Positions 1-64,000 of a DNA stretch of 64,000 nucleotides are shown piece by piece (the first letter of the stretch is position 1; the number at the start of each line of letters is the position of its first letter). The notes below the pieces were generated by a model. The model searched no databases and was not told the DNA's origin. It worked only from the letters and a program-made list of their open reading frames with translations. Location: contig NZ_SKFH01000014.1 of NCBI RefSeq assembly GCF_004343705.1, positions 1 to 64,000 of the forward strand. Reading direction: 5' to 3'. Origin of the DNA: Flaviaesturariibacter aridisoli (GTDB lineage Bacteria; Bacteroidota; Bacteroidia; Chitinophagales; Chitinophagaceae). Made by a program: the position numbers and the translations under genes.

Positions 1-23
1 GCTTTGCGATCCGGGCTTTTCTA

Positions 24-60
24 TTCCCCTTCCCTGAGGGAAGGGGTTTGGGGATGGGGC
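24..60. repeat. Dispersed palindromic repeat, CCTTCCC/GGATGGG family, copy 1
   Basis: A palindrome (CCCCTTCCCTGAGGGAAGGGG) of 21 bases with core CCTTCCC-tga-GGGAAGG is followed by TTTGGGGATGGGG. The same arrangement recurs at about 10600, 52003, 52514, 52581 and 63241. This copy lies directly downstream of the DUF1501 gene that ends at 62, so it could also form part of that transcript's 3' end. Confidence 0.75.
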
Positions 61-61
61 G

Positions 62-1264
62 CTAAATGAAGGGTAGGTGCTCATACTTCTTCGCTAAAAT
101 CGCCGCATCATCGGCGCCGAGCCATTTGTTCAGTACGGTGGCATACACCTGCTTGAAGTCCACTTTATGTTTGAGATCGCCTTCGTCGAGGTCAGCGAGG
201 TCGGGGAGGGCGTTGAGGAGGCCCTGCTGCTTCAGGCCGCCCGAAAGCAGGAACAGGTTGTTGGCAGTGCCGTGGTCGGTGCCGCCGGAGGCGTTCTGCG
301 CCACGCGGCGCCCGAACTCCGAGAAGGAAAAAAGCAGCACGTCGTTCCAGCGGCCCGCCGCTTTCATATCGGCCCTGAAGGCGGCCACGGCGTCGTTGAG
401 TTCCGTAAACAGGCGCTGTTGCTGCGCCTCCTGGTTTACGTGGGTGTCGAAAGAGCCGAGCGATACGTAATAGACCTTCGTATTGATGTCGGAGAAGATC
501 AGCGAGGCGATCGTTTTGAGGTCCTTGCCGAGGCCCGTAGCCGGGTAGGTGGCCCCGGTAGGATGCAGCCGCGATTGCTTAAAGATGTAGTCGGCCGAAG
601 AAAGCGTTCCAGCCATCGTTTTATAGAGGTAATCCACGGGCTGCTCGTCGTGGTGATCGGGACCGTAGTCGCCGGCCACCTGCTTGAAGAAGCGCTCGTT
701 GGCCGTGCCGTAGAGGCGCTTCGGGTCTTTGAGGGCGAGCCCGTTGAAATCTTTGCCTTTGAGCGCGAGGCTGAGCGTATCGTCGATCTCGAGGGCCTGC
801 GTCGGCTGGCTGCAGCCTTGGCATTGCGCATCGAGGTAGCGCCCGAGCCAGCCGGTGTTCCAGTAGTCGGATGCGGCGGAAGCGCTTTGCCAGATATCCA
901 TGGAGCGGAAGTGCGAGCGGTCGGGATTGGGGTAGCCCACGGAATTGAGAATGCCCAGCGATCCTTCGTGGTAGGCGTCGGCGAAGGCGGTCAGCGCGGG
1001 GTGCAGGCCGGCATCGTCGGTGAGGGAAAGCGCTTTGCCGCGCGCGATCCCGAGGCGCGGCCGCGCCTGGTAATACAGGTCGTTGCGCACCGGGATAACG
1101 GTGTTCAGGCCGTCGTTGCCGCCACTGAGCTGCAGCACCACCACGACCTTATTGCCCGGCGGCACGGCCTGGGGTGCCTCGAAGGCTTTCAGAAACTTCG
1201 GCAGGAACAGGGCCGCCGTGGCGAGGGAGCCGGTCTGGAGGAAGGTGCGTCGTTGGATAAGCAT
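62..1264 (-). CDS. DUF1501 family exported protein (copy A)
   Basis: This 400-residue DUF1501 protein belongs to a family related to the alkaline phosphatase/sulfatase fold; no reaction is established for it. The start at 1264 gives an N-terminus with QRRTFLQTG followed by a hydrophobic stretch, which looks like a twin-arginine export signal. A longer in-frame reading upstream is only repeat sequence. Family hallmarks are LQLSGGNDGLNTV near residue 45, HFRSMDIWQS near residue 120 and SEFGRRV...GTDHG near residue 320. It is the last gene of a minus-strand series DUF1800-DUF1501-DUF1800-DUF1501. The pairing with DUF1800 is typical of Bacteroidota and suggests the two proteins act together in the envelope. 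Its sister is at 2861-4057. Confidence 0.9.
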   Translation of the reverse strand: MLIQRRTFLQTGSLATAALFLPKFLKAFEAPQAVPPGNKVVVVLQLSGGNDGLNTVIPVRNDLYYQARPRLGIARGKALSLTDDAGLHPALTAFADAYHEGSLGILNSVGYPNPDRSHFRSMDIWQSASAASDYWNTGWLGRYLDAQCQGCSQPTQALEIDDTLSLALKGKDFNGLALKDPKRLYGTANERFFKQVAGDYGPDHHDEQPVDYLYKTMAGTLSSADYIFKQSRLHPTGATYPATGLGKDLKTIASLIFSDINTKVYYVSLGSFDTHVNQEAQQQRLFTELNDAVAAFRADMKAAGRWNDVLLFSFSEFGRRVAQNASGGTDHGTANNLFLLSGGLKQQGLLNALPDLADLDEGDLKHKVDFKQVYATVLNKWLGADDAAILAKKYEHLPFI

Positions 1265-1400
1265 GGTCGTGAGGCGTAAAGCGTGAGGCGTGAGCGGCCT
1301 CACCGTTAAGAAAAAATTTGAACCGATCGGGCGGCGCAGGCGCATGGTTGACGCCTCTCGCCGCACGATCTCAGCAAAGCTGGTACTCCGGCAGGCTCAT
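1254..1400. repeat. Duplicated inter-gene spacer, copy A
   Basis: The spacer between the DUF1800 and DUF1501 genes, with the adjoining gene ends, is nearly identical to 4047-4193. Differences are a few substitutions and small indels. It contains tandem GTGAGGCG-type words that are partly self-complementary (GTGAGGC and GCCTCAC). It marks the boundary of the duplicated gene pair and is more similar between copies than the genes around it. Confidence 0.85.
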
Positions 1401-2813
1401 CACCTGCAGCGTGGCGCTGCGGATGAACGCCTCGCGGGTGCTGTCGTTGACAAAGCCGAGCACCGTGGTCACCGGCACGCGCAGGGGCGTTTGCAGCAGG
1501 TGGCCGGTCAGGGCTTGCAGCAGCTGCGGCCGCGGCACCGCATCGAAGTGCTTCGTGTAACGTGCCCACTCGATGTGGGTGTTGATGACGCGCCCGCCGC
1601 CGCGTTGCGCCGCGGGCTGGACTTCCATGCGGCCGCCGGTGCTGTCGTCGTCGCTCTTCGGCCGCACGTTGAAGTCGTCCTGGTCGTTGAGCAGCATCGG
1701 GATCCGCATCCGCATCATCAGCGTAGAAGCGTCGATCCAGCTGCGGCCGCCGGGCCACCCGGCCACGTTGGGCGGGTAAAAAAGCTGCTGCCCCAGCACA
1801 CGCTGTACCAGCAGCAGGGATTCTTCGTTGGCCAGCTTCATGGGCAGCATCCGCTGCATCCCCACCAGCAGCTCGATCGGCGATTTGATCCGGGTGCCGA
1901 TGTTCTTTGCCTCACAAAACCAGGTGCTGCCGAAGATGTCGTCGAGCAGGCCCTGTATGTTGTAGTCGTTCCTGTAAAAACGCTCGCTCAGCCAGTCCAC
2001 CCGCTTTTCATCGGCTTCCTCGTTCACGAAGAAGCGGTAGATCTTCCGCGTGATGTGACGGGCCGTCTGCTTCTGTGCCAGCAGCAGGTCGAGCACGGCC
2101 TCGCCTTCGAGGTTGCCGGTGCTGCCCAGCACGGTCTTAAGGCCCCCGTCGTGCTGCCCGCGGCGGTACACGAAGTCGCCTCGGAAGTTGGCACTCCAGC
2201 CGGTAAAGGCACGGGCCGCTTCCTTCACGTCGTTTTCGGTATAATGTCCGCGGCCGAGCGTAAACAGCTCCATCACTTCGCGGGCGAAGTTCTCGTTGGG
2301 ATGGTCTTTTTTGTTTTGCTGCGCGTTGAGGAAGTTGAGCATCGCGGCCGACTTCGACACTTCGTGCAGCAGGGTGCGGAAGGAGCCGAGCGCCCCTCGG
2401 CGGATGACGTCGAGGAGCTGCTGCTGGTAAAACACGTTCAGGTTACGGGCGGCGAAATGACCGTGCCAGAAGAAGGCCATCTTTTCGCGCAGTTGCTGCG
2501 GGCTGGTTACCAGCTGCGCCAGCCAGGTGAGGTTGAGGGTCTTTACCGCCTGGCGGCTCCGCTCGCGGAGGAGGCGCCGGGTGTCGGCGTCTTCAGGGCG
2601 CGCCATGGCCCCACCTTCCATGGCGCCGGCCACGAGGCTCCGGAGGCTATCGTCTACGGCATCGATATAGGCGGGTTCCGCCTGGGAAGCGGCACGCAGG
2701 CGGGCATACCATTCGGAGGGGCGTCTGCTGCCGGTGGCTGCGAGGTCGTCGGCCGACGGGCCGAAGCCGGCGCGCCACAGCAGGTGCTGGTTGTGTGTCT
2801 GGTTGTCGGGCAT
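1371..2813 (-). CDS. DUF1800 family protein (copy A)
   Basis: This 480-residue DUF1800 protein has an unknown biochemical role. The N-terminal QHLLWRAGFGP motif, the central HPNENFAREVMELFTLGRG segment and the following AARAFTGW are the family signature. The C-terminus ends MSLPEYQLC, exactly as in its sister at 4166-5611. No clear signal peptide is visible. It lies about 106 bp upstream of its DUF1501 partner on the same strand, so the two are probably co-transcribed. It differs from the sister copy at many positions, so the duplication is not recent over the coding parts. Confidence 0.9.
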   Translation of the reverse strand: MPDNQTHNQHLLWRAGFGPSADDLAATGSRRPSEWYARLRAASQAEPAYIDAVDDSLRSLVAGAMEGGAMARPEDADTRRLLRERSRQAVKTLNLTWLAQLVTSPQQLREKMAFFWHGHFAARNLNVFYQQQLLDVIRRGALGSFRTLLHEVSKSAAMLNFLNAQQNKKDHPNENFAREVMELFTLGRGHYTENDVKEAARAFTGWSANFRGDFVYRRGQHDGGLKTVLGSTGNLEGEAVLDLLLAQKQTARHITRKIYRFFVNEEADEKRVDWLSERFYRNDYNIQGLLDDIFGSTWFCEAKNIGTRIKSPIELLVGMQRMLPMKLANEESLLLVQRVLGQQLFYPPNVAGWPGGRSWIDASTLMMRMRIPMLLNDQDDFNVRPKSDDDSTGGRMEVQPAAQRGGGRVINTHIEWARYTKHFDAVPRPQLLQALTGHLLQTPLRVPVTTVLGFVNDSTREAFIRSATLQVMSLPEYQLC

Positions 2814-2860
2814 AAGGCTTGCGGTTTGACCGGCCGCCGCGTGCCGCGTTTAATGGACCG

Positions 2861-4057
2861 CTAAATGAAATTCAGCGTTTCGAAGCGGCCGCCCAGCACC
2901 TCGGCGGGGCTGGTGCCGAGCCATTTTTGGAGCACCGTGGCGTAAACCTGCCGGAAATCGACGGTATGCTTGATGTCTCCCTGGTCGAGGTCGGCGAGGT
3001 TCGGCAGGGCGTTGAGGATGCCTTTCTGCTTCAGGCCGCCGCCAAAAAGAAAGAGGTTGTTGGCGCAGCCGTGGTCGGTGCCCTTGGAGGCATTTTCCCC
3101 CACGCGGCGCCCGAACTCCGAGAAGGTCACCAGCAGCACGTCGTCGAAGCGGTGGTTTTCCTTCAGGTCTTTGATAAAGGTGCCTACCGAGTCGTTCACC
3201 TCTTTCAGCGCGCGCTGGTGGTAGAGCTCCTGGTTGATGTGCGTGTCGTAACCGGCCTGCGACACATAATACACTTTCGTGTCGAGGTCGGACAGGATCA
3301 GCGAGGCGATGGTGCTAAACGCTTTGCCGAGCGGCGAGTTGGGGTAGGCGGGCGCGTTCTTGCGCTGGCCGGCCTTCTGGGCAATGTGGTCGGCGCCGGA
3401 GAGGGTGGCCGACATCGTTTTGTAAAGGTAGTCGGCGCCTTCATGGTGGTGGCCCGTATGCTGGCCGGCGGCGTCGCGGAAGAAGCGCTCGTTGGCGAGG
3501 CCGAAGAGCAGCTTCGGGTCGCGCATGGCCATGCCGTTCATCTGCGCGCCTTTGAGCGCGAGGCTGAGGGTGTCGTCGATCTCGAGGGCCTGCGTGGCGG
3601 CGGCGCAATCGTGGCACTGCGCATCCAGGTAGCGGCCCAGCCAGCCGGTATTGCGGTATTCGTTGCTCGCGGAGGCGCTTTGCCAGATATCCATGGAGCG
3701 GAAGTGCGAGCGGTCGGGATCGGGGTAGCCTACGGAGTTGAGAATGCCCAGCGACCCATCGTGGTAGGCGTCGGCGAAGGCGGTCAGCGCAGGATTGAGG
3801 CCCACGTCGTCGCGCAGGGCGAGGGTTTTTTCGCGCTGGAGGCCCAGCGTGGGGCGCGCTTTGTAATACAGGTCGTTGCGCACCGGCACCACGGTGTTGA
3901 GGCCGTCGTTGCCGCCCGTGAGCTGCAGCACCACCAGCACCTTGTTGCCCGGCGGCACGGCGCGCGGGGCTTCAAAGGCCTTCAGGAATTTCGGCACAAA
4001 GAGCGAGGCGGTGGCGAGGGCGCCGGTCTGGAGGAAGGTGCGTCGTTGGATAAGCAT
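2861..4057 (-). CDS. DUF1501 family exported protein (copy B)
   Basis: This 398-residue paralogue of the 62-1264 product has the same QRRTFLQTG twin-arginine-like N-terminus, GGNDGLNTVVPVRNDLYY, HFRSMDIWQSAS and SEFGRRVGENASKGTDHG motifs. The start at 4057 corresponds exactly to the start chosen for copy A; upstream in-frame codons fall in the duplicated spacer. It is 47 bp upstream of the copy A DUF1800 gene on the same strand, so all four genes can form one operon. The function is unassigned, but a periplasmic location is inferred from the export signal. Confidence 0.9.
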   Translation of the reverse strand: MLIQRRTFLQTGALATASLFVPKFLKAFEAPRAVPPGNKVLVVLQLTGGNDGLNTVVPVRNDLYYKARPTLGLQREKTLALRDDVGLNPALTAFADAYHDGSLGILNSVGYPDPDRSHFRSMDIWQSASASNEYRNTGWLGRYLDAQCHDCAAATQALEIDDTLSLALKGAQMNGMAMRDPKLLFGLANERFFRDAAGQHTGHHHEGADYLYKTMSATLSGADHIAQKAGQRKNAPAYPNSPLGKAFSTIASLILSDLDTKVYYVSQAGYDTHINQELYHQRALKEVNDSVGTFIKDLKENHRFDDVLLVTFSEFGRRVGENASKGTDHGCANNLFLFGGGLKQKGILNALPNLADLDQGDIKHTVDFRQVYATVLQKWLGTSPAEVLGGRFETLNFI

Positions 4058-4193
4058 GGTCGTGAGGCGTAAAGCGTGAGGCGTGAGCGGCCTCACCGTT
4101 AAGAAAAAGATTTGAACCGATCGGGCGGCGCAGGCGCACGGGTTGACGCCTCGCGCCGCACGATCTCAGCAAAGCTGGTACTCCGGCAGGCTC
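4047..4193. repeat. Duplicated inter-gene spacer, copy B
   Basis: This is the counterpart of 1254-1400. It includes the first codons of the DUF1501 gene, the GTGAGGCG words, a short A-rich stretch and the last codons of the DUF1800 gene. The near-identity between copies contrasts with the divergence of the flanking genes. Confidence 0.85.
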
Positions 4194-5611
4194 ATCACCT
4201 GCAGGGTAGCTGTCTTGATAAACGACTCGCGCGAGTCGCTGTTGGCATATGAGGTGATCAGCGAAGGCGGCACCTGCAGGCCCGAAGGCAGCAGGGCGCC
4301 GGCGATGGCCGGCACCAGCTCCTCGCGCTTGACCGAAGCGAAGCGGGCCACTTGCGCTTTCCAGTCCATGCGCACATCGAAGCGCGTGTTCTTTTCGAGG
4401 GTGCGCACCTTGGCGTTGGAATACACGGCATTCACCACGTTGCTTTGGGGCTGCAGGTCGTTGTTGGGTTTTACCTGCACGTTGAGCGCGTCCTTTTCGT
4501 TGAACATCTGCGGCAGGCGCATGCGCAGCATCAGCGTGGTGGAGTCGATCCAGCTGCGGCCTCCGGGCCAGCCGGCCACATTGGGCGGAAAGAAGAGGAT
4601 CTGTCCCAGCACGCGCTGCAGCATCAGGTATTGCTCCTCGTTGTCGAGCGACAGCGCGAGGGTGCGGCGGATCCCGGTGAGCAGCTCCACCGGCGACTTG
4701 ATGCGGGCGCCGTAGAGCGCCGGCTCATAAAACCAGGTGGACGTAAAGATGTCGTCGAGCAGGGTGCCGATCTCGTAGTTGCTTTTGTAGAAGCGATCGG
4801 CGAGGGCGGCCACCCGGCGTTCGTCGGGCGTGTCGCTGACGAGGAAGCGGTACAGCTTGCGGGTGATGTGCACCGCCGTATCCTTTTGCTGGAGCAGGAA
4901 GTCGAGCACCTGCTCGCCGTTCCAGTTGCCGGTATGCCCCAGCACGGTCTTGCTGCCCTCGTCGTGCTCGGCCGGCTTTACCTTAAAGGTGCCGTCGGTT
5001 TCCACCCACCAGCCGGTGAAGGCGCGGGCGGCTTCCTTGATATCGTTTTCAGTATAGTGGCCGCGGCCGAGGGTAAAGAGTTCCATCACCTCGCGGGCGA
5101 AGTTTTCATTGGGATGGCCCTTGCGGTTGCTCTGTGCGTTGAGGTACAGCATCATGGCCGCCGAGCGCGCCACCTCGCCCAGGAGCGTGCGGAAGTTGCC
5201 GAGGCCGTGGGTGCGCAGCACCTGCAGCAGTTGCTGGGCGTAGTGGATGTTGAGCGTGAGGGTGCAGAAGTGGCCGTGCCAGAACAGGGCGATCTTTTCA
5301 CGCAGCTGCGCTTTGCTGTCGGCCATTTCGCGGAGCCAGGCGAGGTTAATGTCACGGATGGCGTTGTTGTTTTTCAGTTGCACGCGCTTGCGGGTGGCTT
5401 CATCTACCGTTTTGGACCAGCCCGGAATGGTATAGGACTGCATCAGCTCGGCGTCCACCACATTGAGGTAGCGGGGCGCGGCGGCGCTGTCGCGGCGAAG
5501 GGTGGCGTACCAGTCGGCGGGCTTGCGATCGGCCAGGGCAGTCCAGTCGGCGGGCAAGGGGCCGAAGCCGGCGCGCCAGAGGAGGTGCTGGTTCTTTTGC
5601 TGGTGGGTCAT
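4166..5611 (-). CDS. DUF1800 family protein (copy B)
   Basis: This 481-residue DUF1800 paralogue is the first gene of the duplicated series. The true start is 5611 (MTHQQKNQHLLWRAGFG); a much longer open frame upstream runs antisense through the alkB-like gene and is not real. It shares HPNENFAREVMELFTLGRG and the C-terminal MSLPEYQLC with copy A. It is divergent from the alkB-like gene at 5711, so promoters for both directions should lie in 5612-5710. Biochemical function is unknown; it is expected to work with the DUF1501 protein encoded next. Confidence 0.9.
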   Translation of the reverse strand: MTHQQKNQHLLWRAGFGPLPADWTALADRKPADWYATLRRDSAAAPRYLNVVDAELMQSYTIPGWSKTVDEATRKRVQLKNNNAIRDINLAWLREMADSKAQLREKIALFWHGHFCTLTLNIHYAQQLLQVLRTHGLGNFRTLLGEVARSAAMMLYLNAQSNRKGHPNENFAREVMELFTLGRGHYTENDIKEAARAFTGWWVETDGTFKVKPAEHDEGSKTVLGHTGNWNGEQVLDFLLQQKDTAVHITRKLYRFLVSDTPDERRVAALADRFYKSNYEIGTLLDDIFTSTWFYEPALYGARIKSPVELLTGIRRTLALSLDNEEQYLMLQRVLGQILFFPPNVAGWPGGRSWIDSTTLMLRMRLPQMFNEKDALNVQVKPNNDLQPQSNVVNAVYSNAKVRTLEKNTRFDVRMDWKAQVARFASVKREELVPAIAGALLPSGLQVPPSLITSYANSDSRESFIKTATLQVMSLPEYQLC

Positions 5612-5710
5612 AAGGTTTGCGTCGTTAGGGGTTAGACGGCCCGGGTGAGCGGTGGGTTGCGCAGCGGGGCGTCGGGCTCTGTAAGTTAACGTTCTTACCT
5701 TTAAGGTAGT

Positions 5711-6784
5711 ATGTCGTTCCGCGTTTTCAAGTATGCTTCGCCGCTGCTCGTTTACTTCGGCGCCCTGCTGTCCTTCCTGGGCAGCGGCTTCGTCGTATGG
5801 ATCCCGTTGCTCTATGCCTTTTTGCTGATCCCGCTGCTGGAACTCCTGCTGCGGCCCGACAGCCGCAACCTGTCGGAGGCGGAGGCGGAGCTCGCGCGCC
5901 GCAACCGGCTTTATGATGCGCTGCTGTACGCCATCGTACCGCTGCAATGGGGCGCCCTGTTGCTGTTTCTCTGGCAACTGCGCCTGCCCTGGTCGGCCGC
6001 CGACCTCGCGGGAAAGACCGCGGTCATGGGTTTGCTCTGTGGCACCTTTGGTATCAACGTGGGCCACGAGCTCGGTCACCGAACGCGCCGCGGCGAGCGC
6101 CTGGCGGCGAAAAGCCTCCTGCTGACGTCGCTGTACATGCACTTTTATATCGAACACAACCGCGGGCACCACAAGCACGTGGCTACGCCCGGAGATCCGA
6201 GCTCGGCGGGCTACGGCGAGTCGCTCTACGCCTTCTGGCTGCGTTCCGTAACGGGTTCGCTGCGCAGCGCGGCACGCATTGCCGGCGCCGCGGCGCGTAA
6301 GGCGGGACGGCCGGCGCTGTCGCTGCACAACGAGCTGCTGCAGTTCGGGCTTATCGAAGCGGCGCTGCTGTCCGCCGTGGCGCTGCTCTTTGGGGCAAAG
6401 GCGCTGCTTGTGTTTTTGGCGGCGGCCACGATGGGTTTCCTGCTGCTCGAAACGGTCAACTACATCGAGCACTACGGCCTGCAGCGCCGCCCCGCCAAAG
6501 ACGGGGGCGCTGGCTACGAACGGGCCCGGCCGGCGCATAGCTGGAATTCAAGCCACGTCATCGGCCGGGTGATGCTGTTTGAACTGAGCCGCCATAGCGA
6601 TCATCACTACCTCGCGTCGCGGCCCTACCAGCTGCTGCGCCACCATGAGGAGGCGCCGCAGATGCCCACGGGCTATCCCGGCATGATGCTGCTGGCGCTG
6701 CTGCCGCCGGCCTGGTTTGCGGTGATGAACCCGCGGGTGCAAAAGAATAGCCGGCCCGAAGAGCCGGCTATGGTTATCGCCTGA
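5711..6784 (+). CDS. AlkB-type membrane fatty-acid/alkane hydroxylase
   Basis: This 357-residue integral-membrane di-iron oxygenase is of the alkane 1-monooxygenase (AlkB) group, which inserts oxygen at terminal carbons using electrons from rubredoxin. Hydrophobic segments occur near residues 8-45, 75-95, 100-118 and 215-245. The eight-histidine type ligand set is visible as HELGH (about 119), HNRGHHKH (about 148), NYIEHYG (about 250) and HSDHHY (about 296). No rubredoxin or reductase gene is nearby, so the electron donor must be elsewhere and the real substrate is uncertain. The last codons overlap a strong hairpin (6747-6771). Confidence 0.85.
   Translation: MSFRVFKYASPLLVYFGALLSFLGSGFVVWIPLLYAFLLIPLLELLLRPDSRNLSEAEAELARRNRLYDALLYAIVPLQWGALLLFLWQLRLPWSAADLAGKTAVMGLLCGTFGINVGHELGHRTRRGERLAAKSLLLTSLYMHFYIEHNRGHHKHVATPGDPSSAGYGESLYAFWLRSVTGSLRSAARIAGAAARKAGRPALSLHNELLQFGLIEAALLSAVALLFGAKALLVFLAAATMGFLLLETVNYIEHYGLQRRPAKDGGAGYERARPAHSWNSSHVIGRVMLFELSRHSDHHYLASRPYQLLRHHEEAPQMPTGYPGMMLLALLPPAWFAVMNPRVQKNSRPEEPAMVIA
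6741..6771 (-). terminator. Hairpin terminator at the end of the alkB-like gene
   Basis: ATAGCCGGC and GCCGGCTAT form a 9-bp stem around CCGAAGA. On the minus strand it is followed by a T-rich run, so it could stop transcription coming from the minus-strand barrel gene; the stem also overlaps the coding end of the plus-strand gene. Confidence 0.6.
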
Positions 6785-6814
6785 CAGTTATTCAGTCGGA
6801 GCCGGCGACATAGA

Positions 6815-6975
6815 CCTAAAAGCTGCCGCCGATGGGAAAATAGCGGCGCAACAGCAGTCCGGCGCCGTAGCATTTCGACTCCTTGCTTTTGGTGATGGCC
6901 CCCCGAGGTCAGGTTCCCCCTCGCCTGGCTATAGCCGACCAGCACGCCCGCAACGAGGTTATTGCGCATAAAGCG
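6815..6975 (-). pseudogene. Frameshifted fragment of a beta-barrel outer-membrane protein
   Basis: Read on the minus strand, one frame gives NNLVAGVLVGYSQARGN and a second frame gives GAGLLLRRYFPIGGSF before a stop. These line up in order with ENLVVGINVGFSKAKTE and APGVFLRRYYPLGKSF of the intact gene at 7091-7735. The frame changes near the run of C at about 6900. Only about 60 of roughly 200 residues remain. It is therefore a decayed partial paralogue, not a functional gene, unless a sequencing error is responsible for the frame change. Confidence 0.7.
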
Positions 6976-7043
6976 GCGGCCGTACGGCGGCCTGCTAAAG
7001 CCGTTGCTGTTGACACAACCTTGTTCGTTTGTGCGCGACGTAA

Positions 7044-7070
7044 AAAAGCCGGCGCAGGGCGCCGGCTTTT
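7044..7070. terminator. Strong rho-independent terminator
   Basis: AAAAGCCGGCGC and GCGCCGGCTTTT form a near-perfect stem with A and T runs on either side. It sits just past the stop of the minus-strand barrel gene at 7091 and can work in both directions. Confidence 0.85.
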
Positions 7071-7090
7071 CGGTTGTCGATGTCCGCTAA

Positions 7091-7735
7091 TTACTTGCCG
7101 AGCAGGATGTTGAAGCCAATGCTCAGGGGAACGCCGCCGCCACCGTTGACGCCCAGGTTGAACGTGTTGGTCTTGGCGGTAACGATGTTGTTGGGGTTCT
7201 TGATTTCGGAGCTCACGTAGTTGGCCGTCAGCAGGTTGCGCAGGCTTACTTCGAGCAGGAAGTTCTTGCGGATGGCGTAGGCCACACCGGGGAAAATGGT
7301 CAGGCCGAAACCGTTGCCGTTCACTTCATTCACGGGCGTGGTGCCGTTGAAGGTTTCCGACTTCTGGTTGATATAATTCAGACCGCCATGGCCGTAGAAG
7401 AAGAAGCTTTTGCCGAGGGGGTAGTAGCGGCGCAGGAAAACGCCGGGAGCGATCGTGCGCTGCTCCTGCTGCGTGTTGCCGGCGGCTTCCGTTTTGGCTT
7501 TGGAGAACCCCACGTTGATGCCGACCACAAGGTTCTCCTTCGCGAAGACGCCGATGGTGGGGTCGATCACGAAAGCGCTTTGTTTCGTTACAATGTTGTT
7601 GGGGTTGTTGACGGTGGTGTTTTCGGTGCTGCTGCTGGTGATGCTGCCACCGAGGAAGATGCGGCCTTTGTTCAATTGGGCGTTAACGGCGGCAACGGAA
7701 AGAAGGCCGGCCGAGAAGAGAGCGATTTTTTTCAT
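7091..7735 (-). CDS. Outer-membrane beta-barrel protein
   Basis: This 214-residue protein has an N-terminal signal peptide ending near AVNAQ (residue 19) followed by alternating, glycine- and aromatic-rich strands. It fits the small OmpA-like or porin-type eight-stranded barrel proteins common in Bacteroidota. The segment LRRYYPLGKSFFFYG is a typical strand-loop of this group. It ends with a strand-like NILLGK. There is no OmpA C-terminal peptidoglycan domain. A frameshifted partial relative lies just downstream (6815-6975), indicating a former tandem pair. The substrate or role is unknown. Confidence 0.8.
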   Translation of the reverse strand: MKKIALFSAGLLSVAAVNAQLNKGRIFLGGSITSSSTENTTVNNPNNIVTKQSAFVIDPTIGVFAKENLVVGINVGFSKAKTEAAGNTQQEQRTIAPGVFLRRYYPLGKSFFFYGHGGLNYINQKSETFNGTTPVNEVNGNGFGLTIFPGVAYAIRKNFLLEVSLRNLLTANYVSSEIKNPNNIVTAKTNTFNLGVNGGGGVPLSIGFNILLGK

Positions 7736-7863
7736 GTTCGATTTTCTTTGGTGTTTACAGACAACGAAAGCGACATTTTCGCTTCATTGGCGGCGCAAGA
7801 TAAGGATGAGTTAACAAAGTTTTAGTGTCCCACCGGTCCGGCACCCCCGCCTGGTACCGGCAT

Positions 7864-7890
7864 AAAAAAGCCCCGCAGGTAGCGGGGCCT
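7864..7890 (-). terminator. Rho-independent terminator of the cytochrome gene
   Basis: On the minus strand GCCCCGC-tacct-GCGGGGC is followed by six T, shortly after the stop codon at 7915. Confidence 0.85.
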
Positions 7891-7914
7891 CGGTATTGTA
7901 GAAATACGGGATCG

Positions 7915-8244
7915 TTATTTTTTTGCGTTGGCCTGCACGTACGCGTTCACCTGCGCCGTTTCTTCTTCGCTGAGACGGGCTTTCGGGGCCATGCTTTTCA
8001 GGATGGGCACCCAGCGCTCGGCGGTGTAATTGGCAGGGTCTTTCAGGCCATGGCAGCGGCCGCACTTGGCGTTGTACACCTGGTGGCCCGCTTCGATGGT
8101 GGTGGCCGAAGCACCGGCGGTGCTGTTAGCGGGCGCGGTGGCCGGCGCCGACGACGTGTCGGGTGTGCTCGTAGTAGGAGTGGCCTTGTGGGCGCAGGCG
8201 GCTACAAGAGCGGCCAGGGAGCAGACAAAAAGTAGTTGCTTCAT
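7915..8244 (-). CDS. Small c-type cytochrome lipoprotein
   Basis: This 109-residue protein starts MKQLLFV at 8244 and has a lipobox ending in ALVAAC, so it is probably anchored by lipid in the envelope. A low-complexity Ser/Thr/Ala/Pro linker (about residues 20-45) leads to one haem-binding CGRCH motif near residue 62. A downstream methionine (KSMAP) near residue 82 is a plausible second axial ligand. This is the layout of a monohaem cytochrome c used in periplasmic electron transfer. It stands alone between serS and the barrel gene; no oxidase genes are adjacent. Confidence 0.85.
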   Translation of the reverse strand: MKQLLFVCSLAALVAACAHKATPTTSTPDTSSAPATAPANSTAGASATTIEAGHQVYNAKCGRCHGLKDPANYTAERWVPILKSMAPKARLSEEETAQVNAYVQANAKK

Positions 8245-8275
8245 AATTCGGTGTTGTGGCATTAAATATAGGGAA

Positions 8276-8401
8276 TTAGTCTATTGGTCGATTCGTCTAT
8301 TGGTAACTGCGACGCGGCAACGTTGCTACGTTCTATTGATTTTCCTGAAGATTTGCGCACAAACCTGCCTTACCAATAAACCAATAAACTAATAGACCAA
8401 T
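8276..8401. repeat. Word-repeat hairpin (TCTATTGGT type)
   Basis: Left arm 8276-8306 contains TCTATTGGT twice; right arm 8370-8401 contains the complementary ACCAATAAACCAATA and TAATAGACCAAT. The loop is about 63 bp. It lies between the serS stop and the cytochrome gene, where a terminator would be expected. Confidence 0.8.
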
Positions 8402-8409
8402 CACCCTCC

Positions 8410-9675
8410 TCAGATCATTTCGCTGCCGAAGTAGCGGTGTAGCGCCACGGGCACGCGGATGCCGTTTTCGTCCTGGTTGTTTTCCAGCAGGGCGGCCAGG
8501 ATGCGGGGCAGCGCCAGCGAGGAGCCGTTGAGCGAATGCAGCAGCTGCGTTTTGCCGTCTTCCTTGAAGCGTGCCTTCATGCGGTTCGTCTGGTAGGTCT
8601 CGAAGTTCGATACCGAGCTTACCTCCAGCCATTTTTCCTGGGCGGCGCTCCACACCTCGAAGTCGTAGGTGAGGGCCGAGGCGAAGCTCATATCGCCGCC
8701 GCACAGCCGCAGGATGCGGTAGGGCAGCTCCAGCGACTGCACCAGCTTTTCCACGTGCGCCACCATTTCTTCGAGGATTTCGTACGACCGCGACGGGTGC
8801 ACCAGCTGCACGATCTCTACCTTGTCGAACTGGTGCAGGCGGTTGAGGCCGCGCACATGGGCGCCATAGGAGCCGGCCTCGCGGCGGAAGCAGGGCGTGT
8901 AGGCCGTCATCTTCACCGGGAGCTCGGTTTCTTTCAGGATCGTGTCGCGGTAGATATTGGTCAGCGGCACTTCCGAGGTCGGAATGAGATACAGGTTGTC
9001 CACCGTGGAATGATACATCTGGCCTTCCTTGTCGGGCAGTTGGCCGGTGCCGAGTGCCGATGCCTCGTTCACCATCAGCGGCGCCATGTACTCGGTGTAG
9101 CCGGCGGCGGTGTTGAAGTCGAGGAAGTATTGAATGAGCGCGCGCTGCAGTTTCGCCCCCTTCCCTTTATAAAACGGAAAGCCCGAGCCGGTGACCTTGT
9201 TCCCCAACTCGAAGTCGATGAGGTCGTAGCGTTTGGCGAGCTCCCAGTGGGGCACGGCCCCGGTGGGCAGCTCGGGCTTTGAGCCGCCTTCGCGCACGGT
9301 TACGTTTTCTTCGGGCGTCTTTCCCGGCGGCACGAGCTCGGACGGAAGGTTCGGCAGTTTTAATTGGAGCTGGTGAATTTTCGAATTAAGTTCATTGGCC
9401 TCTGCTTCAAAGCCGGGAATCTGGGCCTTATGAAATGAAGTTTGAATTTTATTCTTTTGGAAATCAACTTCGTTTCCAGATGTTTTAAGTATACCCAGTT
9501 CTTTTGAAAGTCTTTTTAATTCACCTTGAGCGCGCTCAAGCAATAATTTGCATTGGCGGCGATCCTCGTCCAATTCGAGAATTTCGTTAATTATATCTGC
9601 AGCATCAAAATGTTTGATTTTGAGACGCTCGATTACTAATTCTGGATTTTTACGTATAAAATCGATCTCTACCAT
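8410..9675 (-). CDS. serS: Seryl-tRNA synthetase
   Basis: This 421-residue class II synthetase charges tRNA-Ser with serine. Residues 1-105 form the N-terminal helical arm that grips the long variable arm of tRNA-Ser. The catalytic domain follows, with motif 2 as PCFRREAGSYG near residue 265 and motif 3 as NGSSLALPRILAALLE near residue 383. The start at 9675 is supported by a TATCTTTG promoter box at 9695-9702. The first 300 or so bases of the gene are strikingly A+T-rich and use codons unlike the rest (20 of 60 bases are G/C in 9421-9480), while the protein is a normal SerRS; see findings. Confidence 0.97.
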   Translation of the reverse strand: MVEIDFIRKNPELVIERLKIKHFDAADIINEILELDEDRRQCKLLLERAQGELKRLSKELGILKTSGNEVDFQKNKIQTSFHKAQIPGFEAEANELNSKIHQLQLKLPNLPSELVPPGKTPEENVTVREGGSKPELPTGAVPHWELAKRYDLIDFELGNKVTGSGFPFYKGKGAKLQRALIQYFLDFNTAAGYTEYMAPLMVNEASALGTGQLPDKEGQMYHSTVDNLYLIPTSEVPLTNIYRDTILKETELPVKMTAYTPCFRREAGSYGAHVRGLNRLHQFDKVEIVQLVHPSRSYEILEEMVAHVEKLVQSLELPYRILRLCGGDMSFASALTYDFEVWSAAQEKWLEVSSVSNFETYQTNRMKARFKEDGKTQLLHSLNGSSLALPRILAALLENNQDENGIRVPVALHRYFGSEMI

Positions 9676-9694
9676 TTTATCATATTGAAGGCTT

Positions 9695-9702
9695 CAAAGA
9701 TA
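9695..9702 (-). promoter_or_regulatory. Promoter -7 box for serS
   Basis: TATCTTTG on the minus strand matches the Bacteroidota -7 consensus TAnnTTTG; 19 bases separate it from the serS start. No convincing -33 element was seen. Confidence 0.6.
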
Positions 9703-9769
9703 AGCGAGCGAAGGGGTTTCGGTTTTTAGGTTAAGATGGAGGACGGTAAAGAAGGTTTTTCACCGCTAA

Positions 9770-10100
9770 GAAGCTGTCTAAAATTAAGTGGTTGATTACC
9801 TGGTGGTACGTGCTGCCTCGAAGAGGCGGCATATCGGTAGCCCCGGGTGCAACCCGGGTTACCGATATGCCGGAGCAACAAGGCGCGCACAGTAGGGGCG
9901 CCACTATATCCCGGGGCTTAAGCCCCCGGGAGGCCCGTTCTCCGCGATGGCACCACTACCGGGTGCGCTGTTCAACTACACGTAGTTAATTCCGGGTTTC
10001 ACCCAGAGCCTGTCCCGCAGCGGCGGGAACTATCGATATTCCGTCTCTGTGGGACGGTTCGCTACTAATGCACTTTCAACGACTTATTTTAGACAGCCTC
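9770..10100. mobile_element. MITE-like element with 25-bp terminal inverted repeats
   Basis: The left end 9770-9795 (GAAGCTGTCTAAAAT...) and right end 10076-10100 (complement GAGGCTGTCTAAAAT...) match over 25-26 bases with two substitutions and one indel. The flanks read TAA on both sides, consistent with a 3-bp target duplication as made by some IS5-family elements. The 331-bp interior has no believable gene. It holds several palindromes, such as CCCCGGGT-gca-ACCCGGG inside a longer stem with GGCATATCGGTA/TACCGATATGCC, and CCCGGGGCTTAAGCCCC. It is probably a non-autonomous element mobilised by a transposase elsewhere. Confidence 0.7.
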
Positions 10101-10234
10101 TAAGAAAAGAAGTGAGTAGGCACTTCGCTAAGATTATAAATGAAACTGTCAAAGGCAGGTCCATTTTGTTTTCCCTTTGCGTATCCACTTCTTTTCTTCT
10201 TCTCTTCGCGGTTCCGACCCTTCTTTTACTTAAT

Positions 10235-10242
10235 TACCTTTG
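10235..10242 (+). promoter_or_regulatory. Promoter -7 box four bases from a start codon
   Basis: TACCTTTG fits TAnnTTTG exactly and is followed by CCGC and the ATG at 10247. Transcription would begin at or next to the start codon, giving a leaderless mRNA. Confidence 0.6.
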
Positions 10243-10246
10243 CCGC

Positions 10247-10597
10247 ATGGACATGAAGGACGACGTGCAGATCCGGTGGTGGAAGCTTGAGGAAAAGCTG
10301 ATGGGACGCTTTGAAAAAAAGCCCGACGTGGAGAGCGTACTGTTCCTGATCGGTATCCAGGAGCTGGGCGACATCCGCCAGAAGTTCTCCAAGGAGCAGA
10401 AGCAGGACCTGATGCACGTGGCCATCTGCACCGTGCTGGCGCCGAGCGGCTACTTCGAGCTGGCCGGCGCCGACGCCGAAGGCTGGCCCCACTTCCGGCA
10501 GCTGAAGCCCATGCCCAACCTGATGCCCCACGAGCAGGAGGCCTTCCTGAAAGATCATATCCTGTTGTATTTTCAGAATACGGGGTTCCTGGACTAG
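10247..10597 (+). CDS. Conserved hypothetical protein, small soluble
   Basis: This 116-residue protein begins MDMKDDVQIRWWKLEEKL. I do not recognise a named domain. It has an amphipathic N-terminal helix, then VLFLIGIQELGDIRQKFSKEQK and a C-terminal LKDHILLYFQNTG. There is no signal peptide or membrane segment, so it is probably cytoplasmic. The start at 10247 was chosen because the TACCTTTG box lies just upstream; the longer in-frame reading begins inside the MITE-like element. A copy of the CCTTCCC/GGATGGG repeat begins immediately after the stop codon. Confidence 0.75.
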   Translation: MDMKDDVQIRWWKLEEKLMGRFEKKPDVESVLFLIGIQELGDIRQKFSKEQKQDLMHVAICTVLAPSGYFELAGADAEGWPHFRQLKPMPNLMPHEQEAFLKDHILLYFQNTGFLD

Positions 10598-10599
10598 GG

Positions 10600-10647
10600 C
10601 CATCCCCGGCCGGACCCATCCCCGGCCCTTCCCAAAGGGAAGGGAGT
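10600..10647. repeat. CCTTCCC/GGATGGG repeat family, copy 2
   Basis: CCATCCCCGG and CCCATCCCCGG precede the palindrome CCCTTCCC-aaa-GGGAAGGG. It is in the reverse orientation compared with copy 1 and sits between the stop at 10597 and the cyclophilin gene. Confidence 0.75.
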
Positions 10648-10674
10648 ATGCCTCCAAAGTTGCTAATTTGGCGT

Positions 10675-11388
10675 ATGCATTCACGATTGACGCTTCACGC
10701 CGCACGAATCCTGCTGCTCCTCTTCCTTTCCCTTTCGGCTGCCGCCCAGCCATCCGTTAAGCTGCGCCCGCGCGATTACCGCCGCGACGTGGAGCTCGTT
10801 ACTACCGAAGGCACCATCCGGCTCCGCCTCAGCGACTCCACACCCCTGCACCGCGACAACTTCCTGCGGCTCGTGAAGAGCGGCTATTTCGATAGTGTAT
10901 TGTTTCACCGCGTTATCCGGGGCTTTATGATCCAGGGCGGCGACCCCGACAGCCGGCGGGCCGCAGCGGGCCAGAAGCTGGGTGAGGGCGGGCCGGCCTA
11001 CGGCATCCCGGCCGAGCTGCGTGCTACGCTCTTTCACCGCAAAGGCGCGCTGGCGGCGGCCCGCGAAGGCGACGCCATCAACCCGCTGCGCTACTCCAGC
11101 GCCAGCCAGTTTTACATCGTCCAGGGACGCACCTTCACCGATCCGCAAATGGACTCCATTGAACGGACGCGCCTGCAGGACCGCAAGATTTCCCCCGAGC
11201 GCCGCGCCGTCTACCGCGCTACCGGCGGCACACCGCAGCTCGATGGCAACTATACGGTATTTGGCGAAGTGGTGAAGGGGCTCGACGTGGTCGACCGGAT
11301 CGCCGCCGCCGACGTCAGCAGCGACCCGCCGAACCGGCCGGTGCAGGATGTGCGGATCATTACCGCAAGACTGGTCCGCCGCCGCTGA
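10675..11388 (+). CDS. Secreted cyclophilin-type peptidyl-prolyl isomerase
   Basis: This 237-residue protein starts at 10675 with a hydrophobic signal peptide ending near SAAAQP. The cyclophilin domain includes [28 protein letters not shown] and a late [18 protein letters not shown], so the protein should catalyse cis-trans isomerisation of prolyl bonds in the periplasm. A 25-residue charged insertion around [17 protein letters not shown] is common in Bacteroidota relatives. The first codons (CACGATTGACGCTTCACGC) resemble the word repeats seen in spacers, so the signal peptide may have been built partly from such a repeat. Its 3' spacer is a word-repeat hairpin. Confidence 0.88.
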
Positions 11389-11410
11389 AGCAGGTGGGAG
11401 CCCGGATGTT

Positions 11411-11503
11411 TAGTTGGTGGTTTGTTGCTGGTGGTTTCGGCATGCGCGGCAAAAAGCGGCGGGCGTCAATCAACCACAAACCACCAACTACAAACTACAA
11501 ACT
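11411..11503. repeat. Word-repeat hairpin (TTGGTGGTTTG type)
   Basis: Left arm 11411-11436 (AGTTGGTGGTTTGTTG) is complementary to right arm 11470-11503 (CAACCACAAACCACCAACT, then further ACAAACT words). The loop of about 33 bp has no gene. It lies between the cyclophilin stop and gcvH. A single arm of the same word type occurs at 45021-45062. Confidence 0.85.
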
Positions 11504-11534
11504 GCTTTATATTGCAGTCCTTAATCTTGTTATC

Positions 11535-11912
11535 ATGAACTTTCCCGAGAACGTACGTTACACCAAGGACCACGAGTGGGTCCGCATTGAAGGAGATGAG
11601 GCTATTGTGGGCATTACCGATTTTGCGCAGCGCGAGCTGGGCGACATTGTGTACGTAGAAGTGGAGACCGTGGGCCAGCCCCTGACGGAGGGTACCGTTT
11701 TCGGCACCGTGGAAGCGGTGAAAACCGTGTCGGACCTGTACCTGCCGGTGAGCGGTACCATTCTCGAGCTGAACCCCAAGCTGGCCGCCAACCCCGAGCT
11801 GGTCAACACCGATCCCTATGGCGAAGGCTGGATGGTGCGCATGCGCCTCGACGATGCCGCCGCGGCAGCCGGCCTCATGGACGCTTCCGCATACCAGTCT
11901 CTTGTCGGCTGA
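11535..11912 (+). CDS. gcvH: Glycine cleavage system H protein
   Basis: This 125-residue H protein carries the lipoyl group that shuttles the aminomethyl intermediate of glycine between the P, T and L proteins. The start [16 protein letters not shown] is typical. The lipoylated lysine is in [13 protein letters not shown] near residue 64, and the C-terminal [10 protein letters not shown] matches the family. An upstream in-frame extension is repeat sequence and was rejected. The other glycine cleavage genes are not in this window. Confidence 0.96.
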
Positions 11913-11984
11913 TAAATCCGTTTCTTTTCCTCTTCCGTATATGATGCAGGGAATTTGTAAATCAAATGTACCGGTAACCAACTT

Positions 11985-12521
11985 TTGAGCGCCAAGACCA
12001 CATACCAGGAAGGCGAGCTGGTAAGCCTGTTGCGTGCCAAGGACAACGCGGCTTTCAGCTACCTCTACGACCACTATGCCGGTGCCCTGATGGGCATTGT
12101 GAAGGGCGTGGTGGGCGAAGAGGACCTGGCCGAGGACGTGGTGCAGGAGGTGTTTGTCAGTATCTGGCGGAAGATCGATTCCTACGATTCCGAAAAGGGA
12201 CGGCTCTTTACGTGGATGCTCAACATCGCCCGGAACGCGGCCATCGACAAGGTGCGCTCGAAAGGCTACCAGCAGAGTCTGCGTCAGCAATCGCTCGACG
12301 GGGCCGAGCACATCGCCCCGGCGGTGCGGCCAACCGGCGACGATATCGGGCTCCGCAGGGTGCTCGGGCGGCTGAAGCAAGAGCAACGGCAACTGATCGA
12401 CCTGTCCTACTACCAGGGCTTCACCCACGACCAGATTGCCAAAGCGCTCAACATCCCGCTGGGAACGGTCAAAACGCGGCTGCGCAGCGCCTTGAGTCAA
12501 CTGCGTACCTTATTAAAGTAA
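11985..12521 (+). CDS. ECF-type RNA polymerase sigma factor
   Basis: This 178-residue sigma-70 family factor of the ECF group, close to SigK-type members, starts at TTG 11985. Region 2 lies around residues 20-90 with DLAEDVVQEVFVSIWRK and FTWMLNIARNAAID. Region 4 lies near the C-terminus with LDLSYYQG-type and HDQIAKALNIPLGTVKTRL helix-turn-helix sequence. It ends directly against the next gene: its TAA is at 12519-12521 and the anti-sigma start is 12522. The two are therefore almost certainly translated from one mRNA and function as a regulatory pair. Confidence 0.93.
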   Translation: MSAKTTYQEGELVSLLRAKDNAAFSYLYDHYAGALMGIVKGVVGEEDLAEDVVQEVFVSIWRKIDSYDSEKGRLFTWMLNIARNAAIDKVRSKGYQQSLRQQSLDGAEHIAPAVRPTGDDIGLRRVLGRLKQEQRQLIDLSYYQGFTHDQIAKALNIPLGTVKTRLRSALSQLRTLLK

Positions 12522-13337
12522 TTGAACACGTTGAACATAAAGGAATACATATCGTCCGGGATCATTGAAAGCTACGTGCTGGGCCTTGCCTCCGATGCGG
12601 AACGGCAGGAGTTTGAAGCGCTGTGCCGCCAATACCCCGAGCTGGCGCAAGCCCGCAGCCGCTTCGAGCAGGCGCTCGAAGCGGAACTGCTGGCCGATGC
12701 CCCGGCGGCGCCGGTATTCCTGAAGGAGCGCGTGCTGTCGGCCCTCAGCGCCGAAGCAGCCGCGCCCCCCGCAGCCGTACCCCTGCAACGCCCGGCGCAG
12801 GTGCGGCCCATCAACCCCTGGAAGTGGGCCGCCGCCGCCTGTGCCCTGCTCGCCGCCGGCGCCCTGTGGTGGGCCGTCAGCACCAGCCGCCGCAACGACA
12901 ACCTCCAGGCCGGCACCGCCAGCACCGGTAGTGCCGACTCGCTCCGCCAGCAGCTCGACGCCACCCGCGGCGAGCTGGCCGAGCTGAAACGCGAAGCCGA
13001 TATGCTCCGCAATCCCAATCTCAAGATGACCGCGTTGCAGAGCGTGCCCACGGCACCCACCCGCTCGCATGTGACGGTGATGTGGGATACCACCTCCAAG
13101 GACGTCTACCTGATGATCCAGAACCTGCCCGCACCGGCCTCCGGCAAGCAGTACCAGCTCTGGGCCCTCATCGACAAAAAACCGGTCGACCTCGGCGTGT
13201 TTGAGCTCCGCCAGGACAAGCTCATGGTCAAGATGAAAAACGTGCAGAACGCACAGGCGTTTGCCATCACCCTCGAGCCCAAAGGCGGCAGCGAGGCGCC
13301 CACTCTGCAGAACATGTACGTGTACGGCGAGTTGTAA
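12522..13337 (+). CDS. RskA-like anti-sigma factor
   Basis: This 271-residue single-pass membrane protein should hold the adjacent ECF sigma factor inactive. The cytoplasmic N-terminal part (about 1-105) starts at TTG 12522 with LNIKEYISSGIIESYVLG. A membrane segment follows (WKWAAAACALLAAGALWW, about 106-123), then a coiled region (LRQQLDATRGELAELKREA). The C-terminal RskA domain (about 175-271) contains WDTTSKDVYLMIQNLP and YQLWALIDKKPVDLGVF. No zinc-binding HxxxCxxC motif is present. Signal sensing by the external domain is inferred from the family. Confidence 0.88.
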   Translation: MNTLNIKEYISSGIIESYVLGLASDAERQEFEALCRQYPELAQARSRFEQALEAELLADAPAAPVFLKERVLSALSAEAAAPPAAVPLQRPAQVRPINPWKWAAAACALLAAGALWWAVSTSRRNDNLQAGTASTGSADSLRQQLDATRGELAELKREADMLRNPNLKMTALQSVPTAPTRSHVTVMWDTTSKDVYLMIQNLPAPASGKQYQLWALIDKKPVDLGVFELRQDKLMVKMKNVQNAQAFAITLEPKGGSEAPTLQNMYVYGEL

Positions 13338-13348
13338 TTCAAGTAGTT

Positions 13349-13430
13349 AAGTCGGAAGTCGGAAGTGCTGCATTGTTCATCAGGCCTCAAAATCGCTTCA
13401 TCCTTGCTTCCGACGTCACACTTCCGACTT
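13349..13430. repeat. Word-repeat hairpin (GTCGGAA type)
   Basis: Left arm 13349-13366 (AAGTCGGAAGTCGGAAGT) pairs with right arm 13407-13430 (CTTCCGAC...CACTTCCGACTT). The loop is about 40 bp. It follows the anti-sigma factor stop. Confidence 0.85.
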
Positions 13431-13526
13431 TCAAACTTTTTTCGCAAAAGCAAACCGGGCGCAGCCTGCGCACGTATTTATTACTGATCTCCTCTGTGGC
13501 GAATGGAGTGATCTCATAGTTGGTTT

Positions 13527-13559
13527 AAAAAGGGCTTTTTCTAAGGCCCTTTTCCTTTT
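13527..13559 (+). terminator. Terminator upstream of the VanZ-like gene
   Basis: AAAAGGGC and GCCCTTTT form an 8-bp stem around TTTTTCTAAG, followed by CCTTTT. It separates the sigma/anti-sigma operon from the VanZ-like gene. Confidence 0.7.
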
Positions 13560-13569
13560 AGCTTGCAGC

Positions 13570-13944
13570 ATGCCTTCCCGCCCCCTGCGCGCCGCCATCG
13601 CGGCCGTTTATTTCCTGACCTGCTGTTACCTGTTTTTCCTGCCCGGCAACGACCTTCCCAAAGAAGACTGGCTCGACAAGATCTATTTCGACAAGTGGGT
13701 CCACGTAGGACTCTTCACCGTAATGGCGTTCCTGCTGTGCTGGGCCGGCCTGGCGGCGGGGCCCAGGCAGGTATTATGGGTGGCAGTACTGTGTATTGGG
13801 TATGGATTGGCGGTGGAAGCGATCCAGGGCCTTTGGGTGGCCAACCGCTCGGCGGATGTGCTTGACTTTCTCAGCGACAGCCTGGGTGTGTTTGCGGGCC
13901 TGGCGCTTTGGCGGAGAGGGGGTAAAAAAAGTAAACCCCTGTAG
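13570..13944 (+). CDS. VanZ-like membrane protein
   Basis: This 124-residue protein has four hydrophobic segments (about 8-25, 45-62, 66-85 and 97-113). It contains the VanZ-like signature: FLPGNDLPK, DKWVHVGLFTVMAFLL and YGLAVEAIQG with DVLDFLSDSLGVFAG. VanZ-domain proteins are inner-membrane proteins of unknown mechanism, named after a teicoplanin-resistance accessory gene; resistance should not be inferred here. The N-terminus MPSRPLRAAIAAVYF is preceded by no ribosome-binding sequence, as usual in this phylum. Confidence 0.85.
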   Translation: MPSRPLRAAIAAVYFLTCCYLFFLPGNDLPKEDWLDKIYFDKWVHVGLFTVMAFLLCWAGLAAGPRQVLWVAVLCIGYGLAVEAIQGLWVANRSADVLDFLSDSLGVFAGLALWRRGGKKSKPL

Positions 13945-13954
13945 AAACAGGGGT
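13924..13954 (-). terminator. Minus-strand terminator with no obvious gene in front
   Basis: On the minus strand ACCCCTGT-ttct-ACAGGGGT is followed by a T run (the seven A at 13924-13930). The nearest upstream minus-strand gene, prfA, ends 317 bp away and has its own hairpin. It is preceded by GTTAGTTTTGGTT, also found before the terminator at 20635. It may end a small RNA or simply serve convergent transcription at the VanZ-like gene. Confidence 0.65.
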
Positions 13955-14200
13955 CGCAACCAAAACTAACTGCTTATGAGAAAATTGACTGCTTATGTGA
14001 GAAAGTCGTAAATGTCTAACGCAAAATTGTTGCCAGTTATTAGGAGCCTGATGTTAATCGTTTGTCAATGCGCTCTGTTCTTCTGCGGATGGGCTCATAA
14101 CGACCGACATCACTCTAATAGAAAATATGATGCCAGTTTTTCAACTGCCGGCGCAGCGAAATGTTAAAGCGTCTGCGGGGCGGTCCTTCCCCATCTCTTC
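13955..14200. other. Spacer with no recognised gene
   Basis: This stretch is less G+C-rich than its surroundings and holds no ORF of normal codon use. An 11-codon frame starts at ATG 13976 but has no support. A minus-strand small RNA ending at 13924 is possible but no promoter box was found. Confidence 0.4.
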
Positions 14201-14238
14201 AACAAAAATGGGCCGCTGAATCCACAGAAGCCCATCCT
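14201..14238 (-). terminator. Probable prfA terminator
   Basis: On the minus strand ATGGGC and GCCCAT, separated by 16 bases, are followed by TTTTTGTT, about 35 bases after the prfA stop. Confidence 0.5.
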
Positions 14239-14270
14239 TGTATGACGCTTAGGTACAATCACTTAGCTCG

Positions 14271-15338
14271 CTAATTGGACTGGTTGACCATCTTTTCGGC
14301 GTTCTCTGTAAACTGCAGTTTATCGATGAGTTCCTGGATGCCGCCGTTGAGCACTTCCTGTAAATTATAGAGTGTCAGCCCGATCCGGTGGTCGGTGACA
14401 CGGCCTTGCGGAAAGTTGTAAGTGCGGATCTTGGCCGAGCGGTCACCGCTGCTCACAAGGCTCTTTCGGTGCCGCGAGATCTCTTCTTCCTGCTTGCGCA
14501 CCTGCTCTTCGTACAACCGCGTGCGGAGCATCTGCATCGCCTTCTCGCGGTTGCCGAGCTGTGTGCGCTCCGTCTGGCAGATCACCACCGTGCCCGTGGG
14601 CAGGTGGGTGAGCAATACTTTCGTTTCCACCTTGTTTACGTTCTGGCCACCGGCGCCGCCCGAGCGGGCCGTTTCCATCTTCACATCGCTTTCTCTCAGT
14701 TCGAAGTCGATCTCTTCGGCTTCCGGCATCACGGCCACCGTGGCGGCAGAAGTATGCACACGGCCCTGGGTTTCGGTGGCCGGTACCCGCTGCACGCGGT
14801 GCACACCGCTCTCGAACTTGAGGGTGCCGTACACATCGTCGCCGGTCACTTCGATCTGGATCTCTTTATACCCCCCAACCGTTCCTTCCGTTTCCGACAA
14901 AATGGCGGTGCGGAAGCCGTGCTGCTCGCAATATTTCAGGTACATGCGGGCCAGGTCGCCGGCAAAAAGGGAGGCTTCGTCGCCGCCGGTGCCGGCGCGG
15001 ATCTCGATGATGGCGTTCTTCTCGTCCTGCGGGTCTTTGGGAATGAGCATCTGGCGGATGGAAGCTTCCATCTGCTGCTGACGCTCCTCGGTAGCAGGCA
15101 GCTCTTCTTTGGCCAGATCGCGCATCTCTTCGTCGGAGCCGCTGAGGGCTTCGCGGTAAAAGGCGATGTCTTCCAGCACCTTGCGGTACTCGTTGTAGGC
15201 GTTGACGATCTTTTCCAGGCTGCGGTATTCCTTGCTGAGCGCTCCGAACTGCTTGCTGTCGGCAATGATCTCCGGGTTGGTCAGCGCGACACCGATGTCC
15301 TGGAAGCGGGCGTGGATGGCTTCGAGTTTGTCGAGCAT
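14271..15338 (-). CDS. prfA: Peptide chain release factor 1
   Basis: This 355-residue class I release factor recognises UAA and UAG in the ribosomal A site and triggers peptidyl-tRNA hydrolysis. The GGQ motif is present in [16 protein letters not shown] near residue 230. The decoding region reads [19 protein letters not shown], with the PAT tripeptide in the RF1-type recognition loop, which separates it from RF2. The start at 15338 gives [21 protein letters not shown] box lies only seven bases upstream, so the mRNA may have almost no leader. It is divergent from the amidohydrolase gene. Confidence 0.96.
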
Positions 15339-15345
15339 AGGGCGG

Positions 15346-15353
15346 CAAAGGTA
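15346..15353 (-). promoter_or_regulatory. Promoter -7 box for prfA
   Basis: TACCTTTG on the minus strand matches TAnnTTTG; seven bases separate it from the prfA start. Confidence 0.65.
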
Positions 15354-15447
15354 CGGAAACGTGAGGCGTGACCCGTGAACCGTGCGCACGCAAATCGCCG
15401 TATCAGTGCAATTGGCGTCAGCGCTCAGGGCTCACGCTGCCCGATGT

Positions 15448-15455
15448 TACCTTCG
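15448..15455 (+). promoter_or_regulatory. Promoter -7 box for the amidohydrolase gene
   Basis: TACCTTCG (one mismatch to TAnnTTTG) is followed by GCCC and the ATG at 15460. Confidence 0.5.
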
Positions 15456-15459
15456 GCCC

Positions 15460-16605
15460 ATGTCCCACCGCAAGATCCAAGCTGCCCGCCTGTTCGATGG
15501 CACCCGTTTTCAGGAAGACAAAGTGCTCATCGTTGCCGCCGACGGCGCTATCGAGGCCATCGTGCCTGCTGACGAAGCGACCGATGCAGAAATGCTCGAC
15601 GGCATCCTTACCCCGGGTTTTATCAACTGCCATTGCCACCTGGAGCTGTCGCACATGAAGGGGCAGATTCCCGAAGGCACCGGGCTGGTGGATTTTGTGC
15701 TCCGGGTCATTTCGGGCCGCAACGAGCGCGCGGCCAACATCCCGTCGGCGATCGCCGCGGCCGCCGAAGAGATGTGGCACAACGGCATCATGGCCGTGGG
15801 CGACATCTCCAATACGGCCGACACAGCTGCCCGGAAGCGCGGCGACAAGCTCGTTTACTACAACTTCGTGGAAGTGCTGGGCTGGGCGCCCGCGGGCGCC
15901 GAGGCAAGCTATGAGCGGGCGCTCCGTGTGCTGGAAGACTTTGCCGGCTGCGGACCGGCCACGCTGGTGCCGCACGCTTCCTATACCGTTTCCGACGCGC
16001 TCTGGCACCTGCTCCGGCCGCATTTCCCGGGGCATACGATCTCGGTGCACAACCAGGAAACACCCGACGAGGACGAATTCATTGCCAATGGCAGCGGCGC
16101 CTTTGTAGGCCTGTACGAAAAGCTGAAGGTCAACAACACACACCACGAGCCGAAGGGTGTCAGCAGCCTGCGCTCGTATTTCGATAAGCTCGAAGGAGCG
16201 GCGCGCCGCCTGCTGGTGCACAATACCTTTATTCCTGAAGACGACCTGCATTACGCACTCGGTTCGACGGCGGCCGGCAGCACGTACTTCTGCCTCTGCA
16301 TCAACGCCAACCTGTATATCGAAAACAAGGTGCCTCCCGTAGAACTACTGCGCCGCAGCGGCGCGCCGATCGTGCTGGGCACCGACTCGCTGGCCTCCAA
16401 CTGGCAGCTCGGCATCCATGAAGAAATGCGGTCGGTGCGGAAACACTTTCCGGGGGTGCCGCTCGAAGAGCTGTTGCAATGGGCCACGCTGAATGGCGCC
16501 CGAGCCTTGCAGATGGAGAACGAGCTCGGGTCTTTCGAGAAAGGCAAGAAGCCCGGTGTGCTGCTGCTGCAGGAATCCGATTGGAGCGTCCGTCGTATCG
16601 TGTAG
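15460..16605 (+). CDS. Amidohydrolase-superfamily deaminase
   Basis: This 381-residue metal-dependent hydrolase has the metal-binding HCHLELSH sequence near residue 58 (the HxH pair), VHNQETPDE near residue 200, VHNTFI near residue 252 and LGTDSLASN near residue 306, which supplies the final aspartate. This set fits the deaminase branch that includes S-adenosylhomocysteine deaminase, SsnA-type enzymes and aminodeoxyfutalosine deaminase. A role in the futalosine route to menaquinone is possible but no other mqn gene is present here, so the substrate stays open. The start at 15460 is set by the TACCTTCG box. Confidence 0.85.
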   Translation: MSHRKIQAARLFDGTRFQEDKVLIVAADGAIEAIVPADEATDAEMLDGILTPGFINCHCHLELSHMKGQIPEGTGLVDFVLRVISGRNERAANIPSAIAAAAEEMWHNGIMAVGDISNTADTAARKRGDKLVYYNFVEVLGWAPAGAEASYERALRVLEDFAGCGPATLVPHASYTVSDALWHLLRPHFPGHTISVHNQETPDEDEFIANGSGAFVGLYEKLKVNNTHHEPKGVSSLRSYFDKLEGAARRLLVHNTFIPEDDLHYALGSTAAGSTYFCLCINANLYIENKVPPVELLRRSGAPIVLGTDSLASNWQLGIHEEMRSVRKHFPGVPLEELLQWATLNGARALQMENELGSFEKGKKPGVLLLQESDWSVRRIV

Positions 16606-16663
16606 AATTCCAGGAGTAAGGACATCACAACTGATCTTCATAAACCCGCGTGTTCCGCCTGCA

Positions 16664-16691
16664 GTCCCGAGGCTTCGGGACAGCGTTCTTT
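16664..16691 (+). terminator. Terminator after the amidohydrolase gene
   Basis: GTCCCGA and TCGGGAC form a stem around GGCT, followed by AGCGTTCTTTTTC, about 60 bases after the stop. Confidence 0.6.
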
Positions 16692-16694
16692 TTC

Positions 16695-17432
16695 TCAGGC
16701 CGTGATTTCCTTCAGCACCGGCAGTGTACGCAGCGTCCCGAATTCGGGCAGGTGCAGCGCATAGTATTGTTCCAGGTGCTGCAGGATCTCGCGGCGCAGC
16801 TCGCCGGTAAGGCGCACGTCGGCGAGGTCGTCGGGCTGGAGCACCTTGAGGATGTGGGCAACCACTTCGGCAGCGCGCCCGTCGAGGTAGTAGGGATGCT
16901 GTGGGTGTTGTTCGGTAAACAGGCCCTCTTTCAGGTCCAGGTACGGCTGTTCGGGGCTCCATTCGTCGGGGATACGGAAGCCGAAGAATACGGGTAGGTG
17001 CAGGGCGAAGAAAAGGGGGAAGTTAGCCGTCACTGACGGCGATGCCTCGTCCAGCCGCTGCAGGGCGTCTTCGGTAAAGTAATACAGCTCGTTGTTGGCT
17101 TCGGGCTCCTTCAGCGATTTATGGAGCAGCTCGATCAGGAATTGCGCCACGGCGTTCTTGAAAATATCGGACAGCACATGCTGGTACAGGAAGCTCCATT
17201 TGAATTCGCGGATGCGGTTCAGGTTGCGCCCCGGCTGGTGATACACCACGAGGTCGAGCTGTGAGGCGGGCTGGAAATAAGCCGCCTTCGAGCCTCCCTT
17301 GGCGGAGGCCTTGCGCACGCTGTTGACGATGTAGGATTGTAGTCCGAACAGCTCGGTGAAAGCCGTTACGATGAGGCTCGATTCGCCGTACTTCACGGTT
17401 CGCAACACGATGCCTTTTGTCTTGTGAAGCAT
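16695..17432 (-). CDS. recO: DNA repair protein RecO
   Basis: This 245-residue RecO loads RecA with RecF and RecR during gap repair. The N-terminal OB-fold begins MLHKTKGIVLRTVKYGESSLIV and continues with YIVNSVRKASAKGGSKAAYF, and the helical domain follows. The zinc-binding cysteines seen in some RecO proteins are absent. It is downstream of porZ on the same strand, separated by a hairpin element (17500-17613). A TAACTTTA box ends three bases before the start codon, so it probably has its own promoter. Confidence 0.92.
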   Translation of the reverse strand: MLHKTKGIVLRTVKYGESSLIVTAFTELFGLQSYIVNSVRKASAKGGSKAAYFQPASQLDLVVYHQPGRNLNRIREFKWSFLYQHVLSDIFKNAVAQFLIELLHKSLKEPEANNELYYFTEDALQRLDEASPSVTANFPLFFALHLPVFFGFRIPDEWSPEQPYLDLKEGLFTEQHPQHPYYLDGRAAEVVAHILKVLQPDDLADVRLTGELRREILQHLEQYYALHLPEFGTLRTLPVLKEITA

Positions 17433-17435
17433 CGG

Positions 17436-17443
17436 TAAAGTTA
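17436..17443 (-). promoter_or_regulatory. Promoter -7 box for recO
   Basis: TAACTTTA on the minus strand (one mismatch to TAnnTTTG) is three bases from the recO ATG, suggesting a leaderless message. Confidence 0.5.
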
Positions 17444-17499
17444 CTGAAAAAGGAGGGGGGCTGCTGTTGCTTTTGGGTTAAAAAGCGGCATTCTGGTGA

Positions 17500-17613
17500 G
17501 AGAAAGAACCCAGATTTTTATGATGATCAAGATGTGCGCCGATATATGTTTTCCTAAATCATAACGAATCATAACCATCCGCGTATCCCGCTTGCGGGAT
17601 CTGCGTTCTTTCG
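17500..17613. repeat. Hairpin element with AAAGAAC ends, copy 1
   Basis: GAGAAAGAACCCAGAT at the left end pairs with ATCTGCGTTCTTTC at the right end. Inside, TTATGAT pairs with ATCATAA, and CCCGC-tt-GCGGG forms a small third hairpin. The same order of three nested or adjacent stems recurs at 35871-35980 with a different middle. It fills the space between the porZ stop and the recO promoter. Confidence 0.85.
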
Positions 17614-19911
17614 CTACCTGGCGAGGAACACGATCTTCCCCGCCGCCCGCTCGGCCTGCCCTTCTTCCGTTACCAGCACGAGGTACACGCCGCTGGCTAC
17701 GGCCACGCCGCGGTAGTCGGTGCCGTTCCAAACGGCCTGCCCCCCGAGGGAGCGCGATTGGTATACGAGCCGGCCATTGAGCTCGGTGATCTTCACGATG
17801 CTGTTTTCCTTGAGCCCGCGAAGGGCGATGGTGCCGCCGTAACCGGGCGGAACCGGGTTGGGAAATACCTGCAGCGCGCTGTAGTCTTCTTTGCCTTCGG
17901 TGGCCGTAGCACGGAACGAGCAGATGCCTTTAGCGGTGGATACGAACACTTCGCCCGAGGCGCCGTCGATGGCTACGCGGAGCACGTCGTTGCTCAGCAG
18001 CGGACTGGTTTCTTCGGTAAAATGCAGGAGCCGTTTGTCGCCGTCGGGGGAGAGGAGCCAGAGGCCGTTGCGGGTGCCCACCCACTTGCGGTCGGCACCG
18101 TCGACGGCGATGCTGCGCACTTCCTCACCCTTGAACAGGTAGTTGGCAAAGGCGTTGGTGCCGGGCACGATCGGCAGCAGGGCCTCGCAGCCGCTGAACA
18201 CGCCCGTGCCGCACTGCACGATGGCCACGCCGTCGGTAGTGCCTACCCAGATGAAGCCCTGGCGGTCTTTGGCGAGGCAGAGCGGCTCGCCGGCGGGGAG
18301 GTTGCCGTTGCCCGCGCCGGGGCGCAGCAGGCGCCACCGGTCGTCGGAGCGGTTGGCCAGGTCCTGGCCGGGATGGAAGGCCACGAGGCCGTTGCCTTTG
18401 GGCGAAAGCCCCCACACGGTGCCTTCCTCGTCCACCACCAGCTGCGCGAGCGCATTTTCATTCAGCGAAAAGGGGGGCGTGAACGACTCCCAGCTACCGT
18501 TGGGACGCCGCACGTGCAGGAAGGCCGCCGCACCGTAATTGGCTACCCAGAGGTTGCCCGCATCGTCGAAGGCGAGGCCCGCCACGCGGTAGGAGCCCGG
18601 GTCGCCGATGGTGGGGCCGATGGGTGAGTTCTGCTTGTAGATCGTGAACTGGTCGGGCCCGGTGTAGTGCACGAGGCCACCACCGTAGGAGCCGCCCCAG
18701 AAGCTTTCGTCGGAAGGATCCACGGCGACGGATATAAGGTCCAGCACGGTGTCGAGCGCCGGCAGGCGAAACTGGTTGTAGCCGGTCCAGGTACCTTCCT
18801 TGTACTGGTAGATGCCGTTGCGGTTGTACTGGTAATTCCAGGACGCGTTGACCGAGCCGGCGGCAGCATACACGACGCCGTTCCAGGCGGTCAGCTCGCC
18901 CGAGGCGGTGCCGTCGGGGCCATTGGGTTTGTAGAATTCGGGATCGCCGCCGCTCCAGGCCGAGAGGCCGGCGTAGAGGTCGGCCACCCAGAGGGTGTTG
19001 CCGGCGAGGCGCGCGTGCTGCGGGTAGGAGAGGGGCGGCGCCTGCGTAGCGGAGCGGAAGGTGCTGCCATCGGGGTTCAACACCAGGGCCTGCGTAGGGC
19101 CGCCGTTGAGGAAGCTTTGCGTGAGCGCCACCTTACCCTCGGTGGCATCGAGGTGCACGATGGGTGCGCCGTTGGCGAAGAAGAGCGACCAGGAGCTGCC
19201 GTTCTGCACCAACAGTGAGTCGTTTTGCCAGGCCACGATGCGCCCGCCGGTGCTGACCACGCCGCGGCAGGGCGCGGCGGAGAGGCCGTTGCTGCCCGAG
19301 AGGGTCGTCCAGCTGCGGAAGTCGGAGGGTGTCGGGTTGTTGACGGGGGTGCGTTTGAGGCCTTCGGCCGTGGCGGCATAGAAGAAGTCGTTGTCGCGGG
19401 CCATCATGTAGGTGGGCACATAGGCGCCGCCGGCACCGATGAACCAGGAATCCTTGGTTTCGTAGCGTGCCGCGTCGATCACCCACACGCCGAGGCCGGT
19501 AGACACATAGCAGCTGTTGCCGAAGGGCAGGAAGTGGTAGATCGTTTTATCGCCCGACACCGGCTCGCGCTGCAGGTCGGGGATGTTGCGGATACCGTTG
19601 TTGGTGAGTACGTCGATGTTGGAATTGCTGTAGCCGATATAAAGCTTTTCGCCCGCGTCGTCGTAGGCGATGGTGCTGATGCCGGTCTCGCTGAGGCCGC
19701 TCACCTTGCTGAGGCGCCCCGGCTCGCCGCTCGTGCGGTCGACGGTGAAGAGGCTGTAGGGCGTGGCGGTATAAATACGGTCGGGCGTCACCGCCAGGTC
19801 GAGGGCGCTGTTGTAGGGCAGGTGCTCGCGCCAGCCGCCGATGGCGGGGAAGCTGTTTTGCGCAGATGCGCCGAAGGAACAGAGCAGGAGGGGGAAGGCC
19901 AGAAATCTCAC
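17614..19911 (-). CDS. porZ: Type IX secretion system protein PorZ
   Basis: This 765-residue protein starts at GTG 19911 with VRFLAFPLLLCSFGASAQ as signal peptide. The mature N-terminus has WREHLPYNSALDLA and YTATPYSLFTVDR, then GLSETGISTIAYD, the typical opening of the PorZ beta-propellers. Two propeller domains occupy about residues 30-680. The C-terminus (VFPNPVPPGYGG to KIVFLAR) is a T9SS type A sorting domain. PorZ is part of the surface attachment complex that processes T9SS cargo and joins it to A-LPS. A longer in-frame reading of 95 residues upstream is translation of the GAGAACGA repeat and is not real. The TACCTTCA box four bases upstream supports this start. Confidence 0.87.
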   Translation of the reverse strand: MRFLAFPLLLCSFGASAQNSFPAIGGWREHLPYNSALDLAVTPDRIYTATPYSLFTVDRTSGEPGRLSKVSGLSETGISTIAYDDAGEKLYIGYSNSNIDVLTNNGIRNIPDLQREPVSGDKTIYHFLPFGNSCYVSTGLGVWVIDAARYETKDSWFIGAGGAYVPTYMMARDNDFFYAATAEGLKRTPVNNPTPSDFRSWTTLSGSNGLSAAPCRGVVSTGGRIVAWQNDSLLVQNGSSWSLFFANGAPIVHLDATEGKVALTQSFLNGGPTQALVLNPDGSTFRSATQAPPLSYPQHARLAGNTLWVADLYAGLSAWSGGDPEFYKPNGPDGTASGELTAWNGVVYAAAGSVNASWNYQYNRNGIYQYKEGTWTGYNQFRLPALDTVLDLISVAVDPSDESFWGGSYGGGLVHYTGPDQFTIYKQNSPIGPTIGDPGSYRVAGLAFDDAGNLWVANYGAAAFLHVRRPNGSWESFTPPFSLNENALAQLVVDEEGTVWGLSPKGNGLVAFHPGQDLANRSDDRWRLLRPGAGNGNLPAGEPLCLAKDRQGFIWVGTTDGVAIVQCGTGVFSGCEALLPIVPGTNAFANYLFKGEEVRSIAVDGADRKWVGTRNGLWLLSPDGDKRLLHFTEETSPLLSNDVLRVAIDGASGEVFVSTAKGICSFRATATEGKEDYSALQVFPNPVPPGYGGTIALRGLKENSIVKITELNGRLVYQSRSLGGQAVWNGTDYRGVAVASGVYLVLVTEEGQAERAAGKIVFLAR

Positions 19912-19915
19912 CTGG

Positions 19916-19923
19916 TGAAGGTA
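19916..19923 (-). promoter_or_regulatory. Promoter -7 box for porZ
   Basis: TACCTTCA on the minus strand, four bases from the GTG start. It lies next to the left arm of the large GAGAACGA inverted repeat. Confidence 0.5.
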
Positions 19924-19925
19924 CG

Positions 19926-20038
19926 GAGAGCGAGAACAAGAGAACGAGAGGAAGAGAGAACGAGAGAACGAGAGAACGAGAGAACAAGAGAACGAGAGAA
20001 CGAGAGAACAAGAGAACGAGAGAACAAGAGAACGAGAT
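19926..20038. repeat. Left arm of the GAGAACGA inverted repeat
   Basis: Tandem repeats of 7-8 bp alternate between GAGAACGA and GAGAACAA. The arm ends GAACGAGAT on the side facing the four-helix-bundle gene. It is complementary over about 90 bases to 20525-20620, including the rarer internal variant GAGGAAGAGAGAAC. Confidence 0.95.
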
Positions 20039-20129
20039 AGAGAGGGGTTGGGAAAAAAGCAGGCGGGGGTGGGAAAAACAACAGGGTTGTCTGGGGGAAG
20101 CGGTGGAGCTTCGGGTAAATGGAAAACGC

Positions 20130-20495
20130 GTGAACAACCGGCAGCAGAAAAGAATCTATTACCAGAAGCTCGAAGAGCGGCTAATTGAATTTGCATCCAA
20201 TATCATTGGTATTGCGGAACGCCTGCCGCGCCATGTGGCGGGGCGCTATTATGCCGATCAGGTGAGCCGAAGCGGAAGCTCGCCGGCGCTCCACTACGGG
20301 GAGGCGCAAAGCGCGGAAAGCCCGGCCGATTTTGCCCACAAGATGAAGGTTGGGTTAAAGGAACTGCGGGAAACCTTTGTCGCCCTGCGCATCATCCGCC
20401 TGCGCCGCTGGCTAAGCGAAGAAGAGCTTCAGCCCATGCTCCAGGAAAACAACGAGCTCATCTCCATCTTCGTAACCTGCATCTTTCCGCGCTAA
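20130..20495 (+). CDS. Four-helix-bundle protein (S23/IVP type)
   Basis: This 121-residue helical protein is of the family related to the proteins encoded in 23S rRNA intervening sequences. Recognisable features are KLEERLIEFASNIIGIAERLP, the SRSGSSPALHYGEAQSAES turn, DFAHKMKVGLKELRET and a last helix NNELISIFVTCIF. The GTG at 20130 gives VNNRQQKRIYY; another GTG at 20103 is possible. It is enclosed by the GAGAACGA inverted repeat, so it sits in the loop of a very large potential hairpin. The biochemical function of free-standing members is unknown; related small bundles bind nucleic acid (for example Avd of retroelements). Confidence 0.85.
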   Translation: MNNRQQKRIYYQKLEERLIEFASNIIGIAERLPRHVAGRYYADQVSRSGSSPALHYGEAQSAESPADFAHKMKVGLKELRETFVALRIIRLRRWLSEEELQPMLQENNELISIFVTCIFPR

Positions 20496-20524
20496 CCCGC
20501 CTCTATCTCCACCCTCGTCCCTCA

Positions 20525-20620
20525 TCTCGTTCTCTCGTTCTCTCGTTCTCTTGTTCTCTCGTTCTCTCGTTCTCTTGTTCTCTCGTTCTCTTGTTCTCTC
20601 TTCCTCTCGTTCTCTCTTCC
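20525..20620. repeat. Right arm of the GAGAACGA inverted repeat
   Basis: This is the complement of the left arm: tandem CTCGTTCT and CTTGTTCT words that begin ATCTCGTTC next to the gene. The two arms enclose about 490 bp that hold only the four-helix-bundle gene. Confidence 0.95.
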
Positions 20621-20634
20621 AATGCACAAACGAT

Positions 20635-20665
20635 AAAGCCCCGGTGGAACGAAACCACCAGGGCT
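20635..20665 (-). terminator. Terminator of the 20700-21386 gene
   Basis: On the minus strand AGCCCTGGTGG-tttcgtt-CCACCGGGGCT (one G-T pair) is followed by TTATCGTTT. The sequence GTTAGTTTTGGTT before a hairpin is shared with 13924. Confidence 0.75.
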
Positions 20666-20699
20666 AACCAAAACTAATGACTCATAACTAAGAACAAAA

Positions 20700-21386
20700 C
20701 TAAGGGGTGCTCGGCTCGCTGCGTTCCCGCGATGCGTAGCGGGTAGGATCGAGGAGGGTATGATCGAAGAAGCGCCGGACGGCATTCGGGTTGCGCTTGT
20801 ATTTGCGGGCTACCTGCAGCAGGGCCTCGTAGAGCGCGTCTTCCAGCTCCACCCGGCCTTCGTCGCGCTCATCGCGCTCGGCTTCCAGGTCGCCGCCCGT
20901 TTTTTTCTGACCCGTCCGCAGGCGCTCCCATTCGTCGTGGAAGCCGAGGAGGGTGCGCCGCGTAGGCTCGTGGAGGCGGTCGCCGGTGCCTTCGATGGTT
21001 TTCTTCACCGTCAGCAACTGCGCCGGGGCGTCGGTCTTGGTGAGTTGCGAATAGGTGCGGCGGCCATTGGGATAGAGGGCGGCAAACTCCTTCGAATCCT
21101 CGCCGAGGTCTACCGCGATGCGGGCCTGGGCGGTGCGCATCGTAACGGCTACGCCTTTCAGGAACGTATCCAGCGTGGAGGTGTCGGTCGTGCGCCCGGC
21201 GTGCAGTTGCTGCACGGAGCTGCGCTTTTGGGTTACGTGGCGCACGGCGGCGTCGATCGCGGCCGCTTCATCGGGGAATTCGGCTTCCAGTTTCGGTACG
21301 GCATCGGTGCCGAAATCGCAAAGGTGGGGTGTGCTCATCTCGATGTCATCGAAGGGATTGTCGGCGACGCGGTAGATCTTTTTCAT
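20700..21386 (-). CDS. Hypothetical helical protein
   Basis: This 228-residue protein starts MKKIYRVADNPFDDIEM. I do not recognise a domain. It lacks a signal peptide and membrane segments and is rich in charged residues, especially in the C-terminal third (GGDLEAERDERDEGRVELEDA), so it is probably a soluble, largely helical cytoplasmic protein. Codon use and composition match the surrounding core genes, so it is a real gene despite the lack of a family name. It is single, with its own terminator at 20635 and followed upstream by the 43-bp tandem array. Confidence 0.7.
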   Translation of the reverse strand: MKKIYRVADNPFDDIEMSTPHLCDFGTDAVPKLEAEFPDEAAAIDAAVRHVTQKRSSVQQLHAGRTTDTSTLDTFLKGVAVTMRTAQARIAVDLGEDSKEFAALYPNGRRTYSQLTKTDAPAQLLTVKKTIEGTGDRLHEPTRRTLLGFHDEWERLRTGQKKTGGDLEAERDERDEGRVELEDALYEALLQVARKYKRNPNAVRRFFDHTLLDPTRYASRERSEPSTP

Positions 21387-21436
21387 TGTGTATTGATTTA
21401 AGTGATTGACAATGAAGGAGATGGCTGCTCAAAACC

Positions 21437-21660
21437 CGTAGGATGCCGCCCGGCGTTTTCCGGGTGCCCTCCTACGGTGCGTAGGAGGCCCTTCGGAGAT
21501 TTCCGGGTACCGGGCTACGGTGCGTAGGATGCCGTTCGGAATTTTCCGGGTACCGGGCTACGGTGCGTAGGATACCCCTCGGAAATTTCCGGGTGCCGCG
21601 CTACGGTGCGTAGGATGTCGTCCGGAGTTTACCGGGTAGGATCCTACGGTGCGTAGCGCG
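21437..21660. repeat. Five tandem 43-bp self-complementary repeats
   Basis: Units begin at 21437, 21480, 21523, 21566 and 21609, followed by nine bases of a sixth. Each runs CGTAGG...CTACGGTG with a central CGGA-TTTCCGGG, so the ends pair (CGTAG/CTACG, up to CGTAGGAT/ATCCTACG in unit 5). There are no spacers between units, which excludes a CRISPR array. The array is upstream of the minus-strand hypothetical gene. Confidence 0.95.
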
Positions 21661-21799
21661 TGGAGCGGTAAAAACGGGAAAAGAGCAGTTGGTGGTTCAG
21701 AGGTCAGCGGGACGTTTTCGGTTGGGGCGGATCGTGCGTTAAACTTACTCTTCCTGTTTGAGAAAAACGAATATTTGGCGGAAAATAATTTGGCCACAG
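21661..21799. other. Spacer with no recognised feature
   Basis: No gene-like frame or known signal was seen between the 43-bp array and the palindrome cluster. The last part is A+T-rich. Confidence 0.4.
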
Positions 21800-22240
21800 G
21801 CTGGAAGCCCCCGGGATAAAGCGGCGGTCCTACAGACCGCGCAATGGCTTCACGCCTGCCGTGCCCCGGACTGAAGTCCGAGGCAAAAAAGAGACGCCGC
21901 TATGCGGCGCGAAATGCCCCTTGTCTTCGGGTATGCCATCCTGTTGTTGTACAAAGCGTCCTCATTCCATTTCTTCACCGCGGTTGGTCGACTCCTTTAC
22001 GGGGCCGGCTAACGAATCGCCGCGTAGCGGCGTCCTGTGTCAGCCTGGGACTTTAGTCCCAGGTTGTGGGTGCCCGTGAGCCCCCGTGCCGCGTAGCAGC
22101 CTGCCCCGCAGAAGGCGGGGGAATCGTCTTTTTCGCCTCGGGCTTCAGCCCGAGGGAGGCAAGGGGCAGGCTGCAAATGTGCCGCGTAGCGGCACCACCT
22201 TATCCCGGGGCCTTCAGGCCCCGGCTCCAGCGCGGGTTCC
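21800..22240. repeat. Cluster of short palindromes
   Basis: At least eight compact palindromes follow one another: GCGGTC-ctaca-GACCGC, CGGACTGAAGTCCG, CGCCGC-tat-GCGGCG, CGCCGC-gta-GCGGCG, CCTGGGACTTTAGTCCCAGG, GTGCCGC-gta-GCGGCAC, CCTCGGGCTTCAGCCCGAGG and CCGGGGCCTTCAGGCCCCGG. Stem sequences vary but the centre is usually CTNNAG or GTAG/TAT. Similar palindromes lie inside the element at 9770-10100. No credible gene is present; ORFs here are by-products of the palindromes. Confidence 0.85.
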
Positions 22241-22262
22241 TGGAACATAGGTTCGTTCTCTT

Positions 22263-22550
22263 TCACCCCCAATACAGAAACGCCGCCACGCCGCTCCAGG
22301 CCAGGGCCACCAGCAAAAAGGCGATCCAGAACATGCGGCCCCGGAAGCCGGTGCCCAGCAGGCCGCCCAGCGAAAAGAAGGTGGCCGACAGCAGCAACAC
22401 GAGCACCGCGAAGGTGGATCGCTCCAGCAGTATGTAGGTGTCCTGCACCCGCACGTCTACCGAGTGGGGGGTAAACGCCAGGTAGCCGCGCCAGCTGAGG
22501 GCCGCCAGCAGGAGCACGAAGAGGAAGACGAAGAAGAGGGCGGTTTTCAT
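22263..22550 (-). CDS. Small membrane protein of unknown function
   Basis: This 95-residue protein starts MKTALFFVFLFVLLLAAL at 22550 and has three hydrophobic segments (about 1-20, 46-65 and 74-93) separated by a polar stretch with HSVDVRVQDTYILLERS. The sequence DVRVQDTYI after a first membrane helix resembles a motif seen in cytochrome oxidase subunit I-related small proteins, but this is not enough to assign a role. It probably lies in the inner membrane. It is divergent from the VIT/VWA gene. Confidence 0.7.
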   Translation of the reverse strand: MKTALFFVFLFVLLLAALSWRGYLAFTPHSVDVRVQDTYILLERSTFAVLVLLLSATFFSLGGLLGTGFRGRMFWIAFLLVALAWSGVAAFLYWG

Positions 22551-22726
22551 GGTAATGAGGGGCGGTCGCAGCGAAAGCGGCTGCGCCTTACAGCCCTTAA
22601 AGATACGCCGCGCTCCGGCGTATGCGCCCGCGCGGGGGTGTGGCTGCCGGGTTTGTGTTTTTGCCCCTGCACTTTTATGTAATTTATCTTCTTTTTCATC
22701 TAAACCCTGCACCCAAACTTTCGCCC

Positions 22727-25648
22727 ATGTACCGCCTGCTTTGCCTCTGCCTCTGGATCGGCGCCCTCTCCTGCGCCGATATCGTCAAAGTACAAAAGCC
22801 CGCGACGAGCGCCCTGCCCCAATTAAAGATCGTCAGCGACAGCAGCGGAAAGGCGCTCCGCATCAGCAAGCTGGCGGTGAACGTGCGGGTAACCGGCAAC
22901 GTGGCCACCACCACCTTCGACATCACCTTCTGCAACGATCAGGACCGCCAGCTCGAGGGCGAATTCGACTTCCCGCTGGCCAACGGCCAGGCGATCAGCC
23001 GCTATGCCCTGGAGGTAAACGGCAGCCTCCGCGAAGGCGTGGTGGTGGAAAAAGCCAAAGCCCGCGTGGCCTTTGAAAGTACCGTCCGCCGGAAGATCGA
23101 CCCGGGCCTGGTGGAAAAGACAAAAGGAAACCACTTCCGCACCCGCGTGTATCCCATCCCCGCCCGCGGCTACAAGCGCATCGTGATCGGGGTGGAACAG
23201 GTGCTGCAGGCCTCCGCCGAAGGATTTGCCTACGAGCTGCCCCTGGCCGCCGATACCCTTCTGGACGCGTTTGCCCTCAGCGCCTCGGTGGCCCGGCCTT
23301 CCGAACGGCCGCGGGTCGGCGAGCCCGCTCCCTACGGTTTCCACTTTGCCTCCGCCGATGGCGCGTGGAGCGGGTCGGTACAGAAAGGCCGGTACCAGCC
23401 TCTCGAAACCTTCGCCTTTACCCTTCCGCTCGAAAAAGACAGCACCCTGCTCTATACCGAGGCCCGCGGCGGCACCGATTATTTCTATGCCTGGCTGCCC
23501 GCCGTAGCGGGTGATACGGCAAGGGAAGCGCCCCGGTCGATCACCCTGCTCTGGGATGTGTCGGCATCGGCCGCCCAACGCGACCTCGCGAAGGAAAACG
23601 CGCTGCTCCGGGCGTACCTGTCGGCGCTGAACAACGTGACGGTCACCGTGGTGCCCTTTGCCATCCAGGCCGGCCCGCCGTCGGTGTTCCAGGTGCATGG
23701 CGGCGATGCGGCCGCGGTGCTGGATTACGTGCAACGGCAGACCGGATTCGACGGCGGTACCCAACTGGGCGCCCTCGACCTGCAGCAGTTTGCGGCCGAT
23801 GAGATCCTGCTGTTCTCCGACGGTATTTCCACGTTCGGGAAGGGCGAGATCGGCCTGTCGGCAACACCGGTCACCGTCGTCAGCACGGCGCCCGGTGCCG
23901 ACTATTCGTACCTCAAATACATCGCCCGGCAAACCGGCGGCCGCTTCGTGGACCTGTCGGTCCTGGACGCCCAGCCGGCCGCCGAAGGGCTGCTCCGCGC
24001 GCAGCGGCAATTTCTCCGGGCCGACTACCGCGCCGGCGCCGTCGATTCGCTGGTAACGCCCGTGCAAACGGGGCTGCCGGGTGGCTTTGCCGTAGCGGGT
24101 ATGCTCAAGGGCGACTCCGCGACGATCACGCTTCATTTCGGCTATGGGAAAACGAGCAGCGGCACGCGCACGCTCGTTGTCAGGAAAGGACAGGCGCCGA
24201 CGGCCGGCGTAGGCCGCATCTGGGCGAGCCTGCTGGTCGACGAGCTGGACCTTCAGTACCGTAAAAACAAAGAGGCGATCACGGCCCTCGGGAAGCGTTT
24301 TTCCATCGTCACCCAAAACACGTCGCTGCTCGTGCTCGACCGGGTGGAAGATTACGTGGCGCAGGAGATCGAGCCCCCCGCTGACCTGTTGGCGGAATAC
24401 CGCGCGCTGCTGAAAGAAAAGAGGACGTCTGCCAAAGAGGCAAGCCGCCAGGCAATGGCGGAGGCCGAAACCGCCATGCGCGAGCTGGTAGCATGGTGGC
24501 AGGCGCCGGTGCAAAAGAAGCCATCCGTGGATGCCGTTACCTTTTCGGCGCCGGTGGCTGTGGCGGATGATCGCAACGTAAGCAGCACATCGGATACCAC
24601 GGTCGTTACCACCGCCACGACGGATCTGAACGCTACGTACCCATACAGCCCTTCGCCTGAAGGACTGGCGGTGACGACAACCGACGTTGCCCTCGAGAAG
24701 TCGGAAGAACCGTCCGCACCGGCAGCGGCCCCGCCGGCCATCGAGGTGCAGGAATGGAAAGCCGACGCGCCCTACCTGGCCGAGCTCGAAGCGGCGCCTC
24801 CCGCCGGCCGCTACCGCAAATATTTGTCGCTGAAAGCGACGTATGCCACGCAGCCTTCCTTTTACATCGACGCCGCCCGTTTCTTCTATGCGAAGAACGA
24901 CGTGCCCACGGCCATCCGGGTGCTGTCGAACGTAGCGGAGCTGAAGCTCGAAAACCCGGAGCTGCTGCGCAATATGGCCGAGCAGCTGCAGGAATTCGGG
25001 CAGACCGCCCTGGCGCTGGAAACCTTCCGGCAGATCCTGGAGCTCCGGGAAGAGGAGCCGCAGGCCTACCGGGATCTCGCACTCGCCTGCAACGAAGCAG
25101 GGAATTACAGCGAGGCGGTGCAGCTGCTTTATAAAGTGGCCACCGGCGCCTGGGACGCGCGCTTCGGGGGCATGCGCGAGGTGGCCCTCTGCGAGCTGAA
25201 CGCCATCCTCAGCGCCCACCGCCCGCAGGTGGACCTTTCGGGCATCGACGAACAGTTCGTCCGCGACCTGCCCATCGACGTGCGCATCGTTATCGGTTGG
25301 AGCGCCGACAATTCCGACGTTGACCTCTGGGTGACCGACCCGCGGAACGAAAAATGTTTTTACGAAAACACGCATACGGCGCTGGGCGGAAGGATCTCCG
25401 AGGATGCCACGCAGGGCTACGGGCCGGAGCAGTTCCTGCTGAAAAAGGCCGCCAACGGCGACTACGCCATTGATGCGAACCTGTACGGCGACCGCCGCGA
25501 GACGCTGGGCGGCCCCATCACCATCAAAGCGGAACTGTTTACCGACTACGGAAGGCCCACCCAGCAGCGGAAGGTCATCTCCTTCCGGCTCACCGATAAA
25601 AAGGAGGTCGTGCGGATCGGCAAGCTCGTATTTGGGCGGGGCGGGTAG
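22727..25648 (+). CDS. VIT and VWA domain protein with TPR and DUF2135
   Basis: This 973-residue exported protein starts MYRLLCLCLWIGALSC, a signal peptide that may also carry a lipobox-like cysteine. A VIT domain (about 30-165) is followed by a VWA domain (about 265-430) with the metal site DVSAS. A Thr/Ser-rich segment (about 610-690) leads to TPR-like helices (about 710-830; LENPELLRNMAEQL, LREEEPQAYRDLALACNEAG). The last 120 residues (PIDVRIVIGWSADNSDVDLWVTDP onward, about 855-973) are a DUF2135-type domain. VIT/VWA proteins mediate protein contacts; no enzyme activity is expected. The start at 22727 is downstream of spurious in-frame codons. Confidence 0.87.
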   Translation: MYRLLCLCLWIGALSCADIVKVQKPATSALPQLKIVSDSSGKALRISKLAVNVRVTGNVATTTFDITFCNDQDRQLEGEFDFPLANGQAISRYALEVNGSLREGVVVEKAKARVAFESTVRRKIDPGLVEKTKGNHFRTRVYPIPARGYKRIVIGVEQVLQASAEGFAYELPLAADTLLDAFALSASVARPSERPRVGEPAPYGFHFASADGAWSGSVQKGRYQPLETFAFTLPLEKDSTLLYTEARGGTDYFYAWLPAVAGDTAREAPRSITLLWDVSASAAQRDLAKENALLRAYLSALNNVTVTVVPFAIQAGPPSVFQVHGGDAAAVLDYVQRQTGFDGGTQLGALDLQQFAADEILLFSDGISTFGKGEIGLSATPVTVVSTAPGADYSYLKYIARQTGGRFVDLSVLDAQPAAEGLLRAQRQFLRADYRAGAVDSLVTPVQTGLPGGFAVAGMLKGDSATITLHFGYGKTSSGTRTLVVRKGQAPTAGVGRIWASLLVDELDLQYRKNKEAITALGKRFSIVTQNTSLLVLDRVEDYVAQEIEPPADLLAEYRALLKEKRTSAKEASRQAMAEAETAMRELVAWWQAPVQKKPSVDAVTFSAPVAVADDRNVSSTSDTTVVTTATTDLNATYPYSPSPEGLAVTTTDVALEKSEEPSAPAAAPPAIEVQEWKADAPYLAELEAAPPAGRYRKYLSLKATYATQPSFYIDAARFFYAKNDVPTAIRVLSNVAELKLENPELLRNMAEQLQEFGQTALALETFRQILELREEEPQAYRDLALACNEAGNYSEAVQLLYKVATGAWDARFGGMREVALCELNAILSAHRPQVDLSGIDEQFVRDLPIDVRIVIGWSADNSDVDLWVTDPRNEKCFYENTHTALGGRISEDATQGYGPEQFLLKKAANGDYAIDANLYGDRRETLGGPITIKAELFTDYGRPTQQRKVISFRLTDKKEVVRIGKLVFGRGG

Positions 25649-25707
25649 GCCCGTGGTCCGCGCTTGCTGCTTCTTTCCTTTCTTTGCCCCTCAAAACCTG
25701 TCCGATC

Positions 25708-28056
25708 ATGTGGGAATCCCTGGGAAAGAGCATTCTGCGTTACCGTATCTTCTTCCTCCTGCTGCTGCTCGCCGGCACCGCGTATATGGGCTGGCAGGCC
25801 AGTAAGGTGCGGATCTCCTACGAGTTTACGGCCGCCATTCCCACCGACAACCCGAAGTACCTCGCCTACCAGCAGTTTCGGAAGCAGTTTGGCGAAGACG
25901 GCAACCTGCTCGTAATCGGGGTGCAGAGCGAGCGCTTCTTTCAGAAAGATTTCTTCGACGACTACCGCCGCCTGCAGGCCGACGTAAAAAAGGTAGCCGG
26001 CGTGGAAGGGGTGCTGGGCGTGCCTTCGGCCGTGGCGCTGGTGAAGAACGACTCGCTGCAGCGCCTCCAGGCGCAGCCCCTCTTCCCCGACAGCCTCCGC
26101 ACGCAGGCCGGCCTCGACTCCGCCGCCGCCCGCTTTGGCACGCTGCCTTTCTACCGCGGCCTGCTTTATAACGCTGCCACGCATGCCTACCTCACCGGCG
26201 TCACCATCAACGGGCCGCTGCTGCTCACGCCCAAGCGCGCAGAGACCATCGGCGCCATCGCGCAGCTCGCCAACGACTTTGCCGCCCGCCACAAAACCGA
26301 GGTGCACCTGAGCGGCCTGCCCCTCATCCGCACCCAGGTGGCGCTCAAGATCCAGAAGGAGATGCGCTGGTTCACCATCGGCTCCTTTGCCCTGTCGGCC
26401 CTCATCCTGCTGCTGTTCTTCCGCTCGCTGTCGGCCACGGCGCTCTCGCTGGCCGTGGTGGCCATCGGCGTGGTGTGGAGCTTCGGCACCCTGCAGCTCC
26501 TGGGCTACAAGATCACGCTGCTGACGGCGCTCATCCCGCCGCTGGTGGTGGTCATCGGCATCCCCAACTGCATTTACTTCCTGAATAAATACCATACGGC
26601 CTGGCGCCAGTATGCCGACAAGAATACGGCGCTGGTGCAGATGATCGCCAAGATGGGCGTGGTCACGCTGTTCTGCAACATCGCCGCCGCCATCGGCTTC
26701 GCCGTGTTCGCCCTCACCAGGAGCGCCGTGCTCCGCGAGTTCGGCGCCGTGGCCGGCATTTCCATCGGCCTCCTCTTCGTGATCTCCCTGCTGCTCATCC
26801 CGCCGGTGCTGGCCTTCAGCGGCGCGCCGAAAGAGCGGCACCTCCGCTACCTCGATAACCAATTCCTCCAGACCTGGCTCGAGCGCCTCGAGCGCTGGGC
26901 GCTGCATCACCGTAGAGGCATTTACATCGCTACACTGGTGCTGCTGGCCGCCGCCGTGCTGGGCACGCTGCGCCTCCGGAGCGTGGGCTACATCGTGGAC
27001 GACCTGCCGAAGACCGACAGGATCTACGCTGACCTGAAATGGTTCGAGCGCGAGTTTCACGGCGTGATGCCCCTGGAGATCGTGGTGGATGCGAAGCGCC
27101 GCAAGGGCCTCCAGCGCGACATCCCGGGCAACCTGCAGCGCATCGACTCGCTGGTGCAGTTCCTCAAGGCGAAGCCTTACGTGGGCCGCACGCTCACGCT
27201 GTCGGAAATTTCCAAGTTCCTGCGGCAGGCCTTCTACGAGGGCGACAGCGCCATGTATGCGCTTCCTTCCGACTTCGAGCTGCCGGCGCTCAAGGATTAT
27301 ATGGCCGTGCGCAAAGACAGCACCGGCGGCGGCCCCACGGCCGTGGAGAAGCTGCTACGCACCCTGGTGGATTCCAACTGGCAGAAGGCCCGCGTGTCGG
27401 CGGCGATGATGGATGTGGGCTCGGCCCGCCTCCCCGGCATCCTCGACTCGGTGCAGGCCCGCGCCAACCAGTTGTTTGACACTTCGAAATACAACGTGCA
27501 GATCACGGGCGGCTCGGTGACCTTCCTGGAAGGCAGCCGCTTTATCATCAACGGGCTGCGTGAAAGCATCTTCTGGGCCTTCCTGCTCATTGCCCTTTGC
27601 ATGCTGTACCTGTTCCGCTCCTTCCGCATCCTGCTTTGCTCGCTGCTGCCCAACCTGATCCCGCTGGTGATCACGGCGGGGGTGATGGGCTGGGCCGGCG
27701 TTCCGCTCAAACCCTCTACGGTGCTCGTGTTCAGCGTCACGCTGGGCATCGCCATCGACATCACGATCCGCTTCCTCGTCAACTACAAGCAGGGCGCGAA
27801 GGCGCTGTCGGTGGAGGAGAACGTGGTGGAAACGATCCATTCCACGGGCCTGAGCATCCTCTATACGTCGGGGGTGCTGATCGCCGGTTTCGTGATCTTT
27901 TGCTTCAGCGGATTCGGCGGCACGCAGTCGCTGGGATGGCTTACCTCGCTGACCCTGGTGGTGGCGACGGTGGCTAACCTCACTTTATTGCCGGCGCTAT
28001 TGCTGGACCTGACGGGCAAAAAGGGGCGCTCAACGGTAAAAACACCTAGCCTATAA
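25708..28056 (+). CDS. MMPL/RND-family membrane transporter
   Basis: This 782-residue protein has the two-fold layout of the RND superfamily (hydrophobe/MMPL branch). TM1 is near residues 12-28, a periplasmic loop follows to about 220, five more TM segments occupy about 225-380, and the second half repeats this from about residue 415. The second TM cluster contains SVTLGIAIDITIRFLVNY, a charged motif typical of the proton path. It may export lipids or hydrophobic compounds, but the substrate cannot be read from the sequence. It follows the VIT/VWA gene by 59 bp on the same strand, so the two could be co-transcribed, although a TTTCTTTG box at 25679 offers its own promoter. Confidence 0.88.
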   Translation: MWESLGKSILRYRIFFLLLLLAGTAYMGWQASKVRISYEFTAAIPTDNPKYLAYQQFRKQFGEDGNLLVIGVQSERFFQKDFFDDYRRLQADVKKVAGVEGVLGVPSAVALVKNDSLQRLQAQPLFPDSLRTQAGLDSAAARFGTLPFYRGLLYNAATHAYLTGVTINGPLLLTPKRAETIGAIAQLANDFAARHKTEVHLSGLPLIRTQVALKIQKEMRWFTIGSFALSALILLLFFRSLSATALSLAVVAIGVVWSFGTLQLLGYKITLLTALIPPLVVVIGIPNCIYFLNKYHTAWRQYADKNTALVQMIAKMGVVTLFCNIAAAIGFAVFALTRSAVLREFGAVAGISIGLLFVISLLLIPPVLAFSGAPKERHLRYLDNQFLQTWLERLERWALHHRRGIYIATLVLLAAAVLGTLRLRSVGYIVDDLPKTDRIYADLKWFEREFHGVMPLEIVVDAKRRKGLQRDIPGNLQRIDSLVQFLKAKPYVGRTLTLSEISKFLRQAFYEGDSAMYALPSDFELPALKDYMAVRKDSTGGGPTAVEKLLRTLVDSNWQKARVSAAMMDVGSARLPGILDSVQARANQLFDTSKYNVQITGGSVTFLEGSRFIINGLRESIFWAFLLIALCMLYLFRSFRILLCSLLPNLIPLVITAGVMGWAGVPLKPSTVLVFSVTLGIAIDITIRFLVNYKQGAKALSVEENVVETIHSTGLSILYTSGVLIAGFVIFCFSGFGGTQSLGWLTSLTLVVATVANLTLLPALLLDLTGKKGRSTVKTPSL

Positions 28057-28067
28057 AAAAAATAGAC

Positions 28068-28259
28068 TTGTTGTAACAAATTTTTAACTGAGAGGTTAAA
28101 TTCGTGCAACTTTCGGGAGACATCGATTGTCTACCCCGATACCGCCGCGATAGATTCGGACTGACCAAAACACAAAACTGCTTGGACTAACCCTCATCAC
28201 CCGCACTCGATGCGGAAGCGCGCCGGCAAGGACTGCTTTAACTGTTTTTATAAATACGT
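28068..28259 (+). promoter_or_regulatory. Leader and probable promoter of the SusC operon
   Basis: TTGTTG at about 28068 and TAAATTCG at about 28095 are possible -33 and -7 elements, though their spacing is slightly long. The remaining untranslated leader of about 150 bases has no clear riboswitch fold by eye. A CGATG/CATCG-type complementarity is too short to call. Confidence 0.35.
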
Positions 28260-31200
28260 ATGCACATGAGAAAAAATCTACTCCTCGGAGTGGGGATGCA
28301 GCTATTTAGCTTGTCCCTGCTTGCTCAGGACCGGACCGTCACAGGCCGCGTCACTGACGAAAACGGGGCGCCGATCCCCAGCGTGTCTGTCCAGATCAAG
28401 GGCACGAACCGCGGCACGGTGACCGATGCGAATGGTAATTACACCATCACGGTTCCCAACGGCGTCAAGTCGCTGACCTTTTCCTCCGCCGAGTACCAGG
28501 CTATCGACCGTTCGATCGGCGGCAGCACCGTCAACATCTCCCTCCGCAATGCCGACCGCAGCATGGAGGAAGTAGTGGTGGTGGGCTACCAGGTTCGCCG
28601 CAAGAAAGAAGAAGGCGGCGCCGTATCCACCGTGAACGGCAAGGCCATCCAGAACCTGCCCAACGTTTCGGTTGACCGCGCCCTCCAGGGCCGCGCCGCC
28701 GGCGTACTGGTGCAGGCCAACAGCGGTATCCCCGGCGGCGGCATCAACGTGCGCGTCCGCGGTACCGGTACCTTCGGTTCCAACGCCGCTAACCAGCCCC
28801 TTTACGTAGTGGACGGCGTGCAGATGAACATCGGCGGCAACGCTTCCTTCACGGAAGCCAACGCCCTCGCGTTTCTCAACCCCAACGACATCGAGTCGAT
28901 CGACGTACTGAAGGACGCCGCCTCGGCTTCCATCTACGGTTCGCAGGCCGCCAACGGTGTGGTGATCATCACCACCAAGAAAGGCCGCGCCGGCAAAACC
29001 CGCTTCAGCCTCAACGCCTACACCGGCGTTTCGGAGCGCATGAAGAAGCTCGACAACCTCAGCACCGCCGAATACATCCAGGCGCGCGCCGAGGCCGACT
29101 TCAACCGCTACGGCCCCCAGACCCCCGGCTACACGTTCCTCGATTCGCGCCAGTGGGCGCTCGGTGAGCTGAGCAACGCCACGGGCCTGAGCTACAACAC
29201 CATCTTCGCCCGTGCCTACAACGACAAGCAGATCGACTCCATCATCAGCACCCTGCCCAACGTAGACTGGCAGGATGAGACGATGCGCCGCGGTTCGATC
29301 CAGAACTACGACCTGTCGATGTCGGGTGGTAACGACAAGACCACCTTCTACCTCGGTGGCGGTTACACCTACCAGAGCACGATCTTCAACAAAGTTGACT
29401 TCAAGCGTTATACCCTCAGCACCAACCTCACGCACAAGGCTACCGACCGCCTGACCCTTGGCCTGAAGATGAACCTGAGCACCTTCGAGCAGCAGACTCC
29501 TTTTGCTACCAACGGCTCGTTCCTGGGCAACCCGGCCTTCTCGGCCGCCACGATCCTGAACGTGAACCGCGTGTACAACGCCGACGGTACCTACTTCGGC
29601 CTGCTGGGCAACAACCAGTCGCTGGCCGGCGCGCTGAACCAGAACATCGTAGCCGTTAACGACTACAACAGCGGCCTGCAGCGTACCAACCAGTTCGTAG
29701 GTTCGCTCAACCTCGATTACAAACTCCTCAGCTGGCTCAGCTACCGTGCCTTCGTAAGCCTTGACTACCGCCTGGTACAGGGACAGCAATACCGCGACCC
29801 CCGCACCAACGACGGCTTTGCCGTAAAAGGCCGCGGTACCGTGGAAAGCAACTGGGGCACGAACCTCCTGACGACGCACACCCTGAACTTCGACAAGTCG
29901 TTCGGCTCCTTCAAGACCGACGGTTTCGTTGGCTATGAAGCCCGCCGCGACTTCTCCGAAAGCATCAACGGTGAGAACATCGGCTTCCCCACGCCCGACT
30001 TCGTTACCCCGGCATCCGGTGTGACCCCCACCTTCGTGGGTGGCGCCTGGAGCGGTTACAAGCGCGCTTCGGTACTGGGCCGCGTAAACCTGGGCTACAG
30101 CCAGCGCTACCTGCTGTCGGTAATCGCACGCCGCGACGGTTCTTCCAAGTTCGGCCGCGAAAACCGCTTCGGTGTATTCCCCGGCATCATCGCTACCTGG
30201 GTGGTGGACCGCGAGAAATTCATGAAGCGTGCTGACTTTATCTCGTCGCTCCGCCTGCGTGCCTCCTGGGGCCGCACCGGTAACGACCTGCCGCTGGGCA
30301 ACTTTACCTGGCGCGGTCTGTACGGCAGCGGTTCGCAGTACAACGGCAATGCCGGTATCACGTACAACTCGATCGAATCCCCCGACGTAAGCTGGGAGAT
30401 CAACGAAACCGCCAACTTCGGTCTGGACTTCGGTTTCTTCCGCAACCGCATCACGGGTTCGGTGGAGTATTTCAACCGCAAATCGAAGCAGGCCCTGCTG
30501 ACCAACCCGCTTAGCTACCTGACCGGCGTTGGCGGCTTCCCCAGCAACGTGGGTGAGATCACCATCAACGGTACGGAACTGACCCTGAACGGCGAAGTGC
30601 TGCGTCCGCGCACGGCCGATGGGCTCCGCCTCAACCTCGGTGTGACCTTCGCGTACAACTACAACAAGGTGAGCAAGATCTACGGTGGCTATGAAGTGCT
30701 GCCCGGCGATCCCTCCGTACGTGTAGGCCGCTCCATCAACAGCATCTTCACGCAGGTATACCAGGGTGTGAACCCCGCTACCGGCCGCCCGATGTTCCTC
30801 GACACCTTTGGCCACATCACCTACTCGCCCCAGGCCCGCGACCGCCGCTACATCGGCGACGCCGAGCCCGACTACTGGGGTGGTGTAACGGCTTCGTTAT
30901 CGTTCAAAGGCTTCAGCATCGACGCCCTCCTCGGCTACGAGTTCGGTCGTCTCGCTACGGATGGCCAGATCAACTTCATGATCGAGAACGCCGCCCGCAC
31001 GATCAACGCCTGGCAGTATTCCTACGACAACCGCTGGCAGAAGCCCGGTGACATCACTTCGTTCCCGCGCATCTTCGAAGCCGGTACCGAGCCCGGTGGT
31101 GTGAACGCCGCCAGCGCCTCCAGCCGCCTGTGGCGCAAGGCCGACTACCTCCGCCTCCGCGACCTGCGTATTTCCTACGACTTCTCCGCCAACGTGCTGC

Positions 31201-31358
31201 GCCGCCTGCACCTGTCGGGTGCCAAGGTGTACGTGCAGGGCCAGAACCTCTGGACCTCCAGCGACTGGTGGGGTTACGACCCCGAGTTTGTGGGTACGTC
31301 GACCGGTATCATTCCTCAAACCAAGAACTACAACATCGGTATCCAACTTGGATTCTAA
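28260..31358 (+). CDS. SusC/RagA-family TonB-linked outer-membrane transporter
   Basis: This 1032-residue TonB-dependent importer moves bulky nutrients across the outer membrane together with the SusD-like lipoprotein encoded next. After the signal peptide (cut near SLLAQ), a carboxypeptidase-regulatory-like domain (about 24-100) includes TVTGRVTDENGAPIPSVSV. The SusC signature MEEVVVVGYQ is near residue 103, the plug domain follows (LQGRAAGVLVQANSG to VVIITTKKG), and the rest is a 22-stranded barrel ending QTKNYNIGIQLGF. An alternative start is at 28266 (MRKNLL). The substrate is unknown; no glycosidase lies nearby. Confidence 0.95.
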   Translation: MHMRKNLLLGVGMQLFSLSLLAQDRTVTGRVTDENGAPIPSVSVQIKGTNRGTVTDANGNYTITVPNGVKSLTFSSAEYQAIDRSIGGSTVNISLRNADRSMEEVVVVGYQVRRKKEEGGAVSTVNGKAIQNLPNVSVDRALQGRAAGVLVQANSGIPGGGINVRVRGTGTFGSNAANQPLYVVDGVQMNIGGNASFTEANALAFLNPNDIESIDVLKDAASASIYGSQAANGVVIITTKKGRAGKTRFSLNAYTGVSERMKKLDNLSTAEYIQARAEADFNRYGPQTPGYTFLDSRQWALGELSNATGLSYNTIFARAYNDKQIDSIISTLPNVDWQDETMRRGSIQNYDLSMSGGNDKTTFYLGGGYTYQSTIFNKVDFKRYTLSTNLTHKATDRLTLGLKMNLSTFEQQTPFATNGSFLGNPAFSAATILNVNRVYNADGTYFGLLGNNQSLAGALNQNIVAVNDYNSGLQRTNQFVGSLNLDYKLLSWLSYRAFVSLDYRLVQGQQYRDPRTNDGFAVKGRGTVESNWGTNLLTTHTLNFDKSFGSFKTDGFVGYEARRDFSESINGENIGFPTPDFVTPASGVTPTFVGGAWSGYKRASVLGRVNLGYSQRYLLSVIARRDGSSKFGRENRFGVFPGIIATWVVDREKFMKRADFISSLRLRASWGRTGNDLPLGNFTWRGLYGSGSQYNGNAGITYNSIESPDVSWEINETANFGLDFGFFRNRITGSVEYFNRKSKQALLTNPLSYLTGVGGFPSNVGEITINGTELTLNGEVLRPRTADGLRLNLGVTFAYNYNKVSKIYGGYEVLPGDPSVRVGRSINSIFTQVYQGVNPATGRPMFLDTFGHITYSPQARDRRYIGDAEPDYWGGVTASLSFKGFSIDALLGYEFGRLATDGQINFMIENAARTINAWQYSYDNRWQKPGDITSFPRIFEAGTEPGGVNAASASSRLWRKADYLRLRDLRISYDFSANVLRRLHLSGAKVYVQGQNLWTSSDWWGYDPEFVGTSTGIIPQTKNYNIGIQLGF

Positions 31359-31379
31359 CTGTTTAATCGAACGAACAAC

Positions 31380-32945
31380 ATGAAAAAGATTCTATATAAT
31401 ATCACCTGTGGCGCCCTGCTGCTGGCCTCTATGACGGGCTGTAAAAAGCAGCTGGAGCTGGATCCGAAACAGTCGGTGGACGTATCGGTGGCCCTCACTT
31501 CCCGCGAAGGCATCAATGCCGCCATCACCGGCGTGTACGCGTCCCTGAAATCGACCACCAACTACGGCCGCGACCTGCTCGCCGTTTCCGAGGCCCTCGC
31601 CGACAACGCGTTCGCCACCCAGAAATCGGGCCGCCTGCTGGCTGAAAACCAGAACGGCACCGGCTCGCACTTCGTGCTCTGGCAGAACAACTACTACGCC
31701 ATCGCGCAGATCAACCAGGTGCTCGCCGCCATCCCCAGCCTGAACGTGTCGCCCGCCGTTACTACCGCGGAGCGCAACAACTGGGAAGGCCAGCTTTTCT
31801 TCCTGCGCGCCCTGATGTACCACGACCTCGCCCGCGTTTACGGCTATGAGCCCGGTATGGGTGTTCAGGGCCAGGACCGCGGTTCCGTACCCGTGATGCT
31901 CGCAACCCCCGGCACGATCCCCCAGGCACAGGCTACGACGCCCGCGCGCGCCACGGCCGACTCGGTGTACCGCCGGATCTATGCCGACCTGGACTCCGCC
32001 AACCGCCGCCTCACTACCAGCAACGCCGGTCTGCCCTTCGTGGCTACCAAGGTTGCTGCCCAGGCCCTCTTCGCCCGCGTGGCCCTCTACCGCCGCGACT
32101 GGGTGAACGCCGCCCGCTGGAGCGACTCCGTGCTCAACGTGCCCGCCAACGTTGCCCGCCTCGCCACTACTTCGAGCTACGTTTCGAGCTGGACCTCGCA
32201 AACGAACCCCGAATCGCTGTTTGAAATCCGCTTCGCCAACCAGTCCGAGAACATCGGTGTGAACACGTCGCTGCAAACGTCGTATACCACGCTCGGTGAG
32301 CGCGGCAAGCCGTCGCTGACGGTAGGCTTCGGCGACCTCGTACCCGCAACCCCGATGCTGCAGGCCCTCGGCTTTACCGGCATCGCGGCCAACGGCGCCG
32401 GTGGCACCTTCACCGGTCGTTCGGACGATGTCCGCAACCTGCTGTTCGAGTCGGGTACTACCGGCCGTGGCACGGCGCGTATCGAGTGCACCAAGTTCAT
32501 CGGCAAGAACGGCGTCGCCAACCTCGACAACGTTCCGGTGATCCGCATCCCCGAAGTATACCTGATCCGCTCGGAAGCCCGCCTCAACAACGGCGACGTA
32601 GCCGGCGCCCTGGCCGACCTGCAGAAAGTGAAGCAGGCCCGCTATGCCAACTACGCTACCACGCAGCAAAGCTTCGACAACGGCCTGTCGGCCAACACCG
32701 GTCTGCCGATCGTTGCGCCCACGGCTCCCGCCGCTACCACGCTGTACGGTGAGATCCTGAAGCAGCGTCGCCTCGAGTTCGCCTTCGAAGGCCACCGCTG
32801 GTTCGACTTCAAGCGCCTCGGTCTGACGATGCCCAAGTCTACGGCTACGCTGTACACCGGCTACACGGACTTCAAAGTGCTGGCACCCATCCCCGTTCGC
32901 GAAACGGATGTGAACCCCAACATGGTTCAAAACTTCGGTTACTAA
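31380..32945 (+). CDS. SusD/RagB-family outer-membrane lipoprotein
   Basis: This 521-residue surface lipoprotein caps the SusC channel and binds the substrate. The lipobox is SMTGC near residue 21, followed by LELDPKQSVDVS. Helical SusD features are GINAAITGVYASL, NNYYAIAQINQVLA and NWEGQLFFLRALMYHDLARVYG, and the C-terminal domain has LKQRRLEFAFEGHRWFDFKRLG. It begins 21 bp after the susC stop and forms the core pair of the operon. The protein shows no substrate-specific domain that would name the ligand. Confidence 0.95.
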   Translation: MKKILYNITCGALLLASMTGCKKQLELDPKQSVDVSVALTSREGINAAITGVYASLKSTTNYGRDLLAVSEALADNAFATQKSGRLLAENQNGTGSHFVLWQNNYYAIAQINQVLAAIPSLNVSPAVTTAERNNWEGQLFFLRALMYHDLARVYGYEPGMGVQGQDRGSVPVMLATPGTIPQAQATTPARATADSVYRRIYADLDSANRRLTTSNAGLPFVATKVAAQALFARVALYRRDWVNAARWSDSVLNVPANVARLATTSSYVSSWTSQTNPESLFEIRFANQSENIGVNTSLQTSYTTLGERGKPSLTVGFGDLVPATPMLQALGFTGIAANGAGGTFTGRSDDVRNLLFESGTTGRGTARIECTKFIGKNGVANLDNVPVIRIPEVYLIRSEARLNNGDVAGALADLQKVKQARYANYATTQQSFDNGLSANTGLPIVAPTAPAATTLYGEILKQRRLEFAFEGHRWFDFKRLGLTMPKSTATLYTGYTDFKVLAPIPVRETDVNPNMVQNFGY

Positions 32946-32963
32946 TTTCTAAAGCGATTTCAG

Positions 32964-33542
32964 ATGAAACAATTCAAAGCAATACTACCCTTGCTGCTTG
33001 CTGTAGCTACCTTCAGCGCCTGCACCAAGAACGAGGATAAAGTTTTCGATAGCCAGCCGCTCGTAGAGTGGGACGCGGCTACCTACAACGCCCGTACGTC
33101 GGGTTATCCCTTCCCGCTGCTCACCCGCGTGCCCCAGGCATACGGCCGCAACGTGTTCACCTCCGCCACGGCCTACGGCGCCCCCGCCGACCCGGCCCTG
33201 ACGCGCCTTTATGTGGCACCGGCACCGGCCACTACCACCGACACCGTTACGATGCGTGTGAACCTGGTAGGCCCGCAAATGGACCACGCCCAGACCTTCG
33301 CCGTAAGTGTGGAGCCGAATTTCAGCACCGCCGTGGAAGGCACGCACTACATGCTGATCGACCGCACGGTGACGATCCCCGCGCACTCGAGTTTCGGCTA
33401 TGCGCGCTGGCGTGTGCTCAACCCCGGTCCCCTCACGCCCGGCGGCATTCCCACGGTCAACGTGGTGTTCCAGCTGAGCGGCAACAGCGAGGTGCTTGCT
33501 TCGGAGAACTACAAGTATATCGGCTGGGGTATTGCCCAGTAA
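32964..33542 (+). CDS. Lipoprotein accessory to the SusCD pair (DUF4843-like)
   Basis: This 192-residue lipoprotein has a signal ending TFSAC near residue 20. Short beta-rich sequence follows, including TVTMRVNLVGPQMDHAQTFAVSV and STAVEGTHYMLIDRTVTIPAHS, which resembles DUF4843 or Calx-beta-like modules found beside SusCD genes. It begins 18 bp after the susD-like stop, so it belongs to the same operon and is probably displayed on the cell surface. A direct role in ligand binding is inferred from position only. Confidence 0.75.
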   Translation: MKQFKAILPLLLAVATFSACTKNEDKVFDSQPLVEWDAATYNARTSGYPFPLLTRVPQAYGRNVFTSATAYGAPADPALTRLYVAPAPATTTDTVTMRVNLVGPQMDHAQTFAVSVEPNFSTAVEGTHYMLIDRTVTIPAHSSFGYARWRVLNPGPLTPGGIPTVNVVFQLSGNSEVLASENYKYIGWGIAQ

Positions 33543-33572
33543 TCCCGCCACTTTTGATGACCCTCAAACGCA

Positions 33573-34553
33573 ATGAAAATGAAGTTGAATAAACTGTTCC
33601 TGAGCGCCTCTATCGTGCTGCTGGCCGCCCTTGGCCTCGCCAGCTGCGACAAGCGCGAGAATAACATCGCCTACCCTCCCGGGGTAGCCGCCAACGTGGC
33701 GACCGTTGCGGAAAGCAATGGCCTGACCATCTTCGCCAACGCGCTGCGCCGCGCCGGCATGGACTCTACCTTCTCCTACCTCGGTCAGTACACGATCTTT
33801 GCCCCTACCGACTCTGCCTTCGCAGCCGCCGGTATCACGGCATCGGCCGTTTCGAGCCTCCCGGTGGAGACGCTGCGCACCCTGCTGCGCAACCACATCC
33901 TGTCCGGACGTACTACCCTGATGTCGTTCCTGCCCGGCCCGAATGCCGTGTACACCAACCTGAACCGCGACACGCTGTTCGTAACCGGTGTAGGCACGCC
34001 TCCGACGGCTTTCTACATCAACGGCCGTAAGGTGACGCAGACCGACATCTCCGCCAACAACGGGGTGATCCACAAGATCGCCGGCGTGCTGGCACCGGCC
34101 GGTGGCAACTTTACCACCACCGTAGCCCTGATGCCCAACCTGAGCCTGTTTGCCGCCGCCGTTCAGCGCGCCGGCCTCACCAACAGCTTCAACAACGTAG
34201 GCAACCGGTGGACGGTTTTCGCACCCAGCAACGCCGCCTTCCAGGCTGCGGGCTATGCCGACGTGAACGCCATCAATGCTGCCGATCCGACGGCACTGAG
34301 CGCCCTGCTGCGTTACCACGTTGTTCCGGCTACCTCGCTGACCCAGTCGGGCCGCATCGCGTTCTCGTCCGACCTCACAGCCCGTTACGCCAACACTACC
34401 CTCAACACGGTTCAGGGTACGGCCATCACCGTTGGCGCCGGCGGCACCACGGTGAAGGGCACCAACAGCGCTGCAGCTTCCAACATCACTACGAGCGACA
34501 TTCTCTACCGCTCGGGTGTGCTGCACGTAATCGATCGCGTGTTAATGCCTTAA
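33573..34553 (+). CDS. Fasciclin (FAS1) domain lipoprotein
   Basis: This 326-residue lipoprotein has a signal ending LGLASC near residue 26 and two FAS1 domains, about residues 45-185 and 190-326. Each contains the H1/H2-type boxes: YTIFAPTDSAFAAAG in the first and WTVFAPSNAAFQAAG in the second, with the second ending SGVLHVIDRVLMP. FAS1 domains mediate adhesion or binding of carbohydrate and protein. It is the last gene of the SusCD operon, followed by a strong terminator. The pairing suggests surface capture of a matrix-like polymer, which is inference. Confidence 0.92.
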   Translation: MKMKLNKLFLSASIVLLAALGLASCDKRENNIAYPPGVAANVATVAESNGLTIFANALRRAGMDSTFSYLGQYTIFAPTDSAFAAAGITASAVSSLPVETLRTLLRNHILSGRTTLMSFLPGPNAVYTNLNRDTLFVTGVGTPPTAFYINGRKVTQTDISANNGVIHKIAGVLAPAGGNFTTTVALMPNLSLFAAAVQRAGLTNSFNNVGNRWTVFAPSNAAFQAAGYADVNAINAADPTALSALLRYHVVPATSLTQSGRIAFSSDLTARYANTTLNTVQGTAITVGAGGTTVKGTNSAAASNITTSDILYRSGVLHVIDRVLMP

Positions 34554-34574
34554 ATAACACAGTTTAGCAGAAAG

Positions 34575-34609
34575 AAAAAGTCCCCCGCCAGCTGGCGGGG
34601 GACTTTTTT
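34575..34609. terminator. Strong bidirectional terminator
   Basis: AAGTCCCCCGCC-agct-GGCGGGGGACTT with A and T runs on both sides separates the SusC operon from the convergent tlpA-like gene. Confidence 0.95.
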
Positions 34610-34627
34610 ATTGACGGATCTCCTGGC

Positions 34628-35839
34628 TTATTTCAGCTCCTGCGCCAGGCGGGCATCGAGCGCTTCGCCGCGCAGGCCCATCGCAACGATGGTGCCCTCC
34701 GGATTGACCAGCACGTTGAAGGGAATGCCTTCGAACCCGTAGGCCGGCACCGCCTTGCTGTTCCAGTATTGAAGATCGCTCATGTGCGGCCAGGTAAGGC
34801 CGTCCTGGCGGATGGCGGCCGTCCACGATTCCTTGTCGCGGTCGAGGGAAACGCCCAGCACGGTGAAATTCTTGTTCTTATACTTCTGGTAGGCGCGCAC
34901 CACGTTGGGGTTTTCGGCGCGGCAGGGGCCGCACCAGGAGGCCCAGAAATCGACCAGCACCCATTTGCCGCGGAAGGAAGCTACCGACAGGGGCTTGCCT
35001 TCGGGATCGGTGAGGCTCAGCTCCGGCGCCGGCTTGCCTAGTAACGCTGCCGAAGCGGCGCTGATGCCGTCGGGATTGGCGGGTTGCTGCGCGGCGCGCG
35101 CATCCTGCTGTTGCTGCTGGGCGGTAACGGTTGCTTTCAGCTCCGCGAGGCCGCTGTTCTTCGGAAAGCGGCTCACTGTTTCATTGAGCAGGGCGTTGAA
35201 CTCCTCGCGGGTAAACGGGTCCACGCCGAGCATCCGGTTGGCGGCATAGGCCTGGTAGGAGCCGAGCGCGAAGACCGACAGCGCCGCGCTGTTGCTTTGT
35301 TGAATGACGTTGCGGGTATAGCTCTTGAAGGTGCTGGCCGCTTCCTGCCGTTGCCGGTCGAGGCCGCCGAGCAGGCTGTCGGCTACACCGGCGCGCGTGA
35401 GGCTGTCGCGCTGGCGGGCGAAGGCCACGAGGGTCGACAGCTGGCGGTTGTTGGCGTCGATGTGGCTGGTGAGCGCTTTGCTGGCCGGCGATCCTTCCAC
35501 GGTGAAGGGATGCTCGTTGTTGAGGGGATCGGCGCTGACGTGTATCTGCGTGGCGTCGTTGATGACGGTGGCAAAGGGATCGCGCGACCCGGCCACGCGC
35601 AGGAGGTATTGCGTTTCTTCGGTACGGTTGCCCTTGAGTGTAAAATGGTCCTTCGCATCGGCGCGGGCCGAATCCACGATCACGGGCGCATTGCTGTTGA
35701 AGCTGGTTTCTTCGAGGTAGATGGTGGCGCCCTGCGCGCCTTTATACGTGCCATCGACCGTAAAAGCGCCGGTAGTTTTCGTTTGACAGGCCGCCAGCAG
35801 CACGATGGCGGCCACGGGGAGAAGAAGCGTTCGTTTCAT
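34628..35839 (-). CDS. TlpA-like thiol-disulfide oxidoreductase lipoprotein
   Basis: This 403-residue envelope protein has a lipobox LLAAC near residue 18. The N-terminal DUF4369-like domain (about 25-125) is beta-rich, a helical stretch follows (about 125-250), and the C-terminal thioredoxin fold (about 270-403) has the active site WCGPC near residue 301 and the cis-proline segment FEGIPFNVLVNPEG. It should reduce or exchange disulfides in periplasmic proteins. GATCTTTG and CCCC directly precede the start codon, so its mRNA may be leaderless. The upstream spacer holds the second copy of the AAAGAAC hairpin element. Confidence 0.92.
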   Translation of the reverse strand: MKRTLLLPVAAIVLLAACQTKTTGAFTVDGTYKGAQGATIYLEETSFNSNAPVIVDSARADAKDHFTLKGNRTEETQYLLRVAGSRDPFATVINDATQIHVSADPLNNEHPFTVEGSPASKALTSHIDANNRQLSTLVAFARQRDSLTRAGVADSLLGGLDRQRQEAASTFKSYTRNVIQQSNSAALSVFALGSYQAYAANRMLGVDPFTREEFNALLNETVSRFPKNSGLAELKATVTAQQQQQDARAAQQPANPDGISAASAALLGKPAPELSLTDPEGKPLSVASFRGKWVLVDFWASWCGPCRAENPNVVRAYQKYKNKNFTVLGVSLDRDKESWTAAIRQDGLTWPHMSDLQYWNSKAVPAYGFEGIPFNVLVNPEGTIVAMGLRGEALDARLAQELK

Positions 35840-35870
35840 GGGGCAAAGATCGGTGCCGCAAGCGGCAGGA

Positions 35871-35980
35871 GAGAAAGAACGCAGACTTTTATGATTTTTA
35901 AGATTAGCGCAACTATACTTGCGTGCGCCAGCAAATCATAACTCTGCGTATCCCGCTTGCGGGATCTGCGTTCTTTCTCT
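35871..35980. repeat. Hairpin element with AAAGAAC ends, copy 2
   Basis: GAGAAAGAACGCAGA at the left pairs with TCTGCGTTCTTTCTC at the right. TTATGATTT pairs with AAATCATAA inside, and the TATCCCGC-tt-GCGGGATCTGCG block near the right end is identical to that of 17500-17613. The conserved ends with a variable centre show that this is a dispersed element. Confidence 0.88.
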
Positions 35981-35996
35981 ACGTGTCGAAGGCACG

Positions 35997-36025
35997 AAAA
36001 GGCCCCGGCGGGAGACGCCAGGGCC
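35997..36025 (-). terminator. Terminator of the PDZ protein gene
   Basis: On the minus strand GGCCCTGGCG-tctc-CCGCCGGGGCC is followed by TTTTCGT, about 30 bases after the stop at 36054. Confidence 0.8.
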
Positions 36026-36053
36026 GTAAGGTATATGCACATAAGAAACTAAA

Positions 36054-37031
36054 TCAGAGGTCGGCGGTCTTGATCTTGCGGGGGAACTTCACTTCCAGCT
36101 TCTGCTCTTTGCCGCCGCGCAGCACGGTGAAGCTGAAATTGCTTCCCTGGCGGGCGCGAAGGGTGATGCGCTTCAGGTCGTCGGTGCTGCCGATGTTGTC
36201 GTCGTCCACTTTCGTGATGATGTCGTCCACCTGGAGGCCGGCTTTTGCGGCGGGGGTCTCTTCATCCACATCGGTCACTTTTACGCCCTTGCCGTCTTCG
36301 GTGTCCTGGATCGATACACCGAGGCGCGGGCGATCGCTCGAGCGGAAGTAGTAGGCGCCGTTGGGAGGCATGGGCACGGCGGGTGTGGGCACCTGTATAT
36401 CGAAGCTGGGAACGCGCAGGTTGAAGTTGTGCAGGCCCTTCCACTTGGAGAGCTCGGCGGTCACCGTTTGCTCTTTACCATCGCGGAGGAAGGTCACCTT
36501 CACCTTGTCGCCGGGCTTATGGGCGCGGATGGCGCGGGTAACGTCGCCGTCGCCCTTCACCAGCACCTCATCGATCTTCGTAATGATGTCGTCCTTCTTC
36601 AGGCCGGCCTTCTCGGCGGCGCTGCCTTCGGTAACACTGTTTACCTGGGCGCCTTTTTCCACCAGGTCGGTCACAACGCCCAGCATGGCGCGGTGCTCAT
36701 CTTCGCCGAAAAAGCTGGGGCCGTCCTCGTCGTTGGAATACACCCAGGTATTACGGCCGCCGATCCCGTTGATACTCACGTGGCCGCCGCGCTTGACGGT
36801 GGTAACGTTCACATTCACGTCGGGGCTCTTATCAGCTTCCTTGCCGTTTACCAGCACCTGGTTGCCTTTGATCTCGATGGTGGTTTTGTCGTCGATGTTC
36901 CCATCGCGGGTGATGACGATCGTTTGCAGCTCTTTTTCCTTGCTCTTCGCGGCAGGCTTATTCTGCGCCAGGGCAGGCAGCGCTACCAGCGCTCCGGCCA
37001 CCGCCAATCCTTGTAATACGATACGTTTCAT
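36054..37031 (-). CDS. Exported protein with two PDZ domains
   Basis: This 325-residue periplasmic protein has a signal peptide ending ALPALAQ near residue 22. The first PDZ domain (about 110-195) includes GAQVNSVTEGSAAEKAGLKKDDIITKID and the second (about 235-320) includes RLGVSIQDTEDGKGVKV and ETPAAKAGLQVDDIITKVDD. There is no trypsin-like domain, so unlike DegP it is not a protease; a scaffold or chaperone-like role is likely. A good TATATTTG promoter box lies at 37067-37074. Confidence 0.88.
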   Translation of the reverse strand: MKRIVLQGLAVAGALVALPALAQNKPAAKSKEKELQTIVITRDGNIDDKTTIEIKGNQVLVNGKEADKSPDVNVNVTTVKRGGHVSINGIGGRNTWVYSNDEDGPSFFGEDEHRAMLGVVTDLVEKGAQVNSVTEGSAAEKAGLKKDDIITKIDEVLVKGDGDVTRAIRAHKPGDKVKVTFLRDGKEQTVTAELSKWKGLHNFNLRVPSFDIQVPTPAVPMPPNGAYYFRSSDRPRLGVSIQDTEDGKGVKVTDVDEETPAAKAGLQVDDIITKVDDDNIGSTDDLKRITLRARQGSNFSFTVLRGGKEQKLEVKFPRKIKTADL

Positions 37032-37066
37032 AAGTTTTGTATTTGGCTACGTTGAATTTCGTAGAT

Positions 37067-37074
37067 CAAATATA
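37067..37074 (-). promoter_or_regulatory. Promoter -7 box for the PDZ protein gene
   Basis: TATATTTG on the minus strand matches TAnnTTTG; the start codon is 35 bases downstream. A TTTCG about 18 bases further upstream is a possible weak -33 element. Confidence 0.65.
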
Positions 37075-37190
37075 GGAAGCTCTTTTTGAATACGAAACAT
37101 TTCGCACTGTTAAAATGTCCTAATCCCCGAAAATCTTCGTAAAACAGGGAAAAACGCCTATGGGCGGGATGTTCCGCCGCATGAGCGGTG

Positions 37191-37297
37191 CGGACAGGGA
37201 ACAAGGAATAGTGACGTAGGCGGATCTCAGAGAAAAGGGAAGCCTTGTTCAGACTTCCCTTCCCTATTCGTACTTCCTTGTTCCCTGTTCGCCTGTT
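37191..37297. repeat. Word-repeat hairpin (GGGAACAAGGAA type) after alaS
   Basis: GGACAGGGAACAAGGAATAG at 37194-37213 pairs with the right arm 37266-37291 (CTATTCG...CCTTGTTCCCTGTTC). An inner stem AAGGGAAG/CTTCCCTT lies at 37237-37263. It directly follows the alaS stop on the minus strand, so it can act as the alaS transcript end. Confidence 0.85.
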
Positions 37298-39913
37298 CTA
37301 TAGCTTCGCCTTCACAGCATCGATCACGGCCTGCAGGTTGCCCGCATCCTGGCCGCCGGCCGTGGCGAGACTTTTTTGCCCGCCGCCGCCGCCTTTGATC
37401 AGCGGGGCAACCGTGCCTTTAATCAGCGCGCCGGCGTCGTAGCCGTTGCTGCTCACCAGGGCTTCGTCGAAAGCAATAGCCACGGAGGCCTTTCCTTCGA
37501 TGTTGGCGGCCAGTACGACGGCAGCATTGTTCAGCGCGCCTTTCAGGTCGAAGACGAGCTTTTTCAGCGCGTCGGCACTGCCCACCGAAACAACGGCACC
37601 GATAAAGGTGAGGCCGTCAACGGATTCCTGCTTTTGCAGCAGGCTGTCGCGCAGGGCGTTGATCTGCGCCTGCTGGAACTTTTCCACCTGCTTGCCAAGG
37701 GCTGTGTTTTCTTCTTTCAGGGAAGCGATGCCTTTGAGCGGCTCTTTGGCGGGTTGAAGGGCTTCGCGGATCTCGCGGAGCTGGCGCAGCTGTTCGTTGA
37801 GGTAGAGTTCGGCAGCCAGGCCGCATACGGCTTCCACGCGGCGTACGCCGGCCTGCGAGGAGCTTTCGGAAGTGATCTTGAAGTAGCCCAGCTCACCGGT
37901 ATGGCCCACGTGCGTGCCGCCGCAAAGCTCCACCGAATAGGCAGGGTCGATGGTCACCACGCGCACGGTGTCGCCGTACTTCTCCCCAAAGAGCGCGGTG
38001 GCACCCGATTTCATCGCTTCTTCCTTCGGCATTTGTTGGATCACCACGGGCACATTCTCGCGGATCTTTTCATTAACGAGGTGCTCCACGCGGGCGATCT
38101 CCTCGTCGGTCATTTTCGCAAAATGCGAGAAGTCGAAGCGGAGGTATTCGGCATTTACGAGCGAGCCTTTCTGGGCCACGTGTGTGCCCAGCACCAGGCG
38201 CAGCGCAGCGTGCAGCAGGTGCGTGGCGCTGTGGTGCACGGCGGTGTGCGTGCGGCGTGTGCCATCTACTTTCGCGGTCCATTCGCCGCCGATCTGCTCG
38301 GGCAGGCGCTCGGCGAAGTGTACGATGAGGTCGTTTTCTTTCCGGGTGTCGAGGATGCGGATGCGCTGGTCGCCCATCAGGAGCAGGCCGGTGTCGCCCA
38401 CCTGGCCGCCGCTTTCGGCGTAGAAGGGCGTGCGGTCGAGCACGAGCTGGTAGCTTTCTTTGCCCTTGGCCTTTACGTGGCGGTAGCGCAGGATGTTGGC
38501 GGTTGTTTCCAGCGAATCGTAGCCTACGAACAGCGAGTTGTTGGCGCTTTCGTTGACGGTGATCCAGTCGGAAGCGTCCACGGCACGGTCTTCGCGGCCG
38601 CGCTCCTGTTGCTTCTTACGTTCGGCGTTGAATTCGGCTTCATCGATCGAGAGGCCGCGCTCGGAGGCGATGAGCTGCGACAGGTCGAAGGGGAAGCCGT
38701 AGGTGTCGTTGAGTTCGAAGGCTTCGGCACCGCTGATGCGGCCCCGGGCCAGCAGGTCGTCGATGCGGCGGAGGCCCTTATCGAGCGTGCGGAGGAAGGA
38801 TTCTTCTTCCTCGCGGATGACGCGGGCGACGAAGGCTTGTTGCGCATCGAGCTCCGGGAATACCGTGCGGAACTGCTCGGCAATCACGGGTACGAGCTGG
38901 TGCAGCAGGGGCTGCTTGTATTCGAGGTAGGAAAAATAATACCGTACGGCGCGGCGCAGGATGCGGCGGATGACATAGCCGGCGCCGCCGTTGGCGGGCA
39001 GTTGCCCGTCGGCGATGGTAAAGGAAACGGCCCGGATATGGTCGCTCAGAACGCGGAACGCGATGTCGCTCTTGCCCGCATCGGATCCCTCGTATTTGTT
39101 ACCGGTGATCTTTTCGATGGCGCTGATGGTGCCGGTGAACACGTCGGTGTCGTAGTTGCTCTGTTTGCCCTGCAGCACGCGCACGAGGCGCTCAAAGCCC
39201 ATGCCCGTATCCACGTGGCGGGCGGGGAGGGGCTGCAGCGAGCCGTCTTTGGTGCGGTTGTACTGGATGAACACGTTGTTCCAGATCTCGATCACCTGCG
39301 GGTGGTCGGCGTTGACGAGCGTTTTTCCGTCAATTCCGGCGCGCTCGGCGTCGGGGCGGGTATCTACGTGGATCTCCGTACAGGGGCCGCAGGGGCCGGT
39401 GTCGCCCATCTCCCAGAAGTTGTCTTTCTTATTGCCAAGCAGGATGCGCCCGGGGGCCACCCACTTGCGCCATTCGGCGGCGGCTTCGTCGTCCATCGGC
39501 AGGCCTTCAGCGCTGTCGCCTTCGAACACCGTCACATACATGCGGTCTTCGGGGATGCCGAGTACCTTGGTGAGCAGTTCCCAGCTCCACTCGATCGCTT
39601 CTTTTTTGAAGTAGTTGCCGAAGCTCCAGTTGCCCAGCATCTCGAACAGGGTGTGGTGGTAGGTATCCACCCCCACTTCCTCCAGGTCGTTGTGCTTGCC
39701 GCTGACGCGCAGGCATTTCTGGGTATCGGCGATGCGCGGCGAGGGGGCCGTTTTATTGCCAAGGAAGTAGTCTTTGAACTGGTTCATCCCCGCGTTGGTG
39801 AACATCAGGGTCGGGTCATTCTTTACCACCACGGGCGCGGAAGGCACGATCTGGTGGCCTTTCTGCGCAAAAAAATCCAGGAAGGCCTGGCGTATCTGGG
39901 CACTGGTCATCAT
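37298..39913 (-). CDS. alaS: Alanyl-tRNA synthetase
   Basis: This 871-residue class II synthetase charges tRNA-Ala. The start is at 39913 or the adjacent 39910 (MTSAQIRQAFLDFF). The catalytic domain (about 1-240) includes PTLMFTNAGMNQFKDYFLG. The editing domain follows with HTAVHHSATHLLHAALR (about 560) and the metal-binding CGGTHVGHTGELG (about 665), and the C-Ala domain closes the protein with GGGGGQKSLATAGGQDAGN. Two promoter-like boxes (TACCTTTC at 39948-39955 and TACCTTTG at 39989-39996) lie upstream. It is divergent from the M23 peptidase gene, an arrangement common in Bacteroidota. Confidence 0.97.
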   Translation of the reverse strand: MMTSAQIRQAFLDFFAQKGHQIVPSAPVVVKNDPTLMFTNAGMNQFKDYFLGNKTAPSPRIADTQKCLRVSGKHNDLEEVGVDTYHHTLFEMLGNWSFGNYFKKEAIEWSWELLTKVLGIPEDRMYVTVFEGDSAEGLPMDDEAAAEWRKWVAPGRILLGNKKDNFWEMGDTGPCGPCTEIHVDTRPDAERAGIDGKTLVNADHPQVIEIWNNVFIQYNRTKDGSLQPLPARHVDTGMGFERLVRVLQGKQSNYDTDVFTGTISAIEKITGNKYEGSDAGKSDIAFRVLSDHIRAVSFTIADGQLPANGGAGYVIRRILRRAVRYYFSYLEYKQPLLHQLVPVIAEQFRTVFPELDAQQAFVARVIREEEESFLRTLDKGLRRIDDLLARGRISGAEAFELNDTYGFPFDLSQLIASERGLSIDEAEFNAERKKQQERGREDRAVDASDWITVNESANNSLFVGYDSLETTANILRYRHVKAKGKESYQLVLDRTPFYAESGGQVGDTGLLLMGDQRIRILDTRKENDLIVHFAERLPEQIGGEWTAKVDGTRRTHTAVHHSATHLLHAALRLVLGTHVAQKGSLVNAEYLRFDFSHFAKMTDEEIARVEHLVNEKIRENVPVVIQQMPKEEAMKSGATALFGEKYGDTVRVVTIDPAYSVELCGGTHVGHTGELGYFKITSESSSQAGVRRVEAVCGLAAELYLNEQLRQLREIREALQPAKEPLKGIASLKEENTALGKQVEKFQQAQINALRDSLLQKQESVDGLTFIGAVVSVGSADALKKLVFDLKGALNNAAVVLAANIEGKASVAIAFDEALVSSNGYDAGALIKGTVAPLIKGGGGGQKSLATAGGQDAGNLQAVIDAVKAKL

Positions 39914-40002
39914 GAGTGAAACAAGATTGTTGAGGTTTTTCCTGTCGGAAAGGTAAATTTGTTGGCCTTGCCTTTGGGCAAGGGAGGCCAAAGGTAATGA
40001 AT

Positions 40003-40079
40003 CGTGAGGCGTGAGGCGTCAGCCGTGAGCCGCCTCCGACGTTGGGAAATTGCACACGCTTCACGCCTCACGCCTCACG
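40003..40079. repeat. Word-repeat hairpin (GTGAGGC type)
   Basis: Left arm 40003-40032 (CGTGAGGCGTGAGGCGT, then AGCCGTGAGC) pairs with right arm 40056-40079 (ACGCTTCACGCCTCACGCC). The loop is 23 bp. It occupies the middle of the alaS/M23 divergent spacer. Confidence 0.9.
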
Positions 40080-40093
40080 TATCCTGTGGTTCC

Positions 40094-41065
40094 ATGAAGA
40101 AAATCAAATACTACTATAATACCCACACCCTCCGTTACGAGAAGCTCGTAACGCCGCTGCGCGTGAAGCTGCTGCGCCTTTTCAGCTTTATGGCCGTGAG
40201 TCTCGTAACGGGCGGCCTGCTGGCCTGGGCGGCCTTCCGCTTCCTGGGCTCGCCGGGCGAAAAATTCCTGCAGTCGGAGAACCGGGCCCTGCGCGACCGC
40301 TTCGTAGCCGTCGACAAGCAGCTCGACGACCTGCGGGCGCAGATGAGCGAGCTCGAAAAGCGCGACAACAACGTGTACCGCTCCATCTTTGAGGCGACGC
40401 CCATTCCCGACTCGGCCCGCGCCCAGGCGCTGGAGCAGCAGCAGGAAGTGGCCCGGGTGGAGAAAATGGACAACGGCCAGCTGGTGGCCTCTATCCGTTC
40501 CACGATGGAAGGACTGAAAAAGCGCATGACCGTTCAGTCCAAATCGTACAACGAACTGCAGGTGCTGGTGCGCAATAAGGAAACGCTGCTGGCCGCCACC
40601 CCGGCCATCCAGCCGGTGAGCAACCAGGACCTGAGCCGCATCGCTTCCGGCTTCGGCGTGCGCATCGACCCCATTTACAAAACGCCCAAGATGCATGCGG
40701 GCCTCGACTTCACAGCGCCGCAGGGTACGCCCATCTACGCCACCGCCGACGGCCGCGTTACGGTTGCCGGCAACGAAAACGACGGCTACGGCAACCACGT
40801 GGAGATCAACCACGGCTACGGCTACGAAACCCTCTACGGCCACATGGTGCGGGTGAAGGCGCGGCGCGGCCAGCAGGTAAAGCGCGGTGAGATCATTGGC
40901 TACGTGGGTTCTACCGGTAAGAGCACCGGCCCGCACTGTCACTACGAGGTGCACAAGAACGGCCGCAAGCTCGATCCCGTTTACTTCTTCTACAACGACC
41001 TTACGCCGCAGCAGTTCAACGAGATGCTGAAGCGTGCGCAGGCGAACAACCAGAGTTTCGATTAG
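40094..41065 (+). CDS. M23 family peptidase with coiled coil
   Basis: This 323-residue membrane-anchored protein is predicted to cut peptidoglycan cross-links or to activate other hydrolases. The start MKKIKYYYNTHTLRYEKL is at 40094. One membrane helix (about 35-52) is followed by a coiled coil (about 65-160). The M23 domain (about 200-305) has the metal ligands in MHAGLDFTAP and TGPHCHYEVH, with YETLYGHM between them, so the catalytic set looks complete. The sequence of genes alaS, M23 peptidase, MerR-type regulator is widespread in this phylum. Confidence 0.93.
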   Translation: MKKIKYYYNTHTLRYEKLVTPLRVKLLRLFSFMAVSLVTGGLLAWAAFRFLGSPGEKFLQSENRALRDRFVAVDKQLDDLRAQMSELEKRDNNVYRSIFEATPIPDSARAQALEQQQEVARVEKMDNGQLVASIRSTMEGLKKRMTVQSKSYNELQVLVRNKETLLAATPAIQPVSNQDLSRIASGFGVRIDPIYKTPKMHAGLDFTAPQGTPIYATADGRVTVAGNENDGYGNHVEINHGYGYETLYGHMVRVKARRGQQVKRGEIIGYVGSTGKSTGPHCHYEVHKNGRKLDPVYFFYNDLTPQQFNEMLKRAQANNQSFD

Positions 41066-41070
41066 GTTCG

Positions 41071-41179
41071 TGAATCGGCAATCGGGAATCGGCAATGTAC
41101 AATGCGTGATCAAAGGAACGGATGCCAGCCGCATCCGTTCCTTGTTCTGGGCGTCAGCATTCCCGATTCCCGATTCCCG
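41071..41179. repeat. Word-repeat hairpin (GGAATCGGCAAT type) enclosing a terminator
   Basis: Left arm 41071-41097 (GAATCGGCAATCGGGAATC and further) pairs with right arm 41158-41179 (CATTCCCGATTCCCGATTCC). Inside lies the compact terminator 41113-41147. The word differs from every other hairpin in the window. Confidence 0.88.
41113..41147 (+). terminator. Terminator of the M23 peptidase gene
   Basis: GGAACGGATGC-cagcc-GCATCCGTTCC is an 11-bp perfect stem followed by TTGTTCT. Confidence 0.8.
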
Positions 41180-41187
41180 TACTTTTG
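41180..41187 (+). promoter_or_regulatory. Promoter -7 box for the MerR-type gene
   Basis: TACTTTTG is followed by TCCCCG and the ATG at 41194, again leaving essentially no leader. It abuts the right arm of the word-repeat hairpin. Confidence 0.6.
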
Positions 41188-41193
41188 TCCCCG

Positions 41194-41895
41194 ATGCCGG
41201 ACGAACAATTCCAGTTTGCGTTTGACTTTTTCGGTGAGCCCGAAAAGCCCGGCCAAAAGCCGGGAGAACCGGCTGTGCCCGGCGCGGACGGCATCCCGGA
41301 AAAGCCAGCGGATGCTCCCTATGGGGCTGCAACAGGCGACTTGCCGGCGCCGGACGCTCCCTTTGATTTTTCGTTTGTGTACGACGACCCGGCGCCCCCG
41401 GCGCCTGGAGCCGAACCCTTCCCCGACCCGCTCGGTCCGCAGCCTGCTTCCGGCCTGTCGGAGTACCTCTCCGGCGCCCCGGCCGAGCCAGCGCCCGAGA
41501 AAACAAAGAGCAAGCGCGGCCGCAAGAGCCAGAAGGCGATGGCCGAAGAAGTGGGTCTCGTGCAGGTGCCCCCCGACGAGGAGTTGCTGAAAAAGCAGTA
41601 CTACGGCATCCGCGAGGTGTCCGAAATGTTTGCCGTCAATGCTTCGCTGCTGCGTTACTGGGAAGCGGCCTTCGGCCTACAGCTGCGCAAGAACCGCAAG
41701 GGCGATCGCTTTTTCACCCCGCAGGACATCAAGACCGTGCAGCTCATTCACGACCTGCTGCGCCGCCGCAAGTTCACCATCGATGGTGCCCGCGACTTCC
41801 TGAAGCGCAATAAGGGCGCCGACCAGCGCTACGAGCTCATTCAATCGCTGCAGCGGGTGCGGAAGTTCCTGCTGGAGCTGAAAGCGCATATGTAG
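41194..41895 (+). CDS. MerR-family transcriptional regulator
   Basis: This 233-residue protein has a long acidic, Pro-rich N-terminus (about 1-110) of low complexity, a basic patch KSKRGRKSQK near residue 107, and a MerR winged helix (about 130-205) with YYGIREVSEMFAVNASLLRYWEAAF and FTPQDIKTVQLIHDLLRRRKFTIDGAR. The short tail QSLQRVRKFLLELKAHM is probably a dimer helix. No effector-binding domain is present, so the signal is unknown. Similar proteins follow the M23 gene in many Bacteroidota. Confidence 0.9.
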   Translation: MPDEQFQFAFDFFGEPEKPGQKPGEPAVPGADGIPEKPADAPYGAATGDLPAPDAPFDFSFVYDDPAPPAPGAEPFPDPLGPQPASGLSEYLSGAPAEPAPEKTKSKRGRKSQKAMAEEVGLVQVPPDEELLKKQYYGIREVSEMFAVNASLLRYWEAAFGLQLRKNRKGDRFFTPQDIKTVQLIHDLLRRRKFTIDGARDFLKRNKGADQRYELIQSLQRVRKFLLELKAHM

Positions 41896-42007
41896 CGGTT
41901 CCGGGTTTACCGTTGTGCGTTTGGAGCCGGCTGGCGCCCGCTTCAATGGATCTCCTAAACCTTTCTAAACCTTCCCTCCTGCAACCATCCCGGCCGGGGT
42001 TCCATCC

Positions 42008-42015
42008 TATATTTG
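42008..42015 (+). promoter_or_regulatory. Promoter -7 box for the thioredoxin-fold gene
   Basis: TATATTTG matches TAnnTTTG; the start codon is 20 bases downstream. Confidence 0.65.
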
Positions 42016-42035
42016 ACAAAACCAGTAGACTATTC

Positions 42036-42551
42036 ATGAAAAAGATCCTGTTTGCCCTTTCCCTGCTGGCCTCGACGGCCGTTTTTGCCCAGCAACCCGA
42101 GGAGAGCCGCGATGCCGAAAACGGCTCGAAGGTGCTGAAAGGGTTCATCCCGGTGGAGACCCTGTCCACCGACACGGCCTTTGCCTGGTATGCCAGCGGC
42201 ATCAAGAGCTTCACCCCCAATGCGGAGGCGCTCGCCGCGCTCCGCGCCCATAAAGATTCCGTTTACCTGCTCGCCTTTGGCGGCACCTGGTGCGACGATA
42301 CAAAGCAGGTGCTGCCCAAGATGATGGCCACGTTCCAGGCCGCCGGCGTTTCGGCCGACCACGTAACCCTGTTAGGTGTCGACCGCCAGAAGCACACGGT
42401 GCAGCATCTTTCCGAAGCGTTCAACATTACCAACGTGCCTACGTTCATCGTACTGCGCAACGGTAAGGAAGTAGGCCGCATCGTTGAATATGGCAGCACC
42501 GGGCTGCCCGAAAAAGAGATCGGGAAGATTGTTGCGGCTGGATTCAAATAG
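42036..42551 (+). CDS. Secreted thioredoxin-fold protein lacking the second cysteine
   Basis: This 171-residue protein has a signal peptide ending TAVFAQ near residue 19. The thioredoxin fold (about 70-170) contains FGGTWCDDTKQVLPKM where thioredoxins have WCxxC, so only one active-site cysteine remains. The cis-proline region is NITNVPTFIVLRNGKEVGR. With a single cysteine it cannot form the usual intramolecular disulfide; a monothiol or binding role is possible. It stands alone with its own promoter. Confidence 0.88.
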   Translation: MKKILFALSLLASTAVFAQQPEESRDAENGSKVLKGFIPVETLSTDTAFAWYASGIKSFTPNAEALAALRAHKDSVYLLAFGGTWCDDTKQVLPKMMATFQAAGVSADHVTLLGVDRQKHTVQHLSEAFNITNVPTFIVLRNGKEVGRIVEYGSTGLPEKEIGKIVAAGFK

Positions 42552-42651
42552 GGTCCGGACCAAAGAAATTTTAGAAACAACGTTCCAACGGACAGTATTT
42601 GTGCGCAGGTGTCGCTAATTTGGAGGTTCCTATTCACCAAATTATTTGCGC

Positions 42652-44955
42652 ATGCACTCTTTTTACTCAAAACTCACTTTCCTGGCAGCCTTTGTTCTCT
42701 GCGCCCTCGGCGCTGCGGCCCAGGTGTCCGTAACAGCAACAACAGGCACCCTCGGCCCCACCAGTTACACTACTTTGAAGGGCGCTTTCGATGCCATTAA
42801 TGCCGGAACGCATAAAGGCACGATCCAGATCAGCATCACAGGAAACACCACTGAAATGGCTACCGCCAGCCTCCTCGGAAGCACGGGAACCGCTTCGTAC
42901 ACGTCGGTGCTCATCAAGCCGGCGGCAGGTACTACACCGGTGATCAGCACGGGCACCCCGTTTGCCGTGGCATTGCTCGAACTCAATGGCGCTACCAACG
43001 TGACGATCGATGGATCGAACACGCAGGGCGGCATTACAAAAGACCTGACGATCTCAAACGCGGATACGCTCAGCAACTGCATCCGCCTGATCAATGGCGC
43101 CAGCAACAACGCCATCCGCAATTGCGTCATCAAAGGGTCGACCTTTAACTCGGGCGTGCTGTTGATCAGCTCCACTACAGCTGCAGCCGGCAACAACAAC
43201 AACCTTGTAGAGAACAACGACTTCACCAACAGCTCCACGCTGCGCAAGCCTATCGTGTGCATCTACAACACCGGCACGAGCGGCAAGCCCAATAGCAACA
43301 ACATCTACCGCAACAACCGGGTGATGAACTTCGCTACCTACGGCATCATGGATGGCAACGGGTCGGTGGGCTACTCGAACAACACGCTGATCGAGCGCAA
43401 CGAGATCTTCGGAGCGCAAGGCACGGGCGCTTCTATTTTCGGTATCCGTATCAACCAGCCCACGGGCGTGCAGAACATGACCCTTCATGCCAACTACATC
43501 CACGATCTCAGCCTCACGTCTGCCGGTACTATTTACGGTGTCGACTTCTACGATGTAGCCAGCTTTCGCATGATCAACAACATCATCCGCTTCAACGACG
43601 CTACTTCCAGCATCCGCGCTATCGCCCAGGAAAGTGCGGCCTCGCAGGCTTCCGTGCTCCACAATACGGTGGTGATCAGCGGCACGGCTTCGGGCGCAGC
43701 TGTTTCGTTCAACTACCTGAAGAACTACACCAGCACCAACGACTCGGTGTTCAACAACATCTTTGTGAATACCCGCGTTAGCTCCGGCACTGGTAAGCAA
43801 TACGCCATCCTCAGCTCCAGCCCGGGCGGCGGGCTGGTTCCGTTCAAATCGAATTATAACGACCTGTACAGCACCGGTAACGCGCTGAACTTTATCGGCG
43901 GAACTTCCGCTACAACATCCAGCGACTACACTACCCTTTCGGGATGGCAAACCGGTAACAGCAGCGATGCCAACTCCATCAGCCTGCTGCCCACGTTTGT
44001 TTCCGCAACCGACCTGCACATCAGCCCGTCGGCTGCCGGCAACAGCGCCTTCGACAACAAGGGCACGAACGTAGGTGTAACGGTTGACTACGATGCACAG
44101 GCCCGCAGCGGCAGCACGCCCGATATCGGCGCCGATGAATTTACCTATGCTGCTGCCTGCACCCCACCGACCGCTACACTGGTTCAGGTAGACCAGGCTG
44201 GATGCCCTGGTTCGAACGCTTCGTTCCTTGCCAGCACTACCGGTACGGCTCCCCTTACCTTCCAGTGGAAGAAGCAGGGTGTTGGTCCGATAGCTGGCGC
44301 CACTACAAACGGAATTGATCTCCCCGGAATCACTGCCGCCAATGCCGGCTACTATTATTTGGTTGTGTCAAATGCCTGCGGTGTTGATTCCTCTGGCCTC
44401 GGATCGCTGACCGTTTTCCCCCGACCGGTCTCCAACTTCACCAATTCGGTGCCCGGATGTGCGCCCGCCACGGTAAACTTCACCGGCACCAGCACGATTT
44501 CTTCGGGTAACGTCAGCTCCTACTTTTACCAGTTTGGCGATGGACAAACTGCACAGGTGCAGAATCCTTCCAACACCTATGCCGCAGCAGGTGTGTACAA
44601 TGTGAAATTGATAAGCACCAGTTCGTTCAATTGTTCCGACACGGTAACGAAAACGGTGACCATTGGCTGCACAACGGCCGTCAGCAACCTGCAGGCCGGT
44701 ATTTCGGAAGCGGCCCTCCTCCCCACGGCCGTGCGCGACGATGCAACGATCCGGGTAAGCGCCAACCGCAGCATGACGATCAGTTGGACGCTTGTAGATG
44801 GCAGTGGACGCATCGTTCGCCGCTTTACGCAGGCAGTGACGAACGGAAACGGAAGTCTCCGCATCTCCCTGAACGGCATTGCGCCGGGCTCCTACCAGCT
44901 GCTTGGCTATAGTGATAAGGGCAAGGCAACAACACTTCGCTTCCTGAAGCTCTGA
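42652..44955 (+). CDS. Secreted beta-helix protein with PKD-like domain and T9SS sorting signal
   Basis: This 767-residue protein starts at ATG 42652; an in-frame TTG six bases earlier is less likely. The signal peptide ends LGAAAQ. A right-handed parallel beta-helix (about 40-490) shows repeated Asn-rich rungs such as NNAIRNCVIKGS. An Ig-like module follows (about 510-595), then a PKD-like domain (about 600-680; YFYQFGDGQTAQVQNPSNTY). The last 75 residues (TIRVSANRSMTISWTLVDGSGR to LRFLKL) look like a T9SS type A sorting domain without the usual PNP motif. It should be exported through the system that includes PorZ. A polysaccharide target is possible. Confidence 0.87.
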   Translation: MHSFYSKLTFLAAFVLCALGAAAQVSVTATTGTLGPTSYTTLKGAFDAINAGTHKGTIQISITGNTTEMATASLLGSTGTASYTSVLIKPAAGTTPVISTGTPFAVALLELNGATNVTIDGSNTQGGITKDLTISNADTLSNCIRLINGASNNAIRNCVIKGSTFNSGVLLISSTTAAAGNNNNLVENNDFTNSSTLRKPIVCIYNTGTSGKPNSNNIYRNNRVMNFATYGIMDGNGSVGYSNNTLIERNEIFGAQGTGASIFGIRINQPTGVQNMTLHANYIHDLSLTSAGTIYGVDFYDVASFRMINNIIRFNDATSSIRAIAQESAASQASVLHNTVVISGTASGAAVSFNYLKNYTSTNDSVFNNIFVNTRVSSGTGKQYAILSSSPGGGLVPFKSNYNDLYSTGNALNFIGGTSATTSSDYTTLSGWQTGNSSDANSISLLPTFVSATDLHISPSAAGNSAFDNKGTNVGVTVDYDAQARSGSTPDIGADEFTYAAACTPPTATLVQVDQAGCPGSNASFLASTTGTAPLTFQWKKQGVGPIAGATTNGIDLPGITAANAGYYYLVVSNACGVDSSGLGSLTVFPRPVSNFTNSVPGCAPATVNFTGTSTISSGNVSSYFYQFGDGQTAQVQNPSNTYAAAGVYNVKLISTSSFNCSDTVTKTVTIGCTTAVSNLQAGISEAALLPTAVRDDATIRVSANRSMTISWTLVDGSGRIVRRFTQAVTNGNGSLRISLNGIAPGSYQLLGYSDKGKATTLRFLKL

Positions 44956-44979
44956 TGCAGCCGTAAATACGTTAAGTCA

Positions 44980-45011
44980 AGAAAGCCCAGCGCAACGCTG
45001 GGCTTTCTTAT
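44980..45011. terminator. Bidirectional terminator
   Basis: AGAAAGCCCAGCG-caa-CGCTGGGCTTTCT lies between the convergent beta-helix and mscS genes. Confidence 0.9.
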
Positions 45012-45020
45012 GCGAGCGCA

Positions 45021-45062
45021 AGCCAACTACCAACTACCAACTACAAACCACAAACTCCAAAC
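45021..45062. repeat. Single arm of TTGGTAG-type words
   Basis: AACTACCAACTACCAACTAC and related ACAAACC/ACAAACT words resemble the right arm at 11470-11503, but no complementary left arm is present nearby. Confidence 0.7.
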
Positions 45063-45066
45063 TGTT

Positions 45067-46131
45067 CTACGGCTGCACCGCAATCTGGATCTGCAGCGTC
45101 TCCATCCTGCGAAGCACAAAGAAGTTGAGCTCCTGCTTTAGGGCCACGAACTGCGCGTTGTCGATCGCGCCCGTAAAGTATTCAATGGTGGAAATGATGG
45201 TGTTCGGCCGGATGTCGGAGAGTGCGACGGTAAACGCCTGAACGGTTTTTTGTTCTTTCAGGAAGCCGCGTACATCCTGCAACAATTGTTCGGTTCGGGC
45301 CGGGGGCGTATGCACGTGTATGTTCAGCTCGAGGTAGCCGCGAAGCTGCGTGCGCAGCGATACGTTGTCAAGGATGGAATCCACCATCTGCTTGTTGGGC
45401 ACGGTCACATAGCTTTTGTCGGCGGTGCGGATGCGCGTGCTCCGGAGCCCGATCTTCTCCACGTTGCCGGCAATGCTTTGGACTTTTACGAAGTCGCCGA
45501 TGGTAAAGGGCTTGTCGAAGAAAATGACGAAGGAGGCGATGAGGTTCTCGAGGCTTTCCCGCAGCGCCAGGGCGATGGCGGCCCCTACGATGCTGAGGCC
45601 GGTGAGCAGCGTGCTGATGTTATAGCCAAAGGCGAAACGCAGGATGAGCAGTCCGCCCAGGATGCCTACGACGACCTTCAGGAAGTCGCGGAAGAACACG
45701 ATGAGCTGGTACTCGCTCTGCGCCGGCTTGCCGTTGCCGTGCTGCTGCAGCAGTACCGCAATGAAGTCGATGCTGCGCAGGATGAGCCAGGTGAGCGCCC
45801 CGATCTGGAGCATGATGCCGAGAGCCAGCATCACCTGCCTGAGGTTGTATTTATACAACTCCAGGTTGAGCTCCTGCGGGAAATGGAGGCGATAAAGGGT
45901 CACGATCGAAACAGTGATCACCAGGAACACGCCGAGGGGATGCACCACGAGGTCGACGAAGGTTTTGCTGTCGAAATTTTTCCAGATGCGGCCGAAGGCA
46001 CGGCAGGCCAGCGCCGCCAGACCGCGCGATACCGGCCTTTTCAGCAGGAACACGAAGAAGATGATGCCGATCGCCCAGAGGTAAGCACCGATGGTATTGT
46101 TGCCGATGACGTAATGAAAAAAATCCCCCAT
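45067..46131 (-). CDS. Small-conductance mechanosensitive channel (MscS family)
   Basis: This 354-residue inner-membrane channel opens under membrane tension to release osmolytes. Hydrophobic segments lie near residues 12-30, 52-72, 92-115 and 150-200; the pore helix region includes LLTGLSIVGAAIALALRESLENLIASF. The beta domain follows with FDKPFTIGDFVKV and STRIRTADKSYVTVPN, then the C-terminal alpha/beta domain. The start at 46131 gives MGDFFHYVIGNN. It is 51 bp from the end of the next minus-strand gene upstream (46182), so co-transcription is possible. Confidence 0.92.
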   Translation of the reverse strand: MGDFFHYVIGNNTIGAYLWAIGIIFFVFLLKRPVSRGLAALACRAFGRIWKNFDSKTFVDLVVHPLGVFLVITVSIVTLYRLHFPQELNLELYKYNLRQVMLALGIMLQIGALTWLILRSIDFIAVLLQQHGNGKPAQSEYQLIVFFRDFLKVVVGILGGLLILRFAFGYNISTLLTGLSIVGAAIALALRESLENLIASFVIFFDKPFTIGDFVKVQSIAGNVEKIGLRSTRIRTADKSYVTVPNKQMVDSILDNVSLRTQLRGYLELNIHVHTPPARTEQLLQDVRGFLKEQKTVQAFTVALSDIRPNTIISTIEYFTGAIDNAQFVALKQELNFFVLRRMETLQIQIAVQP

Positions 46132-46181
46132 AACGCGTCAAAGGTAGGGGTGTGGGTTCTGAGGGTTTTGTATTCCGCGTG

Positions 46182-46973
46182 CTAAAACCCAACCCGGTAC
46201 ACATTCACCGAATCCTTTCCCAACGCAAAGAGCTTGCTCTTGCCCACGAGGTAGCGCTGGAAGCCGCCAAACGACGACGGAAACTGGTATTGTCGCTGCA
46301 GCAGGGTGCCCGTGTTGAGCAGCACGAGGCTGCCGCCCTGCACCCCGATCAACTGGCGGTCGAGCACGCCCAGCAGGGCCCAGCTTTCCACGGGGTAGCG
46401 ACGCTGGTAGGTGCCATAGTAGTCAAACACCAGCACGCCCGCGCGCGGGTCGAAGAGGTACACGGCCTTGTCGCCATCAACGATCTTTTCGGGTACGAAA
46501 TCGAAGGAGAACAGCTGTCGGAAGTCGGGGGTTTCCATCAGCAGGCGCCCCGACTCATCGAGCTTGCGGAGCTTGGCCTCCACGGCATCGAAGATCCAGA
46601 TGTTGTTGTCGTAGGAGGTGGCTGCCGCGGTGGCTTGTGCAATGCGCGCGCGCCGCAGGTCGAGCACCGCCTTTTGCGACAGCAGCCGGTCGAGGAGCAC
46701 CACGGTGGAGAAGTCCTTGTAAAACAGCAGCGGGCGCAGCGGGTTGCTCACATCGAGGCTATAGAGGCGCCCGAAGCGGCGCACGTTGTTGAACACGGCC
46801 ACGGAGTCGCCCGCGGGGCCGTACTTCTTCAGCAGGCCGGTGGGGGTTACGACGTAAAGGTTTTCAAGACCATCCACGGCGAAGTCGGTGGCTTCCACGC
46901 GGACGGTGCGGAGGAGGGTGAAGGCCGAGTCCTGGGCGTGCGCAACGAAGGGCAACAGGAGAACAAGGAACAA
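46182..46973 (-). CDS. Exported propeller-like protein of unknown function
   Basis: This protein of about 263 residues is predicted to leave the cytoplasm. The frame has no ATG near the mature part; TTG at 46973 (then FLVLLLPFVAHAQ) or ATT at 46985 are the best starts. The mature chain (RTVRVEATDFAVDGLENLYVV, then YLFDPRAGVLVFDYYGTY) has WD- or YVTN-like blade repeats, suggesting a small beta-propeller. The hydrophobic codons of the signal peptide overlap tandem CCTTGTTC words, so the repeat may have become part of the coding region. Function is unknown. Confidence 0.7.
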   Translation of the reverse strand: MFLVLLLPFVAHAQDSAFTLLRTVRVEATDFAVDGLENLYVVTPTGLLKKYGPAGDSVAVFNNVRRFGRLYSLDVSNPLRPLLFYKDFSTVVLLDRLLSQKAVLDLRRARIAQATAAATSYDNNIWIFDAVEAKLRKLDESGRLLMETPDFRQLFSFDFVPEKIVDGDKAVYLFDPRAGVLVFDYYGTYQRRYPVESWALLGVLDRQLIGVQGGSLVLLNTGTLLQRQYQFPSSFGGFQRYLVGKSKLFALGKDSVNVYRVGF

Positions 46974-47011
46974 GGAATAACGAATGAAGAAGGCGCGATG
47001 CCCGCGACGGA

Positions 47012-47140
47012 CGTCATTGCGAGCAAGGCGAAGCAATCTGCTACAACATGTGGGCGATGCTGTTTGCGGCGCCAGGCACCCACCAAAACGGGAAGCAGAT
47101 TGCTTCGGGTCTCCGCTTTGCTCCAACCCTCGCAATGACG
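47012..47140. repeat. Inverted pair of CGTCATTGCGAG-type repeats
   Basis: Left arm 47012-47041 (CGTCATTGCGAGC...GAAGCAATCTGC) is complementary to the right arm 47095-47140 (GCAGATTGCTTCG...CTCGCAATGACG). The loop is about 53 bp. Repeats beginning CGTCATTGCGAG are known from many unrelated bacterial genomes. It lies just after the lpxH stop. Confidence 0.88.
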
Positions 47141-47161
47141 ACCCGTAAGGAAGTGCTCGCC

Positions 47162-47947
47162 TCATCCTCTTACAATTTTTTCATCCATACCCGTATACGA
47201 TTTGAGTTCGAGCTCGGTCCCGTCAAACACCGCGTAGGTGAAGTAGATCACCCAGTCGCCGAGGTTGATGTAGCGGCTCTCTTCATTGAGACGAAAATCG
47301 ATGGGCAGGTGTCTATGTCCGTATACGAAATAATCCACTTTTTTTTGCTGGAGCACCTCGCGGCTGTAGGTGATGAGCCATTCGTTGTCGGCGCCGTGAA
47401 AGGTTTCTTCGGAGTGGTCGCCGCCGCGGCTTTTTCGGCTGAAGTAGTCGGCGAGCCCCATCCCGATCAGCGGGGGCAGGATGCCGAAGCCCCATTGGGC
47501 CACGGGGTTGCGAAACAGCTTCTTCAGCGCCTTGTAACCGTGATCGCCGGGGCCGAGGCCGTCGCCGTGGGCCACGTGGAAAAGCCGGTCGTTGAACGTA
47601 AACTCCTTCGCTTCGTAATACACCGGCGTGTTCAGCTCTTTCTCGAAATAGTTCTTCATCCACATGTCGTGGTTACCCACGAAGAAGTGGATGGGAATGC
47701 CGCTGTCGGTGATCTCGGCCCACTTGCCCAGCAGGCGCACATAGCCTTTCGGCACCACGTATTTGTATTCGTACCAGAAGTCGAAAACGTCGCCCACGAT
47801 GAAGATGACGGCGGCGTCGCGCTTTGCCTCGTCGAGAAAGCGCACGATGAGGCGCTCGCGCTCGAGGCTCCGTTCGTGATCCGGCGCGCCCAGGTGGAAA
47901 TCGGAAAGAAAATAGACCTTTTTTCCGGGGGGCAGTTGCATGCGCAA
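47162..47947 (-). CDS. lpxH: UDP-2,3-diacylglucosamine diphosphatase
   Basis: This 261-residue metallophosphoesterase makes lipid X in lipid A synthesis at the inner membrane face. Metal-binding motifs are in order: LSDFHLG (about 14), VGDVFDFW (about 51), VGNHDMW (about 90), HGDGLG (about 128) and YGHRHLP (about 208). The start may be 47947 or 47941 (MQLPPGKK). It begins two bases after the stop of the LUD-domain gene, so they share an mRNA. The longer LpxH-type spacing between motifs agrees with Bacteroidota members. Confidence 0.92.
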   Translation of the reverse strand: MRMQLPPGKKVYFLSDFHLGAPDHERSLERERLIVRFLDEAKRDAAVIFIVGDVFDFWYEYKYVVPKGYVRLLGKWAEITDSGIPIHFFVGNHDMWMKNYFEKELNTPVYYEAKEFTFNDRLFHVAHGDGLGPGDHGYKALKKLFRNPVAQWGFGILPPLIGMGLADYFSRKSRGGDHSEETFHGADNEWLITYSREVLQQKKVDYFVYGHRHLPIDFRLNEESRYINLGDWVIYFTYAVFDGTELELKSYTGMDEKIVRG

Positions 47948-47949
47948 GG

Positions 47950-48582
47950 TTACGGCGTTGGGGTCAGATCGTCAACTAAAAACAGGTACACTTCCTTGGG
48001 GCCGTGCACGCCGGTGACGAGGGTTTTCTCGATGTCGGCGGTGCGGCTGGGGCCGGTGGCGAAAGAGATCTGCGAGGGCAGGCGGCCGTCGTAGCGCTGC
48101 TGCAGCACCTTGAGGGCGTCGCCGAGGTCGTATACGAGCTGCGAGGCGCGGGCCACGCACACGTGCACCGGTGCGTACACCGAGGCCACGCGGCCGCCGT
48201 TCTTCGCGCTCAGCACGATGGTGCCCGTGCGGGCCACGAGGGCTTCGCAATCGGTGATCGAGGCGTCGCAGTGCACGATGTCGCCGGTCAGGTAGCCGTC
48301 GGGCACAAGGCCGGGCAACAGGCCCGGCGGCACGTAGATCTTCGTCCAGTCGTGGGCGGCGCGCAGCGCCTCGAAGCCGCGGCGCAGCTCCTCATCGTTG
48401 AGACAAAAGGCGAATTTGCCCTGGAGCTTCGTAAACTCCTCGGCAAAGGTGACCACGATATCTTCCTCCGGCTGGGGCTGCACCACAGGGTCGCTGCCTT
48501 CGCTTTTTGGAAAAGGAATTGGCGTTGATTGTGTCAACGCCATCCTGATTTTCTTGAATATGCTGTTCTTGGACCCGCTCAT
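47950..48582 (-). CDS. LUD-domain protein (LutC/YkgG family)
   Basis: This 210-residue protein has the LUD domain (about 60-205) with ITDCEALVARTGTIVLSA, the VHVCVAR segment and ISFATGPSRTADIEKTLVTGVHGPKE, all typical of LutC. In lactate-utilisation operons LutC partners with two iron-sulfur proteins, but these are absent here. The gene instead overlaps the ftsH stop by four bases (ATGA) and leads into lpxH. In many Bacteroidota this protein follows ftsH, so its role may differ from lactate oxidation. Confidence 0.88.
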   Translation of the reverse strand: MSGSKNSIFKKIRMALTQSTPIPFPKSEGSDPVVQPQPEEDIVVTFAEEFTKLQGKFAFCLNDEELRRGFEALRAAHDWTKIYVPPGLLPGLVPDGYLTGDIVHCDASITDCEALVARTGTIVLSAKNGGRVASVYAPVHVCVARASQLVYDLGDALKVLQQRYDGRLPSQISFATGPSRTADIEKTLVTGVHGPKEVYLFLVDDLTPTP

Positions 48583-50654
48583 TTGCTGCTGGGTTGCTGG
48601 TTCATAATACCCGGGTCGAAGGGCGGTACACCTTCGGAGATGCCGCCATCCGGGGTCGATTCGATGCCTTCCTCGGCGAGGGGCTTGTGCGTGCCGAAGG
48701 GACGGGCGCCGATGAGGGCTTCCACGTCGCTCTGGAAGAGGACTTCCTTGTCGAGCAGCTTCTCGGCGAGGAGCTCTACCTGGGCGCGCTTGTCCGTAAG
48801 CAGGTTCTTCGTACGTATGTAAGCCTCGTCGATCAGCTTGCGCACTTCCTCGTCGATGATCTTGGCGGTCTCGTCCGAGTAGGGCTTCTGGAAGGAGTTG
48901 TCACTCTGCGGGTCGTAGAAAGATACGTTGCCCACCTTGTCGTTCATACCGTAGATCGTCACCATCGAGTAGGCGATGCGGGTGATCTGCTGCAGGTCGT
49001 TCTGGGCGCCGGTGGAGATCTTTCCGAAGAAGATCTCTTCGGCCGCGCGGCCGCCGAGGGTCATGCAGATCTGGTCGCCGAGCTGGTCGGTGTTATAGAG
49101 GTACTGCTCTTTGGGCGTGTACTGGGCGTAGCCGAGGGCGGCGGTGCCGCGGGGCACGATCGTTACCTTCAGCAGCGGGTAGGCGTGCTCGAGGTACCAG
49201 CCGCAGATGGCGTGGCCGGCCTCGTGGTAGGCAATGATCTTCTTTTCCTCGGGGGAGATGATCTTGTTCTTTTTCTCGAGGCCACCGATCACACGGTCCA
49301 CGGCGTCCTGGAAGTCGCTCATGTCCACCGCGGTCTTGCCCTTGCGGGCGGCGATGAGGGCGGCTTCGTTACATACGTTGGCGATATCGGCGCCGGCGAA
49401 GCCCGGCGTTTGTTCGGCAATCTTGTGGATGTCGACCTTCTCCGATACTTTGATCGGCTTCAGGTGCACTTTGAAGATGGCTTCGCGTCCTTTGAGATCG
49501 GGTTTGTCGATGGACACCTGGCGGTCGAAGCGGCCGGGGCGGAGCAGGGCCGTGTCGAGCACGTCGGGGCGGTTGGTGGCGGCCAGCACGATGATGCCCG
49601 AGTCGGTGCCGAAGCCGTCCATCTCTACCAGCAGCTGGTTGAGGGTCGATTCGCGCTCGTCGTTGCTCATCATCATGTTCTTGCCGCGGGCGCGGCCGAT
49701 GGCGTCGATCTCGTCGATGAAGATCACGCAGGGTGCTTTTTCGCGGGCCTGGCGGAAGAGGTCGCGCACGCGGGAAGCGCCCACGCCGACGAACATTTCC
49801 ACGAAGTCGGAGCCCGACAGCGAGAAGAAGGGAACCTGGGCCTCGCCGGCCATGGCCTTGGCCAGGAGCGTCTTACCGGTGCCCGGAGGGCCTACCAGCA
49901 GGGCGCCCTTGGGGATCTTGCCGCCCAGGGAGGTGTATTTTTTGGGATTGCGGAGAAAGTCGACGATCTCCATCACTTCCACCTTGGCCTCGTCGAGGCC
50001 GGCTACGTCGGCAAAGGTGATGTTGACGCGGGTGCCCTTTTCAAACAGGGTCGCTTTCGACTTGCCGATGTTGAAAATGCCGCCCGGACCCGAGCCACCG
50101 CCGGCGCCGCCGCCCATCTTGCGCATGAGGAGGATCCAGATGCCGATGAACATGAGCACGGGGAGGATAAACTGGGTGATGCCGTTGAACCAGTTCGTTT
50201 CGTTTTCCACGTCGGAGCCGGGGATGTTCTCCGCGGGCACTTTTTCCTGCACGTAGAAGTCGTTGAGCTGCTTGCGCACGTCTTCGTTGGAGCCTACGCG
50301 GAAGTAGAACTGGGGCCCTTCTTCCGAGAGGCGGTTGTTGTTCTTGCCCTGGTATTTCGCCAGTGCCGCGGGGCGCAGGAACACGCGCACCATATCGCGG
50401 TTGTCGACAATAACGTAGCGGGAGACCTCCCCGGAGCGCACCATCGTCTTGAACTCGTCGAGCGAGATCTTGCCGTTGGTGGTGAAGGAGGATCCGAAGA
50501 ATTGAAAGCCGATGATAACGGCGAAAATGAGTACGTAGACCCAGTAGATGCTGAAGCGGGGGCCCTTTCGGGGCGAATTGTTATCGCTTCCCGGGCGTCC
50601 CGGAAGCCGGGGAATGCGGTTCTTGCTGTCCTTGTTATACGGTTCTTGTGCCAT
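48579..50654 (-). CDS. ftsH: ATP-dependent zinc metalloprotease FtsH
   Basis: This 691-residue membrane protease removes damaged membrane proteins and regulators. The start at 50654 is MAQEPYNKD; the upstream open frame is antisense to rsfS sequence and not real. TM1 is near 36-53 and TM2 near 165-180, with a periplasmic domain between. The AAA module has GPPGTGKT (about 258), VIFIDEID (about 316) and the second region of homology [18 protein letters not shown]. The zinc site is HEAGH near 484. A Met/Gly-rich linker [14 protein letters not shown] follows TM2. It is in the minus-strand series rsfS-ftsH-LUD-lpxH. Confidence 0.97.
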
Positions 50655-50725
50655 GAGTAAGTTGTAATAGATCTTCTGTTGATTCGGGTTCCTGCGCAGC
50701 AAAGGCCCTCGCGGGGCCCTTTTCA

Positions 50726-51127
50726 TCAGTCCTGGTGCTCCTGGAGCATGGCGTCGCTCCACATCTCTTCGAGCTTGTAGAACTTCCGGGTTTCGGGGTT
50801 CATCACATGCACGACGATATTGACGAAGTCGAGCAGCACCCACTGGAGGTTTTGCCGGCCTTCGTGGTGGTACACGTATTCGCCGCATTCCTGCTTCACC
50901 AGGTCTTCCACGTTATCGGCGATGGCCCGTACCTGGGGGCCACTGGTAGCCTCGCAGATGATGAAAAAATCAGCTACGGCTTCGTCGATCTTGCGGAGGT
51001 CGAGGGAAACGATGTGTTCCCCTTTTTTATCGTGGATGGCCTTGAGTATGGTCTTGAAGAGTTTCGAATTCCGGGTCAATCGCGTCACGTTCTTCTTCCG
51101 GGCCGACAGGGCTGCTATTTGTTCCAA
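50726..51127 (-). CDS. rsfS: Ribosomal silencing factor RsfS
   Basis: This 133-residue protein binds ribosomal protein uL14 and blocks subunit joining when nutrients are low. The Oligomerisation/RsfS fold shows KGEHIVSLDLRKIDEAVADFFIICEATSG and a C-terminal WVLLDFVNIVVHVMNPETRKFYKLE. No in-frame ATG is present near the N-terminus, so TTG at 51127 (then EQIAALSARKK) is the probable start. It is 71 bp upstream of ftsH on the same strand and divergent from birA. Confidence 0.93.
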   Translation of the reverse strand: MEQIAALSARKKNVTRLTRNSKLFKTILKAIHDKKGEHIVSLDLRKIDEAVADFFIICEATSGPQVRAIADNVEDLVKQECGEYVYHHEGRQNLQWVLLDFVNIVVHVMNPETRKFYKLEEMWSDAMLQEHQD

Positions 51128-51190
51128 ATACGATCCTTTTTGTGTTAATAAAAATGCTGCTTATCCGGAAGGTACGCCGGCGAAGTGGAA

Positions 51191-51198
51191 TAGTTTTG
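51191..51198 (+). promoter_or_regulatory. Promoter -7 box for birA
   Basis: TAGTTTTG fits TAnnTTTG and is 17 bases from the TTG start at 51216. Confidence 0.55.
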
Positions 51199-51215
51199 CC
51201 AAAAATAAGTACAAA

Positions 51216-52016
51216 TTGCCACCCGCTCCGAAACACCTGGGCGCCTCTATCGTCGAACTACAGCAGGTAGACAGCACCAACAACTATGCCACCGCCCTGG
51301 CGCATGCGGGGTTGGCGGAGCACGGTACGGCCGTGCTGGCCCGCGAGCAGACGGCGGGCAAGGGACAGCGGCACAAAGGCTGGAGCGCGGCTCCCGGCGC
51401 CAACATCACGATGAGCCTCGTTTTGCAGCCGGCAGTGCTGTTCGGGAAAGAACCGGTCGCCCTGAGCGCCGCCGACGCCTTTCGCTTCAGCGCCGCCGTT
51501 GCCCTCGGCGTGCAGCGCTTTTTTGCCGCCCATGCCGGTGAAGAAACATTTGTTAAATGGCCCAACGACCTGTATTGGCGTGACAGAAAGGCAGGCGGCA
51601 TCCTCATTGAGAACATCCTGTCGGGCCCCGACTGGAAGTGGGCGGTGGTCGGCACCGGGATCAACATCAACCAATCCGACTTCGGCGACCTTTCCGGCCG
51701 GGCCGTTTCGCTGCGGCAGATCACCGGCCGCGACTGGGCTATCGATGCCCTGGCCCGTGAGCTCTGCGCAGCGCTGGAAGCTTCGCTGAGCCGGTTGGCC
51801 TCCGACCCGGCGGGGATCCTGGAAGACTACCACGCGGTGCTCTTTGCCAAAGGCGAAACGGTGCGTTTCCGCAAAGGCAGCCGGACCTTCAGCGCCGAAG
51901 TGCTGGGCGTCACCGACGACGGGCGCCTGCGGCTGTGGCATGGGCTGGAAGAAGCGTATGCGGTGGGGGAGGTGGAGTGGGTGTGGCCCCTCCCGCCCCT
52001 CCGGCCCATCCCCTAA
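51216..52016 (+). CDS. birA: Biotin--[acetyl-CoA-carboxylase] ligase
   Basis: This 266-residue ligase attaches biotin to carrier proteins. Motifs are QQVDSTNNYA (about 17), EQTAGKGQRHKGWSA (about 46), FVKWPNDLYWRDRKAGGILIE (about 112) and VGTGININQ (about 147). The N-terminal DNA-binding domain of the E. coli BirA repressor is missing, so it is a group I enzyme without repressor function. It has no ATG; TTG 51216 is the best start. The last residues (PLPPLRPIP) and the stop codon are encoded by a copy of the CCTTCCC/GGATGGG repeat, so its natural C-terminus has been replaced or extended by the repeat. Confidence 0.92.
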   Translation: MPPAPKHLGASIVELQQVDSTNNYATALAHAGLAEHGTAVLAREQTAGKGQRHKGWSAAPGANITMSLVLQPAVLFGKEPVALSAADAFRFSAAVALGVQRFFAAHAGEETFVKWPNDLYWRDRKAGGILIENILSGPDWKWAVVGTGININQSDFGDLSGRAVSLRQITGRDWAIDALARELCAALEASLSRLASDPAGILEDYHAVLFAKGETVRFRKGSRTFSAEVLGVTDDGRLRLWHGLEEAYAVGEVEWVWPLPPLRPIP

Positions 52017-52037
52017 CCCCTTCCCGAGGGGAAGGGG
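52003..52037. repeat. CCTTCCC/GGATGGG repeat, left arm of the DUF559 unit
   Basis: The 35 bases (GGCCCATCCCCTAACC...) are exactly complementary to 52581-52615. The birA stop codon lies inside this arm. Confidence 0.97.
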
Positions 52038-52057
52038 GACGCCTTTCCCTAAGCACG

Positions 52058-52444
52058 TTATGCTTCCAGGAGTTGTTCCTCTACCCAATTCAGTTGCTCC
52101 AGTACTTGTTCATTCGAAAACCGGATCACCTGGAAGCCCATAGCCTCCAGGCGCTTTGTACGCTCGGCGTCGGTTTCCATATGGTCCCGTTCCAGATGAA
52201 TGGACCCGTCTACCTCCACAATCAGCAGGTGCTGAAGACAGGCAAAATCAACGATGCTCGTACTGATGATGTATTGGCGGCGGAATTTAAATCCTGCCAG
52301 TCGCTTTCCTTTCAAGGCATTCCAAAGCTGCTTTTCCGCAGGGGTAGGATTCTGTCGATTGGCTTTGGCAAACTCTTGCAGCCGGCGATAGGTTTTGGGT
52401 TCGGCGCGGTAGTACTCGAAGCGATTCGGGTTGTAATAGTACAT
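52058..52444 (-). CDS. DUF559 domain nuclease-like protein
   Basis: This 128-residue protein belongs to DUF559, whose fold is that of Vsr-like and restriction-type endonucleases. The family layout is complete: AKANRQNPTPAEKQLWNAL (about 26), FKFRRQYIISTSIVDFACL (about 52), LIVEVDGSIHLER (about 73), DAERTKRLEAMGFQVIRFSN (about 92). The Asp of VDF, the Glu and Asp of EVDG and the His form the likely metal and catalytic site. It lies alone between exact inverted repeats (52003-52037 and 52581-52615), with a further repeat copy at 52514. It ends inside the unit, 21 bp from the left arm. Nuclease activity has not been shown for this protein. Confidence 0.92.
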   Translation of the reverse strand: MYYYNPNRFEYYRAEPKTYRRLQEFAKANRQNPTPAEKQLWNALKGKRLAGFKFRRQYIISTSIVDFACLQHLLIVEVDGSIHLERDHMETDAERTKRLEAMGFQVIRFSNEQVLEQLNWVEEQLLEA

Positions 52445-52513
52445 ACAGCAAACCTCAAAAGCCGGTCTGGTAGTTCCCGGTGAAAAACCTCAGTATTTGC
52501 GGTGAAAATTCCC

Positions 52514-52561
52514 GGCCCCTCCCGGCCCATCCTTCCGACCTCCTTCCCTTTGGGAAGGAGG
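52514..52561. repeat. CCTTCCC/GGATGGG repeat family, additional copy
   Basis: GGCCCATCC is followed by TTCCGA and the palindrome CCTCCTTCCC-ttt-GGGAAGGAGG. Its orientation is opposite to the neighbouring right arm at 52581, from which it is separated by 19 bp. Confidence 0.85.
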
Positions 52562-52580
52562 AACTGTTCCTTTAGCCATT

Positions 52581-52615
52581 CCCCTTCCCCTCGGGAAGGG
52601 GTTAGGGGATGGGCC
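52581..52615. repeat. CCTTCCC/GGATGGG repeat, right arm of the DUF559 unit
   Basis: The palindrome CCCCTTCCC-ctc-GGGAAGGGG is followed by TTAGGGGATGGGCC. All 35 bases match the complement of the left arm. The distance between arms is 543 bp. Confidence 0.97.
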
Positions 52616-52674
52616 GGGTTGGGCCGGCACGGGATGGGCTTCTTTTTGTATCTTAAGCTCCTAAACCCATCCGC

Positions 52675-53403
52675 ATGATCACCGACACCGCCTCCCTCCA
52701 CGAAGAGCTCCAGCGGCTGAATACGATTGTACGCCTGCTGGCCGACCGCAACCGCGAGCTCGAATCCGAACTGGACCGCTACCGGTCCGCTGCCGCCATT
52801 GGCAATGAGGGTGGGCGTGCTCCGGTCCGTCTTACTCCGGGCTTAAAAGAGGGTGGGAGTAACCAGGAGCGTCTTGCTCCGGCGGTAAATGGAGCTGGGA
52901 GTACGACACCGCGTCCTACTCCGAGCATTGATGGAGGTGGGAGTGAGCCTATGTGTCGTACTCCGGAGGTATATGCAGGCGGGAGTGATCAGGTCCGTCT
53001 TACTCCAACCGCCGGCCCGGGTGGGCGTGCACATGCGGAGGGTACTCCGATGCTCGCGCCCGCAAGCATGGAACTCCGCCCGGTTGCCCCGGTGCCGGTA
53101 CGGGCGCTGGCACCACTTCCTTCCGAAGCAGCGCTGATCAGGCTGCTGAAGCGTAACGGTATGGGCAACGTGCCCAACGACGGCGTTTGGCGGGCTGCCT
53201 GCCTGCTGCTTTGGGCGGCCCGCAACACGGGCCCCATCACCTATGCCGCCATCGGGGAACGCCTGCGCCTCAGCGAAGACGGGGTGTGCAAGCTGATCAT
53301 GTCGCTCCGGAAGCGAGGTCTTCTGGAGCGCAGCGGCTGGCAACGCCTGCGCGTGTCCGACCGCACGCTACAACTGCTGGAAGCCGCCAACGGTAACCCG
53401 TAA
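52675..53403 (+). CDS. Winged-helix protein with an in-frame 42-bp tandem repeat
   Basis: This 242-residue protein has a short N-terminal coiled coil (about 7-38; LHEELQRLNTIVRLLADRN), a repetitive linker (about 47-130), and a C-terminal winged-helix domain (about 145-240; PITYAAIGERLRLSEDGVCKLI, MSLRKRGLLERSGWQRLRV) that should bind DNA. The linker is six units of exactly 14 residues of the type GGSxxxRxTPxxxx. At DNA level GGGAGT or GGGCGT recurs at 52813, 52855, 52897, 52939, 52981 and 53023, each followed by a CTCC that can pair with it. The repeat looks like an intergenic repeat captured as coding sequence. TATCTTAA lies 25 bp upstream. Confidence 0.8.
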   Translation: MITDTASLHEELQRLNTIVRLLADRNRELESELDRYRSAAAIGNEGGRAPVRLTPGLKEGGSNQERLAPAVNGAGSTTPRPTPSIDGGGSEPMCRTPEVYAGGSDQVRLTPTAGPGGRAHAEGTPMLAPASMELRPVAPVPVRALAPLPSEAALIRLLKRNGMGNVPNDGVWRAACLLLWAARNTGPITYAAIGERLRLSEDGVCKLIMSLRKRGLLERSGWQRLRVSDRTLQLLEAANGNP

Positions 53404-53460
53404 GCCGGGGCAAAGGCATTCAGGATTCACGATTGATGATTCAGGAGTGCTGCCGCCCGG

Positions 53461-53468
53461 TATCTTTA
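53461..53468 (+). promoter_or_regulatory. Promoter -7 box four bases from a start codon
   Basis: TATCTTTA (one mismatch to TAnnTTTG), then GCCC and the ATG at 53473. Confidence 0.5.
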
Positions 53469-53472
53469 GCCC

Positions 53473-54135
53473 ATGACCAACCGCATCCTCCTGCTCTTCT
53501 ACGTACTGCTTGGAGCCTGTACCCCACCGTCGGCGCAGGACCGCTTCGCGGGCAACTGGTACAGCTTTTCCCGCAACCGCCTCCTGCGCTTTACCATTGG
53601 TGCCGACAGTATTGTCAACCAGCTCCTGACCTTCGATCTCGTGCCGCTGACGCAGCGCGAGGTATACCGGCAGGCCATGGCCATCGAAAGCCGGCGCACC
53701 GAGGGGGATTGCCTGCTGCTGCAGCTCGCCGAAAAGCGGGCGGACAGCATGCGGCGTTTTCCCGGCCGCTTTTGCTTCCGCGAGGGGGGGCTCGAATTCG
53801 GCAACGACAGCACGACGCCCGGCATCGCCTTTATCAACGAAGCGGAGTTGCAGCGCATGCGGCGCCTGCCCCCGGTAGACAGCATGGATGCCGCCGGCCT
53901 GGGGCGCTACGTGAAAGCAGTAATGTCAGAGAAAGCCCGGCTCGATCGCCTGTCGAAAGGCGGCAGCTCCGCCCACGACGTGCTTTACTTCGCTTACCAC
54001 CGCCTTCGCCTGGCGATGGCCGAAGCGGGCTACAGCCCGCTGTACCGCGACGCGCCATTCGAGGCGATGCTCCGGCGCTTTCAGTCGGATCCCGAATCCG
54101 CCGGATTGGTGCGGCAATTACTGCAGGAAGATTAA
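53473..54135 (+). CDS. Putative lipoprotein of unknown function
   Basis: This 220-residue protein has a lipobox LLGAC at about residue 15, so it is probably lipid-anchored in the envelope. No domain was recognised. The first half has WYSFSRNRLLRFTIGAD and looks beta-rich, while the second half (SEKARLDRLSKGGSSAHDVLYFAYHRLRLAMAE) is helical. Codon use matches its neighbours. It is convergent with the lipoprotein gene ending at 54186, with a GTGAGGC-type word arm between them. Confidence 0.75.
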   Translation: MTNRILLLFYVLLGACTPPSAQDRFAGNWYSFSRNRLLRFTIGADSIVNQLLTFDLVPLTQREVYRQAMAIESRRTEGDCLLLQLAEKRADSMRRFPGRFCFREGGLEFGNDSTTPGIAFINEAELQRMRRLPPVDSMDAAGLGRYVKAVMSEKARLDRLSKGGSSAHDVLYFAYHRLRLAMAEAGYSPLYRDAPFEAMLRRFQSDPESAGLVRQLLQED

Positions 54136-54138
54136 TGC

Positions 54139-54183
54139 CGCTCACGCCTCACGCCTCACGGCTCACGGCTCACGCCTCACGCT
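54139..54183. repeat. Single arm of GTGAGGC-type words
   Basis: CTCACGC, CTCACGG and related words repeat six times in tandem. No complementary arm was found close by; the stop codons of two convergent genes border it. Confidence 0.85.
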
Positions 54184-54185
54184 GC

Positions 54186-54620
54186 TTATAGCTTCACGAA
54201 ACGATCTACGACTTCTTCGCGCTGGCGATAGGTCAGTTCCAGCGTGCTGCCGCTGACGCGGTAAGGTACATCTGCTGTAGCGCTGTTGCCCGTCAGGTGT
54301 AAAACGCCGGGCGTACGCTCTTCATAGGCATAGAACTGCGAGAGGTAGGGGTGATCGCCGGGGAACAGCTTGCCGCTCTGGAACTTGACCACGCTTTGCG
54401 GCGAAGCCGGTTGCCAGTATTGGTTACCATCACCACGGTTGTAGCGCGTCTCGGTGCGGCGCCAGTTGCCCTCCAGGTCAGCTACCGCAGAAGTGCGGGC
54501 CGTGGAAGCAACGGTCGTCGTCGCGCCGGCGTCGCTGCCGGCGGTATTCATGTCTTCGAGGGTCGACTCCTTGCTGCAGCTCAGAACGGCCACCGCCAGG
54601 AAGGGAAGTAGTTTACGCAT
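54186..54620 (-). CDS. Putative lipocalin-like lipoprotein
   Basis: This 144-residue protein has a signal MRKLLPFLAVAVLSC with a lipobox-like cysteine at residue 15. After a Thr/Ala-rich linker (about 25-47), LEGNWRRTETRYNRGDG and VLHLTGNSATADVPYRVSGSTLELTYR resemble the short lipocalin-like domains common in Bacteroidota lipoproteins. The cargo is unknown. The upstream region 54621-54767 is A+T-rich and shared with the divergent glycosyltransferase gene. Confidence 0.75.
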   Translation of the reverse strand: MRKLLPFLAVAVLSCSKESTLEDMNTAGSDAGATTTVASTARTSAVADLEGNWRRTETRYNRGDGNQYWQPASPQSVVKFQSGKLFPGDHPYLSQFYAYEERTPGVLHLTGNSATADVPYRVSGSTLELTYRQREEVVDRFVKL

Positions 54621-54767
54621 AGGTTAGACTTTATACGTATCCAGCAAACAAAAACTATGTAAAAATTCATTTTAAGCCGGGCCTTACCCCGGTTTGGGGC
54701 AAAAAGGCGCAGAATTTGTTAAAGAAAACTTACTCCCGAAACAAACCTTTGCCCAACCGACCTGCCT

Positions 54768-55799
54768 ATGTCCGCTAAACGCCGCATCTACCTGTATCCC
54801 CAGACCCCATTTGGTCGCACAGAAGGCGCCAATGATTACCTTGATCGCTTGCGCGACGCGCTGAATGGCCCTTTCCACGTCATCAACGAACCCACGACCC
54901 ACGGTTTGTTCGACCTCGCGCGGCGGCTGCCCCAGACCGATATCGTATACTTCAACTGGATCGAAGACCTCGCAGACAAGCGCTTCGGCTACCTGCAGCT
55001 GGCCCTGTTGCCGCTGCTGCTTTTATGGTGCCGCCTGAGCGGCAAGCAGGTCGTCTGGTTCGTGCACAATACCATTTCGCACAGCAGGCATCACTGGCGC
55101 GCAAAGCGTTTTACCGCTGCCCTGATGCGGCGCTTTGCCCATACCGTGCTGGCCCATGCCTCCGAAGCCGCGCAGGTAACGGGCCGCCGCCCCGTGGCCG
55201 TATGCGACCACCCGATGCCGGCCTTTACGCCCGTGCCGGCAGCCACACCCCGCTGGGACGTTGTGCTCTGGGGCTCGGTGAGTCCCTACAAAGGCATACT
55301 CGAATTCGTGCGCCTGCACGCGGCGCGCCCCGAACTGCGGGAAGTAAAGGTGCTGGTGGCCGGCCGCTTTTCATCGCCGGAATTATACGAAACGGTACGG
55401 GCGGCAGCAGGCCCGAATGTGACGCTGCGCAACGAACTGATCGCTGAAAAAGAATTGCCGCAGCTGCTGGCGCAAAGCCGCTATGCACTCTTTGCCTACA
55501 AGTCCGCTTCCGTGCTCGGCTCGGCGGCGCTGTGCCGCACGCTGGGTTTTGGCAAGACGGTCATCGGCCCCGACTGCGGCGCCTTCCGCGCGCTCGCTGC
55601 CCGCGGGCTGCTGTATAGCCACCGCAACGACGACGAGCTATGCGCGCTCCTGCAGCAGTTGCAGGCGGAGCCGCGTTACGTGGACACGGAAGCGCTCGAA
55701 ACCTATGCCGCCGAAAACGGATGGAGCCACTTCGCCGCCTTTTTGCAGGAGCAGCTCGATGTGCCCGCGGGCCGCGCCCTGGGTTTTGTGTTACGCTGA
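54768..55799 (+). CDS. Glycosyltransferase, GT-B fold
   Basis: This 343-residue protein is probably a sugar transferase of the family 1/4 type. The N-terminal half has VVWFVHNTISHSRHHWRAKR and ANDYLDRLRDALNG; the C-terminal half has VVLWGSVSPYKGILEFVRL, a typical donor-domain start, and LAQSRYALFAYKSASVLGSAALCRTLGFGKTVIGPDCGAF, where the E-x7-E nucleotide-sugar motif would normally lie. That motif is not clear, so the donor is uncertain. AACCTTTG at 54744 may be a promoter. The 3' end overlaps the convergent peroxiredoxin gene by nine bases. Confidence 0.8.
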   Translation: MSAKRRIYLYPQTPFGRTEGANDYLDRLRDALNGPFHVINEPTTHGLFDLARRLPQTDIVYFNWIEDLADKRFGYLQLALLPLLLLWCRLSGKQVVWFVHNTISHSRHHWRAKRFTAALMRRFAHTVLAHASEAAQVTGRRPVAVCDHPMPAFTPVPAATPRWDVVLWGSVSPYKGILEFVRLHAARPELREVKVLVAGRFSSPELYETVRAAAGPNVTLRNELIAEKELPQLLAQSRYALFAYKSASVLGSAALCRTLGFGKTVIGPDCGAFRALAARGLLYSHRNDDELCALLQQLQAEPRYVDTEALETYAAENGWSHFAAFLQEQLDVPAGRALGFVLR

Positions 55800-56252
55800 C
55801 TTCAGGATCTCCTCGGCGTGCTGCTTGTTGCGCGGGCGCAGGAAGATCTTCGCGATCACGCCTTTCTCGTCGATCACGAAGGTGGTGCGGTGCAGGCCGA
55901 TGACGGTGTTGCCGTACATGTTCTTCTCGCCCCACACCCCGTATTTTTCAATGATGCTGCGCTTCGGGTCGGCGAGGAGCGGGAAGGGGAGGCTGAACTT
56001 TTCCCCGAACTTTTTGTGCGAGGCCACGTCGTCGGGGCTGATGCCGATCACCTGGTAGCCATGCTGCTTCAGCAGGGAGTAGTTGTCGCGCAGGTTGCAG
56101 CTTTGCACCGTGCACACCGGCGTGTCGTCGGCCGGGTAGAAATACAACACCACTTTTTGTCCCTTGAAATCGGAAAGAGCTACTTTGTTGCCGTTCTGAT
56201 CGGGGGCGGAGAACGAAGGGGCTTTGTCGCCGGCTTTTAAATGGGTTGCCAT
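55791..56252 (-). CDS. bcp: Thioredoxin-dependent peroxiredoxin, Bcp type
   Basis: This 153-residue peroxiredoxin reduces peroxides. The start at 56252 is MATHLKAGDKAPSFSAPDQNG. The peroxidatic cysteine lies in YFYPADDTPVCTVQSCNLRD near residue 46, and the second cysteine five residues later (SC) matches the Bcp pattern; the usual TPGCT is TPVCT here. A TACCTTCG box at 56294-56301 may drive it. The gene ends within the last codons of the convergent glycosyltransferase gene. Confidence 0.93.
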   Translation of the reverse strand: MATHLKAGDKAPSFSAPDQNGNKVALSDFKGQKVVLYFYPADDTPVCTVQSCNLRDNYSLLKQHGYQVIGISPDDVASHKKFGEKFSLPFPLLADPKRSIIEKYGVWGEKNMYGNTVIGLHRTTFVIDEKGVIAKIFLRPRNKQHAEEILKSA

Positions 56253-56261
56253 GAACAGTTT

Positions 56262-56379
56262 TTCGTTTGAAGTTTGAAGTTTAGCGTTGGGCGCGAAGGT
56301 ACATGGGGCGCTCGCAATGACGGCGCCAGGCCGTCGCGCAATGCAACGCTTCAACCGTTCACCGCTCATGGCTCCGTTC
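56262..56379. repeat. Spacer with TTTGAAG words and CTCGCAATGACG repeat
   Basis: TTTGAAGTTTGAAGTTT at 56268-56283 is a short tandem word. CGCTCGCAATGACGGCGC at about 56308 belongs to the CGTCATTGCGAG family seen at 47012-47140. No gene is present. Confidence 0.7.
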
Positions 56380-58035
56380 TCAACGCGTCACCGTCCACGT
56401 CTTCACCGTCACGTTTCCGGCTTCGTCTTCCACCGTCACTTTCAGTTCGTGCGTGCCTTCGGGAAAATGTTCGTCAAACGTATAGAGCCAGCTTTTGCCC
56501 TTATCGTTGGAGCAGCGCAGCCACTGGCTGTCCACCTCGAGGCGGAAGGAGCGGATGACGTCGAGGTTGTCGTGCGGTACAAAGAGGAGCGAGCCGCGGC
56601 CGCGCAGGTTCGCGGGCGGCGTGTTCACCGTAGGCGGCTCGCTGTCCACCAGCAGCTGGTAGGTGCCGAACTGCCGGAATCTGGCCATCGCCCAGCCGGC
56701 GTTCCAGCGGGCGCGCTGCACGAACGTGCGGGTGCCGACTTTGTTGCGGATGACGGCGCGGGCGCTGCGGGCGGCGTCCATCGTAGCGGCCGGGCGGATG
56801 CGCACCGTTACCGAATCGTGGGCGGGCACACCCTTGGGCAGGAAACTATATAGCGGCGAGGCCGCACCGGCCGTAAAGGCGTCGCTGCTGCCGAATGCCA
56901 CGGCCACCGTATCGTACACGGTGCGGTCGGTGGTATATAGCTCGAAGTCGGGCCGCTCGAATATGTTGACGTTGTTGGGCAGGAAGCGCTCGCCATCGGC
57001 GGCCTCGTTGCTGCGGGCCAGCGCCGGGTCATACTGCAGGCGCAGGCCCCGGCGGGTGACGTTGCCGGCGGCGTCTTCCGCCTCGATCAGCACCTCGTGA
57101 ACGGCCTCGTCGTCGAGGTGCACGGTGCCGTCGCCATTGTACACGTGGTAGCCCACGCTCGTGGCGCCGGGCAGCGGTGTGAGGTGCTGCAGGTCGGGGC
57201 CGCCGGCCGAGTGGTAGCGGTAGTCGAGCTGCGCATTGATGAGGCGGGTATCGTTATAGGAAATGTTGTCGAGCACGAACTCCGACACCTTGCTGCCATC
57301 GGCCAGCAGGCGGGCCGAATAGGTGCCGTTGGGGTTGTTGGAGCCGCTGAAGCGGTCGGTGGTGCCGATGGCGAACGACACACGCCGCGACCCGACGCGG
57401 ATGAGGGTGCCGGCGCTCACGTATTGCGGCGTTTGCGCCCAGGTGCTGCGCGTGCGGTCGTAGAGCGCGATCCGGTTGATGGATGGCGGCACGGCGTCGG
57501 CGATCGGCATCCCGAAGAGGAGGGGATTCAGGCAGTTTTCGGTTTTGGAATCGCGGATCTCGAAGTGCACGTGCGGCCCCTGCGAGGCGCCGGTGGAACC
57601 GCTCAGCGCGAGATACTGGCCCTTATGCACCGGGAATTGGTTCGGCTCGGGCACAAAGTCGCCGGCCCAGCTTTCGCGGGCGTATTGCTGGCTTTTGACC
57701 CAGGCCGCCAGCTCGGGGAAAAAGGCGTTGAGGTGCGCGTAGAGCGTCGTGTAGCCGTTGGGATGGGCGATGTAAATGGCCTGGCCGAAGCCGCCGGGCT
57801 CGATGCCCACGCGGGCCACGTAGCCATCGGCGGCGGCGTACACGGGCAGGTTGACGCGTTGCTGCGTGCGGATGTCGAGCCCCATATGCCAGTGGTTGGC
57901 GCGGATCTCGCCGAAATTGGCCACCAGCTGGAGGGGAATATCGAGCGGGTTGCGGAAATAGTTCTGCGGGTATTGCTGGGCGGCTGCCGGCAGGGCAGCC
58001 GCGAGCAGGAGGGCGGGTAGTGTTCTTCTCTTCAT
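56380..58035 (-). CDS. M23 family metallopeptidase, exported
   Basis: This 551-residue periplasmic or surface protein has a signal peptide ending LPAAAQ near residue 19. The M23 domain comes first (about 30-180) with HMGLDI near residue 50, TLYAHLNAFFP, and GPHVHFEIRD near residue 154, so all metal and catalytic histidines are present. The remaining 370 residues are beta-rich, with VEDEAGNVTVKTWTV at the end, and may be Ig-like modules for wall or surface binding. The reverse order of domains (enzyme first) differs from the M23 protein at 40094. Confidence 0.9.
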   Translation of the reverse strand: MKRRTLPALLLAAALPAAAQQYPQNYFRNPLDIPLQLVANFGEIRANHWHMGLDIRTQQRVNLPVYAAADGYVARVGIEPGGFGQAIYIAHPNGYTTLYAHLNAFFPELAAWVKSQQYARESWAGDFVPEPNQFPVHKGQYLALSGSTGASQGPHVHFEIRDSKTENCLNPLLFGMPIADAVPPSINRIALYDRTRSTWAQTPQYVSAGTLIRVGSRRVSFAIGTTDRFSGSNNPNGTYSARLLADGSKVSEFVLDNISYNDTRLINAQLDYRYHSAGGPDLQHLTPLPGATSVGYHVYNGDGTVHLDDEAVHEVLIEAEDAAGNVTRRGLRLQYDPALARSNEAADGERFLPNNVNIFERPDFELYTTDRTVYDTVAVAFGSSDAFTAGAASPLYSFLPKGVPAHDSVTVRIRPAATMDAARSARAVIRNKVGTRTFVQRARWNAGWAMARFRQFGTYQLLVDSEPPTVNTPPANLRGRGSLLFVPHDNLDVIRSFRLEVDSQWLRCSNDKGKSWLYTFDEHFPEGTHELKVTVEDEAGNVTVKTWTVTR

Positions 58036-58122
58036 CGTGGGGGAATGGCCTAGCCGTAAATCAATCTTCGTACCGGCAAAACTCGGGGAATAATTCTTGC
58101 AGCGCTTTCCAAAAACGATTTT

Positions 58123-58473
58123 ATGTCAGTCTCCAACAAGCACCTCGCTACCTTCCTGCTGGGCGCCGCCGCGGCTTTCGGCGCTTACAAGTACGCCAAC
58201 CTGAGCGACGAGGAGAAGGAAAAGCTCGCCGCCTCGCTGAAAGAAAAGGCCGGTAAGCTGAAAGATACCGCCCTCAACGCCGAAGACAAGGCGGTGGACT
58301 ACTTCAACGAACTGAAGACGAAAGGCGCCGACGCCTTCAAGGATTACATGCCCAAGGTGGAATCCTTCTTCGAGGAATTGTTCGGCAAGACCAAAGGCGA
58401 CACTTCCGCCGCCGCTTCCCCTACCGGCGCCGCCGGCACTGCGGGTGGACAAACGGGGAACATGGGCGAATGA
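58123..58473 (+). CDS. Small YtxH-like membrane-anchored protein
   Basis: This 116-residue protein has a short hydrophobic N-terminus (ATFLLGAAAAFGAYKYAN, about 8-25), a charged amphipathic helix (about 26-85; SDEEKEKLAASLKEKAGKLK) and a low-complexity Ala/Gly/Thr tail. It resembles YtxH-type general stress proteins. A smaller protein of the same plan follows at 58668. The membrane anchor and helical stalk are read from the sequence; the stress role is inference. Confidence 0.8.
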   Translation: MSVSNKHLATFLLGAAAAFGAYKYANLSDEEKEKLAASLKEKAGKLKDTALNAEDKAVDYFNELKTKGADAFKDYMPKVESFFEELFGKTKGDTSAAASPTGAAGTAGGQTGNMGE

Positions 58474-58602
58474 GCCTTCGGCTGCGCTCAGGCTGACAAT
58501 GTGCTTACGTGGTCATGGCGGGAAATGCGATTGTCATTGTGAGTGAAACGATTTTTTTGTCCTCCTGAGCGAAGTCGATTGTCATTCTGAGCGCAGCCGA
58601 AG
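58474..58602. repeat. Inverted pair of GTCATTCTGAGCGCAG-type repeats
   Basis: GCCTTCGGCTGCGCTCAGGC at 58474 is complementary to the region 58584-58602 (CATTCTGAGCGCAGCCGAAG). Further GTCATTGTGAG and CTGAGCGAAG motifs lie between. Repeats of this kind are known from many bacterial genomes. The left arm begins immediately after the stop of the preceding gene. Confidence 0.85.
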
Positions 58603-58667
58603 AATTGGCATGTTATTTCGATGGGATAGAGCCTAACCTTATTGTAAAAAACAAACGATCAAACATT

Positions 58668-58832
58668 ATGGTACGCTTACTTACCCTGGCCGGACTGGCC
58701 TACGCCGGCTACTATGCCTACTCGAAAATGAGCCCTGAAAAGAAGCAGCAACTGGCCGATAAAAGCCGCGAGCTGCTCGGCAAACTCCCGCTCGATAAAG
58801 TAACGGGCGCGCTGGGTAAAGCAGGATTCTAA
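58668..58832 (+). CDS. Very small membrane-anchored protein
   Basis: This 54-residue protein starts MVRLLTLAGLAYAGYYAYSK, one hydrophobic helix, followed by MSPEKKQQLADKSRELLGKL and a short basic end. The plan (N-terminal anchor, then a Glu/Lys helix with SPEKK or SDEEK) is the same as the first 45 residues of the 58123 product, so the two are probably diverged relatives. It has its own terminator at 58908. The function is unknown. Confidence 0.7.
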   Translation: MVRLLTLAGLAYAGYYAYSKMSPEKKQQLADKSRELLGKLPLDKVTGALGKAGF

Positions 58833-58844
58833 TTCGTTGATTTC

Positions 58845-58904
58845 AGATTCCGGATTCCAGATTCCGGGCAGCAATCCTGAATCTTAAATCTGAGATCTGA
58901 AATA
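58845..58904. repeat. Word-repeat hairpin (CAGATTCC type)
   Basis: ATTTCAGATTCCGGATTCC and CAGATTCC pair with AATCCTGAATCTTAAATC and TGAGATCTGAAAT. The loop is only about nine bases. A normal terminator follows directly. Confidence 0.85.
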
Positions 58905-58907
58905 TAC

Positions 58908-58930
58908 AACCGCCTTCGGGCGGTTTTTTT
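58908..58930 (+). terminator. Rho-independent terminator
   Basis: AACCGCC-ttc-GGGCGGTT is followed by seven T. Confidence 0.92.
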
Positions 58931-58982
58931 ATAGGTACCCTAACATGCATTGTCCTAGTTTTGCCCCCCGGGCCGCCGCCCG

Positions 58983-59015
58983 GTCGTCATCCCGCGCCAA
59001 GCGCGGGATTTCATA
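58983..59015. repeat. GTCATCCCGCG-type palindrome
   Basis: GTCATCCCGCG-ccaag-CGCGGGATTTC resembles a further dispersed repeat family. It precedes carB and is contained in a spurious N-terminal extension of that gene. Confidence 0.7.
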
Positions 59016-59077
59016 AGCGCACCATCCTGGTTTGCGCCGCGAGACGCCGGAAAACGGAGGCCCCGCCCATTACAGAA

Positions 59078-61900
<2,823 letters not shown>

Positions 61901-61902
61901 CG

Positions 61903-62001
61903 TGAGCCGTCAGCCGTGAGCCGTGAGTAAGGCCCCGCAGCACAGCTGCGGGGCCTTTTTCGTGGCGGTTTTGGCTCACGCCTGACGCCTGACGCCTCAG
62001 G
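61903..62001. repeat. Word-repeat hairpin (GTGAGCC type) enclosing a terminator
   Basis: Left arm 61903-61928 (GTGAGCCGTCAGCCGTGAGC) pairs with right arm 61973-62001 (GGCTCACGCCTGACGCCTGA). The carB terminator lies inside the loop. Confidence 0.88.
61929..61960 (+). terminator. carB terminator
   Basis: AAGGCCCCGCAG-caca-CTGCGGGGCCTT (with a short loop) is followed by TTTCG. Confidence 0.93.
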
Positions 62002-62010
62002 ATTCCGTCG

Positions 62011-62018
62011 TACCTTTG
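62011..62018 (+). promoter_or_regulatory. Promoter -7 box for icmF
   Basis: TACCTTTG matches TAnnTTTG and is 18 bases from the start codon at 62037. Confidence 0.65.
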
Positions 62019-62036
62019 CGCCTGATTACTTGCACC

Positions 62037-64000
62037 ATGACCTATCAACCCCAGAACAAGATCCGTATCGTAACGGCCGCTTCCCTTTTTGACGGCCACG
62101 ACGCCGCCATCAACATCATGCGCCGCATCCTGCAGAGCAAAGGCGCGGAGATCATTCACCTCGGCCACAACCGCTCCGTGCACGAGATCGTTGAATGCGC
62201 CATCGAAGAAGACGCGCAGGGCATCGCCATCACTTCCTACCAGGGCGGCCACGTGGAGTTCTTCAAATACATGAAAGACCTGCTCGAAGAGAATGGCTGC
62301 GGCCACATCCGGATCTTCGGTGGCGGCGGCGGCACCATCCTTCCGCAGGAGATCGCCGAGCTGCACCAGTATGGCATCACCCGCATCTATAGCCCCGACG
62401 ACGGCCGCAAGATGGGCCTCGAAGGCATGATCGAGGACGTGATCAAAAATTGCGACTTCCCGCTCAATGGCAACGGTGTTTACCAAAAGCCGATGGGATT
62501 GGGGGAAGTGAAGGACGTGCGGCAGATCGCGCGGAAGATCACCAACGCGGAGAACGGGGTCGGAACACGGGAGCCGGGAACCGGCAATGCCGACGCCGGC
62601 AAGGTACCCGTGCTCGGGATCACCGGAACCGGCGGCGCCGGTAAATCTTCGGTGACCGATGAGATCGTCCGTCGTTTTCTCAATACCTATTCGGACCGGA
62701 CCATTGCGGTCATTTCAGTTGATCCTTCCAAGAAAAAAACGGGTGGCGCACTCCTCGGCGACCGTATCCGGATGAACTCCATCTCTTCGCCGCGCGCCTA
62801 TATGCGCTCGCTGGCCACGCGTGATTCCGAAGTGGCCCTCAGCGCGCACGTGCAGGACGCCCTCGACGTGTGCCGCGCTGCCGGTTTCGACTTCATCATT
62901 CTTGAATCGGCCGGCGTGGGCCAGAGCGACGCCTCCATTCTTGACTACTGCAATGTCAGCCTGTACGTCATGACGCCCGAGTACGGCGCCGCCTCGCAGC
63001 TCGAAAAGATCAACATGCTCGACTATGCCGACGTGGTGGCCATCAATAAATTCGACAAAGCCGGCGCCCTCGACGCGCTCGCCGATGTGCGCAAGCAGTT
63101 CAAGCGCAACCACCAGCTGTGGGCCGCCAAAGACGAGGAACTGCCCATCGTGGGCACCATCGCCGCACAGTTTAACGACCCTGGCGTAAACACGTTGTTT
63201 GAAAAGATTATGGCGGCGATTGTTCACAAAACAAACGCTCCTCTTCCCCTTGAGAAGGGTTCGGGGGATGGGTCTGGGGTGCTGAGCACCAAAGTACAGG
63301 TGATCCCGCCGGCCCGCGTGCGCTACCTCTCCGAGATCTCCGACAATAACCGCAGCTACGACAACTGGGTAGCCGAGCAGTGTGCCATTGCCTCGAAGCT
63401 GTACCAGGTTTCGGGAATCATCGGTGAGCAGGAAGTCAGCGCCATCCCCGAGCTGCAGCAACTGAAATCCCGTTACGAAGAAGCCCTGCATCCGGAAAGC
63501 CGCAAGCTCGTGGCCGGCTGGAGCGAGGTGCAGAAGAAATACGGTTCCGACTATTTCGAATACGAGGTGCGCGGCAAAGTGATCCGCCAGGAGCTGGTGA
63601 CGAAGTCGCTCAGCGGCACGCGCATTCCCAAAGTGGTGCTTCCGAAATACAAAGACTGGGGAGATATCCTGCGCTGGCAGCTTCAGGAAAACCTTCCGGG
63701 CGAGTTTCCCTATACCTCCGGCGTGTTCGAGCTGAAGCGCACGGGCGAAGACCCGACGCGGATGTTTGCCGGTGAAGGTGGCCCCGAGCGTACCAACAAA
63801 CGTTTCCATTATGTGTCGGAAGGTCAGCCCGCGAAGCGCCTTTCCACCGCTTTCGACTCGGTGACGCTTTATGGGGAAGACCCGGCCTATCGCCCCGACA
63901 TCTACGGCAAGATCGGCAACTCGGGCGTGAGCATCGCCACCGTCGACGACGCCAAGAAACTTTATTCCGGCTTCGATCTCTGCGACCCGAAGACCTCCGT
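62037..64000 (+). CDS. icmF: Fused isobutyryl-CoA mutase IcmF (5' part, runs off the window)
   Basis: At least 654 residues are present and the frame is still open at 64000. IcmF is a B12-dependent mutase with its own G-protein chaperone that interconverts isobutyryl-CoA and n-butyryl-CoA. The B12 domain (about 8-145) has [12 protein letters not shown] with the cobalt-ligating histidine and [11 protein letters not shown]. The MeaI-like GTPase (about 195-405) has the P-loop [33 protein letters not shown] and NKFDK. The mutase domain starts near 425 ([22 protein letters not shown]). Between GTPase and mutase domains, residues about 402-417 ([13 protein letters not shown]) are encoded by a copy of the CCTTCCC/GGATGGG repeat. 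Confidence 0.95.
63241..63280. repeat. CCTTCCC/GGATGGG repeat inside icmF
   Basis: CTCTTCCCCTTGAGAAGGG followed by TTCGGGGGATGGG matches the order of the family at 24-60 and 52581-52615, with a few substitutions. The reading frame is kept. Confidence 0.8.

Follow-up and report, generated by a model that had tools for sequence, protein, structure and literature searches.

The S23/IVP-family four-helix-bundle gene described here, which lies between two protein genes of Flaviaesturariibacter aridisoli and is enclosed by long inverted arrays of a tandem 8-nt word, is best explained as a whole as a selfish mobile element of the intervening sequence (IVS) type located outside rRNA, in which inverted word arrays are combined with an S23/IVP-type gene. 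This explanation, together with a mechanism in which the bundle protein would act as a ring, is considered probable. Inverted arms are the rule for PF05635/TIGR02436 genes, and the words of these arms co-vary with the bundle protein. Moreover, the unit formed by arms and gene is established, by comparison of sequences, to occur at new sites, gene and arms being absent together.

The Locus in the Window

The locus is on contig C14 of the 4.37-Mb genome, which its relatives and its T9SS gene place in Bacteroidota, and lies in the window, i.e., the whole stretch of 64,000 nt that was analysed. Its features are as follows:

19926..20620 (+), whole proposed element; outer ends approximate, placed from the porZ side and the next-gene side against the allele of the sister genome G010 that lacks gene and arms
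19932..20038 (+), left (5') arm; 13.2 tandem copies of GAGAACGA, with GAACGAGAT as the gene-facing end
20039..20129 (+), leader from arm to ORF; contains a G-rich direct repeat (20044-20085)
20103..20495 (+), four-helix-bundle (S23/IVP) gene; start at GTG 20103 or GTG 20130, stop 20493-20495; PF05635 and TIGR02436 above cut-off
20524..20616 (-), right (3') arm; 11.5 copies of TCTCGTTC, complementary to the left arm

A preliminary description of this DNA had claimed inverted word arrays around a single S23/IVP-family gene, with matching arm ends that face the cargo, and these claims hold. A tandem-repeat search places the left array at 19932-20037, with period 8 and 88% matches to GAGAACGA, and the right array, inverted relative to it, at 20525-20616 (TCTCGTTC x11.5). 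The best inverted repeat (19946-20038/20524-20616) is 93 nt long and 94% complementary, with a spacing of 485 nt, and the 5' flank, aligned with the reverse-complemented 3' flank, scores 157. On the cargo side, the left arm has GAACGAGAT at 20030-20038, the complement of which opens the right arm at 20524. The predicted RNA fold of the element reaches -349 kcal/mol, versus -235 (sd 9) in 20 shuffles (z -13). The gene matches both PF05635 (23S_rRNA_IVP; E 7.3e-11, 42.7 bits, cut-off 33.8) and TIGR02436 (E 2.7e-16, 59.7 bits, cut-off 24), and it is the sole recognisable gene between the arms, where no other Pfam match and no transposase domain was found. No target-site duplication is visible at the window copy, and the window gives no rRNA match in Rfam at the gathering threshold.

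The neighbours are the T9SS gene porZ (17614-19920, minus strand) and a gene of no assigned name (20700-21386, minus strand). The bundle gene is antisense to both and, thus, either needs its own promoter or is silent in this copy. Beside the locus, at 21437-21656, a 43/86-bp unit is repeated in tandem (4.7 and 2.6 copies); its sequence is unrelated to that of the word arrays. An Acido-Lenti-1 RNA match above the Rfam gathering score (43.3 bits) is found at 22018-22063 on the minus strand.

Inverted Arms in the Gene Family

The 400-nt 5' flank of each bundle gene was aligned locally with the reverse complement of its 3' flank, and arms were counted as present at a score of at least 30. A first set used 154 of 160 genes and 22 of 30 ParE loci, the rest being dropped for short flanks, and an enlarged set used 184 of 190 genes; the sample constitutes part of the matches listed in the genomes and, for plasmid records, 10 of 14 and 14 of 44, two or more of them identical. 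In the first set, the threshold was reached by 119 of the 154 bundle genes, as compared with 1/22 ParE toxin genes, 3/558 random window positions, and 2/344 random positions in relatives, and the inverted score exceeded the direct one in 137 genes and was lower in 17.

In the enlarged set, inverted word arms are present at 143 of 184 family genes (125/164 in Bacteroidota, 16/18 in Cyanobacteria, 1/1 in Azospirillum, and 1/1 in Gemmatirosa) and fall below the threshold in 41. When neighbouring ORFs of the same loci were taken as cargo, arms were found at 12/335 (Fisher odds ratio 94, p 6e-74). These counts are not independent events, since some copies are orthologues at one site (e.g., L336/L338 and L198/L334). 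All ten bundle genes found in this genome have arms, with scores from 36 to 157, and shuffled flanks reach at most 27. The survey thus bears out the idea that hairpin and bundle gene form one unit, most relatives of the gene carrying the arms.

The best word period is 7 in 107 of the 143 genes, 8 in 31, and another value in 5. Words of 7-8 bp had been described for the window locus; 8 bp is correct in this window, and 7 bp is the commoner length in the family. The aligned arms have a median length of 33 nt; their median word number, taken over the 138 of 143 genes whose period is 7 or 8, is 4.4. The 3' arm begins a median of 9 nt past the stop codon (119 genes). A phage search with one cyanobacterial query returned no match among 50,697 records; in IMG/VR, the same query found one contig, the arms of which score 40, and the window protein found no match.

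Covariation of Words and Proteins

Each of the ten paralogues in this genome has its own word, including GAGAACGA, ACATGANT, GGTTCTTAA, GGTGAAT, GGCAATC, and ATTTCAG, among others. Across the 143 of 184 genes with arms, similar proteins have similar words, with a Mantel rho of 0.237 for 5-mers (maximum of 300 permutations, 0.044) and of 0.207-0.254 across 4- to 6-mers; for protein pairs below 50% identity, rho is 0.104 (permutation maximum 0.053). The word of the closest protein ranks in the top 3.5% (median). GAACAAG/ATCGAA words are carried by close homologues of the window protein, and the 8-nt window word looks like a lengthened form of them. Word type is constant among orthologues in sister genomes (L077, L106, and L150; judged by reading). 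A search of a subset of the loci found no bundle gene with the TAACTGA word.

The leaders between 5' arm and ORF have GGGAAAAACA/CCATGG-like stretches in common, at window positions 20039-20129 and in L073, L080, L082, L151, and L328 of this and sister genomes. As these leaders are alike although the arm words differ, the leader backbone may be older than the arm word.

Empty Sites and Mobility

The preliminary description supposed that the unit might be mobile and proposed a search for empty sites in sister strains, and such sites were found. In the sister genome G010, the porZ of which is 75% identical, only ~180 bp separate porZ from the same next gene (57-63% identical), and neither gene nor arms are present; at the other porZ loci sampled (30 loci, of very different length and quality), no relative of the window bundle gene stands beside porZ. 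In Nostoc sp. ATCC 53789, two plasmids share one operon at 91-99% identity, in which one gap is occupied in pNsp_a by a bundle element of AGTCAGA words and the next gap in pNsp_c by a different element, of GGGAAAA words; each plasmid provides, reciprocally and at nucleotide resolution, the empty site of the other's element. Further empty alleles are L349, L350, and L351. An element at a trb site of Trichormus and Scytonema, 423 bp in Trichormus, is absent from Aulosira plasmid 3, where the empty AAAAAGTAATTAACAAA corresponds to the filled AAAAAGTAAT-element-GTAATTAACAAA, a clean 5-bp target duplication. At the pNsp_a site, TTCTA stands on both sides with one neighbouring base missing, so that the junctions compared comprise one clean target duplication, one nearly clean one, and three ragged ones. 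The empty alleles at the Trichormus/Aulosira and Nostoc sites contain no array. In addition, five records (H59-H63; 97.4-97.6% identity) cover 85% of the trb element query in two pieces, consistent with further empty alleles.

Near-identical loci differ by whole words (Nostoc C052 versus N. edaphicum, and Trichormus versus Scytonema). The related AGTCAGA elements (L336/L338, L340, and L342) are located at different operons, their proteins being 77-85% identical with dN/dS of 0.08-0.11. Over 39 family pairs, the median dN/dS is 0.21, with 38 pairs below 0.5, and the bundle protein is under purifying selection. Low dN/dS in related elements at different operons indicates that the protein stays functional while the unit changes place.

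Dispersed Arrays and Gene-Less Hairpins

Double words of GAGAACGA, with one mismatch allowed, occur 86 times in this genome, 8 times in G010, 9 times in G016, and 0-1 times in the other 26 of 29 genomes, whereas the backwards control gives 0 in this genome and 0-2 elsewhere; none of the subset of G010 and G016 bundle genes examined has exactly the GAGAACGA word. Triple words of ACATGANT number 17 in this genome and 26 in G010 (counts that include the arms of the bundle elements themselves), with 0 in the other 27 of 29, and both carriers have a bundle gene with this word (L080/L327 and L328/L378). In G016, the word of one bundle gene (L306) is a mixed ACTTGA/ACATGA, and exact ACATGANT triple arrays are absent. 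Arrays of GTTCACNN are present in 5 genomes and absent from the other 24; a bundle gene with this word was seen in G003 and G009 only, the bundle genes of G006, G014, and G015 being partly sampled. Very long GTTCACNN arrays are found in the one-contig genome G015 (L387, 1332-1819, 61 word matches; L388, 1286-1525, 30). Dispersed words thus accompany a matching bundle gene clearly for ACATGANT and incompletely for GAGAACGA and GTTCACNN.

In sampled DNA, same-genome matches average 3.47 versus 0.54 per 10 kb elsewhere (Wilcoxon p 0.003), yet the signs split 45:45 of 92, and the two top rows (L222 and L328) are probably inflated by nested or neighbouring hairpins; the claim of dispersal therefore rests on the whole-genome counts. 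Within the window, near matches exist for the arms of 6/10 own genes versus 43/109 genes from elsewhere (p 0.023).

Of 74 orphan arrays of three words scored in the sampled loci, 24 pair into 12 gene-less hairpins, the loops of which span 16 to 125 nt; as read from the table, 12/12 have the inward arm order of bundle elements. The other 50 are single. Close counterparts of the inner edges of G010 hairpins (ATGAGGG ... CCTCTAAAATCATG) stand next to the bundle gene of L378 (CCCCTCTGAAATCATG), and the gene-less G010 hairpins look as internal deletions of bundle elements would leave them. Some G010 hairpins are nested in, or adjacent to, one another. Hairpins of one word in L367, L371, and L114 seemingly hold in their loops a hairpin of another word (GATCTCGG type), read as nested insertion. 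Polarity of orphan arrays relative to the nearest gene, obtained with a crude ORF caller, was as expected in 10/12 for GAGAACGA, 20/32 for ACATGANT, and 8/14 for GTTCACNN; given this mixed result and the many arrays inside spurious ORFs, it was dropped as evidence, and only paired-arm order is used.

Two gene-less hairpins of the window have words of the type carried by bundle genes of this genome (judged by reading):

41068..41179 (no strand), GGCAATC/ATTCCCG hairpin lacking a gene; words of the type found at bundle gene L076
58839..58900 (no strand), ATTTCAG/GATTCCG hairpin lacking a gene; words of the type found at bundle gene L078

With these two included, the orphan arrays at 8372, 11472, 41068, 45025, and 58839 match, on reading, the words of L077, L075, L076, L075, and L078 of this genome, respectively. 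The suggestion that orphan hairpins of the window are gene-less versions of the unit is supported by these five arrays, the common words, and the inward order. It does not extend to the GAGAACGA orphans scored in this genome, which are single arrays and not hairpins, to the majority of single arrays, or to hairpins of the GCGTGAG word, which is absent (judged by reading) from all ten bundle genes that this genome yielded. GCGTGAG-type hairpins and arrays are located at 40003-40079, 61901-61997, 54141-54182, 1268-1294, and 4061-4087 of the window. A similar word, CGCTTCA, occurs in the G015 bundle gene L224. Near-identical stretches of ~70 bp surround the GCGTGAG arrays at 1240-1320 and 4030-4120, 2.8 kb apart, as a local duplication.

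Proposed Mechanism and Alternative Explanations

With a profile built from 33 family members, two solved structures are matched at E <=0.01, namely, 2GSC (Xcc0516) and 2RLD, each entry having five chains, and the bundle protein would, by analogy with both, form a five-subunit ring. From the covariation of word and protein and the dispersal of words where a matching bundle gene was seen, the protein is likely to read its own word. Net charge averages +0.9 over the bundle proteins and is -2 for the window fragment; the mean, being near zero, lends no support to nucleic-acid binding. The ring would recognise its own tandem words in folded DNA or RNA and deliver the hairpin to a host or trans-acting nuclease or polymerase, which would insert it at a staggered cut and so leave the ~5-bp duplication; slippage would afterwards add or remove words. 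On transcription, the two arms would be expected to pair into a long stem of the RNase III type, like that known from 23S IVSs. Neither a catalytic domain nor a partner enzyme of the element was found.

Movement might instead take place through RNA, the transcript hairpin being copied into a new site by a trans reverse transcriptase with the bundle protein acting in an Avd-like manner, a possibility that we regard as somewhat unlikely. Where neighbours are in tandem, the bundle gene is co-directional with them 97 to 21 in Bacteroidota (binomial p 7e-13) and 14 to 2 in Cyanobacteria (binomial p 0.004), according to crude gene calls at 162 Bacteroidota loci (the other 44 having mixed neighbours) and 17 cyanobacterial ones. 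This bias fits insertion through RNA or selection for being transcribed, and the window copy is antisense. Some family members reside inside rRNA, and PF05635 is homologous to Avd (PMC10053308). However, no RVT_1 match was found in 19 of 29 genomes, among them this one (G000, 95.7% complete, 10 bundle genes found), G007 (at least 18 bundle genes), and G009 (at least 17).

It appears improbable that the gene is domesticated and non-mobile and that its arms serve a fixed regulatory role, whether as terminators, as RNase III sites, or as binding sites for autoregulation. The closeness of the 3' arm to the stop codon and the constancy of word type among sister-genome orthologues would suit such a role, but the whole unit is missing from otherwise colinear loci, related elements are found at different operons, and the same words recur in scattered arrays and gene-less hairpins.

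A third alternative takes pre-existing intergenic short tandem repeats as recombination platforms, with the bundle gene as a passenger swapped by homologous recombination. In its favour, words of several bundle genes also form free arrays in the same genome, and array length shifts by whole words between near-identical loci; nevertheless, inverted arrangement dominates over direct (137 to 17 of 154), and the array-free empty sites contradict recombination between pre-existing arrays, making this explanation quite doubtful.

Equally doubtful is mobilisation of the hairpins in trans by a Y1 transposase of the IS200/RAYT type, on the model of REP elements, since, although Y1_Tnp matches occur in 22/29 genomes (7 in this one, none within the element) and the hairpin ends and gene-less derivatives resemble REPINs, no match was found in 7/29, including G020 (98% complete, at least 6 bundle genes), and target duplications are not expected from Y1 transposition. 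Presence and absence over the 29 genomes support neither a reverse transcriptase nor a Y1 transposase as an obligate partner and, thus, no enzyme is named.

A broader reading, on which our judgement is evenly balanced, joins these observations to the IVS-type element outside rRNA. A minimal mobile element of ~0.4-0.6 kb would be moved by a ring protein without catalytic activity, each subunit of which would read one copy of a private 7-8-nt word; lineages would evolve new words, which would spread as arrays and gene-less hairpins and give rise to the heptamer repeats of Cyanobacteria and Bacteroidota, and 23S IVSs and the IVP genes in CRISPR-cas operons would be insertions of the same class. 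If true, this would unite three puzzles in a single testable idea, namely, the origin of 23S rRNA IVSs, the role of the abundant S23/IVP four-helix-bundle proteins, and the presence in unrelated bacteria of intergenic heptamer arrays whose means of spread is not evident (PMC4679880). A large natural set of protein-word pairs would also become available, from which to learn the way in which a repeated word in nucleic acid could be read by a small bundle protein.

Relation to rRNA Intervening Sequences and Other Known Systems

In the open-access literature searched, no paper joining bundle genes to inverted heptamer arrays was recognised. 23S IVSs, heptamer arrays, and STRR hairpins are already known, and the unit described here has the IVS design outside rRNA, with words that differ between elements.

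The likeness to 23S IVSs, first put forward as an analogy, proves closer than that. L201, on Azospirillum lipoferum plasmid AZO_p2, is a 23S rRNA gene spanned by an LSU_rRNA_bacteria match and is the sole carrier of 23S signature strings among 392 loci; its bundle ORF lies between TTCAGAGGACGGATGACAGAGGACGGAGGACAG and the inverted counterpart. L201 is, thus, a true 23S rRNA IVS with the same heptamer-arm plan and protein family. Comparison across bacteria points to gene and arrays as one widespread tiny mobile unit, of which the inserts long known from ribosomal RNA genes would be a special case. The Coxiella IVS was described as a 428-nt selfish element in which tandem GACAGAT heptamers precede the S23p ORF, its function and origin being left open there (Warrier et al. 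2016, PMC4990558). In CPR bacteria, IVP ORFs are scattered over several 16S and 23S sites (PMC11270868). IVP genes are also reported from cas loci (PMC3936711), and plasmid bundle genes occur here in the cas6/cas4 gap (L195 and L197) and the cas10/cmr3-family gap (L345, flank score 29, just under the threshold); they are read as insertions.

The window element has in common with the 23S IVSs of Coxiella, Leptospira, and L201 the protein family and the enclosing inverted repeats, an S23p/IVP ORF lying inside terminal inverted repeats. Size is alike (428 nt in Coxiella versus 423 bp for the trb element), as are the heptamer words in L201 and Coxiella (PMC4990558). However, the window element is located between porZ and another protein gene with no rRNA, whereas L201 is inside 23S rRNA; hence, the window element is built like an IVS without being a 23S IVS. 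It also differs in its long array of an 8-nt word and in that its words form free arrays in the genome.

Heptamer arrays without evident mechanism of transmission have been described in Cyanobacteria, Bacteroidetes, and Beggiatoaceae (PMC4679880). In Cyanobacteria, STRR hairpins lie between genes (PMC2670836), and Xanthomonas has 70 and 75 inverted pairs of GGGAATC repeats (PMC4692102), the bundle protein Xcc0516 being likewise encoded in X. campestris. Cyanobacterial STRRs, the TAACTGA arrays of Beggiatoaceae/Bacteroidetes, and the Xanthomonas GGGAATC repeats are likewise intergenic tandem words, mostly of 7 nt and sometimes in hairpins or inverted pairs. Unlike these arrays, for which the descriptions cited give no linked gene or mechanism, the arms studied here enclose a bundle gene. 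STRRs are heptamers; the window word has period 8, and period 7 prevails in its family.

REP/REPIN systems with RAYT resemble the window element in having one protein gene within inverted repeats and scattered gene-less hairpins, but the element has no transposase domain, no Y1 gene lies within it, and tandem words replace the REP palindromes. Avd of diversity-generating retroelements is a homologous four-helix bundle (PMC10053308), but this genome has no RVT_1 match. An insertion sequence or transposon differs in its transposase gene, which the window element lacks. Like MITEs, the gene-less forms are short, carry inverted ends, and seem to descend from a longer element that encodes a gene, but their arms consist of variable tandem arrays, and they have no known transposase parent.
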